A stretch of DNA of 64,000 bases. Origin: Lasiodiplodia sp. COLG20 (taxonomy: Eukaryota > Ascomycota > Dothideomycetes > Botryosphaeriales > Botryosphaeriaceae). Position numbers and translations under genes: made by a program. Location: positions 62,001-126,000 of the forward strand of contig VNWV01000007.1 of NCBI GenBank assembly GCA_009801085.1. The letters are read 5' to 3'. Shown in pieces: positions 1-64,000 of this stretch (its first letter is position 1; every line of letters starts with the position of its first letter). The notes beneath the pieces were generated by a model, which worked only from the letters and a program-made list of their open reading frames with translations, searched no databases and was not told the DNA's origin.

Positions 1-1452
1 CGGGAATTTCTCCACCACCTCCTTGACAAAAGAAATGACGTCCACCGCAGAGGCATTGTTGAAATCCGCAATGAACTCCATCAACGAGTCGACAACGCTG
101 GCGGCAACCTCGGAAAACTTGATGGCGCATTGGTGTATCGAGTGAATGAGCAGCGACCGATACTCGGTATTCTGAGCAATGTTAGTAAATTGAGGTATCA
201 TACCCTTAGCGATGCACGAACCTTCTCGTACTGTTCGTCCACAGTCTTCGACAGCTCCTTTTTGAGGAGCATGACAACTTCCTCCACGTTCTTGCTCGAC
301 ACCATCTCCATAGCGAGCTCCAAAGCCTTCTTGCGTACATCGATGTCAGTGCTGGAAAGAACACGGAGAATCTCCATGACCAGGTCGTCGAGAATGCCCT
401 CATTCTTCTGCCTCAATTGATCCACCTTCTCGAGGACAATAAGCTTTACGTTGTTGTCGGGTTCCTTGATGCTCAGCTCAATGAATTTGGCGGCGGCTGC
501 CTTGACGGCAACCGGGTTGTTGGTCAGAGCGGTAAGCGAAGACGCAGCCTCATACACGACGGTGGAAGTATTGGCTTCGAGAAGGTCGAAGATCAGGCGG
601 AGGTAGCGGGCCTGTGGATGGTTAATTCGGAGAATCTTGAAAACGGAAGCGCACCATTGCTGGGCATTCTGACCTTATTCTGGGGGTTGGCCACGGCGTC
701 CTTGCGGATGAACTCAAGCTCCGCAAGCTGCAGAAGCTCGTCTGCGTTGGGAATGCCATCAAAAACGCCGCTCAAGTATTCCAACGCTTTATCGTGGCTA
801 ATCGACGCCAGGGCTGCAAAAGCATTGCGCTTGCACGTGTGATCGTTTTCCTCCTCCAAAAAGTTCAGGAGAAGCTCGGGCGCATCGGGGATGAGAGCTT
901 CCAGGTGCTGGTATATCGACGCGATGGCAAAAACGGCGTTCTTACGGACGTAGGCGTGACGGTGCTCGAGACATTGCCTGGCGGGCTGAAGAAGGGGCTC
1001 GACGAGCTCGGCATCACGGAGCTTGCAGACGAAGCGGAGGGTGTTACCCCGGATGTACTCGTTGGGATGTTGCAGATCGAAGCGCATGCCGTTGCTGTGC
1101 TGCGTCAGATATAGGCTGGGCGCAGCTGGCACCAATTGAACACATACCAGACCAAGATCCATTCCTGCTTCAGCTTGCCATTGGCATCGTGCTTGGGGCA
1201 TATCTCGTAGTACAGGTACAGGAGCTTCTTGAGAGGCTTGCTCTTGGATGGCATGACGAATCGGATGATGTGCATGAGCAGACCAGGCATGGGGTCGCCA
1301 TTCAGCATGATGGTCAGGATCTTCTTCATTGTCTCGATCTTGGTCTCGTCGGAGCCCTTCTCAAGCTGCGTCTTGAGCTCCTGCAGCGTGGGCTGGTCGG
1401 CAGCATTGTCCTGGTGGACGAGGCTGTACGCATTATCCAGAAAGGTCGCCAT
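1..1452 (-). CDS. sec26: Coatomer subunit beta (COPI), N-terminal half; cut by the left edge
   Basis: Beta-COP subunit of the COPI coat, which drives retrograde Golgi-to-ER vesicle traffic. Exons on the minus strand are 1452-1148, 1094-674, 611-222 and 171-1, giving about 429 residues of a protein usually near 950. The start (MATFLDNAYSLVHQDN) and the stretch DLQHPNEYIRGNTLRF are characteristic of SEC26. The visible part is the alpha-helical adaptin-like HEAT trunk. Introns of 53, 62 and 50 nt are GT-AG; the third carries a TACTAAC branch site. The appendage domain lies outside the window. It is divergent from the Mago gene, with 451 bp between start codons. Identification rests on family recognition and is secure; the exact splice points are inferred from restoring conserved sequence. 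Confidence 0.95.
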
Positions 1453-1903
1453 TGTATCGGGCAGTAAGGGTGCCTAGGGGAAGGTTGTGGTGGGTACGCT
1501 GAGGTGGGCGACGAGCAGTTGCGTCGTGCTCCCGCGGCGGCCGTCAGCCGTTCGATGCGCAGTGGATGCTGCCCAGTGCGCGGGGCAGAGCTCGGAAGCG
1601 GAGGACGGGAGGCGGGAATGGACTGTGCAGACAGGTCCGAAGGTGTCCAGGGATGCGGCGGAAAGAGTGTCGTGGTGGTTCAAGCCGGGCGTGGGCAGTG
1701 GACAGTCGGATGCTGGACCCCTTGGCTCGTTCTTGAGGATCACCTCCAGGTGTTCACTACGACGCGCGATTGCGAATTTGGCCGATTCGCCTGCGCTCAC
1801 CGCCCGCCCGCCGCGCCGCGACAACCCTACCCAGCCGCGTCGCCTCTTAGCAACTCCATCCCATCCTGCCTGTGCGCCGTGCTTGCTCTGCGCTGCAGCA
1901 ACA

Positions 1904-2701
1904 ATGGCGCCCGACAACGACCAGTTCTATGTGCGCTACTAGTATGCTTCCCTTCTACGCTGCATCGCCCAGGCTCACGTGCTGACATGCTCCACAGCTC
2001 GGGTCACTCTGGGCGCTTCGGCCATGAGTTTCTTGGTATGCATCTTGTGCGGCCCTCAGGATCCTACGTGGGACTAATACGCCCTAGAGTTTGACTTCCG
2101 TACCGTTGGCGACGGCCGTAGTGCAACGGCGCGCTATGCCAACAACTCCAATTACCGCAACGACTCCCTGATCCGGAAAGAGAGTAGGTCTGCCATCTGC
2201 TTCCACACGCTGTGCTCAAGCTCACCACGGTGCCTGCAGTGTGCGTCAGCTCTACCATCATTGCTGAGATCAAGCGCATTATCAAGGAGAGCGAAATCAT
2301 GAAGTATGCAGTCCCGTCCGTCGATCTGGGTGCAGTTGCTGACTCCCGGCAGGGAAGATGATGCCAAATGGCCGCAGAAGAACAAAGATGGCCGTCAGGA
2401 GCTGGAGATCAAGCTGGGAAACGAACACATCTCCTTCGAGGTGAGATCTCCGAGCCGGAAGATGTCGGTGATATTTCTTCCACTAACATCCGCACGCAGA
2501 CGGCCAAGATTGGCTCGCTTGTCGACGTCACCGAGTCTGCGGATCCGGAGGGCCTCCGCGTTTTCTACTATCTTGTACAAGATCTGAAGGCGCTGGTGTT
2601 TTCGTTAATCTCGCTCCACTTCAAGGTTGGTCACTCCCGTTGCTGTTGTACATTGCTTCTCCGACTGAACACGCCTTGCGCAACAGATCAAGCCCATTTA
2701 A
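1904..2701 (+). CDS. mago: Mago nashi, exon-junction complex core subunit
   Basis: Mago pairs with Y14 and locks eIF4A3 on spliced mRNA. Exons: 1904-1941, 1998-2035, 2088-2183, 2240-2303, 2353-2440, 2500-2625 and 2687-2701, encoding 154 residues (usual size about 150). The product reads through all family hallmarks: [54 protein letters not shown] and the C-terminal HFKIKPI. The 4-residue-longer loop before RYANNSNY also occurs in other filamentous fungi, as I recall. Six introns interrupt only 465 coding bases, and the last exon is just 15 nt (IKPI plus stop). Start ATG 1904 is the only one that gives the conserved QFYVRYYSGHSG N-terminus. Confidence 0.96.
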
Positions 2702-3673
2702 GGCCTGTTATGGGCAGAGCAGAGTTGCCTGGGTGTCTCATCAGACTGCCTGGTCGTTGGCGGCTTGACGGGATGGAAAGAAAAGAGCGGCTCGAAATGA
2801 CAGCCCCAAAGGGAGCGTTCAAGAGGCCGCCCGATACAGTACCCATGACTTCGTACAAAACGCAAGTCATATGGCCGTGCTACTGCAGGTTAAAAGAAAA
2901 AAATCTAGATATCAGTTTGAGCCAAGAAAAGGCACAAGAGTTTCTTACACACGACCCACTCAGGATGGTCTGCACGAGGTGGGTGGAGAAGATCATCCAA
3001 AGCGGCACCTGCCACGGCAGCGCTAGCAGTGATGTCAGGGCGTTGTCCGATACAGCTCCGTTGCCCGAGATCGCAGCAGATTCCTCACAACTTCAGCGGT
3101 ATTTTTATTTTCCTTTAGCAACGTGGTGGCGCCTGGGAAGTAGCAAAGAGTTAAGGAGACTGAACAATAAGAACAGAGGCGCTCGCGTTGGCCTGCTAAG
3201 ACGCGTTGCCTTTTCTCTGCTTTCTGCTTGCTCGCCTGCTCTTGCAGCCACTCGACTGCTTAGCGCGGATAACGACGTTGCCCCTAATAGACTTGACGGG
3301 CACTAGATCAAGCGATCTTCGAACATCAATGCGGACCCAAGGGTGCTCTTGCGACGGACGAATGCATCGACCAACAGCGGGTTCGAGAAGTAGTTTGGAA
3401 CAAGCGCCGATGTCGTGGCAATATCTTTCCTCGAGCAGCTGCACGTGATGCTGATCGCTCTCAGTCCGCCGGGCGCCAGGCGCGCCCCCGCAAGGTCGAG
3501 GGCTGGCCGCGCCGCCGCGGTCTTTCCATCGACGCATCACCTCTCTCAGCCCACGATGGTCTATCCGGCCCGCAGCTGCAGTCTGATGTAGCTTCCCCGC
3601 CAACCGCTCCCTGGAATCGCTTACACCTCTCCTAATTTCTTCTCTGATGTTGCCGCGCATACAGTCTCCCTGA
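2702..3673. other. Intergenic, no gene seen
   Basis: This stretch lies between the Mago stop and the GID4 start. It should hold the Mago 3' UTR and the GID4 promoter and 5' UTR. Short open frames occur on both strands, but they overlap each other, have Arg/Ser-rich low-grade composition and show no family signature. Confidence 0.6.
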
Positions 3674-4865
3674 ATGTGCCCCGAGCCCTCTGAGATGCCT
3701 CTGCCGTCGGATCAAGATACCCTGTTGCCCTCGCCTCCGCCAGACCAGCTTTCCGGCCGCACGACATGCCCCCCGGAGACCTCCCGACCTCATGCACGCA
3801 CCCGCGACACCGCAATTGAAGCCAACACCTCCACTTCCTCCGACGCTCGTGCCGCACACCCTGAACCAACCTCTGTTATCGCCTCGCCGCCCGCTGACCA
3901 GGATAGCCGGCCGAATGTCGACCCACGGCAACCAGCACCTGCAAAACGAATGGATACCGACGACGACGGCCCGCTGAGGGACACTCCTAGTCCGGTCAGT
4001 GCCACGGGCGATACTGCCGAATGCGACCGCTCGTCACTGCAGAGTCCTGCGCTTCCCTCCACCGCCTCCGCCTCCTGGTATCCGAGCATGTACGGTTCGG
4101 CGTGGCCCGACCATCGGGTAAGACACATCGACACCTTCTCGGCTGGACTGAGCCGTAACTGATTTGCACGCGCGCAGTTCCTCCCTAATTCCACTTCCTC
4201 CTTCCTCCGTCCCGGCAGCAAATTCAAGGGCACGCAACAGTCCGATCGTCAAGTGTACGAGGTGCAGGTGGAGATTAAGTACGTGGACATGGACTCGCAC
4301 TGTCTGTGCGGATACCTGCGCATCCAAGGTACGTAGTCTGGTCCGTTATTCGACATGTCTCGACTAACGGTTACGCCCGGTAGGCCTAACGGACGACCAC
4401 CCTACGCTCACCACATATTTTGAGGGTGAGATCATCGGCACAAAATACACCTTCCAAACCAACCGGCCAGAATGGGGTTCAAACGAGAAAGTAGACATGC
4501 AGCACTGGGGCCGTTTTCCGGCATGGCGGCCGCTCGCCAAACAGGCCAAGCGCGCCGATTTCACATACAAGAACTTCGCTCAGCGCGAGAATCTCTTCAT
4601 GCGATGGAAAGAACACTTCCTCGTTCCGGACCATACGGTCCGCACCATTTCTGGTGCCAGCTTTGAGGGCTTCTACTACATCTGCTTCAGCCAAGTCACC
4701 GGGAAAATCAGCGGAATCTACTTCCACGCCAAAAGCGAAAAGTGAGTATATGCGTTTGCGACAGGCGGCCTCGAGCAGCATGCTTACGTTCGACGCAGGT
4801 ATCAACAACTGGATTTGGAGCATGTCGATGATCACGGGTGCATGGGCGCAATTGAGTTTCGATGA
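3674..4865 (+). CDS. gid4: GID/CTLH ubiquitin-ligase substrate receptor Vid24/Gid4
   Basis: GID4 is the Pro/N-degron receptor of the GID (CTLH) E3 ligase, which in yeast destroys gluconeogenic enzymes after glucose return. Exons: 3674-4117, 4178-4328, 4384-4741 and 4799-4865, total 339 residues. Residues 1-148 are a disordered Pro/Ser/Thr/Asp-rich leader. The Vid24 beta-barrel follows: FLRPGSKFKGTQQS, a VEIKYVDMDSHCLCGYLRIQGL strand pair (quoted in parts), then HPTLTTYFEGEIIG, the WGRFPAW turn, ISGASFEGFYYICF and the closing DHGCMGAIEFR. All are hallmarks of the family. An internal ATG at 3692 is an equally plausible start because the leader is not conserved. Three introns of 60, 55 and 57 nt. 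Confidence 0.93.
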
Positions 4866-5294
4866 AGTGACGAATGACGATTAGCGCTTGCATATTGGGC
4901 GAGGCCGGACAGCATCCTGCTGCGCACGGACTTATGTGACTTTCAAGGGCTGTTTTCGAAGGGCATTGCGTTTATATCATCCTTGGCTTTGGTTTCTCCT
5001 GGGACAGGTCTTCGGAGGTGGATCTGGGTTTCTCTTTCTTTCTCTGTAGGATGTATAACACTTCTAGGTATCGGCGTGCACATAAAGCAAAACCTGCTTT
5101 ATCGGAATTGAGGGTATTGCTTTCTTTTGCGCTGCAAGAACGCTCCGATGGTTATGCGTGATTGGCCGTATCTTGTATTGCCGCTTCGGGACGATGAGTC
5201 GCGTCCTGGTGGCACCGGCCACTTCTTAATTTTCCGCCGAGTCATCGACGGCGCAACGCTTTGCCGTCACCACCGCACTTCACCATCGTCGAAC

Positions 5295-6437
<1,143 letters not shown>

Positions 6438-6603
6438 GTGATTCATATGTGATGCCGTTTCCCTAGCCGAAGCTGATCTATTGAGAAGACTTAAAGGTCT
6501 CAAGGATAAAAGTTACTTAGAAGCATGAACATGAAGTGTTTTTCCGGTGAACCCAAAATAACGCCGCGCTGTAACCACAGTGATTATGCAATTCCTCAGG
6601 ATA

Positions 6604-7574
6604 TCACTCGTCGATGCCTCCCCATTCCTCATTTTCATCCTGGCCATTGTGCTCTCCTTCGCTTTTCTTAGGGTTATTCCAGTCCTCCAGCCGTTCGTCT
6701 TCCTCTAGCGTCTCCTTCACACGAACCCGGATCGCTTTGGTCACACTCTTCTCCCCAAGCTCGCGGAGCGGCGCTAGAACTTGTTCAAGCGGCAGGCCAC
6801 TGTCCCTCGCCTCATCTACCTTATCCAGCTCATCGATGTAGATATCAAGGACGTGCAGGCGCAGTCCATTCGGCACTTTTGGATCGGTAGGGTTCAACGG
6901 CGTCTCGCGTAGGATGTCGAGGTACCTTTCGAGCGCATCGGCCTTTTGCCAGTGCTGGCGCGCGAAGAGGCGGAACGAAGCGTGTAGGTACTGGCGGACG
7001 AGGAACAGGAACTTGTCCATCCTGGAAGTTTCCGATTTACACACGATCAGCGATCACACTCGCCTATTCTCACCGATCCCACATCTTCCTCTAATGGAGA
7101 CATGGTTTGATCCATACCTTAACCGATCAATTCCCACCCACTCCCTTGCCATCGTCTTCCAAAACGCGTCCTGGAAGTCTAGCGCGGTATCGAGAGGAAG
7201 GATGTCGATGAGCGCCGCGAGTTCGATGGCCAGCTGCTGCTGCGTCCGCGGCTTGTCGCTCTGCCACATGCAGAAGAATAGGCCCTTCCATAGCTTGAGC
7301 AGCTCGACCTCCGATAAACCTGTCCGTCCGTCGAGATACCGCTTCAGGCTGTCGAGAGCTTTGTCACGAATGCGCTTGTCTGGACGTGGGGGAAAAGACA
7401 ACCGGTCCGCGTTAGTTTTCTGTTTTTTATGTTTTTTTTTTTTTTTTGGAAAAGGCTTTTGGCGGATGCGCGACAGGTGATGGTGGCGGAGATGGTGATA
7501 GCGTGATACGCACCATTCGCGGCGAGCTGCCGTATGAAGGGGCTATTTTGTGAGGTAGCGGCCGGTGTTGCCAT
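6604..7574 (-). CDS. rrp1: Ribosomal RNA processing protein 1 (Rrp1/NOP52)
   Basis: Nucleolar protein needed for 27S pre-rRNA to 25S processing. Exons 7574-7514, 7379-7118 and 7021-6604 give 246 residues. The N-terminal helical Nop52 domain is clear: FIRQLAANDKRIRDKALDSL, LKLWKGLFFCMWQSDKP, WVGIDRLRMDKFLFLVRQYL and GLRLHVLDIYIDELDK. The C-terminus is acidic (EDERLEDWNN to the final EEWGGIDE), as in short fungal Rrp1 proteins. Intron 1 (134 nt) contains a 16-nt homopolymer tract (T on the plus strand at 7432-7447). Joining exons restores a codon at each boundary (AAT-GAC and AGG-ATG). Confidence 0.94.
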
Positions 7575-10500
7575 GGTGAGGAGTGTATGCGGATCTTGCT
7601 GGCAGGAAAGAGAGACGCGCTTGTCTGCGATGCAAGAGACAGCGAAAAGTTGTTATCGATAAGCAGAGCGGTGCACGGGCCGTGTCCCCGCTGTCAGGCT
7701 GTGCATGCCCTTCCCCACCGGCCCATGACGACGTCCTTGCCTGGGAGCTCCTCAAAATCATGGGTCAAGATTATCGTTCAATATTCCCAGCCTTATCCAG
7801 ACAAGCCAGAGCGCAAGAATAAAGAGGGATCTTACACTCTCCGAACCAGCCCTCGCTGTTACAATCGCGAAGCGACAAGGGAGGTCATGCAGCTACACAG
7901 ACGGAACAAAGTTGCTGGTCCTCATTCACTGCAGTCTACGACTATTAACGCTGAGTTCTCAGTCCATCACAGTCATTGGAGATAACTACATATACATTCT
8001 TCCCGGCACCTGTGCCGCCCTTCCCCTGTCCTTCGCCAGCAGTTCCATCGCAGATTGATGCACTGCCACTCACCCCAGAAGCATAGTCTCTTCAGTCTAA
8101 TATCGAGCACTTCATGACTGAAATGCTATTCTAGACGCCCACCAGTTGACTCAACCTGGCGTCGAGAAGCACTGGCCGCGCTTGCCCAATCAGGAATGTA
8201 ACAGCATCTTAGTAGACCTTGGAAAGGAATCTTCCGGTGGGGTCATTCCACTTCATGGAGCCATGCAAAAAGACAGAATCAGCAGACGGAAGTAAAATGC
8301 AAAAGAAACACAAATCAACACGGGAGCGTTTGCCCCGTCCCACGCTAATCACCTAACGAGAGCGGAAAGTGTTGGGAACACATGTAAGCCATTATTCTAG
8401 GACGAACACCCCTTGCATCCACCTTATACTTTCTAGTTGAGAAAAATCTCCCGGAAAAGCGACTAGCCAATTTAGGACCGCGTGGATGGAATTTATGAGC
8501 GGTAAGTTTGCAAGTGAATAATCGAGCTGTTGGGTTTTGGGTGGACTAACGACATTGGCGTACACCATTGTGGGCCCCAACGTCCATCACCACCCCACAC
8601 CATCCCTTGATAAATACGTCGCGGGAGAAGAAAGCATTAGTAAATGCTGACTGAAAATCACTCACTGAAGAATACGAACAGCCATTGGTAACCGCACCCG
8701 TTCTCTAGCTGACCTCCCTCATCGTTAATGGATAGGAACACCAGACGCTGTCAGACGGATTCTCGACGGGTGATGGATAATTTCGAGGAAAGATACATTC
8801 TTCAGGACGGGCGGGGAGTCCTATACGACCGAAGACGTCCGGCCAAGCCTCACACTAGCTAAGCATGGAACCAAGGGCGACGACATTCAGGCTAAAAGAA
8901 GATGTGTTTGTTCGGGTCCACCAAGGATAACGGGCCGGCCCTTCGTATTCAGCACTGCTACCGGATTCCCGATTTTCTGTGGTGTCGGCGTGCCGACAGA
9001 CGGCTAATGTCGACCGGATGGAAAAACGCTCCCGATCTTGCAGGAGCATCCGACGGGCCCACCTCTTCCGTTTGATCGACGATAGAAAAGGAAATAGAAC
9101 GTAACTCGGTCAATCAACAGCTTCTATCCGTTGGAATGTAGCAGCTCTTTTCTTTTCCTTTTCCCCCCTTTGCGATACTCTCCAGTCAAGTCCAGGATCG
9201 CTCAACTTTCTGCCCGGCCCATGGATTACTGGGACGACGCCGTCTTCGCTTACTGTTGCCACGTCCAAGCATCCATATGCAATCAGTCGAGGCGTTGGGG
9301 CGGACGAAGCGTTAAGAAGAAGAAAAAACTGCACAGCCGTGCGCGGCCTGTCACCTCACTCTCCCTTGCCAAGCGTTTGCTATGCGAACCGTTGCCTTAG
9401 ACAGCCAATGGCTCGGGGCGGGGGCGGGAGACGGGGCCAAGTCTGTCACCCCTGCACAGGTAGAGGCCTCGAACCACCATCAACAACTCCCGATGGCAGA
9501 GTGCCGACCGCGTGGTGTCGGATACGAGAAGACGATACGCCCGAGCGATGGCCAAAAGTTTTCCGGCAATAATGCACATGCACAGCCAAGAAGTTCTCGA
9601 CTGCACGTGGCGAGAGGGCGCGGGCGTTTCCGCCCAAGGATGGTAGGAAGGCCGCAGCGCAAACGGGAAGAGCTGGGCGCATGGTGAGACTTCGCCGTCA
9701 TTCCAGTTTCCACATCTGGGCGAAGGATTCTCGTCGAGAGCCGGGCGGTGTGAAAGAGCAGGCTCGCGGGCCGTGATAGTGCCGGCCGTGGTCGTGTGAG
9801 CCGTGCGAAATGCTGGGCAAAGCGTGGCAACAAGCTTAGATGCGCCACCAAGCGCGAGATCGACGCGGCCGGCGACGCCCCATTGGCCAATCTGGCAACG
9901 AAGCCGACGACGGCGCATGCAACACCAAAGTTTTTGGGCTGCTCTTGCACGGCTTCGTCAACCCCGTCTGCAACCAGACGAGCGGGCGGCGGGCGGCGGT
10001 GGACATGGTTTGATTGCGAGCTGCCGCAGCGTCGCATTCAGAAGTGGGTCGGCGCGGAGGCGGGTCGGCCTGAGCGCGAATGCGGCAAGGCAAGCGCCGT
10101 CTCCCCAGCTGGAGTCGACGATTGTGTGGGCGGAACCCGGAGCGCGAGTGGAGCCTCTCCATCATGCTCCCACGGGCAGCAACTGCAGCGCCGCGCAACG
10201 GGCCCGTGCCAAGACCGCGAACGGAGGCGCTCGGGCCCGCGCCATTGGGCGTTGGGGCGTTATCGCCCAGCACTCGACTGATGCTCAGCTTCTCTGCCGG
10301 TCGCATGCAGGCAGCGGAGGCTGCTGCTCGGGTGCATGTGCGTCTAAAACCGGGCCCGAGCGCGAGCGGCTGATGGCTGACGGCAGGGGCGTCATGCGGC
10401 GCCTGGCCGTAAGTTCCCACTCCGACGAATCTCTTGTCGCGGCTTGCCACCACTCCAAGACCCATTATCGCTGCAGTGCGAGGGAGGGGCCCCGCGTCCC

Positions 10501-11040
10501 CAGTGCAAAATTCGCGCACCCACTGGAGCCTCGCGGCGGTCAGGCGTTAGCACGGTTGGGGCGAATCGCAAATGTCAGTCGACTGGCCGCGAGCCGTGGG
10601 CGACGGCGCATGCGGCGGGGTCCCCGGCCTGGAGCGCGCGGAGTTCGTGGTGCCATTGCGGTGCGGCGACTCCAGGGAGGCGCGCTAGGCAAGCACTCGA
10701 TACCGTAAGATACCAGCATGCAGCGCCTTTGTCGTCTGGTACGGCAGCCAAGTGCGGCTAGCCCGCAGAGCCCCGCGGTGGGTCAAGCTTTGCGGCGACG
10801 CGGCACAGCGCTTGTTACGGCTTGGTCAGATTTCCAACGGGCCGTATCGATGCAACCTGCCTCAACTCTCCTACGTCATCGGGTAAGCGCAGCAGGCTGG
10901 CTTCCCACGGCTGGGTCATACCCCATGAACCACCGGTGTGGTGCCTCCGCTCAACGCGCCTGGATGTCCATGCCTTTTAAGTAGCTCGACTCCCCCGGCC
11001 TTTTCTCCTGCAACCGCCTTACTGCCTTCCATTCTGCACC
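7575..11040. other. 3.5-kb gene-free region; GC-rich from about 9.7 kb
   Basis: This is the largest gene-free interval in the window. I see no conserved coding segment, tRNA or transposon end. From about 9.7 kb the DNA becomes GC-rich and stop-poor, so long frames open on both strands over the same bases. That is the expected result of composition, not of coding. A CRE-like TACGTCA occurs at 10872-10878, about 165 bp before the transporter start. The region probably holds the RRP1 promoter and a long 5' regulatory region for the transporter, and may include non-coding transcripts. Confidence 0.5.
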
Positions 11041-12829
11041 ATGGCTCCCTCCTCGTCAGACGACTTGCGCAACCTGCAGCACGGCAGCGTCGCCTCCAAG
11101 GCCGTCTCCAAGCTGTCGGACGACACTTCCAGCAACGAGCGCCATGAAGTCCTGAACGAGAAGCCGGGCGAGGCCAAGGCCTACCGCGAGAAGCAGGCCA
11201 TCAATGATCGCGTTCCCACCATCACCGAGGATGATCCTGAGGTCTACGCCCATCTGGGCTTCTGCTACCCTACTTGGTACAAGTGGTACATTCTCACCGT
11301 CATCTTCGTCATCCAGTCTTCCATGAACTTCAACGCCAGCATCTACGCCAACGGCACCGGCGGCCTCGAGGAGGAATTCGGCATCAGCGCTCAGGCCGCC
11401 CGCACCGGCCAGCTGATCTTCCTTGTTGCTTACGCCTTCGGCTGCGAACTTTGGGCTCCCTGGTCCGAGGAGTACGGGCGCAGGCCGATCCTCCAGTGGT
11501 CTCTCGGCCTCGTCAACCTGTGGTCCATTCCTTGCGCTGTCGCTCCTAACTTCGGCACCATCCTCGTCTGCCGCTTCCTGGGCGGTCTTTCGTCCGCCGG
11601 CGGTTCCGTCACGCTGGGTATGGTTGCCGACATGTGGCAGCCTGATGACCAGCACTTCGCTGTCGCCTACGTCGTCTTCTCTTCCGTCGGCGGCTCCGTC
11701 ATCGGTCCCATCGTTGGAGGTTTTGCCCAGACGTACCTTAGCTGGCACTGGGTGTTCTGGCTGCAGCTGATCTTCGGCGGCGCCACCCAGCTTCTCCATT
11801 TCTTCACCGTCAAGGAGACTAGGGCCACTGTGCTCATGAACCGCTACGCCGCGAAGCTCCGCAAGGACGGTAATGCAAACGCCTACACTGCCGATGAGCT
11901 TGAGAAGCTCCGCGTCAAGGAGTCTGGAGTCTGGAACATCGATGGTCTGCCTCTGAAGGAGATTGTTACCATCTGGATCCGTCCTTTCAAGATGTTCTTG
12001 ACTGAACCCATTGTTCTCTTCTTGTCTCTGCTCTCCGGTTTCAGTGACGCTCTCATCTTCACTTTCCTCGAGTCTTATTCACCGGTGTTCAAACAGTGGG
12101 GCTTCAGCACTATCGACATTGGTCTTGCCTTCATCCCGTAAGTAACTGCAGCCAGTCCAGTACATTTCCCGGCTAACAGTGTGGTTCCTGCAGCCTTCTC
12201 GTCGGCTACTTCATCGCCTGGTTCTCTTTCTTCCCCTGGTTCATCAAACAGAGAAAGATGATCAAGAACGGCACCGACCATCCTGAATACCGCCTGAAAT
12301 GGCTTCTCTTCACCGCTCCTCTCGAGACCATTGGACTGTTTGGCTTCGCTTGGAGCAGCATGGGGCCGGACTACAACCACTGGATTGTGCCCTTGATATT
12401 TTCCGCCTTTGTCGGTGTCGCAAACTATGCCATTTACATGGCCACCATCGACTACATGGTTGCCGCATACGGTCCCTACGCTGCTTCGGCTACAGGTGGA
12501 AACGGCTTCGCTCGTGACTTCCTTGCCGGTATCGCCGCTCTCTACGCCACGCCTCGTAAGTCTTTTATCGGATCCTGCTGTCCGTCAACTCGTATGCTAA
12601 CCTTGACGTAGTGTACACCAATATTGGCGAAGCACCCAAAAACCTCGCTTACGCCTCGACTATCCTTGCTTGTCTTGCCATATGCGTCACGATTCCCATC
12701 TATGTCTTCTACTGGAAGGGCCCTGCGATTCGTGCCCGCTCCAAGTTCGCCCAGGAGATTGGTGCTGACAGAGAGCAGCACCAGGGTAAGAGGCGCGCAT
12801 CACACACTCCGAAGCCGGAGCATGTGTAA
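11041..12829 (+). CDS. MFS transporter, DHA1-type drug:H+ antiporter family
   Basis: A plasma-membrane proton antiporter of the 12-TM DHA1 class, predicted to export drugs, polyamines or small metabolites; the substrate is unknown. Exons 11041-12137, 12194-12555 and 12612-12829 give 558 residues. A cytosolic leader of about 85 residues precedes TM1 (WYKWYILTVIFVIQSSMNF). The loop 2-3 signature is present (PWSEEYGRRPILQ), as is the TM5 antiporter-like motif region (GGSVIGPIVGGFAQTYLSW). The second six-TM half begins in the FLTEPIVLFLSLLSGF helix. Both introns are 56 nt and fall between or in second-half helices. It stands alone without biosynthetic neighbours, so no pathway can be inferred. 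Confidence 0.9.
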
Positions 12830-13849
12830 AGGCAGCCCACTCTGTTCCGCGGACGTATTCTACCATTCTCTCATCGCCGCTCCTGGGTTCCACGTCACCT
12901 CAAGTCTCAAATCCCCCAAGAGAGACATAGATCCACATTGGATAGACTCGCTTTCTTGTCTTTAGTAGATCACGAGGCAAAGAGCGGCACTTATTGTTTT
13001 CTATTTTTTATGGGTTCACATTATAATCTTTTATTGATCACAGGACATGAAAGTCTGAGGGTTATCACGACGTCATGTATGGAAGGAACACGTTGGGTGA
13101 GGTGGACATACCATGGCAGGGAACACGCCAGGGCAGCCGTCTCGAACAAAGGCATGGCATTCGGAACGTAAAAGGTTTCGCATTGTCCGGGAAGCTCTGT
13201 TGCAGTGCGGGGGATTAATTATACCCGAGGGTGATGGTCAAATGGAATATAGTAGTGCGCCTGCACCATTCGGATAAGACAAAATAAAGAAATCAAAAAG
13301 TTTTCATAAAGCCATTCTAGTTTGGCTCAGTGGGAGTCAGGGATAATCGTGAATTATTCTGGATATGATCACAAGCGTTCAGGCTTTGCATATCATCGAA
13401 GATAGAAATTCCTTTTCGGCAACCCATGATTTCCTTACTAGAAGAGAATCATGAACAGCAAAAAAAAGGAAGAAAAAGGAGAAGAAAAAACCGTGTTTTC
13501 CTTTCTGCAATCATCTCGAAAAATCTAGTCGTAGCGGAGAGTTAAAGATAGCAGAAGCCACTAAGAACAAAGCTCCTGCAGCTAATCAACTCGTTCGCTA
13601 AAAGGCGACGCCAAACTCCGTCATGATACTGTGCCGTCTTCGTTGCTAGTTTTTGACCATAGGAAATCTTTCTCCTACTGAAAATCTCTAGGCGCCTTGT
13701 CCTTCGGCAAAAGGCCTGGGTCTCAATGATACTCCGTCCGTTTCTCCAGGATGCCCTTGAAACAGATATTGAAACAGAAATACAAATGCCGAGTCCATTG
13801 AACATTGAAATGCCGAACTTAGTTGCACTATCCTGGCTCAAACGCCAGC
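12830..13849. other. Intergenic, no gene seen
   Basis: This is the tail-to-tail interval between the transporter and the small Cys-rich gene. The DNA turns A/T-rich (A-runs near 13460-13490), as expected for 3' untranslated regions. No conserved frame was found. Confidence 0.55.
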
Positions 13850-14086
13850 TTATCGTCTTCCAGCGCCGGCCGTCTTGCCAACAGCCATCCTCGCGTTGAT
13901 CACGCTCGAAGACGTATCGCCATTGTTGTTGTTGCTGCAGATGGCGCACACCTGGTCCATCTTGAGCGTCTGCCAGATCTCGCCGCCGGAGCAGGGCCGC
14001 TGCTTCAGGGCTGCAGGGGCACAGTAAGCAGCGAAGACGGTGTTGGTGTGGCCGCAGATGTGGCTGTGGGCGTAGTAGCGGCACAT
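13850..14086 (-). CDS. Small conserved Cys/His-rich protein, 78 residues
   Basis: A single-exon microprotein starting MCRYYAHSHICGHTN. Cysteines fall at positions 2, 11, 22, 32, 47 and 50, with histidines at 7, 9 and 13, so a small zinc-binding fold is plausible. I recall similar short proteins beginning MCRYYAH in many filamentous ascomycetes, but no function. The frame is open further upstream (to about 14275), but those residues are Ser/Pro-rich and look like untranslated sequence, so I chose the ATG directly before the conserved block. The C-terminus (SNNNNGDTSSS to AGAGRR) is low-complexity. Function unknown. Confidence 0.7.
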   Translation of the reverse strand: MCRYYAHSHICGHTNTVFAAYCAPAALKQRPCSGGEIWQTLKMDQVCAICSNNNNGDTSSSVINARMAVGKTAGAGRR

Positions 14087-15836
14087 GGCTTTTCTCTTTC
14101 CACTTTTTTTTTGGTGTTGCTTTGGGAAGAGCTCGGGGGGAAGAGCTCGGGAGGAAGACGGGAGTTTTCCAGCCAGACAAAAGACGGGGAGACGTGGTTT
14201 TCTGAGCTTCGGTGAATATCGTGGTTGATATGAGGTGGGGTGTTGTAAGACGTTGGAGTGTGATGGTAGGGCCAATGAGAGAGCAGGCCGGTGGTGTTGA
14301 TGACTGAGCGCTGCAGCTTCTGGGATATGGCCAGGAACGCAGCAGTCAGAGCGGAGAAAAGCCCCGGAGGCGTCAGGAAGCGCTGGGTGGAGGAGAAGGG
14401 TAAGAAGTGCTGATGCAGAGTAAGCATGAGACGGTATGCATGACAGAGGCTTTTATGGGCCAGCAAAATGGAATTGGAGGTGCTGTTTTGCAGTCAACTC
14501 GCTTTGTTTGATGGTCAGGAGGATTTGGCAGAGGCCTGAGCGGTGCAGATGGATATGCACTGCAGGGCGGGCCATGGCGGTTACTCAGGCAGGGTGTGGG
14601 GAGGGTGAAGCTGAGGCCGTCTCGCTGCATGATGACAGATTGGAGCGTGTCAGCACTTCAGCCTTACGGTAGGGCGTGGGAAAGCAGACATAGGCGGCGG
14701 TTTGCTTTGAGAGAGGGCAGCTATTTGATGTGCGCGTGAGAGGGTTGACAAAAAGGCAAACATGTTTGCATGACTTATAGTGCGCGGGCGGCTATAGCGC
14801 GGAGGCGATCGGACACGGAGACGCGGCTTCCGCGAACATGTAGGTAGGTGACGTCTGGTGTTGCGGCGGCCAATGGCGGCGCGCGTTCACCGCTCTTCTC
14901 GTGCTCAGTGCCACCCAGCCTCCCAGCGGCGCGGATCTGTGGTTTTGGCGCCGCGATCAGGTTCCTTGCGCAAACACGATGATGCATCTGCCGTCGGCAG
15001 CGCATTTGATCGCGCGCGTTCCACGACAGCGGGCGGCAGCGAGCCGCCACGGCCACGGGCGCGCTGGCCGGCTCCGGCGCCGCTGAGAGGTGCGCTGGCC
15101 AGCGGTGACGCAAGTCAGATCCGGCGATCAGTATACAAGCCACAGTGCCAGTTGGCACCGACGCACCGTGGATCAGAGCGGCGACGTTCATGCAGCAGCC
15201 GGCTGCGAAGCTTTGAACACGTAGCCGTCAGCTGCACCTCGCCCCAAGCCTGCGGGCGCCCTCATCATGGCCGTCGATTCTGCTTTCCCCCGTGCGTTGT
15301 TCTGCCCACCCTCCGCCAGCGCATCAAAGTATAAGGCGAGCGGCTGTGACTCTTCGCCGAGAGCGTCAAAAACTCTTTTCCTCCGCAGAGCACTGACCGT
15401 TGTTCACCGCCTGCCCGCCGTATATACGCGCACCTGCCACCAGGCGCAATGGGCCGCACTGTCAATAAATCATCCCACCATCATATCTGTGACGTCTTCA
15501 GTTGACGTGTGTACCAGTATGCCGCCTTAGCCCGCACGGCCGCCGCCAAAGTTGATCCCTCCGCAGCCTTGTTTTGCTTCTAGAACCCCTTCGTCCTGAT
15601 ACCCCGGCCCTGCCATGTTCCTGTAGAGGTAGCAAACAGCCTCGCGCGACACTGACCGCCGCATCCAAGGCTGACCCGGTTATAGCTCTTCTGCAATCCC
15701 CCCCGATACCCGAGGCGGCCCGCGTCCGCACTCATCCTCTCCTGTTCGGCGGCTTTCTGTCTTTCCCAGCGATAATAGTCTTCCCGGAATTGGCGCCCAT
15801 CTCTTTAATTTTTCTCTCTTTTGCATTGCCTGCACA
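14087..15836. other. 1.75-kb divergent intergenic region
   Basis: Lies between the head of the Cys-rich gene and the head of the 14-3-3-like gene. A TATATA occurs at about 15421-15426. The centre is GC-rich with overlapping meaningless frames. No RNA gene or repeat was recognised. Confidence 0.5.
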
Positions 15837-18010
15837 ATGGCTAGCTCCGACGTGGACCTGAAGCATTTGGCCCGCGTTTCCGTCGCCATAGAGCGGAAGA
15901 ACCCCATTCTGGCCGCGTCGCTGCGCCAGATAGAGGGCAATTCCATCATGCTGGCGCCGCGGCTGTATCGGGCGCGCAAGATGCGCAAGCTGGACACGTC
16001 GCGCGACACCAAGTCGCTGTCCAACTACCAGCACATCCTGTGGCTGGCGCGCGAGGGTCTTTCCATCCTGGAAGTCGACGTGCTGCCCTACACCCAACAC
16101 GGCCAGTACGGAGCCGAAGCCGCCGTGCTCACCTCCAAGCTGCGCGCCTCTTTCCTCCACATCTTCGCTCTCTTCCACAACCAACCGCCCGTCACCAAGA
16201 CCGACCCAAGATCTTCCTCGTCCAGCACCAGGCTCGACCCCCGCTCATCTTCCTCGAGCACTGCGCCTGCCGTCAACCCTCCCGCGCCTGCGCCCACCAA
16301 CCCCAAAGCCCACCGGCACTCTGCCTCGCGAGGATCCAACTCCAGCGATCCCCAGACCCCGCCGCGCGCCAACCAGAGCAAGCTGAAGGACAACGGCGGC
16401 CGCGCAACCGGGCTTCGAGAGCCTGTCGGCTCCATTACATCCGAAACCTCCTTCGTCACCAACCCATACGCGGCCAACCCAGCCAAATCATCCGCCGGCG
16501 CTGTCCAGTCGCCGCAGCCCCCGCCAGGCTTACCCGGTTTACCCTCAGCACCCCGACCCTCGGCCTTCATTCTCCCGCCGCTCAACTTCCTGCCAATGGC
16601 CGAAAGCTACTTCACCAACGCCAGTCGCATCGCGGCTGCCTACCTCCCTGGCTCCCACCCTCTGCGTCTCTCCGTCGAAGTTGAGCACTGCGCCTTTATC
16701 TGGGACTGCCTGCACGATCACCAGTATGCCAGGCGTCTTGCACGCCACACCATCCGAGAGGTCTATCACGCCAAGGAGGGCATGGATGATGAGGATTTTG
16801 AAGACGCGGCTAAGATGGTCGACCACCTGGGTAAGGTCATGAAGCGCAAGAGCATCGACACCACCCCGAAGATGGTTGGGTCTGGTTCATCTCCGGGTGC
16901 AAAAGACGCCAGTCCCGTCACGAAGCAGGACTGGATGGACCGTGAAGCGCGTGCCGTGGGCGGTGGGTTGCGAGGCGTTGCCCATGTTCAGAACCAACTC
17001 GGTAAGTCTCAACTCCTCGACCTCCCCCCAGCATTAGTGCCGATCCAATAAAGAATCTGGCAGCCCGAATCCACGAGAGCCTCAACCCCTTCGAGACGAC
17101 CGGTTCGCTTCAGGACCTACCCGATCTCGCGCTAGCCGAAGATCTGCTCGAAGAGATGCGCGGATATGACGGCAATCAGGCACTGGTCGAGGACGCGAGC
17201 GAGGACTGGAGTGAGCGGTACCACCCGAATAGTTTCAAGATGCGCAAGATTGGCGGCCCGGCCCGGCACTTTCCTCACACGGTCGTCGAATACGAATTAA
17301 TCCCCCGATACGACGTGTCCCTGATCACCCAACTCCTTCGGGCCGCGGCTCCCAGCGACGAGCGCTTGATTGCGGAGCGCATCATCCTGCGGGGCGGTGG
17401 CCCCGTCGACCTTCCTGACGCTCCCGCCTCCGCTGCCGTTCTCGCCGCCGCCCTTGCCGCCGCCCACCACCCGCCTGTCGTCAGGGGAGCTGAAGAGCCC
17501 TCCGAGTATGACTGGTCTCCACGGGTCTGGCGCCGCGGTGGAGAGAGACTCAAACTGGCCGCCTTCGTTGCGGATCTCCGGCTTCAGGCCGAGCTTTCCA
17601 CTGCGGCACCGCTGGCTGCCGGGGCCCCTCCGGGTGCTCCCAAGCTGGCGGCCGCCAAGCCCGTAGAGATCAGCTCCTACTCGGGGGCTCCTCAGCTCCT
17701 CCTGGCGGAGATTGAGGAAGAGGGGAGGAGGAGGGAGTGGGAGAAGGAGATGGAGGAGATGGAGGCGGAAATCCGCCTGGAGATGGAGCTGCAAGAAATG
17801 GGGATGTGGGAGGAGTTGGCGGTAGAGACGGCGGAAGACAAGGAAATGCTCCTCCGCCAGGAGATTGAGGCGGAGATGGCGGAGCAGGAGATGGATGCGG
17901 TGGAGGTGGGAGTAGTGGGGGCAGTGTGGAGGGAGATCGAGGCGCTGAAGGCGCGCGGCGTCATGCCGCGCGCCTTCAGCGGCCTCAGCATCAGCACGCT
18001 GTCGGAGTGA
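15837..18010 (+). CDS. Divergent fungal 14-3-3-like protein with long Glu/Met-rich C-terminal extension
   Basis: Exons 15837-17001 and 17064-18010 predict 703 residues. Residues 1-120 (SLRQIEGNSIMLAPRLYRARK, LDTSRDTKSLSNYQHILWLAREGL, KLRASFLHIFALFHNQPP; each quoted in part of a longer helix) and about 245-340 (FLPMAESYFTNASRIAAAYLPG, HPLRLSVEVEHCAFIWDCLHDH) resemble a helical family usually annotated as 14-3-3-like in moulds. A Ser/Pro-rich linker separates the halves. After the 62-nt intron come about 315 residues: a segment with FKMRKIGGPARHFPHTVVEYEL, then an Ala-rich stretch, then a strongly acidic Glu/Met coiled coil. If the intron is retained the protein stops at 17051, at 404 residues. 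The 14-3-3 assignment comes from memory; the tail is unidentified. Confidence 0.72.
17943..17981. repeat. Perfect 17-bp inverted repeat with 5-nt loop inside coding sequence
   Basis: Arms 17943-17959 and 17965-17981 are exact reverse complements around a GTCAT loop, and about 70% of the stem is G or C. The hairpin lies in the last 70 bases of the 14-3-3-like reading frame, encoding LKARGVMPRAFS. It could form a very stable stem in mRNA or a cruciform in DNA. Confidence 0.9.
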
Positions 18011-19515
18011 GCAGCAGCAACAGAAGCAACGGTGTACGAGTCACCTGTACAGTGTATAGCATCAAATCCAGCGACCCGCACCAAGAACGGGGCTTTGTAA
18101 CCAAGGAAATGCGACGGTGTTCAAGCGCTGACGTTGGTGAAGTATGTCTCACGTGCGGCTGGGCGAGGACGGAAGAGCTAGTCGATGCCTCTGGGCTGGG
18201 TCCAGGGCCAAGCAAGGATGAAGGATGTGCGCTGAGCGTGTTGGCCCCACCTGTCGATCGCACAGGCTGGCTGGTCCACACTGACGATCCACGATTGGCT
18301 GGCTAGCGTCGACGCAGACAGGCGGCGGTGGCGCAGGCAGCCGGCTTTGCTGACATAGCTGCTCACTCAACTGCCGGTGACTCTCTAATTTCGGGCACTA
18401 TATAGAGTCCCCGCAACAGAGGCGTACGTCTGACAATTCCTTCCTTGCGCCCCCGGATGCAGCGCTCTGTGCCACAGGCTTCTGGCCCAAACGACCGGGT
18501 GGCGCGCGATTCCCATGACCAGCGAGCAATTAAGCTTTTTTTTGCGTTTTGGACGATGTTCTGCTTGCCTGTGGCATGTCATCTGCTTTACCCTGCCGAT
18601 CGCATCTCCTTCCAACTCTCCATAGGCGCGGGGCCCCTGCTGCAGGAACTGGCAAGGGATCCGCACAGCGAATCCACTGGCGAGCGGGGGAGCAAAGTGA
18701 GCTGTGGGGCCCGTTCGATTTGCCGCACAGGCCCGCCCGACGCGACGGGACCGACAGCTAGGTAACTTGCACCGGCCAAAACCGGGGACGCTGCACTACA
18801 GCCCACTAAACCCCGGAACTACTACTACACTTCCTGCTACCCTCCCCTTTTCCTTTCATCAGCTGCCTTGCGGGGGATATACTGCTCTCCGTCTTGCAGC
18901 GAAAGCAGGAGAAAGAGCGAAGGCATCCTTTGACTGGGGAATTGGTGGGTGGTGTGAGAGAAGGGGGACCCTTGCTGGGCATCTATTCTCGCTGACGTGC
19001 AGGCTCGGCGCGCGCCTTTTTCCTACCGGGCGGCGTTCTTGCACCGCCGCAGAAACATTCGACGACAAACGAAACGACGAAACCGGACGGGACGGACCCC
19101 TCCTTTTGCTTCGCACGGAAGTCCGTCTTACACCTCCCACCCGCGCTTCTTATCCTCTACCTTATCTCTTCCCCCTGCCCTTCTGGCTTTTGTGTGTCCC
19201 AGCACTTGCTCTCACGTCGAAACTTTCGGTTGCTCATTTCGTCTCGTTGCGTTGCTGCCTGCTGTGCGCACAGCTGCTCGACTTCTGTTCTGGACCCTGG
19301 GAACCTGCAGCTCTGGTTCTCCCTTGATCTCGCACTTCTGGGCCACCGATATTGGCGCAGCGTTTTCCTTCTGCTATTGTAAAGAAGGGTACGAGAAGCC
19401 GGAAACGTCGTTGCATTATCGATCATCCTTTTTTCTTTTTTTTTTTTTTGAGAGAGACCTGGAACCCCGCGTCTCCCTTGCAGGATCACTGTCAGGAGGG
19501 AAAGAGCCACACATC
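18011..19515. other. Long upstream region of the Zn2Cys6 factor; candidate TATA at about 18399
   Basis: A CTATATAG lies near 18399-18406, and the following 1.1 kb contains many ATG-started short frames before the factor's start at 19516. A T-run (19436-19449) lies just before the start. This is consistent with a long, uORF-bearing leader, as is common for fungal regulators, but the transcription start is not shown by the sequence. Confidence 0.45.
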
Positions 19516-21505
19516 ATGGATTCGAACGGGCAGAACGCCGCTAGCGCCCCGCAGACGCAACAGACGCCGCCGCTGCCGCTGGTGCCGGAGCCGAAGAAAC
19601 ATGCGGCGTGTGATGAATGCCGTGAGTATTATTATTCTCTTTTATCCTGTGGTTTCATCCTGCAACGTTCGTTTAGTCTGTGAGATTTGTGTTGGGTATT
19701 TGGAAGGCTAGGATTGAAGAGAGGTGAGCACTGTGAATATACAATCGGACTGCTTGCGAACAATCAAGGAAAAGAGGAAAGGAAATTTACCCTGCCAGGA
19801 AGGAGGCGGAGTACGTACGGAACAACAAACTCTCTCTTATTCGACCCAGGAAGAGGGGGAGTATGAACAAGGTTCATTACACAAAACATGCACTTCGCGC
19901 TTCAATTCGATGCCCCTATCCAAGGCTGAATTTAAGAAAGGCGAAAAGCCATCACTTCAGATTTACCTATCTACGTACTCCAAATCCCATCTCCCCTGCC
20001 TCTTATACTCCACTGCCATCACTCTTTTGGTTGTTTTGACATCAAGCCGTATGAGTTACCACGACTACAATCATCCCTAACTCTAGCCGTAGGCCTCCGC
20101 AAACTCAAATGCTCCGGTAACCGTCCGGCGTGCGACCGCTGCGCGCGTGAGAACCTCCTGCCGTGCGTCTACTCGCTGCAGAAGCAGATGGGCCGACCAA
20201 GGAAGAAAAGGCGGAGGAGCGTTGATGGTGAGACGAACAGCGATTTGATGACCAACGGTGGTGGGATTCATGGTGGGATGATGATGATGAGGCAGGGGCA
20301 GGAATTTGTTGTTAACGGCGGTGTGAATGAGGTGGGTGGATGGTCAGATGGTGATCGTCACCGGCCAAGGGAGGAAAGTAATGGCGGCGGTAATGGTATG
20401 GGGGTGAATTGCGGTATTGAGGGGATGAGTTTTGGCGGGTTTGAAGGGTTTGGATTCGGTGAGATGGTAAATGGTGAGACCAGCGGAGAAGGAGCTAGTG
20501 GTCCTCACGCTACGAGCAGTGGGGGAACCTTCGAACTGGATCCGAATTTCAGTCTCGATTCGCTGCTCACTGGAGACCTGGCGGACGTCATGGGGGGAAA
20601 TGGTAGTAGTGCTGGTGGGTTTAACGGGCTACAGCAGGAGGACAGGGTTGCGAGTGTTGCTTCGCATTCGTCCCAGAACGGTCACAGTCCACAAAGTAAG
20701 TCGCATTCCTCCGGCCGCTCCAAAAGCTCAATTTGACGGATTGATCCAATTTACAGACACACCCTCAGTCGCCCATCACGATCCCTCGATACAACAACCA
20801 CCCTTTCTCGCCCCATCCCCCGGTCTCCACTGCGCTTGTCTCTCGACCATCTACCTCACCATCTCGTCCCTCCACTCGCTCTCCAGCCACAACTTCCCTT
20901 TTTGCCTCCCATCTCTCCACTCCGCCCTCGTTACGGCCAGAAGCGTGCTCCAATGCGCTACATGCCCGCACTCCATGGCCACTGCCACTCTGAACATCCA
21001 CATGTTGATCTCGCTCCTTATGACCGTCATCGAGGCCGTGCAGAAGCTGCTTCAAGAGATCGACGACGAAGCTGCGCGCGTTGATACCGCCGGTACCACC
21101 AAGCAGTTCGTCTTGGCCGACGCATCCGCGCCGCCCCACATGCACACCGGCACGGCCAACTGCCCGGCGAGGTTCGGCATGGAGTTGTCCGGCGTCGAGT
21201 GGCGCGACCTGGCGCGGAAGGTCGTGAAGGCGCAGGTTGTTGGAAGCAGAAGCAGCAGCAGCAGCGAGGCAGAGGGCGGGCAGCAGGGGGGAGCGGCGGT
21301 GGATTGCACAATTTACGGGATGCTGGCTGCGTTCGTGCGGAGGCAGAACGGATGGCATGATGACCCTGCTATGATTGAGGTGCGGAAGAAGGCGATGGGA
21401 GGAGGAGGGGTGCCGCTGGAGAAGATGGAGGAATTGGGCCAGATAAGGTTGTGCGTGCAGAATGTGGAGCATGTGATGGAAAGGATGAAGTTATTGGACA
21501 TTTGA
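19516..21505 (+). CDS. Zn(II)2Cys6 transcription factor with AflR-like C-terminal region
   Basis: Fungal DNA-binding regulator. Exons 19516-19621, 20093-20695 and 20757-21505 give 485 residues. The binuclear zinc cluster has Cys at 32, 35, 42, 49, 52 and 60 (CDECRLRKLKC, then CDRCARENLLPC), followed by the basic linker GRPRKKRRR. The middle is Gly/Asn/Ser-rich. The C-terminal part (HCACLSTIYLTISSLHSL, ARSVLQCATCPHSMAT and a final helical repeat) resembles the aflatoxin-regulator (AflR) domain. Intron 1 is 471 nt and splits the zinc cluster directly after Cys35. Its 3' end has CTAAC before the acceptor, and the splice restores Arg36. No secondary-metabolite cluster is adjacent, so its targets are unknown. 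Confidence 0.9.
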
Positions 21506-21814
21506 GCATGGGACCGTCGTAAGATGACGGTTCTGGATGCTGACGTGTGTGGAGGAGAAGCACGTGTGATCTCTACTCCAATCGTTTCGGGAATATATAT
21601 TCCGCAGTGTAGGCCATTAGGGTGGTTCTAAAAGGAGTTTGGCGGTTGAGTTTTGATCGCAGGAGATCCACAGAGTGGACATGTGGAATATTGGCAGCTG
21701 TGAGTGACGAGTGGAAGAATTTATCATGGACATGAGCTTTTCAGGAGGTGCGGCGGCATGCAACTTGGCCTCGTAAGAGGCTGGCTGAAGCCCGCGGGGG
21801 TATAAGTGGCAGTC

Positions 21815-22882
21815 TCAGCCTCCCTGCCTTAGCCTGGCCAACGCTGCTTGTATCCCTTCACTAAGAGGCTCATCACTTGGAGCTTTTCGTTTGTTAGAGG
21901 TGCCGGCTGCGGCTTCGGGTTTATTTGTGACGGCAGTTGCAGGTTTGTTTGGCTTCGTGTTTGAGCTGCTTGCCATGGCCACCGCCTCCGTTTCGCGCAA
22001 GGCCTCCTCTTCATCGTCACCTGGATCGTTGGACGGAACATGCTCAGCGTCTTGGTTCCTGCTCGGCACAGGGGCAAGCAGATCCTGATCTACAGGCACG
22101 GGCGCGCCCACGCCCAACCGTGCCGCAACCCGCGGATCTGGGGTTTTACGTCCGCCCGGCTGTGTAGCTTGGCGTGAGAAGGTTGGCGGAAATGCTTCGC
22201 TATCGTCGCGCGTCATGCCGCCCTGCTTCGAGGCCTTTGTCGCACGGAAGGGCTCGCGCACGGAGCTGCACCATTTCTTGACTTTCTTCTCGCCCCAGCC
22301 GGCCACCAGGGCGACCTCTTCGGGGTGCGCATTGATGGCGGTGCGCAGACTGCCGAAGTTGGAGACCAGGCTGACGGCATCGGTTTTGTTGATGCTGCGA
22401 GGCGTAGTGATGAAGTCAACCACACTCTCAGAGTAGTTGGAGGCCTGGGGTGCGCGGATGCTGGTGGGAGCAGTGTGCTCGTACGTCTTGTACAGCTCAA
22501 GGTAGCGGCCGGCTTCCTGGGCGCTCCAGCAGAGGATGAGGGTGACGTTGTTAATGAGGGATGTTTTGGACAGTTCTTTCAAGGCGTCCTCATGGTTCTC
22601 GATGTCGACCATGGTGAGCAGGACGCGTAGGTTGTACTTGCCCGCCAGCGCGCGAATGCGCGAGTAAATATATTCGGGATGCAGACGGTGGTACTTCAGG
22701 GACAGAAAGAGGGCGCATGTTGTGGCGCCGAGCACGTAGTCAGCGGGAATGTCCGAATACTCCCACGGCACATTGCGGACGCTATTCAGAATGGGATTGC
22801 CCTTCTGGCGCGGCGAGACCAGGATGGAGGCAGGGCCGCTGCGGGCAGGGAGCGCGACGGGCTTTGGCTGCTGGACGGCCAT
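21815..22882 (-). CDS. rad10: DNA excision-repair protein Rad10/ERCC1/Swi10
   Basis: Non-catalytic partner of the XPF/Rad1 nuclease, which cuts 5' of lesions in nucleotide-excision repair and in single-strand annealing. A single exon encodes 355 residues. The central domain is diagnostic: NPILNSVRNVPWEYSDIPADY, VLGATTCALFLSLKYHRLHP, LILCWSAQEAGRYLE (the first quoted in parts). It is followed by the double helix-hairpin-helix dimerisation region (SINKTDAVSLVSNFGSLRTA, ALVAGWGEKKVKKW). The C-terminal 120 residues are disordered and lysine/acid-rich, ending in a helix (SEGIQAALARLRQGG). It is divergent from MED19, with 394 bp between starts. A CACGTGAC box lies at 22962-22969, about 80 bp before this start codon. 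Confidence 0.95.
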   Translation of the reverse strand: MAVQQPKPVALPARSGPASILVSPRQKGNPILNSVRNVPWEYSDIPADYVLGATTCALFLSLKYHRLHPEYIYSRIRALAGKYNLRVLLTMVDIENHEDALKELSKTSLINNVTLILCWSAQEAGRYLELYKTYEHTAPTSIRAPQASNYSESVVDFITTPRSINKTDAVSLVSNFGSLRTAINAHPEEVALVAGWGEKKVKKWCSSVREPFRATKASKQGGMTRDDSEAFPPTFSRQATQPGGRKTPDPRVAARLGVGAPVPVDQDLLAPVPSRNQDAEHVPSNDPGDDEEEALRETEAVAMASSSNTKPNKPATAVTNKPEAAAGTSNKRKAPSDEPLSEGIQAALARLRQGG

Positions 22883-23276
22883 GGAGGGCGCGGGTGTTCT
22901 GCCTGGCGATCGGCAGCGCGGGTCGCGGCGCGCGCAGACAAGGAAGCGTGAAGAAGAGGCTCACGTGACGCCAGCCTGAATCCGAATCTCAGGCCCGCTC
23001 CGGTCCAGAGCAGCGCAACACCACAACTCTCACCCCGACACCGCCAACACGCCCCCCTCAGCGACGCGCACCCCGACCGCCGCTCCTGCCGTCCTCGCCA
23101 GCCACGCGCACGCATTCTGCCGACCCCCACAGCCGCCCGCAAGCCGATGAATTAAGTGCCGCTGCCCCATCAGCCGTGACGTTGCGGCTTGCCGCCCTTC
23201 CTCGCCGCCGCTGCTCGCTCTTGCGCGCGCTCCACCTGCGACCGCGCAGCCGCCCGCCCCAGCCGCCATCGCTCAC
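22883..23276. promoter_or_regulatory. Bidirectional promoter region of rad10 and med19
   Basis: A 394-bp head-to-head interval, GC-rich, with a CACGTGAC E-box-like element at 22962-22969 near the rad10 side. No TATA box is evident. Assignment is from geometry only. Confidence 0.5.
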
Positions 23277-24741
23277 ATGTCGGTCGACTCGCCTCAGAAG
23301 CGCCAGCGACAGACAGGATCCTTCTCGCCCGCCTCTCCTCCATACCACCTGGCTGCCAAGACGGCCGAACCCGCTAAGACGACCCTTCATCAGCAACCCG
23401 ACACCCCGACCTCACCACCGTACATGTCTTCCACCACCCCGACCCATTCCCATGCCTCGACTGCCTCGCTCTCCACTGCTTCAGCCCAGGCCGTGACGCC
23501 GCCCTCGTCTGCCAACATGTCACAGGCCTCGCAGCCGCCCAACACCAACTCCTTCCCGACGCCTGCCAGCAGCGCCGGCACCGCGTCGTTCGCCTTCAAG
23601 AGCGAGGACAGCGACGCGCGCATGACTGATGACCGCATGGAAGGCGTCGCCCAGACGGCGGTGCGCGACGTGGAGATGGGTAACGACGGCGACCACAGGC
23701 ACACAGGTCACGACCGGACAGGCACGGGCTCATCCGCGAGCGGTGTTGGCTCAGATCCCCGGCTGCAGTCCGGCTCTGGCCCATTCTACAAGCTCAGCGA
23801 GACTCGTAAGCTCCCCGAATGCGTGCATGTGTTATGCTTTGCCAAGTAGTCTTCTGTTAACACTGGCTTGTAATAGCGTACCCAATGTCGCGACCCCATG
23901 TTTCGCACGACTTGGTAGCGCTGTACGGCCTTCACCGCATCACGCAGAGTGTCGCTCGCTTCGACCCCAAGACGGGCGAGAAGATCAACAAGTTGCGCAA
24001 ATCGTACGAGAGTCACGTCAAGGACTTCAAGATCTCCGGCGGCAAGAGTAGACCCGAAGCCGCCCCCGGTCAGTTGATGAATTTGCTTCACTTTCCCGAT
24101 GAAGAGTACCATTTGCAGCGTGTGAGAGGCAATGAGATGGAGAGCGCGCAACAACGCCTCCTCGCCAAGCTGAACGGAGGCGCTTTGAAGATGAGCCCTG
24201 GCAAGCTTTCAAAGGAAGAGGACAGCAAATGGAAGACAAGAATCGGCACCGACGATGGCACCTCGGCGAAGCGTCCTGCTGCCGATGTGCTGGACGGCGC
24301 GGGCAAGAAGCTCAAGCCCGGTCAGGTTATGCAGGGCCGAAACTCAGCAACGTCATCGCCCGCAATGCGCCCGTCCCCCGCTGCGAAGCCAGCCATCCGC
24401 CCGGATCGCGCGGGCAAGAAGCGCAGCTATCTGGATTCGAGTTTCAAAGGCTATGGCGAAGGATATGGCGACGACGATGGTGTCGGCGAGTCGACCGGCG
24501 GCGAGGACAATGGAAGGGGCGCCGGCGCCAAAAAGAAGCGCAGGAAGGTATGAGGTGCTTCTCGTTCCTTTTGCCATCCATGACGATTTCTTTGTCGACA
24601 TTTCTTTGGACCTCTTTTTTCCACATCGATGCCCAACAACCGACTGACCACTTCTGCGCTCAACAGGACTTTGCTGCCGGCAGTCCTCTCGGGTTCGACG
24701 AGCGCCGACACAACGTTGGAATGGTCGGCGTCCGCCATTAG
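23277..24741 (+). CDS. med19: Mediator complex subunit 19 (Rox3)
   Basis: Head-module subunit of the RNA polymerase II Mediator. Exons 23277-23805, 23877-24547 and 24667-24741 give 424 residues. The first 165 residues are disordered, Ser/Thr/Pro-rich. The Rox3 core follows: GPFYKLSETPYPMSRP, HDLVALYGLHRITQSVARFDP, TGEKINKLRKSYESHVKDFK (parts). The basic C-terminus runs RAGKKRSYLDSSFKGYGEGY to KKKRRK. I include a third exon across a GTATGA...CAACAG intron because it adds the family's typical ending (DFAAGSPLGFDERRHNVGMVG); without it the frame stops at 24553. That choice is inference but well supported. Confidence 0.9.
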
Positions 24742-25029
24742 TGAAGTAGCCCATCCGGCCGGAGACTGTCGGATTCCGATTTCTTGAACGCACGTCGGCA
24801 CTACCACCGCACGAAATGGTCCTCGGTATCTGAGGTTATCCCTGCACGACCTTCGCCTCGCAGTGGACGAGCGTAACAGGCTTCACGAAGTTGCGTTAGC
24901 CATGCCTCCGCCCTGGTCGAGAAACCCCCGAGCATTGAAGATGCGTCGACGGGGTTGGCGAACCGATATTCGTTCAACATGTTCAAAATTTTGCTATACC
25001 CGCTTTTGAGCGTGTTTCTTTTTCTCTTC

Positions 25030-25057
25030 TTTTTTTTTTTTTTTTTTTTTTTTTTTT
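25030..25057. repeat. Poly-T homopolymer, about 28 nt
   Basis: Uninterrupted T on the plus strand, followed by CTGCAG. Length may be affected by sequencing or assembly slippage. Confidence 0.85.
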
Positions 25058-26539
25058 CTGCAGTCGCATGCATCTAAAGTCAAGGAGCAGAGGATCAGTT
25101 CTGGGTTAGGGACAGGGCGTTTTAATGGTGCTCCCTATTTTTCCCCTCTGACGTCGGCCGCATGGCGATGATGGTATTAGTATTGTCTTCATTCTGGGTG
25201 GGGTATCTGGGCGCATTCTCTGCTTTGCTTTTTGCTTCCTGATCATTTGTTTGACAGGGCTTTCGCCGGTTATTCATCACAACGTCACGGGGGAGAGCGT
25301 ATGGACTGCGAAAACATGACACGAATTAGAATGGGCAGTTCACTTGGTGGTACTCGCAAGATGCGATGGTGAGGTTTGTGGGTCTGGACTGGACCTCGAT
25401 TGGGGTGGCAGCCTTTTGGTTTCTTCTTTTCCCCCTTTTTTTTTTGGTTTTGTTGGGCTTCAAAGCGTGCAGTGGCTTTCTCGGCTTGGTCGGGGCAGCC
25501 GCGTTTCCCGGCTTTCTTTGCTGCTCTTCGTCCTTTGTACAGTCATTGGCGCCGCTTGCTCAGATCCTGCTGGCTGCCGGGCTGTAGTATGGGGGTGGGC
25601 TTCAGACGCTGGGCGGCAGCGGTTTGCCTTGCACCTCGGTCGATTCGCCGCGCGCGGTTATGGATACCCGCATAGATGCAAAGTCAACCAACACATGCTG
25701 AAAATAAAAAAAATGGAAGGATCTTGAATAAGATGAAACGCTGTTCTCTTATGCGGAGTAGTGTTTAATGTCACGGTCTGCGACTGTTTTGGTTTCACTG
25801 CTCGACGCGGTGGTCCTGGATTCATCATGCCAATCATCAAAGCTGGCGGCTAGCTTGTCGGCCCCTTTTGGCGATGTTGACAGACCATGTAGGCTTGGTA
25901 GGATCTTACTGGATCATCGTACGAGGTTTGGCCGAGGCCGTTTAAGCATTCTTCCGGCGATGAACTCGACCCCTTTCGTGCATGTTGGACTGGTACAAAG
26001 TGCCTGTTTATTTTTAGCCTCTATTTCAGCTGTGCAAAGACCTAATCGCCGTGGCATAACGTGGTGTGCTATGTGAATCTGCAACCTGCCGCCTTTAAAA
26101 GTGTGGCCATTGCCGACCGACTCGGCCGTATCTTGAGCTATCGCTTCCACGATCCGACATCTTCCGCAAAGCTCAACCTTCTCTCCGGCTCTACGGAGGT
26201 ATTTGTTTCTCAGTACCTCCGCTATTGCTGATAATATGCGTTAAACCGCCTCGTCGTCGGTATGCGCAATGATGTCAGCGTTCCGGTTTGTGAGAGGGGA
26301 TCAAAAGTTTCTACTCTACGCTCCATGGAGTGCAGGGGCCACTTTCTTTTGGGCAATATCCTCAACTGTTAAGAATAATGGCAATTGCCTAGACTATAGT
26401 AAGTGTCGCTTTAGAATAACCAGGCTTTGTATTGCCTCCAAGACAATTTTTTATTGTTGGCCGCTAAAAGAAAGGCGCGAAGTCGGCAGGAGGGTGGGCA
26501 AAAAGTGCGCAGGCCTCGGCTCGAACTCGAGGATTCGGC

Positions 26540-26547
26540 AAAAAAAA
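26540..26547 (-). terminator. RNA polymerase III terminator of the tRNA gene
   Basis: Eight T on the minus strand, 20 nt after the tRNA 3' end. This is the expected Pol III stop signal. Confidence 0.8.
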
Positions 26548-26566
26548 TTTGCAATTTCATGCATTT

Positions 26567-26692
26567 TAGCTGAAAGTGGTTTCGATCCACTGTCCTCCGG
26601 GTTATGAGCCCGGCGCTATTAAATCTGTTAGTGAACTGAATTACGAATGTTCGAGTGGGAACTGCTTACCGCTTCCGCTGCGCCATTCAGCT
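26567..26692 (-). tRNA. Initiator tRNA-Met(CAT) carrying a 54-nt spliceosomal-type intron in the D-stem
   Basis: Exon 1 is 26692-26670 (23 nt), insert 26669-26616 (54 nt), exon 2 26615-26567 (49 nt including the discriminator A). Joined, they give a 72-nt tRNA: acceptor AGCTGAA/TTCAGCT (perfect, A1:T72), D-stem GCGC/GCGC, anticodon stem CCGGG/CCCGG around CTCATAA (anticodon CAT), T-stem AGTGG/CCACT with loop ATCGAAA. The A1:U72 pair, the three G:C pairs in the anticodon stem and A54 mark it as initiator type. A box (26675-26685, TGGCGCAGCGG) and B box (26578-26588, GGATCGAAACC) are intact. The insert starts GTAAGC, contains CACTAAC about 12 nt from its end and finishes ATAG. Canonical tRNA introns sit at 37/38, so this one is abnormal in both position and type. 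Whether it is spliced is unproven; a pseudogene is the alternative. Confidence 0.88.
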
Positions 26693-27130
26693 TTTTTTAT
26701 AGTAACCGTTTGGCTTGTAAATTATATATACACAGCACACTGAAACAGCATGAAAGACTGCCGTTGTTTCCTGGCCCATATATGCTAGAAGCTGCCTACT
26801 TCTAAATTATATTCAGAATTGTCTAAGCTCCTTCTTATTGAGCACTCACAAGCGGCCGTCAGCGTTCAGTTAACATGGAAGACATGATAGTGAGCCAATC
26901 TAACAGTCAGATATCAACTTTCTCGCGCCCACTTCAGGAACACCCACGGGAAAGCTGTACTGGACATTCTATATGCGATGATGAGGCGATGAGGGCTTGT
27001 GAAGGCTGTTTCATGTAGATTGAGATTGATTGTAAAGGCTAGCTATTGGCCCGCTTTCTAACTCCTATGCCCAATGGAGTTCCTGAATACGTAGCACGAG
27101 GTGCAGTTTCCCCTGAATGCCCGTCATCAA
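26693..27130. other. Intergenic, A/T-rich
   Basis: Holds the tRNA 5' flank and the presumed 3' UTR of the DHA2 transporter. No other gene is seen. Confidence 0.5.
26722..26730 (-). promoter_or_regulatory. TATA-like element upstream of the initiator tRNA gene
   Basis: An uninterrupted TATATATAA-type stretch on the minus strand, 30-38 nt before the tRNA 5' end. This is the position where Pol III tRNA genes of many fungi carry TATA-like elements. Confidence 0.55.
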
Positions 27131-28869
27131 TCATTCATGTACTCCAGGCCTGCTGGTCTTCTTCAAGCCAGTTTTGTGCTCCGTATGTTCCTCCCTTAGG
27201 ACCAACCTGCCAACGAAAAGGCTCGCCACGCCCCCGATAACGGCAATGCCCGTGTACAAAATCCACAAATTCCGCAGACTCCACGCGTAAGCGTCTTCTA
27301 CCGTGGCCCGCTGCAAGTCATCGTGGAGCGTCTTCACAAGGTCGACATTGGCTGCGGCTTCCGGGCCGGACAGGGCTTCGATGAGATGGGCGTCAAGCCC
27401 GGCGGCCTTGAGATACGGCGCCCGCGATTTCAACCCGTTCTGCAGCAAGACACCCCCAATGACGATGGAGAAGGCGGCCGCGAGATTACGAGCAAAGGAA
27501 GTGGCTGCGGTGGCCGTAGCAGTGTCCTCGGAAGAGACGAAGGCCTGGACAGCCATAATCGGCGACTGAAAGCAGAGGCCTGAACCGGCGCCTGCAATGA
27601 TCTCGACTCCGACGATCAGGGCGTTGGAGGCGTCGGCCTTCAAGAGCATGTAGAGCCCGGTGCCCAAAGACAGGAGAAAGAAACCTAACCGCAAAGGGTG
27701 TAAATACTCTCCGGTTTGGTGGGTAAAGATGGCGACCGCAAGGCCAGTCAGTGCTGTGCTCAGCACCAGTGGAAGGACGAGAATACCGGAGCGTATGGGG
27801 GTGAGCTGCTTGGCAGACTGGAGGTACAGGGGCAGGAAGTACTCGCCAGCCATGAAAACCATGCTGTGCATGGACACGGCTGCAAGGGCTGCGAGATTGG
27901 ATTTATTGCGGAAAACCCTCAGCGGCATCAAAGGGTTGTTGGCCAAGCTGACCTCATTGAAGGCGAACGCGACAGATAAGAGACAACCGAAGACAAGCAG
28001 ACAGACGATCTTTGGGGAGTTCCACGGATAGATGACTCCGCCAAAGTCCAGAGCCAGGAGAATCATAATCGTTAGCCCAATGATTGCGACCATTCCTGTC
28101 CAGTCGATTGCACGGAGGCCGTCGCCAAGTTTGGTCCGCGGGTTGTGGATATCGAGCAAGAACAGGACGAGCAGGAATCCCAGAGCGCAGATGGGAATAT
28201 TCATCCAGAAGATCCATCGCCAGGACGCTAGCTCAGCCAGTGTTCCACCAATCAGAGGACCCACGCCTGCTGAAAGGGCGAAGTTCAGTTGGAAAAGCCC
28301 CAAGTAAAGGGTGCGTTGCCTGACACTGAAGAGGTCGGAGATGATGGCCGCTGGCAGCTGCAGGAGAGCACCACCAGCGACGCCTTGGAGGGCACGGCCG
28401 CACAGCAACATAGCAACATTGCGGGACAGTGCACATATGACGCAGCTGACGGCGTAGAGACCGATGTTGATGAGAATAATAGGCTTCCTGCCCCAGATGT
28501 CACTAAATTTAGCCCAAAGAGGAAGCGTGCACGCTTTTGCCAGCATAGAAGCCCCGCCGATCCACTTGGGAAGCACAAATTAGACTTTTCGGCAATCATT
28601 ATGCGGATAACCCACTTACAGTGTAACCCGTAGCAGAGTGTAGTTCTGACACGATCACAGGTATGGCAGTGGAGACAACTGTCGAATCCAGAGCCGCAAT
28701 GAACGCCGAAAGCTAGACATTATTCGCTCCGTCAATTTCTGTTCTGTCGAGCGCTGAATCCGAGCAAGATACTGACATAAAGCGCAAGCAGAATGAAATA
28801 TAGCCTCCATCGCCCCTTGGTCCGAGAAGAGGGATCGGGGGCGGACTCCGATGTCTGCAAAGTGGCCAT
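27131..28869 (-). CDS. MFS multidrug transporter, DHA2 family (14 TM)
   Basis: Proton-driven efflux pump of the 14-TM class that includes toxin and azole exporters; substrate unknown. Exons 28869-28777, 28712-28620 and 28564-27131 encode 539 residues. The N-terminal exons restore the family signature: LSAFIAALDSTVVSTAIP in TM1, then GYTWIGGASMLAKACTLPLW. Motif A appears as GKxSDIWGRKPI-like (FSDIWGRKPIILI) and motif C as GPLIGGTLAELASWRWIFW with its fold-defining prolines and glycines. The last TM ends before a basic tail (EHKTGLKKTSRPGVHE). Introns are 64 and 55 nt. Short N-terminus (22 residues before TM1). No biosynthetic cluster is adjacent. Confidence 0.92.
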
Positions 28870-29307
28870 CCTCGGTAGTGTCGTGTTTTGCAGTTGGCAT
28901 ACGGTCCGGGAGCGTTAAATCAACGGGCCAGCTGAGCTCGGATACGATTGCGTGCAACATCTCTAGGATAACGCCAGCGAACCGGGCACTCCCGACACGG
29001 CGGAACCGCGGGCGATCGTGTGCTGCTGCTCCGAGATAAGTACGACCACTGTACTCTGTTCACGTGAAGTTTTTGTTTAAACATTTACACCCGGATATTT
29101 GCTTCAGCTACCCGAGCAGAAAGAGCGTGATATCATTTGCAGCAGAGCATGACCAACAACCTCTGTTACGATTGGGCTTTCAGGACAAGCAATACTGTAT
29201 CAGTGGGCGGCGAGTACACAGGATCCCCCCCGAAAACTAGCAACGCGGTAAATTTATTAACAGAATGCTTTCTTTCCCCGTGATAAAAGCGTACATAAAT
29301 CCCATAA
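28870..29307. other. Intergenic between the DHA2 gene and vma5
   Basis: A 438-bp promoter region for the transporter and tail of vma5. A CACGTGA E-box lies near 29062. No gene is seen. Confidence 0.5.
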
Positions 29308-30697
29308 CTATTGGATCTCGAATTCGTAGTAAACGTAGGGCGTGTACTCGGAATCGCCATGGCCCGCTGCCTGCAGCTCGGCGTTGACGGCCGAGTCATC
29401 CTTCTTGACACGGCCTTGCTTGTCCCTGCCAAAGGCATTGCCGCCCAGGTACGAGTAGTTCGCATCCAGATTTGTCTTTGCCTTCTTGGCGAGCTTCTCG
29501 TTGGTCTGCTGGTGCGTCAGCCGTCAAGTTCCTCCACCCATGGGCAACTACTCACCTGCACTAATCCACACACAAACTCCAGAGGCAGGCCGTAGCGCAG
29601 GACCGTCTCGACGAAGACACGGAGAGCGAGCACATGGATCCAAATCATGGCACTCTCCGAGTAACCGGTGCGACCAAGGCGTAGAGCCTCGCCCCAAACC
29701 TTGCGCTCCTCTTTCTCCAGACGGTCGACCTCGCGGGCTTCCTCCTCCTTGGAGCCCTCCTTGTACTTGAAATCACGCGGAGTCCAACGCTTCTCGCGGC
29801 ACTTGTGCACAAACTCGGCCGAGTGCTTCTTGAAGGAGGCGACGGCGAACAGGGAGAACTCGTCGTCCTTGGCGACCTGGGTGGCGGACCGAGGGACGAC
29901 CATAGGCGCGAGAGTCTCGTAGCTCTTCAGGAAATCCTTCACCGAGGTGTTGGGGACAGCGATGAGGTGTGTCTCGAGGTACTCTGACTCTTGGACGAGG
30001 GCCTCCGGGGGGACAATCGAGGCAAGAGACTTGGTGGCGAGGTTGCCGCTGGCACGAACGTTAGCACGTGTCGACACAGGAAGCCTGATGATGGGTGGCC
30101 CACGTCTGCCGTCTTTGGCTGGCGGCCAGGTTCGTCTTCACCTGGTTGTACTGGTTGAATTTGCCCTTGACGTCGTTGTCGATCCCGGCAAGTTCCTACG
30201 GCAGCCGTGTGAGCTCACTGATCCGACTGGCTAGAGGGGCAGGCGGCTCGACCTTCTGCAGCGAGTCTATGAGGTCGGCGATGGGCTTGTCGGCGCGGTA
30301 CTTGACCTTATTCCACTGGAAGGAGCGCAGGTACTGCTCGACCGGCTCTACTGACAGTCAACAGCGGCTCGTCGGCGAGTTAGGGCACGCACGCACTGTC
30401 GTTGATGGTCTTCTGCTGGGCGATCTTCTCCTCATCGCCGTCGAGGATGCCGCGCAGCGAGTCTCCAACCTTGTTCACAACCTGCTCGCAGGCCGAGTTG
30501 AGCTTGGCGAGGTCGTCGGCCTGCTGCACCAGGGCATCGAGGGTGCCGATCTTGAAGTTGGGCAGGCTGAAGGGATAGGTGGTGCCGACGTCGTTGGAGA
30601 CGGTGGAGCGCAGCGCGGTGAGGGCCTCTTCACGGTCGTTGGACGGCGCTATCGACGTGGGCAGCGACACCAGCAGGTATTTGGAGAGTTTCGACAT
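29308..30697 (-). CDS. vma5: V-type proton ATPase subunit C
   Basis: Peripheral stalk/collar subunit of V1 that controls reversible V1-Vo assembly and so vacuolar acidification. Exons 30697-30397, 30350-30253, 30195-30104, 30048-29556 and 29505-29308 give 393 residues (yeast Vma5 is 392). Landmarks: SKLSKYLLVSLPTS at the start, PVEQYLRSFQWNKVKYR, ESEYLETHLIAVPNTSVKDF, WIHVLALRVFVETVLRYGLP, and EYTPYVYYEFEIQ at the end. Four introns of 46-57 nt. The last acceptor is a NAGNAG site (CAGCAG, 29511-29506 region), so an extra Gln is optional. Head-to-head with GCV1 across 285 bp. Confidence 0.96.
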
Positions 30698-30982
30698 GGT
30701 GCCGGCGGGGGTCGGCAGGGAGCGCGGGCGGAGGGAGTGGCGGGCGCGGGGCAGACCGGGGTGGGGATGACGATGCAGGCGGTGGTGGTGGTGTTGTTGC
30801 AGCTCTCAGCTAAACTACCGTAGCAGCCCGAGAGCTCGCGGGAGCGCACGTTCGTCATGGGGCGCGTGCTGCAGCGAGCTCCCCGCCGAGCTAGGTAGGC
30901 CGGCCATCATCGGGAACTTCGCCAGCTACCCGCTCCTCGTCTCTTCCCCTCCCCAACCCTCGCCAAAAAATCCTCACCAGCC
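30698..30982. promoter_or_regulatory. Bidirectional promoter region of vma5 and gcv1
   Basis: The 285 bp between the two start codons. GC-rich, no TATA box. Assigned from the divergent arrangement. Confidence 0.5.
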
Positions 30983-32412
30983 ATGGCCGCCCGAAGAGGA
31001 GCTGCATTGTTCGCGCCCTGCGCCAATGGCCTTGTTCGCCCGCGCGCCCTTTCAATTCTGAGCAGAGCACAGCAGCTTCCCGCAAGCCGATGCCGCACCA
31101 CCGGCCCGCTGCCCACCACGCTGCTCTCGTCCCGTGCGAGGCTCTACAGCTCCGAGCCCGCTCCAGAGAAGACGCCTCTCTATGATCTCCACGCCAAGTA
31201 TGGCGCCAAGTTCGTGCCCTTCGGCGGCTTCCAGATGCCCGTCCAGTACTCGGACCTGTCGCTGGCCGAGTCACACAACTGGACGCGCGAGAAGGCCAGC
31301 TTGTTCGATGTGAGCCACATGTACGCACGCCAATCCCGAGTCCGCGTCCACTGCTAAGTATCCACAGGGTCCAACACTACTTCAAGGGCCCCGGCGCCGC
31401 TGCTTTCCTCGAGCGCATCACGCCCGCATCCGCGAGCACTCTTGCTGACAACACCTCCACCCTTTCCACCCTGCTGCACCCCCACACCGGCGGCATCGTC
31501 GACGACACCATCATCACCAAGCTGCCTGGGGACGTCTTCTTCGTCGTCACCAACGCCGCCTGCCGCGACAAGGACTCGGCCTACCTCTCCGGCGAGCTCG
31601 ATTCCTTCAAGGCCGAGCATGGCGAGGACGGCAACACGGCCGTGACCTGGGACCGTCTGGACGGCCGTGGCCTGATCGCCATCCAGGGCCCTGTCGCCGT
31701 CGACATCGTCTCGGCCATCCTCCCCGCCGAGTCGCGCGACCTGTCCAATCTCTACTTCGGCCAGAGCCGCTCGCTGTCGTTCAAGTTGCCCACCGGCGAG
31801 ACCGTCTCGGACGTGCTCTTCTCTCGCGGCGGCTACACGGGCGAGGATGGCTTCGAGATCTCCGTGCCTGGAGAGCACACGACCGCCCTTGCCCAGCTAC
31901 TGCTCGAGACGGGCGGCCCGGACAAGCTCCGCTGGGCCGGCCTGGGCGCCCGCGATAGCCTCCGCCTCGAGGCCGGCATGTGTCTGTACGGCCACGACCT
32001 GGATGACACCACCACGCCCGTCGAGGGCGCTCTCTCGTGGATCATCCCAAAGGACCGCCGCGAGAAGGGTGGTTTCCATGGCGCTGACGCCATCCTTGCC
32101 CAGCTCAAGCCCAAGAGCAAGGGCGGTGCTGGCGTCGACAGACGGCGTGTCGGCTTCATCGTCGACGGCGCTCCTGCCCGTGAAGGCGCCGAGATCGTCG
32201 ACGAGACCGGCGCTTCCATCGGCAAGATAACCAGCGGCTGCCCCAGCCCGACGCTCAAGAAGAACATCGCCATGGGCTATATCAAAGACGGCAAGCACAA
32301 GAGCGGAACCGAGGTCCAGGTTGTTGTTCGCGGTAGGCCTAGGAAGGCCGTTGTGACCAAAATGCCGTTTGTGCCGTCAAAGTATTGGAAAGGTGGAGCC
32401 TCGCCTGCCTGA
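30983..32412 (+). CDS. gcv1: Aminomethyltransferase, mitochondrial glycine cleavage T-protein
   Basis: Transfers the methylene carbon from aminomethyl-lipoyl H-protein to tetrahydrofolate, releasing ammonia, in glycine catabolism. Exons 30983-31320 and 31368-32412 encode 460 residues. The first 60 residues are Arg/Ser/Ala-rich without acids ([10 protein letters not shown] ... [11 protein letters not shown]), a mitochondrial presequence. The GcvT fold shows [76 protein letters not shown] and [16 protein letters not shown]. All folate-pocket neighbourhoods are intact. One 47-nt intron. Confidence 0.95.
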
Positions 32413-32844
32413 GCTGGGGATTATTTTGCCAAAAGGGGAAATAAAATTTAGGAAGGTGAGTCAGAGTCAAAGGAGGGAAACTTAACTTTTTCCTTAGAGT
32501 AAAAGGAATGTGTAAGAGATCGCGTGAGAGATGTTTGCACTTAACGTGCAGCGACGATTGTCGTACGACGGGGGGAAACATTTTTTTTTTCTAGTATTAC
32601 CGCATGTGAGAGTCTATGAACTATAGGCATGAAGGGGAAAGGACAAGTTTTGAAACAGATAAAAATGATACCAGAAGTGAACGGTTTCGAGTAGGTTATT
32701 AGCTCGGATCTATCATGAATCGCTTCAAAGTGCCCGAGGATGAAGACAAAACAACGACCATTTCTATTCCTGCGTGACGTGAATCATCCGAGTCATTCTA
32801 CGTGCTTGCTTGCCGTGTCGTCGAACTGGACGGTAATCTTCCGC

Positions 32845-35800
32845 TCATACTCCAAAAATTATTTGCACAATTTCGTCGAGCAACGAGTAGACGAGGTGGG
32901 TACTGTGACGAGAAAAGGGAGGCGTCAGTACAAACAGGTCAAGTACCAAGGAAGAGAAACACATACTTCAACCGCTGGTTGTTCATCGTCGCCAACATGC
33001 GTCTGCTCGCTGCCTGCGCATTGGCGCGGCCGACAACGCTGCCGGCCAGGTCAGGTATGAGCGTGGCCAGCATGAGGCAGGCCTCCTTCCTGCTCTTCGC
33101 CTTCTGCGCCTCCGTCCGGGGTGGCTTGTCGCGCACCATCTGGCCACCGTTGTCGGGCGGCCACATCGAGTCGCGGAGCGTGCTGATGTACTTGACAATG
33201 CCGTCTTCCTGCGTCAGCGCCTTTACGTTCTCGCGCACCTTGCGCTCGATGGTGCCACCGAGCAGCTGGTGCAGGACGACGACCACGGCGCGGCCACGCA
33301 GCCAGTTGCTCTCGCGGTTGAGCTCGAAGACCTCGAGGAAGAGGTCGCAGATGGGCTTGATCAGCGGCTCCAGTTGCTGGTTCTCGTACGCGCGCAGCTC
33401 CGCCTCCGCTTCGGCTGCAGCCTGAGGGTCGTTGGCAAGTGCGGCACTGGCCGCTGCGGCTGGCCCGAGGACACCACCGCTACTGCCATTGTTCAGTTGT
33501 GTTGTCGCGGCTGATATGAGGTTCTGCCCTGCGAGGGAGAGCTGGTCGAGGACTGGAATATTGCCGATGAACTCCTCCATGCCGTCGCTGACAGAACTGT
33601 AGATCCGAGACACGAAGTCTTTGGTCTCGGCTTGAGAGTCCGATGGATCAGATGGAGAGATGGCTCGTTGCGACAGGAACGCTCGAAGTTCGCGACTTCG
33701 ACATATTGCCGGGATGAGTAGGAGCTCGCGAAGCCACTTCTCCAGAGCAACTCGACGCTTCTGGAGGAAGTCTTTTTGCAGCTTGAGAAGACCCATTTGT
33801 CGACGCGGAAACTCAAGGTTCCGAATCATGGGGTATTTCGACCTGAGGCGCTTGTTGAGTTCGTGAAACTCACTATAACGCCTTGCCACTACCCACGCGG
33901 CAGCTGGCATCTGTTCTCCTGCCTGTCGGCGGACCTCAATGACATCTGCTCGAGTCAGTGAAATTCGGTTGCAGAGAATAGGCCGACTTACACAAAGCAT
34001 ACTCTGTGCCATCCTCTTCCTTGCCGACCATGATTGATTGAATAGATACCGTTGCTCTTCCGTACAGGCTGTTGTCGCTCTCTTGGACGACATACTGCTG
34101 GCGTTGAAGCTCCTTTCGATGGATTTCTCGTTGCAGGCTTGCCTTTGATTTCTTAAGGATTCTCAACTCTGCCGCGTTGTTAGTGAGCTCTGCCTTTTTG
34201 GTCAGAGAATCTACGATGGATTCCTGGTTGACGAGCCGGTCAAGATCTTGTGTCAAAGCGTCAATAGCTTCAGCGAGCCCTAAATCTCCTGGAGCAGCTT
34301 CGTGAATCTCGTCTTCCAGATTTTTGTCCTCTGCATCCGGATCTTCCATCTCATCCTCTGGAAACTTTTCTTCATCGCCAAAGAGGTTATCTGAAAACAC
34401 GCCTCTGGTGGTGGGTGCCCCAACGAGACCGAGAGAGGTTATGCTTGGTCTCTCTCTCTCCTTACTCGGTACAGCTGGAGAGCTTGTCCGGGTGATTTCG
34501 AATGAGCCTCGTAGTGATTCGTTGTCTTGCGCTGATTTTGGTCCATCAGAGAAGAGGGAGTCCCGGTCTGCATCATTTTCCATAATGTCTTCTAAGGCCT
34601 CCTGCATCGCGTCCACGATCTGAGAGTTGTCTCCATTTGGCCGATAGGAGTCAAAGTCAGAATCCACGCTTTGGAACGAGTTGGCCATCGGATCTGGCTC
34701 AATGTCGTCGTCAAACAGAGGCGGCCGTCCGGAATCATCCAAGGATCTTCGCGCGGGTGCTGTTGGGCCCTGGAGTGACTTGATGTTCTTCAGATCTGAA
34801 GTAGAGACTGCTGCCCTTCGGAGGTCTGTAGATTGCGATGACATCGTGCGAGTGAATGCAGGCGGCTTCGATGGCAATGGCGCAGTGCCCATAGTTTGGC
34901 CTAGAACTGGAGCTCCAGGAGGGCTTTTCGAGAGAGCAGATGCCTCGTCTGATGCTAACCACTTGAACCACAAATCGGACCTCTTGAAGCGAGCAAAATG
35001 ACGGTCTGCCATCTTGTGATACACTGATGACTGAACTTCTAGCACTGCTCGCCTAGCAGCTAGATATTGGGCACTTGTTGCCCTTTTTCCTGCTTTCAAA
35101 AAATCGTCAACAACGCGGCGCGTGCCATCAGGTACCGCAAGCTCAGGCTTGGTCAGGTAAGCTTCGTAGATCTGTGCGAGATCAGCGCGCTCAGAAGCGC
35201 CCCAGGAGAGATCGAGATTCGCGTCATCTGTGTCCCCCGTATCTTCTTCAAGAGGGTCACGAAAGCCATCGACCACGATCCAGAATTGGACCAGGCGCAT
35301 AAGTCCCTGCCGATCCATGAACTCCATGAAGTATGAAAGGCCAGAGGCGTCGTACAGGACATGTCGGAGGTTTGCGTTCTCCAGCCTAGAATCTCTGCGA
35401 ACGAGATTTGGCGGCATGGCGGGCTTCTGCTTGGCTCCGCTTCCCGTGCTCAGTTGGACAACGCGCTGATCCAGTATTCTCCGAGCAGTCTCGAGGCGAC
35501 GCATGTACAGGGGATCCTGACCTTCAACCGCAGACTCTTTTTTGAGCTGGCTGGCTATCTCGCTTCTGAATCGGCGGGCATCGGAGAGAGAATTGCACTG
35601 GCGAATGGCGCGGATGAATCGCTCAAAATTTCTTTCATTATCTCCAGGAGCCAGACGCGGGAACGGAGCAGCCTTGGGCAGTTTTGGAGAGACAGGCGCA
35701 TGTTCATCCAGAGCAGCGCGAAGTTTCCGCACTGTCTTTCTGTCGTGCAGAAGCGTACGCCCGTAGCCCTCCATGATTTGATTCCAAGTATCCGGGTCGG

Positions 35801-36620
35801 TAAGCATCCCGACGACGGGGAAGAGAACTGCGCAAGCAACGATTTCCTTGATCAAAGTGTTCACAGCTTGACTCGTCCGCATGTTGCGCGGTAACACTTG
35901 GGGAAGGAGTCTCTCCACGATGCCACGGAGGTGTTGCTGCTGCACAGACTTCGGATTCGTGTACGAGAGGGAGGCGGCGGGGTGCAGCTTCCCATCGCGA
36001 TACTTGGCGGCGATAGCATTGTCGAGTTCCTCCGACTCGGTCACGTCGCGAGACAGCTTCCTGCCGCGCACGATACGCTCGGCCTCGTAGAAGTCTCGCA
36101 TGTGGGTTGTGATCATGGGCACGGCGCGCGATATGGCGATTTCCACCAAGTCCACTTCCAACAGCCGGTCCCGGATGTTGCCCAGGGCGGCGCGGATGGC
36201 GCGATCGACCTCGTTTGTGAAGGTCGGGCGCGGACTGATTTGGCCATACCAGCTCTGCACGAAGTCGCGGAGTATGAGGTCGAGGAGGTTGTCGAGGTGG
36301 TCGGATATGACGAAGGAGGGCGGGTACAACGGCTCGCGGCGGTAAAGGGAGCGGCTTTTCAAAGCGGCGGTTTCGGCCTTCCAGGCTTGCGGCGACACGA
36401 AGGCCACATGCTGCGGCGGACGGAGGGGGCGAGGGTTCGCATGGTCGGGAGAGCGCGAGGTCGAGACAATCAGGTAGACGGCCGCGGCTACCGTGATAGC
36501 GACGCCTGCGAGAAAGGCCTGGGGGACATAGCGTAGCGACGGCGCCCAATGGGTAACATATCCCCAGGCTATGAAGGCAGCGGTGCAGGCGAGGATCACA
36601 TCCCGGCGGGTGAGTTCCAT
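32845..36620 (-). CDS. mdm1: Mdm1/SNX13-like sorting nexin (PXA-RGS-PX-nexin C)
   Basis: ER-anchored lipid-binding tether; yeast Mdm1 links the ER to the vacuole and lipid droplets. Exons 36620-33992, 33945-32967 and 32902-32845 give 1221 residues. Two N-terminal hydrophobic helices (near residues 8-25 and 33-50) anchor it. The PXA domain follows (about 95-280, FVISDHLDNLLDLILRDFV). RGS fold about 425-590 (HVLYDASGLSYFMEFMDRQ). A long acidic linker with coiled coil comes next. PX about 860-985 (VARRYSEFHELNKRL, NLEFPRRQ). Nexin-C is at the end (FELNRESNWLRGRAVVVVL). An upstream ATG at 36716 would add 32 residues; I prefer the one nearest the TM helices. The final 18-codon exon ends LDEIVQIIFGV. 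Confidence 0.92.
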
Positions 36621-38581
36621 AGTACGGGGAAAGCCATGGGCTGTCGACGCGGCATGGTGCGGGTGCGCATACGGAGCGTGCTTTGGGCCGGCGGTGTTCC
36701 AGTGTCCCTTCGTCACCGCGACGCGCCCAAGCGGTGCCGATCCCCCGAATCCGGCAAACCGAACGAGTCCACTTTTTTCATGTCACACGCCGACAAATCA
36801 CATCAAGCACACGTTTCAGATTGCACCGGCTCCAAACATGAGTATCATTACTATCTAATTTTTCTTGCAGTACAGCTATCTGTTGGATGTCAGCGCCAAC
36901 TCTTGGGAAGCGTGCGTGCAACAACGTGGATGGGTGGGTGAAGGTTCAGGTCTCCAAGGTGATAATTTGTTTCTTCAACGACTAATCTCAGGAAGAACAC
37001 AGCGAAATTATTGGGCTCATCAGGGAAGGGGATGGGGGGCTCGGTGGTGAAGGCACGCGTACCTGTTAGCATGGTCTGAGAAGCACAAGATAGAAATTCC
37101 CTGAAGCTTCACCTGTCAGCGCTAGTCCAACGACAGCTACGAGATCGCAATGAGATGTGGAATCCATCGTGAATCAGGCTATTACAAGTCAGCAACACGC
37201 GCCTCCAGTACGGGTGAGTTCCAAACATACCTCATTAAATCAGAATTTTCAGTGTTAATGTTCATTTCCAACCACGTTCGTTACACGTAGAGGGATCAAA
37301 CAGTGTGAATATTGATCATCATTTACGATGGCCTGGTAGGGGGTTTGCAGACTAGGAAAAATTGGAAATACCTGTGCGACTACGGTCAGCAAATCGTCCA
37401 AGGGCTATGAACCACCGAGAATGCCATGCAGCAGCAATCGCGGATCAGCTGACGAATTCTCAACAAGCAATCCTCCAAGGTGACATCCACAAGGTTTGTA
37501 CGCCTTGCTTTTGACGGCTGCCACCCGAAGTATGCACAGTCTGTCCGCCCGTTCGTTCAAATTTCCTCATGTGTCGCGCGGCTCTGCATGGCGGGGATTG
37601 ATGGCAAGAACATCGTACCTAGGCAAGACTCTGTTAGCCGATGCTCGCTGAATGCCAAAGATAGCAAAACAGTTGTAATTTTCTGGGTCAGACAAGGCTG
37701 AAACTTAAATTGACAAGATTCGACACCATGTGTTCGGATTGAGGAATGCCTTTCCGTTGTCGGTTGATCATCATCCAGAGGGAAGTCCAAAAAAAATTTG
37801 CGCATACCTTTTTTCTTAAAAAAATAATGAAAGACGGAGAAGCAGGCAAGGTTGGCTGCGACGGGATCGGGGACACGGTCTAAAAAGCCTGCATCTGACT
37901 CTGAACCGGCCCTTTAACCCTGTTGTCGCCCCGAGTGCCCAAAATCCGACGAGCGCACTCTTGGGATCACAGTATATGAGAAAAAGGCAGGCTGAAACTG
38001 AGGCGAAAGGTTAGCCAGGCTGCTCTAAGCATTCCTTGACACGCATTGAAGAGAATGGCGTGTGCTGTCAGGGTAATTCTAGAGCTTTTTCTTATGAATC
38101 CGCATGATCCTGTAGCAGGACTTGGGTTTGTGGATAAGAATGTATCATCACTGTACGCGATGCACGAAGAGGCGGTGGCGACTTACACTGAAAAAAACAA
38201 GGTGGAGAGGGCCACAGCGTGCAGGCGCAGATGGCTGTGGCCCTCAGAGCGCAGATTTTTGCGATGTTGAGAGGTTGAAGGGTTAGAGAAGAAAACGCGA
38301 CGGGTTCGCTGGAATTTTAGCTGTAGCGACGCGCTAGCGTCTGCCGAGCTCGGCCCGGACCCACCTTCCGCACGTGACTACTGCTCTCTATGCAACCAAC
38401 CCAGTACAGTTGTCAATGGTCCAGGCTACAAGAATTTCTCATTTAAACCCATGCAGCTCCACAAGCGACGGCTCAGGCTAGACTCGCTGGCATGCACTAG
38501 GTCGAGTTTCAGCTGAAAATTCCATTGATTCGAAGTGTAGTTTCATAAGTATCATCCAAGTCGTCAAAAACGGCGAGCTGT
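36621..38581. other. About 2 kb intergenic; one short inverted repeat
   Basis: Between the MDM1 start and the aldo-keto reductase end. No conserved frame. A perfect 12-bp inverted repeat with a 15-nt loop is at 38207-38245. Otherwise nothing is recognised. Confidence 0.5.
38207..38245. repeat. 12-bp perfect inverted repeat
   Basis: Arms GAGGGCCACAGC (38207-38218) and its exact reverse complement (38234-38245). Intergenic; might be a hairpin at an RNA 3' end or a dyad binding site. Confidence 0.75.
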
Positions 38582-39683
38582 TCAGGCCTTCTTGCCATCC
38601 AAATCCGTGAAGAAGTTGTAGCCAAAGTCCTTCGAGGAGTCGTTGAATCTCAGCTTCTTGTCAACACTTGCAACCTTCTTCACGTCCTCCTCCTCGAGCT
38701 TGAAGTCGCCCTCCAGGTTTTGCTTGATGCGAGCAGGGGTCTTGCTCTTCGGGATCACCGAGTGGCCCTCCGCGATTCCCCAGGCAAGAGCGACCTGCGC
38801 GCCCGACTTGTTGTACTTCTTGCCGATCTCGTTGAGAACCGGGTCGTCGATCAGCTTGCCGATGGTGGAGCCATATATCTCGTTCTGGTTTCCAAAAGGC
38901 GAGTAGTGCGTGATGTGGACTGGTGATCGCCGGTGTTAGACATTGCCTTTGCAATGAGGCCGAAAGTCACTTACTGCCATGTTGCCGGTGGAAGTCAGAG
39001 AAATCCCGCTGTTGCAGCCAGGGGTGCGACTCCAGCTGGTGCACGGCGGGAACCACCTCTGTCTCCTTAAGCAGGCGTTCAACCTCGCCCCTGCTGAAGT
39101 TGGAAATGCCAATGGCCTTGGCCTTGCCCTTCTTGTACACCTTCTCCAGCGCCTTGTAGGTGTCTACATAGTCTATATTCTCTGTCTTCGGCTTGCCTGG
39201 AAACTCTCTTAGCAAACCTCCAGCAACACTGTGAATGCGGACGTATGTACCATTGCTGTCCTTGGGGAACGCCGCGTCGCCCCGAGCAAACGCAACCGGC
39301 CAGTGGATCAGATAAAGATCGACATAGTCGGTTCCGAGATCCTTCAAAGAGGCATCAAGAGCCTTCTCGACGTCGTCGGGGTGGTGCGCGTTGTTCCAGA
39401 GCTTGGTCGTGAGGAAGATCTGCTCACGCGGGATGCCAGACTTCTTGATGCCGCTACCAACCGCCGGCTCGGTTCCGTAGCTGTGAAAATCATTGGTTAG
39501 CGATGCCAGAACCTTCCCAGGGCGCTCTAGAGGCACAGCATACATCCGTGCAGTGTCAATGTGCTTGTAGCCCGCCTTGAGAGCCTCCAAGACAGCGGCC
39601 TCCTGCGAATCGGCATCCTGCCAAGTTCCGAAACCGATGGCTGGAATCTCAGCGCCAGTGTTGAGCTTGAAGGTAGTCGGCAT
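38582..39683 (-). CDS. Aldo-keto reductase (NADPH-dependent, GCY1/glycerol dehydrogenase-like)
   Basis: Cytosolic (alpha/beta)8-barrel reductase of aldehydes or sugars. Exons 39683-39544, 39480-38975 and 38919-38582 encode 327 residues. Catalytic tetrad visible: Asp and Tyr in HIDTARIYGTEPAVG, Lys in FLTTKLWNN, His in LYLIHWP. Cofactor motif near the C-terminus: GHSVIPKSKTPARIKQN. The splice from ...ACGGAT to C-TAC restores the tetrad Tyr region; the unspliced frame would insert about 20 residues there. Second intron 55 nt. Substrate not predictable; glyceraldehyde or glycerol metabolism is the usual role of close relatives. The cluster of TCGTG sites at 40191-40229 lies about 0.5 kb upstream. 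Confidence 0.93.
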
Positions 39684-40425
39684 GTTGCTATTGGATTGTT
39701 GGAGCTTGATTTGGAGATTTGGTCGTCGGAGGATTGATGTAGTATTGAAGACTGGTGCGCTGTGGAGGGCACGGTGGGAATTTAAGCCCTAGCAGCACAT
39801 TATCGAAGTGTGACGTGCTTGTGGACCCCAAGGTGTCCGGCCAACCATTACGTCGTTAGGCACCTTGTAGTCTTTGTGCATAGGGCTGGATTATGACGTG
39901 AAGTGGGTTTCCGTTCGTCCCGTCCATTGCTAAGCGCTGTGGGGCAGGAAGACTCCATTCACGCCCGTAGAACAACACGGGCCCTCGGGATCGAGCATTC
40001 ATGTGCTGCATGGCTGCGTGCTGGGAAGCGAAAAAGATTGCGAGGTTTAGACACGGAAGTTGAAGACCCCTGGCGTTCCGAGATGGAATGTGCACTAACC
40101 GAAGTTCGGCCCTCTCGTCAGCGGGACTAGCTATTGCACGATTGGGTCATATGCATCTTCACAGAGGCGTTCTGGAGCACTACAGGTGCTTTTCGTGATA
40201 GTCGTGATGCGTCACGAAACGCACGACTACCATCAGGTACGCCAAGGAAAGTGGGGAAAGCGAAGAGATCAGCGTGCGTGCCGCGGAAGCTTATTTAGCA
40301 TTATTATGTACCTCCTCGGAGGCGATCTTTGACAGTATTAAATGCACCGCGTCTCGGGAGAAAGGCGCGACCTTCAGGACGCAAACCCTTTATAAAGTAC
40401 AGGACCACCGTTATAGCCTCGACAT
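39684..40425. other. Upstream region of the aldo-keto reductase
   Basis: 742 bp between the reductase start and the stop of the GPI-protein gene, both on the minus strand. Contains the dyad cluster at 40191-40229. No gene. Confidence 0.5.
40191..40229. promoter_or_regulatory. Two interleaved 8-bp inverted repeats: cluster of four TCGTG-type sites
   Basis: TTTCGTGA (40191-40198) pairs with TCACGAAA (40212-40219), and TAGTCGTG (40199-40206) pairs with CACGACTA (40222-40229). The order A-B-A'-B' gives two direct TCGTGA copies followed by two reversed copies within 39 bp. This could be a multimeric operator upstream of the aldo-keto reductase; an RNA pseudoknot is the other reading. Confidence 0.6.
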
Positions 40426-41062
40426 TTAGAGAGCAAGCATACCCACGACACCAATGACACCAGCCAGGCCGGCGCCGAGAGCGGTAGGAAGAGCAGCACC
40501 ACCAGTGGAAGAGGAAGAAGCACCGCTGCTACCGCTGGCAGAGCTCTCAGAGCTTCCCGACGTTGTGGTCGCCTCAGAGGTCGAAGAAGAGCGGGAAGAA
40601 GAGCGAGTGGCAGTAGCGTTGGATGACGAGTTACCAGCAACGACGCTCGAGACAGCCGAGGAAAGAGAGGCAGTGGCGTTGCCGCTGGCGCTGGCGGTGG
40701 CGGAGGGTGCAGCGGTGACGCTTGCAGCAGCAGTCGCAGCCGCGGCAAGATAGCTCTGGACGTCGCTGGGCAGCGCTGAGATCCAGGGCTCGGGAGTGCC
40801 CGCAGCGACCTCAGAAGCGATAATCGAGGAAACGGCCGCTTGGTTGGTGATAGCAATCTCGAGGAGCGAGGTCGGCAGGGCGGTGTAGAGGACGGACACG
40901 ATAGAGTTCCTGTGACGATGTTAGGATGAATTTGCGGAAGCAATGGGGGCGACGAGAGACAAACACGTCGACGGAGTCGCTGCTGTCCTGCCTCTGGCGG
41001 AGCTGAGGCGAGGCCATGGCCGACGAGGCCAAGGCGAGGAAAGTGACCGTCTTGTACTGCAT
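40426..41062 (-). CDS. Secreted GPI-anchored Ser/Ala-rich cell-surface protein
   Basis: Exons 41062-40965 and 40909-40426 encode 193 residues. Signal peptide MQYKTVTFLALASSAMA, cleaved near SPQ. A short conserved region follows (VDVNSIVSVLYTALPTSLLE, EPWISALPSDVQSYLAAA, in parts). Then about 80 residues of Ser/Thr/Ala, likely O-mannosylated. The C-terminus has a small-residue omega region (SSSTGGA) and hydrophobic tail (GLAGVIGVVGMLAL), the GPI-attachment pattern. The exon join uses GT-GTTTGT...CACAG. Likely a wall or membrane surface protein; biochemical role unknown. An upstream in-frame ATG at 41164 would hide the signal peptide and is unlikely. Confidence 0.85.
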
Positions 41063-41172
41063 CCTGATAGAAGTTGAGGGCTGAGATAGAGCGAGCGGAT
41101 TGAGGTCAAGAAGACAGAGGTGAATTGAGAGCAGACGGGTGAAGAGCTTAGGAGACGGCGCCAAGGAGGTGC

Positions 41173-41179
41173 ATATATA
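41173..41179 (-). promoter_or_regulatory. TATA box of the GPI-protein gene
   Basis: TATATAT on the minus strand, about 110 bp before the start codon at 41062. Confidence 0.5.
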
Positions 41180-42746
41180 GCGGCCGTGAGGGAGCTTCTC
41201 GACCAGGCGGCCGCGACTCAGCGGCGAAAATGATCCTTGGCTCCATTTAGTGGCGCTTTTCGAGACGTCTGCTCCATTTTGGAGCCTTCTCCGCTGTCGA
41301 TCCGCCGGCGTGCCGCGTCAAGCTCCGTCGAGCTTTTTTTAGTCGCCTACTTCGTCGTCCCATTCGACGGGCCCTGGTCAATAGGCGGCGTGGGAAGGGG
41401 TTTCCAGCAGCAGGGCGCGCCAGCCGATGGCAGCGCCCGTCAATCGAGCTGGACGCGTCGCACCACGCGTGGCATTGCCTTCACCGCCGGGGGCTGCACT
41501 CTAGCCTTTCCTGGCACGTTTTATTGTGGCTTCGCGGTGAGATGTCTCATACCCCTGGTAGTGTTTTGGCTCGATGAGGCGCGCCGCGGTCGAATGCAGC
41601 AAAGCGGCCTTTCGGGGGCCGGCATCTTGTCCTTGGCGAGAGCTTGTGCCGTCACCCCAGGATCAGACGTCGGTGGAGATGCGTGCGTGTACGATAGCTG
41701 CACGCCCTTTAGATGAGATGCCGCACCCTGCATCTTGCTGCCTTGGGCCGGGTCATGTGGGAACTCACCGCTGTGCGACGCGGGTTCCTTCAGCAATTTT
41801 AGCGTGGCCGTGGGCAAACCTTATCCGACTCAAGGCGCTCGTAGACTCGGCCTTCTCTCTCCAAGGGAAAGCAAAACCTACGTTCCTGAGTCACGGTCAT
41901 CTCCAATGCAAAGCACGGAATGACAGGCCCTTTTGGAAGCTTTATCGCGTGATTCGCTTCCATAGCCTGCAGGGCTCTTGTAGGTACTGTCGCAACGGCG
42001 TCCGAGCGGGCGAACGCTTCTTAGAACAAGTTACTGCGCCAATGCCTGACGGCGACAGTTTGCCCAGCCTCTTGTGATGAAGCATGTGCGGCTTTAAGGT
42101 TCAGTATGGGCGTGTATGCGCATTCGTTTGAATGACAGTGCGTCCATGCAAGCCCATGCACTGCTGCATGACACCCTTCCACTGATGTTCCATGCATCGT
42201 GCGCCACCGGACGACAGAGATCTCGGCCAATGGCTTCCAAGGCAGGAGGGTCTCTGACTGCCGACGCGATCGGCGGCATGCAGTTGTAAACAGCTGCGCG
42301 AGTCATGTGGAGAGAGCCGGCGCGGTATAGCAGAGTCAAGGTGGTGCTGACAGCGACGGGCGAATGAGAAGGGGCGGCGTTATTGTAGAGGCGGAAGCTT
42401 GGACGCCAGAGGTGGGCTGGGGCTGGTGCTGGTGCTGGGTACGCCGCCGGCTTGGTTCGCACGTTGCGGCCCACTGGCAGTGCCGTCATCGTCGCCACGC
42501 AGAGAAGTTTGCGGCGGGGGCGCATCAGCAGCGCCTAAATTCCAGTTGCGCTGCTCAAACGACTGTAGGGCATCGCCCGACAAATAGCCGCGGTGTCGGG
42601 CTCGGAAATAGCCTACCGGCTCCCGAATAGCGCATTACGGGCGCAACAAGGGACGGGCGATCCTGCACTAAACATCTACACTCTACAATCCACTTTCACA
42701 GGCCGTGCCCCCCATTTCCCGCCTCTGCCCTACCGGACCTGGCGAC
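41180..42746. other. 1.6-kb divergent intergenic region
   Basis: Between the heads of the GPI-protein and sirtuin genes. GC-rich, with overlapping low-quality frames on both strands. No conserved sequence, RNA gene or repeat recognised. Confidence 0.5.
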
Positions 42747-44494
42747 ATGGCCACCGGCGAGGTGTTGGCCAACCGGAGGGACCTCCCGGTCGTAGATCTT
42801 ACCAATACCGATTCCGCCGCGAGATCCTCCGCCGAACAGGCCAAGAGCGCCTCCGACGACCATGCGCCGAGCGTGCACGACGACAGCGACGACCAAATCG
42901 ACAATGTTTCGCTGTACGAGGAGCTTCTGGACGAGGTCGACCCCTTTGACCTCGGTGGCGGTACATAATTTCTACTCCCTCGCCCTCAACATCGACTGAC
43001 CGCACCAGGGCCCGATGTTTGCACCGTTCAGGAAGCCAGAGCTTACAGGAAGCGCCTGCGCGAGGTAGGCGCCGGCCCCTTCGTCTACGAAACCGTCACC
43101 ACCGGCAAAGTCTCTGCCAAAAGGTTATGCACAGCTTTCGGCATCAAGCCCCCCAGCTTTCTGGAAGGCGCTCCCGACAGCTCCTATTACCAGTTGTTGG
43201 GCTTGGCCATTGCCAGGGAGCTCTCCAAGAGGCGCCGTTTGCCTGAATACTCGACCATCGAAGATGCCGCTCGCCTTCTGCAGAAAAGCAAAAATGTTAT
43301 GGTCATCACGGGTGCAGGTGTAAGTGCTCGCAGTCGCTTGGAAGGCTTCTTTGCAACTGACTCTGCAAACCCCAGATATCAACCAGTCTCGGCATCCCTG
43401 ATTTCCGCTCTAAGAACACGGGCTTTTACTCGAAGCTCCGTGAAATGGGTTTCGAGGACCCGGAGCAAGTATTCGACATTCACAACTTCGACGAGGATCC
43501 TACGTAGGTGTCGGTCGCAACATGCTCCAGCAGAGACTGACCTCGCGCCAGTATTTTCTACAAACTTGCGGGCGATATTCTCCCCGACCTCTACAACTGG
43601 ACTCCCACACACGAGTTCATACACCTGCTTCAAGAGAAGGGAAAGCTCCTGACGAACTATACCCAGAACATCGACAACCTGGAAAGTCACGCTGGCATAG
43701 ATCCGGAAAAGCTGGTGCAATGCCATGGTTCATGGGCGACTGCTACCTGCCGGAAGTGTGGCCACCAGATTCCTGGAGAAGAGATATTCCCGAACATCCG
43801 CGAGCAAAAGGTGGCCGAGTGCAAGGAGTGCATTCGCCAATTGGCAGTCCCCCGACCTGGTATGAAGAGAAAGCGAAGTTCAAACGGCAGCTCTCGCAAG
43901 AGAAGGCAGAGTGACGACGACGACTCCGACGGCCAGTACGACATTCCCCAACCTGGTGTCATGAAGCCGGACATCACCTTCTTCGGTGAAGGCCTTCCGA
44001 AGCGCTTCTTTACCCGCCTTAAGGACCACGACAAGGATATCGTGGACCTTGTCATCGTTATTGGAACCTCCATGAAAGTCGCGCCCGTCTCCGAAGTCCC
44101 TCAAATTCTGTCGCCCGATGTGCCGCAGATCTACATTTCCAGAGATGTGAGTCCAATCAGATGTTTTGCATCCGAGTTGTAACTGACAAATGTCCAGCCC
44201 ATTCGTCATATTGATTTTGATGTCAACCTGCTTGGCGACTGTGACGTCGTTGTGGCCGAGCTGTGTCGCCTTGCTGGGTGGAACCTGGAACACAAAATGA
44301 TCCCAGAGGGTCTCAGTGCCGAAGTCAACCCTGTCGAGACGGATGACGATGAAAAACATACGTGGAGAGTCTCTCTAGCTGAAAGAGCCAATTCGGACAG
44401 GGTTCCTGCGGTTAAACCGGACGATGCCACGCTCGAAGAGACCGCTTCCGAAAAGGTCAAGTCCGAGGAATCGATTGCGAAAGTTTCTGGCTGA
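42747..44494 (+). CDS. Sirtuin, NAD-dependent histone deacetylase of the Sir2/Hst1 class
   Basis: Exons 42747-42960, 43009-43319, 43376-43503, 43552-44146 and 44198-44494 encode 514 residues. Class I motifs: [19 protein letters not shown] (splice falls exactly between GAG and IST), [15 protein letters not shown], catalytic His in [24 protein letters not shown] and [15 protein letters not shown]. The zinc site is CRKC...CKEC. Between the zinc module and KPDITFF is an insert with [16 protein letters not shown] and an acidic run, a likely nuclear-localisation signal. The N-terminal extension of 170 residues carries the acidic [15 protein letters not shown] segment typical of fungal Sir2/Hst1. 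Expected role: histone H4K16 deacetylation and silencing, including metabolite genes. An ATG at 42705 would add 14 residues. Confidence 0.93.
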
Positions 44495-44772
44495 ACGACG
44501 CATGGCGAAATATTTTCGTTCTCCACTCCAAGGCTTGCTACAGCCTTATCAGGCTATCCAGGAGTCCTACACGACTGTTTCCTTGATGATACGTTGCTTG
44601 TATGGCGGAGATTTTGGCTTGCTATGATCACATTATAAGAAAGGTGTTCTTCACGGTTCTTTCGGTTATCTGGGATGTCTTGTTTTCTTCTTCCGCTTGT
44701 TGCCCTGTTCAGGATTCAACATACATTATCGGCGTGCATGGGACGGTGCTGGATTCACGGCTTCCCGAAAGG

Positions 44773-44813
<41 letters not shown>

Positions 44814-45245
44814 GGGTGTTCACTTTTGCATCCTTCCATGGGACTGTGTAGATATCCTTGATGGCCTTTGCTTTTCCGCGCCATCCTTTACTCGATTCCC
44901 ACGGCTGGAAAGGCGCATAGATGGGCATGATATTCATTCGGTTAATGAGAGAATGTAAGGTACGAGTCCGTGATTCCTGCGTTCTGACATTGTTATAGAC
45001 TTGCCACCATCTTTACCCCTTTTGTTTCTTTATCCACAGGATTTTCTTTACGCCTAGTGTTTGGACAAGAGGCATCCCCCAAAGATCAATACCAGCTGAC
45101 GATGGTGTCTTTTCCTCTTGCTGTCTCCGTCGACGCTCAATGGCGTTTACGATCGGCATACACCGATCCACTTGATCGCTCTATAACGAGATTGCTGAAA
45201 ATTCTGTAGCTTTAGTAATGAGCCTTTCGCCTGAACAGCATCCCT
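44495..45245. other. Convergent 3' intergenic region with 35-nt poly-T tract
   Basis: Between sirtuin and Fpg stop codons. T-run at 44777-44811. No gene. Confidence 0.55.
44777..44811. repeat. Poly-T homopolymer, 35 nt
   Basis: The longest homopolymer in the window, downstream of the sirtuin stop. Length prone to error. Confidence 0.85.
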
Positions 45246-46513
45246 TTACTTATTCCGCGAAGAGCGCCGTCTTCCCCCCTCTGGCTCGCTCGCCGCTGCC
45301 TTCTGTCCAGCCATATTAGCGGCTGCTCCGTTCGCACCTTTCTTCGCGCCCCCCTTCTTTGTCCTCTTTGGGGCTGGTTCGTCTTCCTTTCCCTCTTCTT
45401 CTTGCTTCACGTCTTCTGCCTGCTCCTCCTTCTTCTCCCGGCCTCGCTTCAACCCATTGGCGGCGGCTTTGTTGCTCGCAGTGTTGGGATCACGCCGTTG
45501 CTTCGCGCTAGGCTTGCGCTCCGTTTCCTCGTCATCCTCTTGCTTGGATATGGCGGCGTCACCAGCAACGGCACCAGTCTTCTTCTGCACGCTAGGAACG
45601 ACGGCCGAAGTGCGACCGCCGACCTTGAGAAAGGTGATGCTGGCGCCATTGGGGAGCTTGTTGGCATCTTTCTTGCCCTTTCCCCAGCGATGCTTCATCA
45701 GCCCTGATGGCGACGCATGTATCAGCAAGACGCCGGGAAGCGGGAGATACGCCATCAATACTCACAATCTTCGGGGAACTTATCGGAATCAGCCAGCGTC
45801 TCGCACGCCAGGCCGCAGACGTATATGAGAGCATCATGCAGCTGCTTGATCTGGGTATCGCTAAAGGTGTTGCTGTACTGCTCAGGATGGATCTTGGCCT
45901 GGTAGAGCACCTCGTCACCAACCCAATTGCCGACGCCACTGATGTTAGCCTGGTCAAGTAGCAGGGCCTTGACGGGAATCCTTTTGCTCCTCATCTTTTT
46001 GGCCAGCCAGTCGACGGTCAGGATATCCTTATCAATGACGGGATCTGGGCCGTTCTCCTTGAGCGGGCTCACTTTCCTCAGCTCTTCGCCGGGAGCATCA
46101 ATCAGTCGAATCCTGCCCAAGCGGCGGGCATCGACGAAGGCGGCCTCGCATTTGTCGTCGCCGTCCATTTCAAGCACAAACTTCCAGTACTTGGGTGGCC
46201 ACTCGGGATTCTCCTCTTTGGCGGTGGGCTTGTAGTATGCCGAGTCGTCATTGGAGAATTTCATCCAGCCACTCATGCCAAAGTGCATCAGCGGGTGCGG
46301 CGGTTCTGACATGACCAGCCAGAAGTACTTGCCCTGCTGCCGCGCGTCGAGGACCTTCTTGCCGGTCATGGCCTTCTCAAAGGCAGATGCGCTCGTGCCG
46401 ACCTTGCCGTAGACGATGTCATCTTGCTGGGTGCGTACGGCGCAGATCGTCTTGCCGGCGACGTGTTTGCGCAGGTAGTGGACGATACGCGCAACTTCTC
46501 CAATCTCAGGCAT
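45246..46513 (-). CDS. Formamidopyrimidine-DNA glycosylase (Fpg/MutM family, eukaryotic type)
   Basis: Bifunctional base-excision enzyme for oxidised purines. Exons 46513-45766 and 45703-45246 give 401 residues. The N-terminus MPEIGEVARIVHYLRKH supplies Pro2 (Schiff-base nucleophile after Met removal) and Glu3. A Lys in ARQQGKYFWLV and the helix-two-turn-helix LLDQANISGVGNWVGDEVLYQA are present, followed by HPEQYSNTFS. As in plant and fungal relatives, no C-terminal Cys4 zinc finger is visible; the region TFLKVGGRTSAVVPSVQKK would take the zincless-finger role. The last 110 residues are Lys/Glu/Ala-rich with KKRK-like nuclear signals. One 62-nt intron. Confidence 0.93.
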
Positions 46514-47300
46514 TGCTGGTGTAGTTTTGCGTCGAGGAAATGTAGAGTGGGCAAGCTTCCAGGCGGGGACGCGCGCGGAATATTAGTGGGCAAGGCGACG
46601 CGACCGGTGGGATAGGAAATAGATGAGTCTAAGAGACGTTGGCAGAAGTCGCGGGAGACTAGCGGGGGTGATGACGCTGACCTGCCGATCGCGCCAACGC
46701 GAAGTCACGCGTCCGGACCCTACCTCAGCCTTTTCACGTGGAGTCTCAGAGCGCTGGCCCTTTCCGTCTCCCACTTCCCGCTTTCGACCAGCGGCCCCCG
46801 CCCTACCTCTTGCTGACCCCTGATGCTGACATGCCTCTCCTACGCTCCGAGGAACAGGTTACATGGGTAGCAGTGGGGGGGCAAGCTAGACGCCTTGGAT
46901 GAGCACCACAAACACCAGCTGCTAGACAGCTGAAGGATTCGTCTGCTTCACCCGGGGACGCCGATCAATCATTCTGTTGGTCGACTTTCCACATAGGGCT
47001 CTGGAGGCTGGAGACGGACCAGCTTATCATTGTGCACGTTCAGCCTCGTGCGTCAGCTCGCACTCAGCTCATAAGCCGATCCTTCGCCCCAATCATTCAA
47101 CCAAGACCGGACCGTCCGCTTCGATGGGGGCCTTGAATGCAGCTACCCTTGCACACTCCCGCATTTAAGTAATCTATCCTGCTGCAATTGATCGTGTTGG
47201 TTGTTTTCCCCTGCCATCGTTTTTTGTCCATGTCCATTTCACTCGCTCTCGCATGGGACTACATGCGCTTTGCCTTCTTAGTTCCGGTTAATACGCAGAC
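46514..47300. other. Divergent intergenic region
   Basis: 787 bp between the heads of the glycosylase and the membrane-protein gene. A CACGTGG lies near 46735. No gene seen. Confidence 0.5.
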
Positions 47301-49082
47301 ATGGTCAGGCACAATTCGCAGGAATCGTTTCTTCTCCAGGAGCCAATAGGATCGCCGAGGAACTTTAGCCCAGTAGATCCGCACCGAAAAGGCCTCCGGC
47401 AATTTCTTGCTAGCAACCCAGAGGTCATTGTCACAACGGTCGCTGGTCTCTTGACTATACTGGCTATTTTTGGCTTCACCCTCTGGCTGAGCCGACAGAT
47501 CTTCGAGTGCCCGCCTTGGGCGCAAGATTGCCATGTCCAGTCCTCGGTTGAGAGGATGGTGGACGACCTTGGATTAGTCCAGGGCATCATCGCCGCAGTA
47601 TATGCTGTTGCCTTGGCCGGACCGGTTTATACAGCATGTGCCCTCGGGGAAGCTGCCGTGTGGCCTATCCTGAATAAGCAGGCGAAGACTTTGAAAGAGC
47701 TGGACTCGTTCTTATCTGCCGCTCGTGGATCCATTGCCTCCTTGCCCCCAGCGTACATGGCCACCCGCTCGATCGAAGCCCTTGTGGTTATTCTGTGCAT
47801 CACCATCGCAACCATCACTCCGCTGGTCGGCTCGCCCATTGTTGGGTATGCCTACACTCGACTGGACGTGGCAAGCGAGTATACCAGCACCTACATGATC
47901 GGAGGGGCCATGAGGAACAGGTTCATCCAGCGAAACCCTCCCATCCGTCTTCCTGCAGCTGCCGCGCAAGCCTTCAACCTCTATACGTCGTGGTCCAGCA
48001 ACCTGTCCTCCGAGGCGATGCCGAATTTCCGAGATTACATCGTCAACCGCAATCGGCTGGCCGATCGAGGTGAGGTATCGGTCCGTGCCGTGAAGGTCGA
48101 GAAGCGCATAAGCTGCTCCGGGCACGCGGTCAAGTTGAAGGACCATGACGACGTTTCTGTTACCACGGACACCAATATGGGGAACAAGAGCAGCAGCACA
48201 GCGCGCATCAGAGTTCAGCCGGTACTCAGCGTATGGGTTGATCAAATCCGATATATGAGCGAGACAAGAACAATATCAACCCTTATATTTGCAGCCCTGA
48301 ATGGCACCATCGAGAGCGGCGAGTTTTCCGAGGCAACGAAGGGAATGAAGGTGGAGAACTACAAGGGAGTGTCGGCTGTGGCTTGCGACGTGGATGTCAA
48401 TTTGGTCGATTCCTCATTCGAGACTGGTAGCGGGACGTCACAATTTACGACTGTCTCCGATCTGGGTATGCTGGAGGGGCCATCCTATCCGGATTTGCCG
48501 TACGGACCTCTTGGAGACGTGGCTGCGTGGTTCGGAGTCGCACCATCGATCATGGGCCTCAGCGTCCACGGAACGCAACCGACGTTTGTGGACAGAAAGC
48601 CACTACCAAAAGCTTATGCTTCTTGGACTGCACCGAAGGCCTTTCACTGGGAGCTCGAGTCGATTTACAGATTCATTAATGTTAGCTCAGGAGCCCTGGG
48701 TACATCGATTCGCTCCGTTGGAGGAAGCGACGAGCTCAACGGTGAACCCTTGAACGCTACATTGGTATCTCGGAAAGCCATGAAAAGACTGGATCCGGCG
48801 CGGGTGTATTACTTACTCATACCGCCTTTTGTACTCCTGGCCATCATTGGCACTCTTGCTTCCTGGAGTCACTGGATTCATGAGCGCGCAAACATCCCGA
48901 TCATGCGCTTAGCTCACGTCTCTGAGGTGATCAAGAGTGCGCAGACTGCAGACATTCTGGAGTCGGCCAGTGAGGACGCGAGAGCACCGAATCAACAATC
49001 CAGCCTGAGGACCATCAAGGTAAAATATGGAATTGCATCTGGCGGAACCGTTGGGTTCGCCAAGAATATATCGAATTTTTGA
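47301..49082 (+). CDS. Fungal multi-spanning membrane protein of unknown function, 593 residues
   Basis: Single exon. Hydrophobic segments: about 43-64 (VIVTTVAGLLTILAIFGFTLW), 91-115 (GLVQGIIAAVYAVALAGPVY), 155-178 (SIEALVVILCITIATITPLVG) and 508-528 (LLIPPFVLLAIIGTLASW), quoted in part. The 330-residue segment between TM3 and TM4 is soluble, has NxS/T sites (NLSS, NGT, NVSS, NATL) and a few cysteines, and so probably faces outside. The short C-terminal tail is cytosolic. The topology resembles large fungal-specific membrane families with one extracellular domain, but I cannot name it. No introns, unlike most neighbours. The start codon sits 20 residues before a basic/Pro-rich stretch; no alternative is better. 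Confidence 0.75.
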   Translation: MVRHNSQESFLLQEPIGSPRNFSPVDPHRKGLRQFLASNPEVIVTTVAGLLTILAIFGFTLWLSRQIFECPPWAQDCHVQSSVERMVDDLGLVQGIIAAVYAVALAGPVYTACALGEAAVWPILNKQAKTLKELDSFLSAARGSIASLPPAYMATRSIEALVVILCITIATITPLVGSPIVGYAYTRLDVASEYTSTYMIGGAMRNRFIQRNPPIRLPAAAAQAFNLYTSWSSNLSSEAMPNFRDYIVNRNRLADRGEVSVRAVKVEKRISCSGHAVKLKDHDDVSVTTDTNMGNKSSSTARIRVQPVLSVWVDQIRYMSETRTISTLIFAALNGTIESGEFSEATKGMKVENYKGVSAVACDVDVNLVDSSFETGSGTSQFTTVSDLGMLEGPSYPDLPYGPLGDVAAWFGVAPSIMGLSVHGTQPTFVDRKPLPKAYASWTAPKAFHWELESIYRFINVSSGALGTSIRSVGGSDELNGEPLNATLVSRKAMKRLDPARVYYLLIPPFVLLAIIGTLASWSHWIHERANIPIMRLAHVSEVIKSAQTADILESASEDARAPNQQSSLRTIKVKYGIASGGTVGFAKNISNF

Positions 49083-49641
49083 GCGTGCATTGTCGGCGTT
49101 TATTGCGAGCTTCACACTTGGTTTTTGTGTAGTGTACGAGGTCGGTCCGCTCCCACAGGGAGAAATTTAGCAATCATATGCCATATCCAGGAGGAGCTTG
49201 GGCAGGATGAAGCCAATCAAGAAGCTCGAATGCCGAGTGATGTGTGAGCGAATTTAGTCCAGCGGGTTTTATGGGATCCCAATGGGCAGGTCACAGCGAA
49301 TTCCGCTTAATGAGGCTAGTGTAGCATGACGTAATAAAATACCCGACCGCCTGCACTTGCCCAAGTAGGCAAGAGGGGAGCATGGCCGAAAGCCATCCCG
49401 CTTCACTGAAGGGTTGTCTGCATCACTTTCCCCGCAGTCTGCGACTGCACAGCTCACGGGCGGTGTGCCGACGGCGTCTGCGGCGTCTACGGCGCCGGGC
49501 TGACGTTCGGTTCGGCCGACGGGGGACTGATAACAGTTACATAATCCCGCTATGTCCCCGGCTCGACTCCGCATCTTGCTGCAGCCTTTATATCTGCATG
49601 GTCCAGCGCGTGTGCTTCCTCATTCTTCAATCTCTGTAGCC
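49083..49641. other. Intergenic; TATA-like TTTATAT at about 49588
   Basis: Between the membrane protein and agmatinase genes. A TTTATAT 50 bp upstream of the agmatinase start is the only promoter-like element seen. Confidence 0.45.
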
Positions 49642-50962
49642 ATGCACGTCTCGCTGCTGGCGCTTAGCTGCGCCGCTTCTCTGCCGTTGACGGCCCTCGC
49701 CCACGCGGGCCACCACGATAACGCAGAGCCTGTTGATATTGAGGTTCTGGAGCAAAAATGGGGCACTGATGTAAACGCACTCCATCCGATGTTGCTTGAA
49801 TGGGCGTGGTTTGCTAATCGTTCGAGCAGTGGGGCTTCTCGGGCATTTCAACCTTTGCCCACCTTCCGCACGTGAAGTGCCTGACGGATCCGGAAGTGGA
49901 CTTTGATATTGCCATCATTGGTGCTCCTTTTGATACCGCTGTCAGCTACAGGCCCGGTAAGTGCACACCGAAGGGGATGATGTTCGTACAATCTAACACG
50001 GCGCAGGCGCCCGTTTCGGGCCACGAGCCATCCGGGCAGGCTCCGCGCGGCAGACGTCGTTCCGCGGCTTCAACCCGCGGGCGGGCATGAACCCGTACAC
50101 TTCGTGGGCCAAGGTCATCGACTGCGGCGACATCCCCATCACGCCGTTCGACAACGCTCTGGCGCTGCGACAGATGAGCGAGGCCTTCGTCGAGCTGGGC
50201 AAGCGCTCGCCCTCGCCGGGCTCGGCAGGCTCGTCGTCGACGTACCGGGCCAAGTCGAAGCTGCTGACGCTGGGCGGCGACCACAGCATTGCGCTGCCGG
50301 CGCTGCGGGCGCTGCGCGCCATCCACGGCCGCCCCATCGCCGTCGTGCACTTCGACGCCCACCTCGACACCTGGCATCCGGCCAAGTACCCCTCGGCCTG
50401 GATCGACCCCACCGATGCCTCCACCCAGTCCTTCTTCAACCACGGCTCCATGTTTTGGTTCGCCTCGACCGAGGGTCTCGTCGCCAACGGGTCGAGCGTG
50501 CACGCCGGCCTGCGCACCCGCCTGTCCGGCGACGACGACGCCGACTGGGTCGACGACTCGGCCCAGGGCTGGCACCGCATTGCCGCCGACGACATCGACG
50601 ACATTGGCACCAAGGGCGTCATCGACAACATCTTGAAGAACGTCGGCACCGAGACCCCCGTCTACCTATCCATCGACATCGACGTCATTGATCCCGGCAT
50701 GGCCCCGGCCACCGGCACCCCCGAGCCCGGCGGCTGGACCACCCGCGAGGTGATCCGCATCCTGCGCGGCATTGAGTCCCTGAATGTTGTTGGTGCCGAC
50801 ATTGTCGAGGTTAGCCCGGCTTACGACGGACCAGCCGAGAACACTGCTCTCGCCGCTGCTCAGGTTGGATATGAGATCCTCACCAGCATGGTGAAAAGGG
50901 GTCTGTTAGACCAGGGCAAGGTTGACCAAGATGAGAAGGGTGACAAGAAGGACGAGTTGTGA
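49642..50962 (+). CDS. Agmatinase-type ureohydrolase with signal peptide and C-terminal KDEL
   Basis: Manganese enzyme expected to split agmatine (or a related guanidine) into putrescine and urea. Exons 49642-49770, 49830-49956 and 50007-50962 encode 403 residues. Signal peptide [22 protein letters not shown]. Metal ligands: [11 protein letters not shown] (His), [11 protein letters not shown] (DAHLD), and [24 protein letters not shown] (two Asp), quoted in part. [22 protein letters not shown] is a ureohydrolase hallmark restored by splicing. The protein ends in GDKKDEL, the canonical ER-retrieval tetrapeptide, preceded by a 20-residue charged tail. Secretory agmatinases exist in several fungi; retention by KDEL is less usual. 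Confidence 0.92.
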
Positions 50963-51465
50963 AGGCGCTTCAGAGCCATGATGCTGTCAAGGCAGATTGC
51001 CAGGGAAGGGGCGGCAATAAAAGTTGAAAAACAGCGTGTATGCCACAGGGAACTAAGAGGGTGTGAGGAGTGCATTTCTGTTGTAACGAACACGGGACGA
51101 TGTCATGACAAAATATTCGAAAACATTCGGAGTTGCCATAATAGCGGCAGGAAAAGCTATATGAACTTTCTTGAGCCTCGCGACTGGAGCAAATTTGTGA
51201 CTAGCCAATTGGCTTTCTCCCTGTCTGAGTGAATATAAACATGTCGGACAAACAGGACAACTTGGGAATTTCGTCTATTGAAAGGAGTCACGCATGCTTT
51301 CGGTAAATCAAAAAGGTCGAGCTCGAGAAACACCGGGCAATAAGTAGAAATATGCCCTCAAAATCCGCCGGAACCCCAACGCCAATCCTCCGGTAGGCCG
51401 TAGCGGGATGTATGCATCATCTGGAGGTGATAATCGGAAGGGAAAATGTAGGTGAGCTGCTGCTT
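50963..51465. other. Convergent 3' intergenic region
   Basis: 503 bp between the agmatinase and vps24 stop codons. No gene or repeat seen. Confidence 0.55.
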
Positions 51466-52209
51466 TTAGCTCTTGAGGGCCTCGAGCCTGCCCCGCATAG
51501 CGCTGAGCATCTCCTCCGGGTCTTCCTCCTCTTCGTCTGCAGCGACGGGCTGGCTGGGCAGCTGGAGGTCCTGCTGGGGCTCCTGGGCCTGGGATATCTT
51601 GTCCTTGAGGACCTCGCTGAGCACCTTGTCAACCTCCGACTCGGCCTCGTCGTCCTCGCCCTCCAGCAGCTCCGTGTCAGGCATCGAGTCGCCGACCATC
51701 TCCTCGATGATGCCGGCCTTGACGAGCTCCTGGCTGAGCTCGCGCATGGTGCCGGTCAGCTCGGGCAGGCGCACAAGGGTGTTGACGTCCTTCATGATGC
51801 CGGTCGAGGCACGGATGCTGCCCTCGATCTTGCGCACCGAGAAGGCCTCGTTGACCTGCATCTGCACGCTCTGCAGCTGGGCCTTGCTCGTGTGCAGGCG
51901 CGAGCTCTGCTTGCGCACGCGGATCAGCTCCTTCGCGAAGACGCGCGTGTCCTGGGCGGCCTGCTTGGCCATGGCCGGGTTGCGCTGGGCGCGCTTCGAG
52001 GCCTGGACGATGTAGCTCTTGGTCTTCTGCTCAGCCTGCTTCAGCTGCATGATGTCGCGGTCGAGCTTGCGCACGTTCTGGCGGACGAGGGCGTTGCATT
52101 TCCGTTTCTTTGCTTGATGTTAGAGTGCGGCTGCGCAGGTGCTCAGGCGGGCATGACCGACTTGCTCTTCGGGCGTGGGCTTCCACAGGAGCGACTTGAT
52201 GGTCTCCAT
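51466..52209 (-). CDS. vps24: ESCRT-III subunit Vps24/CHMP3
   Basis: Membrane-scission filament protein of the multivesicular-body pathway. Exons 52209-52162 and 52107-51466 encode 229 residues (yeast Vps24 is 224). The 16-residue first exon is METIKSLLWKPTPEEQ. The Snf7 core follows: VRKLDRDIMQLKQAEQKTKS, AKELIRVRKQSSRLHTSKAQ, VNTLVRLPELTGTMRELSQE. The acidic linker is followed by the C-terminal MIM1-like helix EEMLSAMRGRLEALKS, which binds Vps4. Intron 54 nt with CTAAC. Head-to-head with the p23 gene, 499 bp apart. Confidence 0.93.
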
Positions 52210-52708
52210 GGCGCAGCGGGCGTGGAGAGGGAGGTGGGCGTAGGGTTGGTTGCCTGGGATGTCGGGGCGGCGTCACCGCGCGGGCGGTGGGCGGTGGTGG
52301 GACGGGAGGCTCTGGCTGCGGCCCAAGCGCGGAGGGTCTTGGTGACGTTTGCGCTGGGCAAGCTCGCAGCGGGGCAGCAGCCTTGTTGCTCTGAGGACCA
52401 GCAGCGGGCGGCGGCAGGCCAGATTGCTCCAGCGGTGGCCAGCCGCAGGGAGCCCCGCTGTCCTGTCCATGCGCGTCGGCCCGCACGCAGCTGGCAGTGC
52501 TGTTCCTGGCCTCGATTTCTACTGCCTTCTACAGCAATCCTCAGCCTTGTGCGCTAGCGAGCCAGGCCTCTACAACTTCCACTGGCAGCTTCCTGTCTGC
52601 TCCAGCACCATTGCAGACTCCAAACCACCCACCCCATCACCACATCCATTTCCGCCCTCTCGCCACCGGGCTTCCTCAACACAACAGCCTCTCCATCTCC
52701 ACACAGCC
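52210..52708. promoter_or_regulatory. Bidirectional promoter region of vps24 and sba1
   Basis: 499-bp divergent interval, GC-rich on the vps24 side and C/A-rich on the p23 side. No TATA. Confidence 0.5.
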
Positions 52709-53542
52709 ATGTCGCAGTCTCTGACTCCCGAAGGTACCGACTCCCCGCCAGCCCCGTCGCATCCCGAGCCCGCGCAGCTGTGCTGGCATTGCGCCACGCG
52801 CCGCCGCTGAGCCTGGCCGTCATGGGCCATTGCCCGCCCGCTTTTGCCTGCATCTCACGCATGACCCATGCTAACGCGCCCGCCGCAGTCCTCTGGGCCC
52901 AGCGCTCGTCGGCAACCGACCCCGAGCGCAACCACGTCTTCCTGACCATCTCGGCTCCCGATGTGCCCAAGGAGAAGATGACGCTGGATGTACAACCCAC
53001 CAAGGTCTCCTTCACCGGCCACTCGGAGTTGAAGAACGTCGACTACAAGGTCGAGCTCGAGCTGTTCGCCGAGATCGTTCCCAATGAGAGCAAGATCAAC
53101 CACACCGGCAAGAACATCGAGATGGTCCTGCGCAAGAAGGAGCTCAAGGAGGAGTTCTGGCCCCGCCTGCTCAAGGAGAGCAAAAGGCTGCATTTCCTGA
53201 AGACCGACTTCGACAAGGTATGCGGCATATCCCTGCCAATCCAAGCATTGTGTCCGCTAACCTGTGCACCTTCAGTGGGTCGACGAGGACGAGCAGGACG
53301 AGGCTGCTGACGACGACTACCTCGCAAACATGGGCGGCATGCCGGGCATGGGCGGCGGCGACGGTGGCTTCGGCGGCATCGACTTCTCCAAGCTGGGTGG
53401 TGGTGCCGGTGGTATGCCCGACTTGGGCGCCCTCGGTGGCGCCGCCGGCGAGGCCGACGAAGGCTCTGACGACGATGACGACATGCCCGAGCTCGAGGGC
53501 GAGGACAAGCCCGCTGCCGGTGCCGCCAAGGCAAGTTCGTAG
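52709..53542 (+). CDS. sba1: Hsp90 co-chaperone p23/Sba1
   Basis: Binds ATP-closed Hsp90 and slows its hydrolysis. Exons 52709-52733, 52889-53217 and 53276-53542 encode 206 residues. CS domain residues about 8-115: VLWAQRSSATDPERNHVFLT, LDVQPTKVSFTGHS, KNIEMVLRKKELKEEFWPRL, then LKTDFDKWVDEDEQ (the conserved WxxE/D end). The tail is Gly/Met-rich (NMGGMPGMGGGDGGFGGIDF, part) and acidic (EGSDDDDDMPELEGED), typical of fungal p23. The first exon is only 25 nt and is followed by a 155-nt intron. The start is fixed by the MSQSLTPE leader that joins in frame to VLWAQR. Confidence 0.95.
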
Positions 53543-54550
53543 GCTTGCGACCGGGCGGTCTCAAATTCGCGTAAGCGTGGGAGGCGATGATCGGTGTGCG
53601 TTTGAGCCGGGGGCCGTGGTCGTATCTAGCGATTTTGAATCGAAGCCGAAGAAAAAGAGAGAGCTTGTATTGAATGGAGGCGGCAATGAAAAGGACTTGG
53701 AGACGGCTCAATTAGGAGGGGGAGGGGAGCTAATGGAGAGGAGCTGGAAAGTTTCGAGTGTCTTGGGGGAGCGGTGAGGAGCTGAAGAGGGCAATGCAAC
53801 ATCAACTTATGACTGATGACATAATTGTTGCTATTATGCCGTCTGAAGCACAACGGTCGTGGACGGAAGCCAACCACCTCTGGAGCCTTGGACGGCAACG
53901 ATCCTCTCGGCCGCCCTCTCGAATTCCCATTTTCTCCTGAAGCCTTCCGTTTCCATTCCATCAGCATTCAATGAAAACCAACGGGTAGATACGGCATATT
54001 AAATACTCTCTCGGAACAAATGAAGTTATGACAGGAAAGTCTTTCCATTCTATGCACGCTGCTGCTTTTCTGGTACATATATGTACTCACTATCGAACTC
54101 CTGAGCTCACAAAATTGCTGTCACTCGGCACGGAAGCAAAGACTGACACCCCCGATCACCAAAGTGAACTATACGTCATCTTTTGGTGATCATATATGTA
54201 ATTTTTTTTTTTTCAAACTCGGAGATACTGTCTCTACCAATCTTTTTTTTGTACTGCTCCCGCTTTCCAACAGTAAGACAGAAAGATACCTGCGGTGACA
54301 GATAACTAGGAAAATGGGTTATCTACCGTTGTAGTCTGCGCAATGGGCCCCAAAGTCAAGGCCCTCATGAATAGTCTTGCCGCATTCCCACACACAGGTG
54401 TACTGTCACAGCCATCACCTCGCCGTCCCGCCGTTCAACCACTTTCAGCACGCTCCTGCAGTTCGTAAGTACTGCCGAGCCAACAAGTCATTCATCCACA
54501 ATGTTTGCAGTGAAGAACAGAGACTCCCTCCCATGCATGTAGAAGAAAGT
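53543..54550. other. Convergent 3' intergenic region with a 10-bp inverted repeat
   Basis: About 1 kb between sba1 and naa15 stop codons, A/T-rich, T-run at 54203-54213. A GATCACCAAA dyad occupies 54154-54163 and 54182-54191. No gene. Confidence 0.5.
54154..54191. repeat. 10-bp perfect inverted repeat, 18-nt spacer
   Basis: GATCACCAAA and its exact reverse complement flank an 18-nt spacer that contains TACGTCA. Lies in the shared 3' region of sba1 and naa15. Confidence 0.7.
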
Positions 54551-57211
54551 TTAGAAGACCGCTTCGGGCCACTTTTTGCTGGCCTGCTCCTCAAATCTCG
54601 CCAGAACGTCCTCCTCACTGCCCCATTCCCGAAGTGAGTCACGCATGGCGCGAGCGTCTTCCAAAGTGAAAGTGACACTATCCTTGGACAGCAGGCGCAA
54701 GGCTTCGATCTCATTTGCGATACCGCTCTTCTTGGGGTCTAGCGCAAAGCGTGCCTTGAAGCCTGCCAACATATGCGCTGCGCTGTCGGCATGCTTCTTG
54801 AGATAGGCTGCGTTGAAGGCTGCGGGAGACGTGCCACTGGGAATAATGGTGAAGCTGCTGTCAATCACAGCTTTGACTGGAGCTTCAAGCTTCTCACCCT
54901 CTGGAAGGGTGTTCACTGAGACAAGTTAGTGGCCTTGTTCTCGTAGGGTAAAGATATCAGACTTACGGGTATGCTTGAAGCGCACAGTCTGGTGGTGCAG
55001 CGTCGGATTCTCGGGGTCGATTTCATGTGCGGAGCGGAGACACTTGAGCGCGAGGAGCCATTTCTCTGTCATCACAATCAGTCAGCTATCGGGAATTGAA
55101 CATCAGGCTCCGAGATCCTGTACTCACTTCTGCGGAAGAAGACCTCAAAGCCGACGTTCTGGGCTTCAAGAGATTTGGGACTACTCTGAAGCAAGGGGCT
55201 GACGTATTTCATAGCATCTTCCAACGGGGTGGCCGTCTCCCGAAGCTTCACACCCTGAGGATCGGTGTCCTCCTTCTTAGGCACGCCGTCAGCATCGACC
55301 GCAGGCTTAGCGGCCGGTTTCTTCTCTTCTTCCTTTTTCGGTTTCTTGTTTTTCTTTGCAGTCGTGCCATTCCCAAGCGCTTGAGGCTTTCTGAGTTCCG
55401 GCTTGTCGTGTAGGAGAGTGTAGATCTTAGTGGCAGAGACGGCAGCCCGGGTGTAGAAGGGGTGCGCGCGAAGACCATCCTCCCACCTGACCATATCCAC
55501 GTATGCCCGAATTTGACCTTTGCGCAGAGAGAAAGTATGGAAATCGAACTGATCTTCTTCCCAAACGCCGAAAATATCGTGAATAGCTTGGAAGCGCTTG
55601 AGCGCCAGACCGAGCTCGCCCTGCCTGAAGTAGGCCTCGCCATCCTCGATGAGATACCACATGCATTGCATGTCGTGCAGGTCACCCAATGGGCCCCCCA
55701 CGGCCTCGTTGCGGGTAAACAAACTCATGGTACCAATCGCCTTCTCGTTTTCGTTGTTGCGCAACTGATACTTGGCGCACTTGGTGTTGATGTATCGGTC
55801 CTTCTCGTCCAGTTCTCTGGCTTCGTTCATAATCTCGGCAGCCTTCTGGGTGTTGCCATAGTGCTTCCATACGCGAGCCTTGGTCATGGTGTAGTCGACA
55901 AACTTGGGATCCAGCTCAATCGCACGGTCGATGTAGTCTAAGGCCTTGGCCAGGTCGCGACTAAGGTGGTAGTTGTAATGCTGGGCGAGGAAGTAGAAAA
56001 CAGCGGGGGTGAAGCGGTCAGTCGATTCGCCGTTGGCCTCCTTGTTCTCTTCCGACTCGTAGCCAAGCACGAGGTCTTGTATAGTAGTCTTCTTTGCAGG
56101 ATCCTGGTACAACGCCTTGACATTGTTGAATGTCGACGGCACGCCCTTAACAAGCATTCGTCTCAGATAGCCGTCGGCAGCGGCGCGGAACTTGTCGCCT
56201 AGCGAACATTAGCCAAACTGCGTAGCCGGTGGATGGCAAAAACAAACCTTCCAGGAAATCCAGCGGTATTCTGTGAGGAGCATCATATCTCGGGTTCTTG
56301 TCTGCGTAGGATTTGTACAGCTCAAGAAGCTTGTCGACGTGCTCCGCATTGGAGCGATCGAGGCCAAGAGACTTCTCGAGGCCGTCGTAGTAGGCACGGT
56401 ACTCGGCGTTGCGCTCAAGAAGCTCGCGATACGCCTTCTCGGCCTCGGGCTTGCGGTCCAGCTGCAAAAGGTACTGGGCACGGAGCTCCATGACGGCAGT
56501 TCTATCAGCATTGGTCTTGTATATGGAGTCGAGGTGCTTCAGGGCGGCCTCGAAGTCCCCCTTCTCGGCAATGACGGTGTTTTTGTACAGAGTAGCCTCG
56601 GAGTGCTCGATGTCGGAGCGCGGAGGCGGGGTCTTGAGAGTCTGCTCGTAGCGCTCGAGGATGTCAATGGCTTCGGAGAGCTGGCCAGCGAGATGAAAGG
56701 CAACGGCCAGGGCGGTCCAGTTCTGGCGTAATTGGGGGCGGGCCTTGAGCATGGTGCGGCGGCTCTCGATGTATCCGTGATAGTCGCGGACCTGGATTTG
56801 CAGCGTGGCCAAGTCGCGCTGGATCTGCAGCGACTCGGGCTCAAGGCGCAGAGCAAATTTGTAGGCCTTGATGGCCTCGTCGTAGTTTTTGGCGGAGCGG
56901 TACAGAATGCCGTAGACGTGCCAGCAGATGTGGGATTTGACGTCGTTCTTGAGGGCGACCTTAGCCAGGGCAAAGGCCTCGTCGGTCTGGCCCTGCGAAT
57001 TGAGGATCAGGGCCTTCATGGCCTGAGTGTCGCCATGGTTGGGCGTCTTCTTCAGGATCTGCTCGGCAGCCTTGATACCTGGGCGCAAGTCAGCTCAGCG
57101 GCGGGGCAGGCTGGCGGCGGTGGGCGCACCCTTCTTGTACTGCTTGGTCTCATAGTTCTTGACCAGCTGGCGGAACAGCGAGTTCTCCTTGGAGCTCAAC
57201 GGCTGCGGCAT
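54551..57211 (-). CDS. naa15: NatA N-terminal acetyltransferase auxiliary subunit Naa15 (Nat1)
   Basis: Ribosome-anchoring TPR scaffold that holds the catalytic subunit Naa10. Exons 57211-57130, 57078-56248, 56198-55128, 55065-54967 and 54915-54551 encode 815 residues. The N-terminus MPQPLSSKENSLFRQLVKNY and TPNHGDTQAMKALILNSQGQ are signature sequences. TPR helices run through KNYDEAIKAYKFALRLEPES, GDFEAALKHLDSIYKTNADR, PAVFYFLAQHYNYHL, KDRYINTKCAKYQLRN and HDMQCMWYLIEDGEAYFRQG. A Lys-rich insert (KKNKKPKKEEEKKP) is typical. Four introns of 49-62 nt, each restored codon checked. Length matches fungal homologues (about 830). Confidence 0.95.
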
Positions 57212-58320
57212 GGCGGCGGCTGGGGCTGGGGGCGGAGCTCAGAGCGGCAGCGGAGTCGACGTCGGAGCAGCTGTGAACGGTCGCGTGGGCGGGGCGGAGG
57301 AGAGGGGCGGAGGAAGTGGGCGGGTGGTGGAGTGCACTCAGACAATCATCTGCACCGGCGCCCGTTGGTCGCTGAGGATTGGCCTGGATGGCAGCTGGGG
57401 CGGAGGCTCTGGCCAGGTGGATGCTGCAGCTTCGAGTGCGCGATGGGAGAGAGTTCGTTTCGCCCGCAAGCGCCCGCAGTTCTTCCGCCTCGCACGTCAC
57501 TGCGACTCCCAGCTACCCGCAATTTCGCTTCGTAAAATGCTACCACTCCCTGACTATCACGAACCCGCCAGACGTAAATGCCATCGTTCTAGCTTGCGGG
57601 ACGGCGCTTACAAAGACCAGCGCCCGTCCTTGCTGCGGCGCTCTGGGCCCTCGTTTCTGCAATTGGAAAAAGGTGGCGCGCTTGCCTTCATTTGCCTCCT
57701 GAAGCTGCAATGAAATCATGCGAGCGCTATAAGAGTAGTCCCTATCCATGTTGGGCATTCGGCGAAGCAGCTCCCCCGTGAGTCAAGAGCAGAGCGTCGC
57801 CCTACGCCTCCGTCGACCCTGCATATGATGGCGGCCCGCGGAGCCCCGCAACACGCCCCAGAGATATCAAACGTCTGTCCTCGAATCGAGGGGCAGATGA
57901 TGTAGAAAGGAGACTTTTATATATACACAGCTTAGCAACTAGCCCAGATGACAAGAGCTTAGGCGCCGAGAAGCCTGTCAGCTGATCTTAGAAAAGGGGG
58001 ACCAGGAGGCCCTGCTTTTCTCTGCTTTGGGCTTTGGGGGGAACGACCGTAGTGTCATGCAAAACACACCCGGTGCGTATGCGGACACCGTTAGACATGG
58101 GACTGGAAGTGTGACAGAAGTATCAGATGCTGTGCATCAGTGGGGTCACTTTGCAAAGCAGCATTTCAGCTTTAAATTGTATGGATTTCATTCAGACTCA
58201 GAGGATACAAAAGAAATGCGCTAGCCTGTAGCGGCGGCAGTGGTACGCCGAGAACACCTCCAAATCCTATCCGTTGCGTGTGTATCAATCTAAACCAAGA
58301 CAGGCTGCCAATTAAACAAA
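57212..58320. other. Intergenic, no gene seen
   Basis: Upstream region of naa15 and 3' region of the CK2-beta-2-like gene. GC-rich near naa15, A/T-richer toward 58 kb. Overlapping short frames only. Confidence 0.5.
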
Positions 58321-59744
58321 TCAATGGAAGCGAGGGGCGTTGTCACACTGCTCAATGAAGCGGTATATGCCCTCAAGTCCTTGATACTCCAGCGGCGAAT
58401 ATGCGTCGGAGATGGCGCTGTCACGAGCGTGACTAGTGTGCAGACTTTCAAACCCTGAAGCGGAAGACGTCGAGAGCCACGGGTTCTCTTCGTAGACATC
58501 CTCGTAATCATTCCCCGTCTCCGACCGGACTGAACACTCTGGCGAGCTCATGGCGTCATCTTCAACAGTGAGCATATTGCGCCAGTCGATCGGGGCCTGG
58601 TACATGGGACGTTCGTGCGCGGGCTTCTTTGCAAGGAAAGACGCCTCGGAGGGGGTTTTGCTTGGCGCAAAGGGAAACAAGAGCGCAATCTCGGTGCCAA
58701 CGAACCCATCGAAGTCTTCGTCTTGACGAATGAAGCCGCGTTGCACGCCCAGCTCATCGCACAGCCTTTCGACAGTGTCTGCATCGACGCCGGGGAAATG
58801 AACGCACAACATCGAGTTGTGGTACGTGATGGGCAAATCCCCGAGAGCTGACAAGCGCTTCAAGTCGTTCAGCACGGCAGCGAGCTCCTTCAAGGCTCTA
58901 GAGAAGTCCACGGACAGGACTTCGAGGAGACCGTCGCTGTTGAGGGTCATCTTCTCGGCGCTACCGGAGAAGCCGGTCACAGTAGAGAGGGGGGTGAGAG
59001 CAGTGATGGTGGGGTTGATGGAAAATTCGATGGTCGAGCCTGGCGTGGCCTTGGGGACCTTGATCATCTTGCGGCCGACCTCCTCCTGAAGGGCACTGAC
59101 GGCCTTCCATTGTTTCTCGCCCGTCCTTGGGTTGACGCCATCGAACCGAGCCTTTTGGCCACCGACCAGGAAGGCACGAACAGCCTGCGAGACATTCTGC
59201 ACGACCTGAGCCGGAGCGGCTGGAGTGTGCGAGAAGTATCGTGCTCCGCCGACACGGCCGCCGCCGAGGGAATATCCACCCGCGGTCCGACCAAGGGTGC
59301 CTCCGGTAAGGTTTGGCCGGAGCGTAGACGCAAAGGGCGCACGACCAGTCGACTGGCCGATAGCAGCACGCACGCGGGAGGCGGGGAAGCTTGCGCGATC
59401 GTACTTGACGGATTGGCGGGCCTCGGTGGTAAAGCGGCGGACGGTGGCGTTGATGAAGCTGTGGGTGGAGTACCAGCGGCCCTTGCTCTGCTTGAGAGCG
59501 GCGAGGCGGTGCAGCGGATGGCGCGGCGCATTGCGGGCATAGGCCGGTGCGAGCTGGGCTTCAGCCGGGCGGATGGATGGAGGAAGCTTGTTCTGGATGA
59601 GCTGTTGAGTCTTCTTCCAGGCTGCCCTTTTGAGTCAGACGGCGGTTAGCAGGCGGCGACCAGAGATAAGGCGGAGGGAGCTCACTTCAGCAGCTTGGAA
59701 TTCCGAGCCACCAGCTTATGCAGGTGGCCCACGGATGGCGCCAT
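58321..59744 (-). CDS. Conserved fungal protein of the type labelled casein kinase II beta-2 subunit-like; likely mitochondrial leader
   Basis: Exons 59744-59686 and 59626-58321 encode 454 residues. The N-terminal 120 residues are basic and hydroxylated (MAPSVGHLHKLVARNSKLL, RWYSTHSFINATVRRFTTEA), consistent with mitochondrial targeting. Conserved blocks follow: GRAPFASTLRPNLTGGTLGR, GGARYFSHTPAAPAQVVQNV, VDFSRALKELAAVLNDLKRL, LCVHFPGVDADTVERLCDEL, and the C-terminal LEGIYRFIEQCD. I recall the family from moulds under the CKB2 label, but no CK2-beta Cys4 zinc ribbon is present, so that label is doubtful. Function unknown. Head-to-head with QNG1 across 372 bp. Confidence 0.78.
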
Positions 59745-60116
59745 ATTGGAAACGGGAGTCAAGCCTCAAGAGGCTGCGTGGAGTGACGAGTGGTGAGACG
59801 TCTGGAGGTGGCGGCCAGGCAATGACATTAAGTACTCACGCGGCCGGGGAGCTGTGGCGGTGCACATCTGATTAGTCTGCATTTACTAGCAGAGTATTGT
59901 AAGCACCACTACCCTTTGCGGAGAAAGCGAAAAGCTGATCATTTTTTGATTGGTCGATGGTGAGCGGTGCCTTGTAATGGTGGCGATCGTTACATCCGAA
60001 GGCGCTGGAGCACAGGCAGGGTCTGACTAGCGGTGCCGGCGCCCCACACGCTGGTCGGACCAGGGCTGCCGAGCTGCGGCGGCTTCCCGCGTTTTCACCC
60101 ACCACCGACCCTCACC
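59745..60116. promoter_or_regulatory. Bidirectional promoter region of the CK2-beta-2-like gene and qng1
   Basis: A 372-bp head-to-head interval. No TATA seen. Confidence 0.45.
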
Positions 60117-61418
60117 ATGTCCGACGACGAGGCCGATCCCGAGCTCGTCGCCCTCTTGCGCGCCCATCTCGGACTCGGCCCCGCCGACCCCAATGCGCCC
60201 GCCGAGACAAAGGTTCTGGACAATGCCTCTTTTATCTACAACAACAGCATTGATGTCGCCCTCGACATGAAGGGCTGCCAGGCAGCGGCCGAGTCGATTT
60301 GGAAGCAGATGCAGGAGCGCGAGTACAGCACCAGCACCTGGTCCGAGCACGAGCTGCACCCTAAAGCCAAGGATGAAGCCACCGTGAATTTCATCTTCAC
60401 AATGGATCTTCTCAATTTTTCTTTCTGGTCCGAGAAGGGTCCCGACGACCGCTTCTCCATTGTCTACAAGGGCAGGAAGTGGACCGGCTACTGGAGCCTA
60501 GTTGCAGCCCTGCAGAGGGCGCTCGATGGTGGTATGGCCACCTGCTCCATTGCCTGTGCTAGCCTGACGATGCTCAGACATCCCCATCACCGACCCGGCA
60601 TTCTGGGCCGATGAAGAGGCCTGCACCGAAGACGTGCTTCGTACTGTCTTTAGCTCTGCGACCGACGAACAAATCCCCCTTTTCAACGAACGGTTGGAGT
60701 GCTTGCGGGAAGCAGGTAAGGTCCTCGAAGAGGTTTGTTTCTCGCGCTTCGCATTCTCCGCCGCATGCTCACGCCGTCAACCACAGCACTTTGACGGAAG
60801 CGTCGCCACTTTGGTATCCGATGCCCGGAACTCGGCGGCCAAGCTTGTCAACTTGCTGGCCGATCATTTTGCTTGTTTCCGAGACGAGGCAAAGTTTGAG
60901 GGCAAGACGGTTCGTCTCCTGAAGCGCGCCCAAATTTTCGTGGCCGACTTATGGGCTGCCTTTGGCGGCGAGAGCTATGGCGAATTCCATGACATCGACA
61001 AGATCACCATGTTCGCCGGTGTGTATAGTCAAGGCATCTCGGGTGGCCTTTGTGCTAACGCAGCTCTAGACTACCGCGTTCCGCAGATGTTGCATACGCT
61101 CGGGTGCATCTCGTATAGCCCACCGCTTGAGGTCCGAATCCGCCACCACGAGGAAATTGAGCCAGGTCATAGCTGGGAGATTCAGCTAAGAGGTCAGAGA
61201 CGACGAACTGGTGCGTGTGTGCGATGTACTAAAAGAGAGGTGTAGGTTGCAGCATCTGGTGCGTGGAGCTGATTCGACAAGAGATGATGCGACGGCACCC
61301 GGAAGCCAAGGTCAATGCCATTTTGATCGACTTCTTCCTTTACGACAAGATGAAGGAGCTGGAGCAAGCCGGGCAGGAACAGATCCCCCACCACCGCACG
61401 AGAAGCATTTGGTACTAG
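60117..61418 (+). CDS. qng1: Queuosine 5'-phosphate N-glycosylase/hydrolase (DUF2419, queuine salvage)
   Basis: Releases queuine base from queuosine 5'-phosphate so it can be inserted into tRNA; eukaryotes must salvage it. Exons 60117-60531, 60578-60732, 60787-61018, 61070-61192 and 61246-61418 encode 365 residues. Family landmarks: ATVNFIFTMDLLNFSFWSEK, IVYKGRKWTGYWSLVAALQR, DIPITDPAFWADEE, HFDGSVATLVSDARNSAAKL, AQIFVADLWAAFGG, DKITMFADYRVPQMLHTLG, and EIQLRGCSIWCVELIRQEM near the end. Intron 2 is 54 nt and stop-free in frame. The start at 60117 gives MSDDEADPEL; an upstream ATG at 60033 would add a Pro-rich leader and is unlikely. Confidence 0.93.
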
Positions 61419-62614
61419 CCGGCGAAGGGAGGAAAAATCGTTGCGTCGGTGTGATGACTGCACTACGGCGAAGATAATATCTGCAAGCACAAGGTTTGCC
61501 CCTTGCCGAGTCTGGACCAATGCCCATGGAGCGGAGGAAGCTCCTCTGCTGCCAATCAATGCGAACTAGCAGATAGCGTTCAAACAGCGGCAGCGGCAAA
61601 CAAGAAGCGAGCGGTGACGCAATTGCATGTTCGAGAAGAAGTTTGAATTTTGGACCGAGGCAACAAGCACGCGGACCAGGCGCCCGGTAGAAATGCTGGG
61701 GGCCGGGAAAGGAAATTCGTCCGAAGAGAAGGATGGCAAAGTGCAGCATGGCCATGGTGGTGATGCACGTTTGGTGCGCGGGGAAAGGGCCGAAGTCAGG
61801 TGGCTCAACGTCACAAACAGCCGACACGCGACTCAGGGAAAGCTTCGCTTGGGGTCGATCCGCAGCACGATAGCTCTCGCTGATCTGCCACGTCGGCAAT
61901 GCGCGCTGAGCGCCCCCGGCAGAATCTTGCCCGTGGACCCCGTTCTTAGCTGACCATCGAGACGAGACATCCCCGCTTATCCTCGAAAGCATGCTGGCAG
62001 ACCTGGGTCGGCGGCTCTGCGGCGCTACTTCCACCTGCAACAATCCTCTTTCAGCAATCCGCTGCGGTGCCGCTTCCGTCAACCACCATGGGCTTGTGCG
62101 ACTGTCCTCTCCCTCTCCCGGCTGCTTTCCACAAGACATAGTGCTAGACGAGGCAGTGTTAAAGCACTCGCCTCACGCCCGTTGGGGGGGATTTGGCCTG
62201 CGTGTCTGGCCATGAATCTGGACTGCGTCAGCCTGGCCTCCGGCCTGTTCTCTCCCGATCCCGCTGTGGATCTTCCGCATGTCTTGGATAAGCAAGAAGC
62301 CTGCAACCCTCCCTGTCGCCACCTATGCCCACCCCAGCAGGCTCTTGATTCTGACTTTGCCAAGCTAGACCTACCGGCATGGCGTGGCTCGCGCCGCCCA
62401 CTAACGGTGTGCTCCATGTCGACGTAGTAGCCCACAGTATAGCCTTCTGATACGCTGGATCGCTGTTTGAAATATGCGTTTACTTTAAGATACTCGCCTT
62501 TGCCGCCCGTGCCATGTGCTATGGACTTGTTACTTCTCGATCCGACCCACGCTGGTCTTTTCCTCTGTCTCTCTGGCTCCTCATCGGACTCGCGCCTCCA
62601 AATCCGTCGAAGCC
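61419..62614. other. Intergenic, no gene seen
   Basis: 1.2 kb between qng1 and the terminal membrane-protein gene. A long minus-strand frame (to 62139) overlaps the qng1 last exon and has no family features. No RNA gene. Confidence 0.5.
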
Positions 62615-64000
62615 ATGAGTCTGCATCTCATGCAACGAGATGAGCCAGTGGCCGCCGCCATTCCCATGGGAGGGAGGGTCATTTCAGTGCGGCTGCCTTC
62701 GCTAGTCCTCCTCTCCGTCCCGCTAACCCTCTGACCAGATGATCCTCTCTCTCGTCACACTCACTATCCTCGCCATTTGCATTACTCGCCGCATCCAGAA
62801 CGTTGGGAAGTGGAACCGCCTGCCCATCACAGGCTGGCTGATCATCATCATCTACTTTGATTCTTTCCTCTTTGTCTTTGTCACGGCAATGTTCAAGGAT
62901 ATCGGCATAAACGAATCGCAAGGCATCTGCGAAGGTGCAATTCTACTATGTGCGCCAGCATTCTCACCTGCTCTCGGACCGCCATCTGATCACTTCTAGG
63001 CCTCGTCTGTTATATGAGCACCAAGATCTTCATATACACCTTCCTGGTCGAGAAAGCAGTATGGGGTGGCTGCGCTTCACTCTCCCGTGCATAGACTGAC
63101 GCTTTGCAATAGTACATCGTTCGTGGCAGCCACAAGCCGAGGCTTAGCGACAGGCTATACATATTCAACGCCTTCGGCCTGATCATTCCTTACATTGGCA
63201 TCGTCATCCTGAACTTTGTCTGGTATGTTCGCCGCACGCGCTTTGGGACTTGCTTCTGAAACCAGCTGTGTAGGAGGATCGCATACATCTCCCCGCGAGG
63301 AACTTGTATTATTGGCATGCAAAAGAAAGCTATGATGCCACTCATCATCTTTGATGTCGTCATCAATGTTCGTTAGCTTGTACATTTCCCGCAAATCGCC
63401 CTGTCGCTGACAGATGCAGGTCTATCTAACTGCCCTCTTCATAATTCCTCTTCGCCGTAAGCCTCGGATCGAATGATTGCGGAGGCATTCACTCACCTAA
63501 TTTTCAGGACTTTACTCATACAGGCATAACACCAACAAGACCCTCCGTATCATGGCTCTCCGTACATTTATTGGCAGCTGCGCAACCCTCACTTCCAGTG
63601 TCGTCAACCTTACCGTCCTGATGATTCTGAAGGGGGAGCCAGGATGGATATGCCTCATGTGCTGCAACGCCGACAGTAAGCTGCATCAATCCGCGCCTAA
63701 CGCATACTGCTCCCCTTGTGCTAATGCGTCATGCCCGTAGTCTTGTTCTCAGTCCTCGTTCTCCACTGGGTCACAAGCTTCGATAAACCCGCCACCGACA
63801 GCATCTATGCCCGCGAGCAGAACCGTAACGACGGCTCTGGAAATACTGCCAACGGACCTTCTCAGAATGGGACAACCTCGACGGGGAATGGCCAGGTACC
63901 TAATGGCGATCTTGGAAGCAAAGGGAGGAAGGACAGCCTACGGCGGGATTCGCATTGTCCTGTTCAGAACAAGACTGGATGGGACGCGAAAGCCACCATT
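62615..64000 (+). CDS. Fungal multi-spanning (about 7 TM) membrane protein, receptor-like; cut by the right edge
   Basis: Exons 62615-62677, 62739-62949, 63000-63058, 63113-63222, 63274-63367, 63420-63456, 63508-63675 and 63741 to the edge. About 270 residues are visible. Hydrophobic helices: MILSLVTLTILAICITRRI, ITGWLIIIIYFDSFLFVFVT, EGAILLCLVCYMSTKIFIYT, LYIFNAFGLIIPYIGIVILN, AMMPLIIFDVVINVYLTALF, GSCATLTSSVVNLTVLMILK and ILFSVLVLHWVT. A Ser/Asn/Gly-rich cytosolic tail then begins. I recognise this as a conserved ascomycete family with GPCR-like topology but know no function. Seven introns in the first 1.1 kb make it the most interrupted gene in the window besides Mago; one exon is only 37 nt. 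Confidence 0.8.

Follow-up and report, generated by a model that had tools for sequence, protein, structure and literature searches.

The interrupted initiator tRNA gene in this stretch of DNA raises the question of whether a nuclear tRNA gene transcribed by RNA polymerase III (Pol III) can carry an intron of the kind that the spliceosome removes from mRNA precursors. The gene lies in 64,000 nt of the Lasiodiplodia sp. COLG20 genome (the window), where the initial annotation had described two halves of an initiator tRNA separated on the minus strand by 54 nt (26616–26669) that begin with GTAAGC, carry CACTAAC about 12 nt before the end, and terminate in AG. The sequence reads as claimed, with the insert ending in TAATAG and the branch A standing 12 nt ahead of that end, and the proposed site in the 3′ strand of the D-stem was located between bases 24 and 25 (Table 1). 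Joining of the halves by script yielded a 72-nt tRNA that ARAGORN identified as tRNA-Met(cat); run on the whole window, the program detected no tRNA, and the initiator genes presented to it unjoined drew no call in three of four cases and a wrong call in the fourth. The further claim that the insert matches other introns of the window in size held roughly, in that 18 candidates from an ORF-joining heuristic, some of them probably false, measure 46–96 nt (median 56).

Table 1. The interrupted initiator tRNA gene and its parts, in window coordinates; the A and B boxes are assigned by consensus.
Feature	Position	Strand	Basis
Initiator tRNA-Met(CAU) gene, interrupted	26567..26692	-	sequence, genome search, intron joining
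5′ exon, tRNA positions 1-24	26670..26692	-	read from sequence, joined tRNA
mRNA-type intron, 54 nt, at 24/25	26616..26669	-	sequence and signature comparison
5′ splice site GTAAGC	26664..26669	-	hexamer common to 4/4 initiator genes
Branch-site motif CACTAAC, branch A 26628	26627..26633	-	CTAAC, A 12 nt from end, 4/4 initiator genes
3′ splice site TAG	26616..26618	-	YAG in 20/20 interrupted genes
3′ exon, tRNA positions 25-73	26567..26615	-	read from sequence, joined tRNA
Presumed A box TGGCGCAGCGG, uninterrupted	26675..26685	-	read from sequence, by consensus
Presumed B box GGATCGAAACC, uninterrupted	26578..26588	-	read from sequence, by consensus
Eight consecutive T, resembling a Pol III terminator	26540..26547	-	read from sequence

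For the one protein compared, the closest named relatives are Botryosphaeriaceae (Diplodia seriata at 77%, D. corticola at 73%, and Macrophomina at 61%), and a metagenome protein reaches 97%. When the genome (43.5 Mb in 88 contigs) was searched with the interrupted gene of the window as the query, four places matched, all of them initiator genes. The initiator anticodon arm occurs, with at most one mismatch, at 22 places; all were inspected, and the only tRNA genes among them are the same four. An uninterrupted initiator copy, for which the initial annotation had proposed a genome search, was absent from these 22 places, and all four initiator genes are interrupted. The other three reside on other contigs and hold an insert at the same place with a different interior; the four introns measure 54, 55, 57, and 59 nt, and each starts with GTAAGC, contains CTAAC whose A lies 12 nt before the end, and terminates in AG. 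That three further genes keep the place and the splice signals, their interiors differing, argues that the insert is not a product of chance. The gene bodies come in two forms separated by paired changes in the acceptor and T stems, and in the 300-nt flanks the longest similarity extends over 26 nt (92%), directly downstream of two of the genes. As the searches revealed no initiator gene lacking the intron, its removal would have to be efficient if the assembly is complete.

The initiator is one of eight isoacceptors affected. Altogether, 20 interrupted nuclear tRNA genes were identified, with inserts at eight positions, and 16 of the genes, seven of the isoacceptors, and seven of the positions are additional to the initiator (4/4 genes, at 24/25). 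All six Phe genes are interrupted at 30/31, a count that covers genes with the Phe T arm and that Phe genes with a different T arm would escape; a seventh place, which differs from this arm at two bases, proved not to be a tRNA. Among Pro genes, inserts at 57/58 are present in three of five Pro-AGG and both Pro-CGG genes and in none of the one Pro-UGG gene; the Pro D arm, with up to two mismatches, matched 12 places, the eight exact matches all being Pro and the four inexact ones non-Pro. Two interrupted Arg-UCU genes (at 11/12 and 13/14) were found, along with single interrupted genes for Arg-CCG (26/27), Ser-UGA (53/54), and Ala-UGC (55/56). Positions were numbered by hand, and the 16 non-initiator genes were located through weak partial matches to the Rfam tRNA model combined with pattern searches, a survey that is non-exhaustive. 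ARAGORN recognised a tRNA in all 20 genes once they had been joined and assigned the expected isotype to 17 of them; for the Arg-CCG gene and both Pro-CGG genes the isotype was undefined or wrong, and the anticodons were read by hand. An additional intron in the anticodon loop is carried by 15 of the 20 genes (six Phe, five Pro, the Arg-UCU gene on C1, and the Arg-CCG, Ser, and Ala genes).

The inserts share a common architecture in all 20 genes: they are 50–60 nt long, run from GT to YAG, and contain [CT]TRA 10–12 nt before the end. The donor is GTAAG[TC] in 12, GTTAG[TC] in seven, and GTATGT in one, and the branch motif conforms to CTRAY in 18 and to RCTRAY in 17, with the branch A 10–12 nt from the end (by eye in Ala). 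The published fungal intron consensus combines a GTRWGT donor with an RCTRAY branch site 6–36 nt from the acceptor (PMC5832005). The full GTRWGT donor is present in seven of the 20 introns; the six initiator and Pro-CGG introns have GTAAGC and the seven Phe and Ser introns GTTAG[TC]. Two introns have another motif instead of CTRAY, namely that of Ser (50 nt, GTTAGT..CAG, CTAAG at 11 nt) and that of Ala (56 nt, GTAAGT..TAG, TTAAC at 12 nt), both distances being estimated by eye. Three features expected of U2-type introns were found, namely GT-AG ends, a branch site, and exact removal that restores a tRNA.

Several controls bear on this signature. The first 18 introns obey a strict expression (a donor GT[AT][AT]G[TC], a single CTRAY whose A lies 10–12 nt before the end, YAG, and a length of 51–60 nt); because the expression was written after these introns had been viewed, their fit to it is not independent, but its absence from 75 distinct uninterrupted nuclear tRNA genes and from 20,000 shuffled introns is. 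GT..AG ends occur in none of the 62 anticodon-loop introns that ARAGORN placed in the 75 control genes. In an unsupervised test on 175 sequences from the same genome (340,743 bases, overlaps included), 390 deletions with a donor, [CT]TRA, and YAG led to 20 distinct introns with an ARAGORN tRNA spanning the join, and these are exactly the 20 already identified; across 300 random segments of the window, none of 3,894 GT..YAG deletions gave such a tRNA. Intron interiors diverge and splice signals are constant. Without that of Ala, the introns (19) contain 13.3% G and have a folding energy of −0.060 kcal/mol per nt; the corresponding values for the 18 ORF-joined window introns, a heuristic set with some probably false members, are 28.2% and −0.216. 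Avoidance of TTTT was not significant (one of 18 introns, the Arg-UCU intron on C34, vs 2.4 expected by shuffling). The control genes themselves are a very intron-rich tRNA set (62/75 with an anticodon-loop intron, by ARAGORN), and their introns span many families, e.g. Asp, Glu, Met, Tyr, and Gly, with some labels doubtful.

In Pro-AGG, the intron borders are fixed without a splicing model by an exact empty site: subtraction of GT..AG from the three interrupted genes gives the two uninterrupted ones, identical over 88 nt that include the anticodon-loop intron. The presence of filled and empty sites within one genome makes this family suitable for the study of intron gain or loss.

These nuclear tRNA genes thus very probably carry U2-type GT-AG spliceosomal introns, Pol III serving as their polymerase, the spliceosome removing these introns, and the tRNA endonuclease taking the anticodon-loop intron. 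The suggestion that an mRNA-type intron interrupts a Pol III tRNA is strengthened by the 16 further genes, the empty site, the zero among 75 controls, and the failure to find an intact initiator gene. The sequence itself shows the intron signals, the exact joining of exons, and the empty site; we infer Pol III transcription, the order of the two splicing reactions, and, from the intron signals, removal by the spliceosome. Transcription by Pol III would be directed by the internal boxes and run to the downstream T run, and the spliceosome would recognise the three splice signals (donor, branch site, acceptor) of the transcript, such that the 50–60 nt intron would leave as a lariat and the cloverleaf would be restored. 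Where an anticodon-loop intron is also present, it would be removed by the tRNA endonuclease and ligase, probably as the second step because the spliceosomal intron disturbs the mature domain that the enzyme reads.

The elements that would direct transcription differ among the families. Five or more T lie 8–19 nt downstream of 13 genes (four initiator, three Arg, five Pro, and Ser), a long T run lies ∼9 nt downstream of the Ala gene (by eye), and T6–T7 lies 44–46 nt downstream in the three of six Phe genes that were read far enough. After all six Phe genes (L024, L029, L030, L286, L287, and L288) there is a conserved trailer with a CTTACC[AG]GTC..GACTGGT-like stem-loop; in the three genes read further, this trailer precedes the T run. 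The A and B boxes are both uninterrupted in the initiator, Phe, and Arg-CCG genes; in the two Arg-UCU genes the intron falls within the A box, for which inspection by eye revealed no convincing substitute, and the B box is broken in the five Pro genes, Ala, and Ser. GTTCGA is present in each of the five Pro introns, the Ala intron starts with GTAAGTTCGATCC, and the end of the Ser intron remakes G|TTCGAATC. These findings are subject to a discovery bias: a B-box-like pattern led to the Ser gene and one Pro-CGG gene, and Ala was detected through an Rfam match that may have used the intronic B-box copy; the second Pro-CGG gene and all three interrupted Pro-AGG genes were located by their D arm. 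In the 13 genes whose B box is uninterrupted, the intron lacks GTTCGA, though one has ATTCGAATC.

On balance, the sequences lean slightly toward a broader reading in which spliceosomal introns would have entered tRNA genes repeatedly in this fungal lineage, the initiator and Phe tRNAs would depend on the spliceosome, 15 of the 20 precursors would need two splicing machines unrelated to each other, and a B box carried by the intron (Pro, Ala) or remade at its 3′ end (Ser) would keep the gene transcribable. The Ala and Ser introns raise the probability of this broader reading; alternatively, the intronic GTTCGA may be a relic of a duplicated T arm. Reverse splicing is one of several possible origins of the introns.

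Could the inserts instead be ectopic tRNA introns cut by the tRNA endonuclease at a bulge-helix-bulge (BHB), as in archaea or Cyanidioschyzon merolae? The abundance of anticodon-loop introns in this genome would suit such a process, a few eukaryotes do have ectopic introns of the BHB kind (PMC4090602, PMC3978253), and one Pro-CGG insert contains a correctly registered 4-bp helix. This is, however, the only such central helix in 19 inserts tested (Ala not among them), against ∼1.5% per insert by shuffling; the full motif is present in none of the 19, and BHB cutting leaves the common GT, branch motif, and YAG unexplained, so that this reading is very improbable. Nor is there much to recommend the idea that the interrupted genes are dead and that functional tRNAs derive from uninterrupted genes that the assembly or the searches overlooked, as all four initiator and all six Phe genes found are interrupted, the bodies are otherwise intact, the initiator stems change in pairs, and the signals are kept while the interiors drift. 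The non-exhaustive survey, the division of the assembly into 88 contigs, the coexistence of intact with interrupted Pro-AGG genes, and one acceptor-stem mispair in the Ala-UGC gene (by eye) speak for dead copies, and a published view holds that D- or T-arm insertions in eukaryotic tRNA genes mostly mark pseudogenes (PMC4090602). We nevertheless consider this explanation highly unlikely.

A multiplying introner-like element, in place of single gains followed by gene duplication, would be an origin compatible with spliceosomal removal. Such elements have been reported in Dothideomycetes (PMC4457414), and the eight insert positions imply repeated gain. This origin is nonetheless rather doubtful: the genome search with the window gene, the one intron so searched, returned the four initiator genes only, and introns of different families are alike only in their splice signals (by eye). 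Among the remaining candidates, assembly error is unlikely with 20 interrupted genes on several contigs, and the positions 11/12, 13/14, 24/25, 26/27, 30/31, 53/54, 55/56, and 57/58 are not those of a canonical 37/38 intron. Self-splicing group I and II introns, which have a catalytic core of some hundred nucleotides, were rejected for inserts of merely 50–60 nt. As for other small RNAs, the single U6 match over the cut-off spans the whole model with no insert, and at least 35 5S rRNA matches over the cut-off, among the best candidates and on many contigs, span their model without large inserts.

The nearest known precedents for spliceosomal introns in tRNA genes are the introns of fungal U6 and U3, the former reportedly a subject of Canzler et al. 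in 2016. The fission yeast U6 snRNA intron, thought to have arisen by reverse splicing, is likewise small and spliceosomal and interrupts a structured RNA made by Pol III (PMC10484740), whereas the hosts described here are tRNAs of eight isoacceptors interrupted at eight positions. Fungal U3 snoRNA introns likewise have GT-AG ends and RCTRAY, and within one genome some paralogues may have the intron and others lack it, but the host is not a tRNA and no second splicing system is involved; according to this 2017 paper, U3 and U6 alone among small structured RNAs are known to carry introns often (PMC5832005). Canonical 37/38 introns also interrupt nuclear tRNA genes, including 15 of the same 20, yet differ in position, in the lack of GT..AG ends (0/62), and in removal by endonuclease and ligase. 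The premise of the initial annotation that nuclear tRNA introns sit at 37/38 requires qualification, as introns at other positions, some of BHB type and some of unclear type, occur in C. merolae and in algal nucleomorphs (PMC4090602, PMC3978253). These introns and those of archaea resemble the present ones in occurring in D and T arms and several per gene, but they are BHB or very short inserts, and the excerpts do not describe spliceosomal signals in them (PMC4090602, PMC3978253). The tRNAscan-SE 2.0 paper gives a single intron as the limit for a eukaryotic tRNA gene (PMC8450103). The open-access literature, to which the search was directed and which excludes subscription papers and preprints, yielded no precedent for spliceosomal introns in tRNA genes.

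If this interpretation is correct, translation itself would require the spliceosome, given that no intact initiator gene was found. The splicing of tRNA and that of mRNA are taught as separate worlds, and here mRNA-type introns appear in the very tRNA that starts proteins. How Pol III transcripts reach the spliceosome and how two splicing systems share one RNA would both be testable in this fungus. Gene finders can miss or misname such tRNA genes, the blank ARAGORN result on the window being an example.

Some minor observations accompany the survey. Fourteen places outside the 75 controls were not parsed into a gene (L193, L195, L199, L202, L208, L215, L224, L236, L243, L252, L275, L276, L289, and L290). 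L193 and L275 proved to be the interrupted Ala and Ser genes, four others (L195, L199, L215, and L243) receive an ARAGORN tRNA call without any deletion, the label being doubtful for L195 and L243, and the other eight gave no ARAGORN tRNA with or without deletion. L243 (C45:1061880-1062180) combines an Ala-type tRNA 3′ end with a long inverted repeat at the expected site of the 5′ half. The pattern GGTTCGGTAAGY, designed for insertions at 57/58, had 13 matches vs 34 in the control; two are the Pro-CGG genes, and the other 11 are pattern matches only. A pattern search of a viral contig collection for the eukaryotic initiator form matched no place, and the tRNAs shown by patterns in the viral and other genome contig collections look prokaryotic by eye. 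Within the window, an open frame upstream of the tRNA gene (27134-28579, minus strand) resembles, by eye, a major facilitator transporter, and two box C/D snoRNAs, Afu_294 and Afu_455, lie at 36943-37027 and 37686-37778 on the minus strand.
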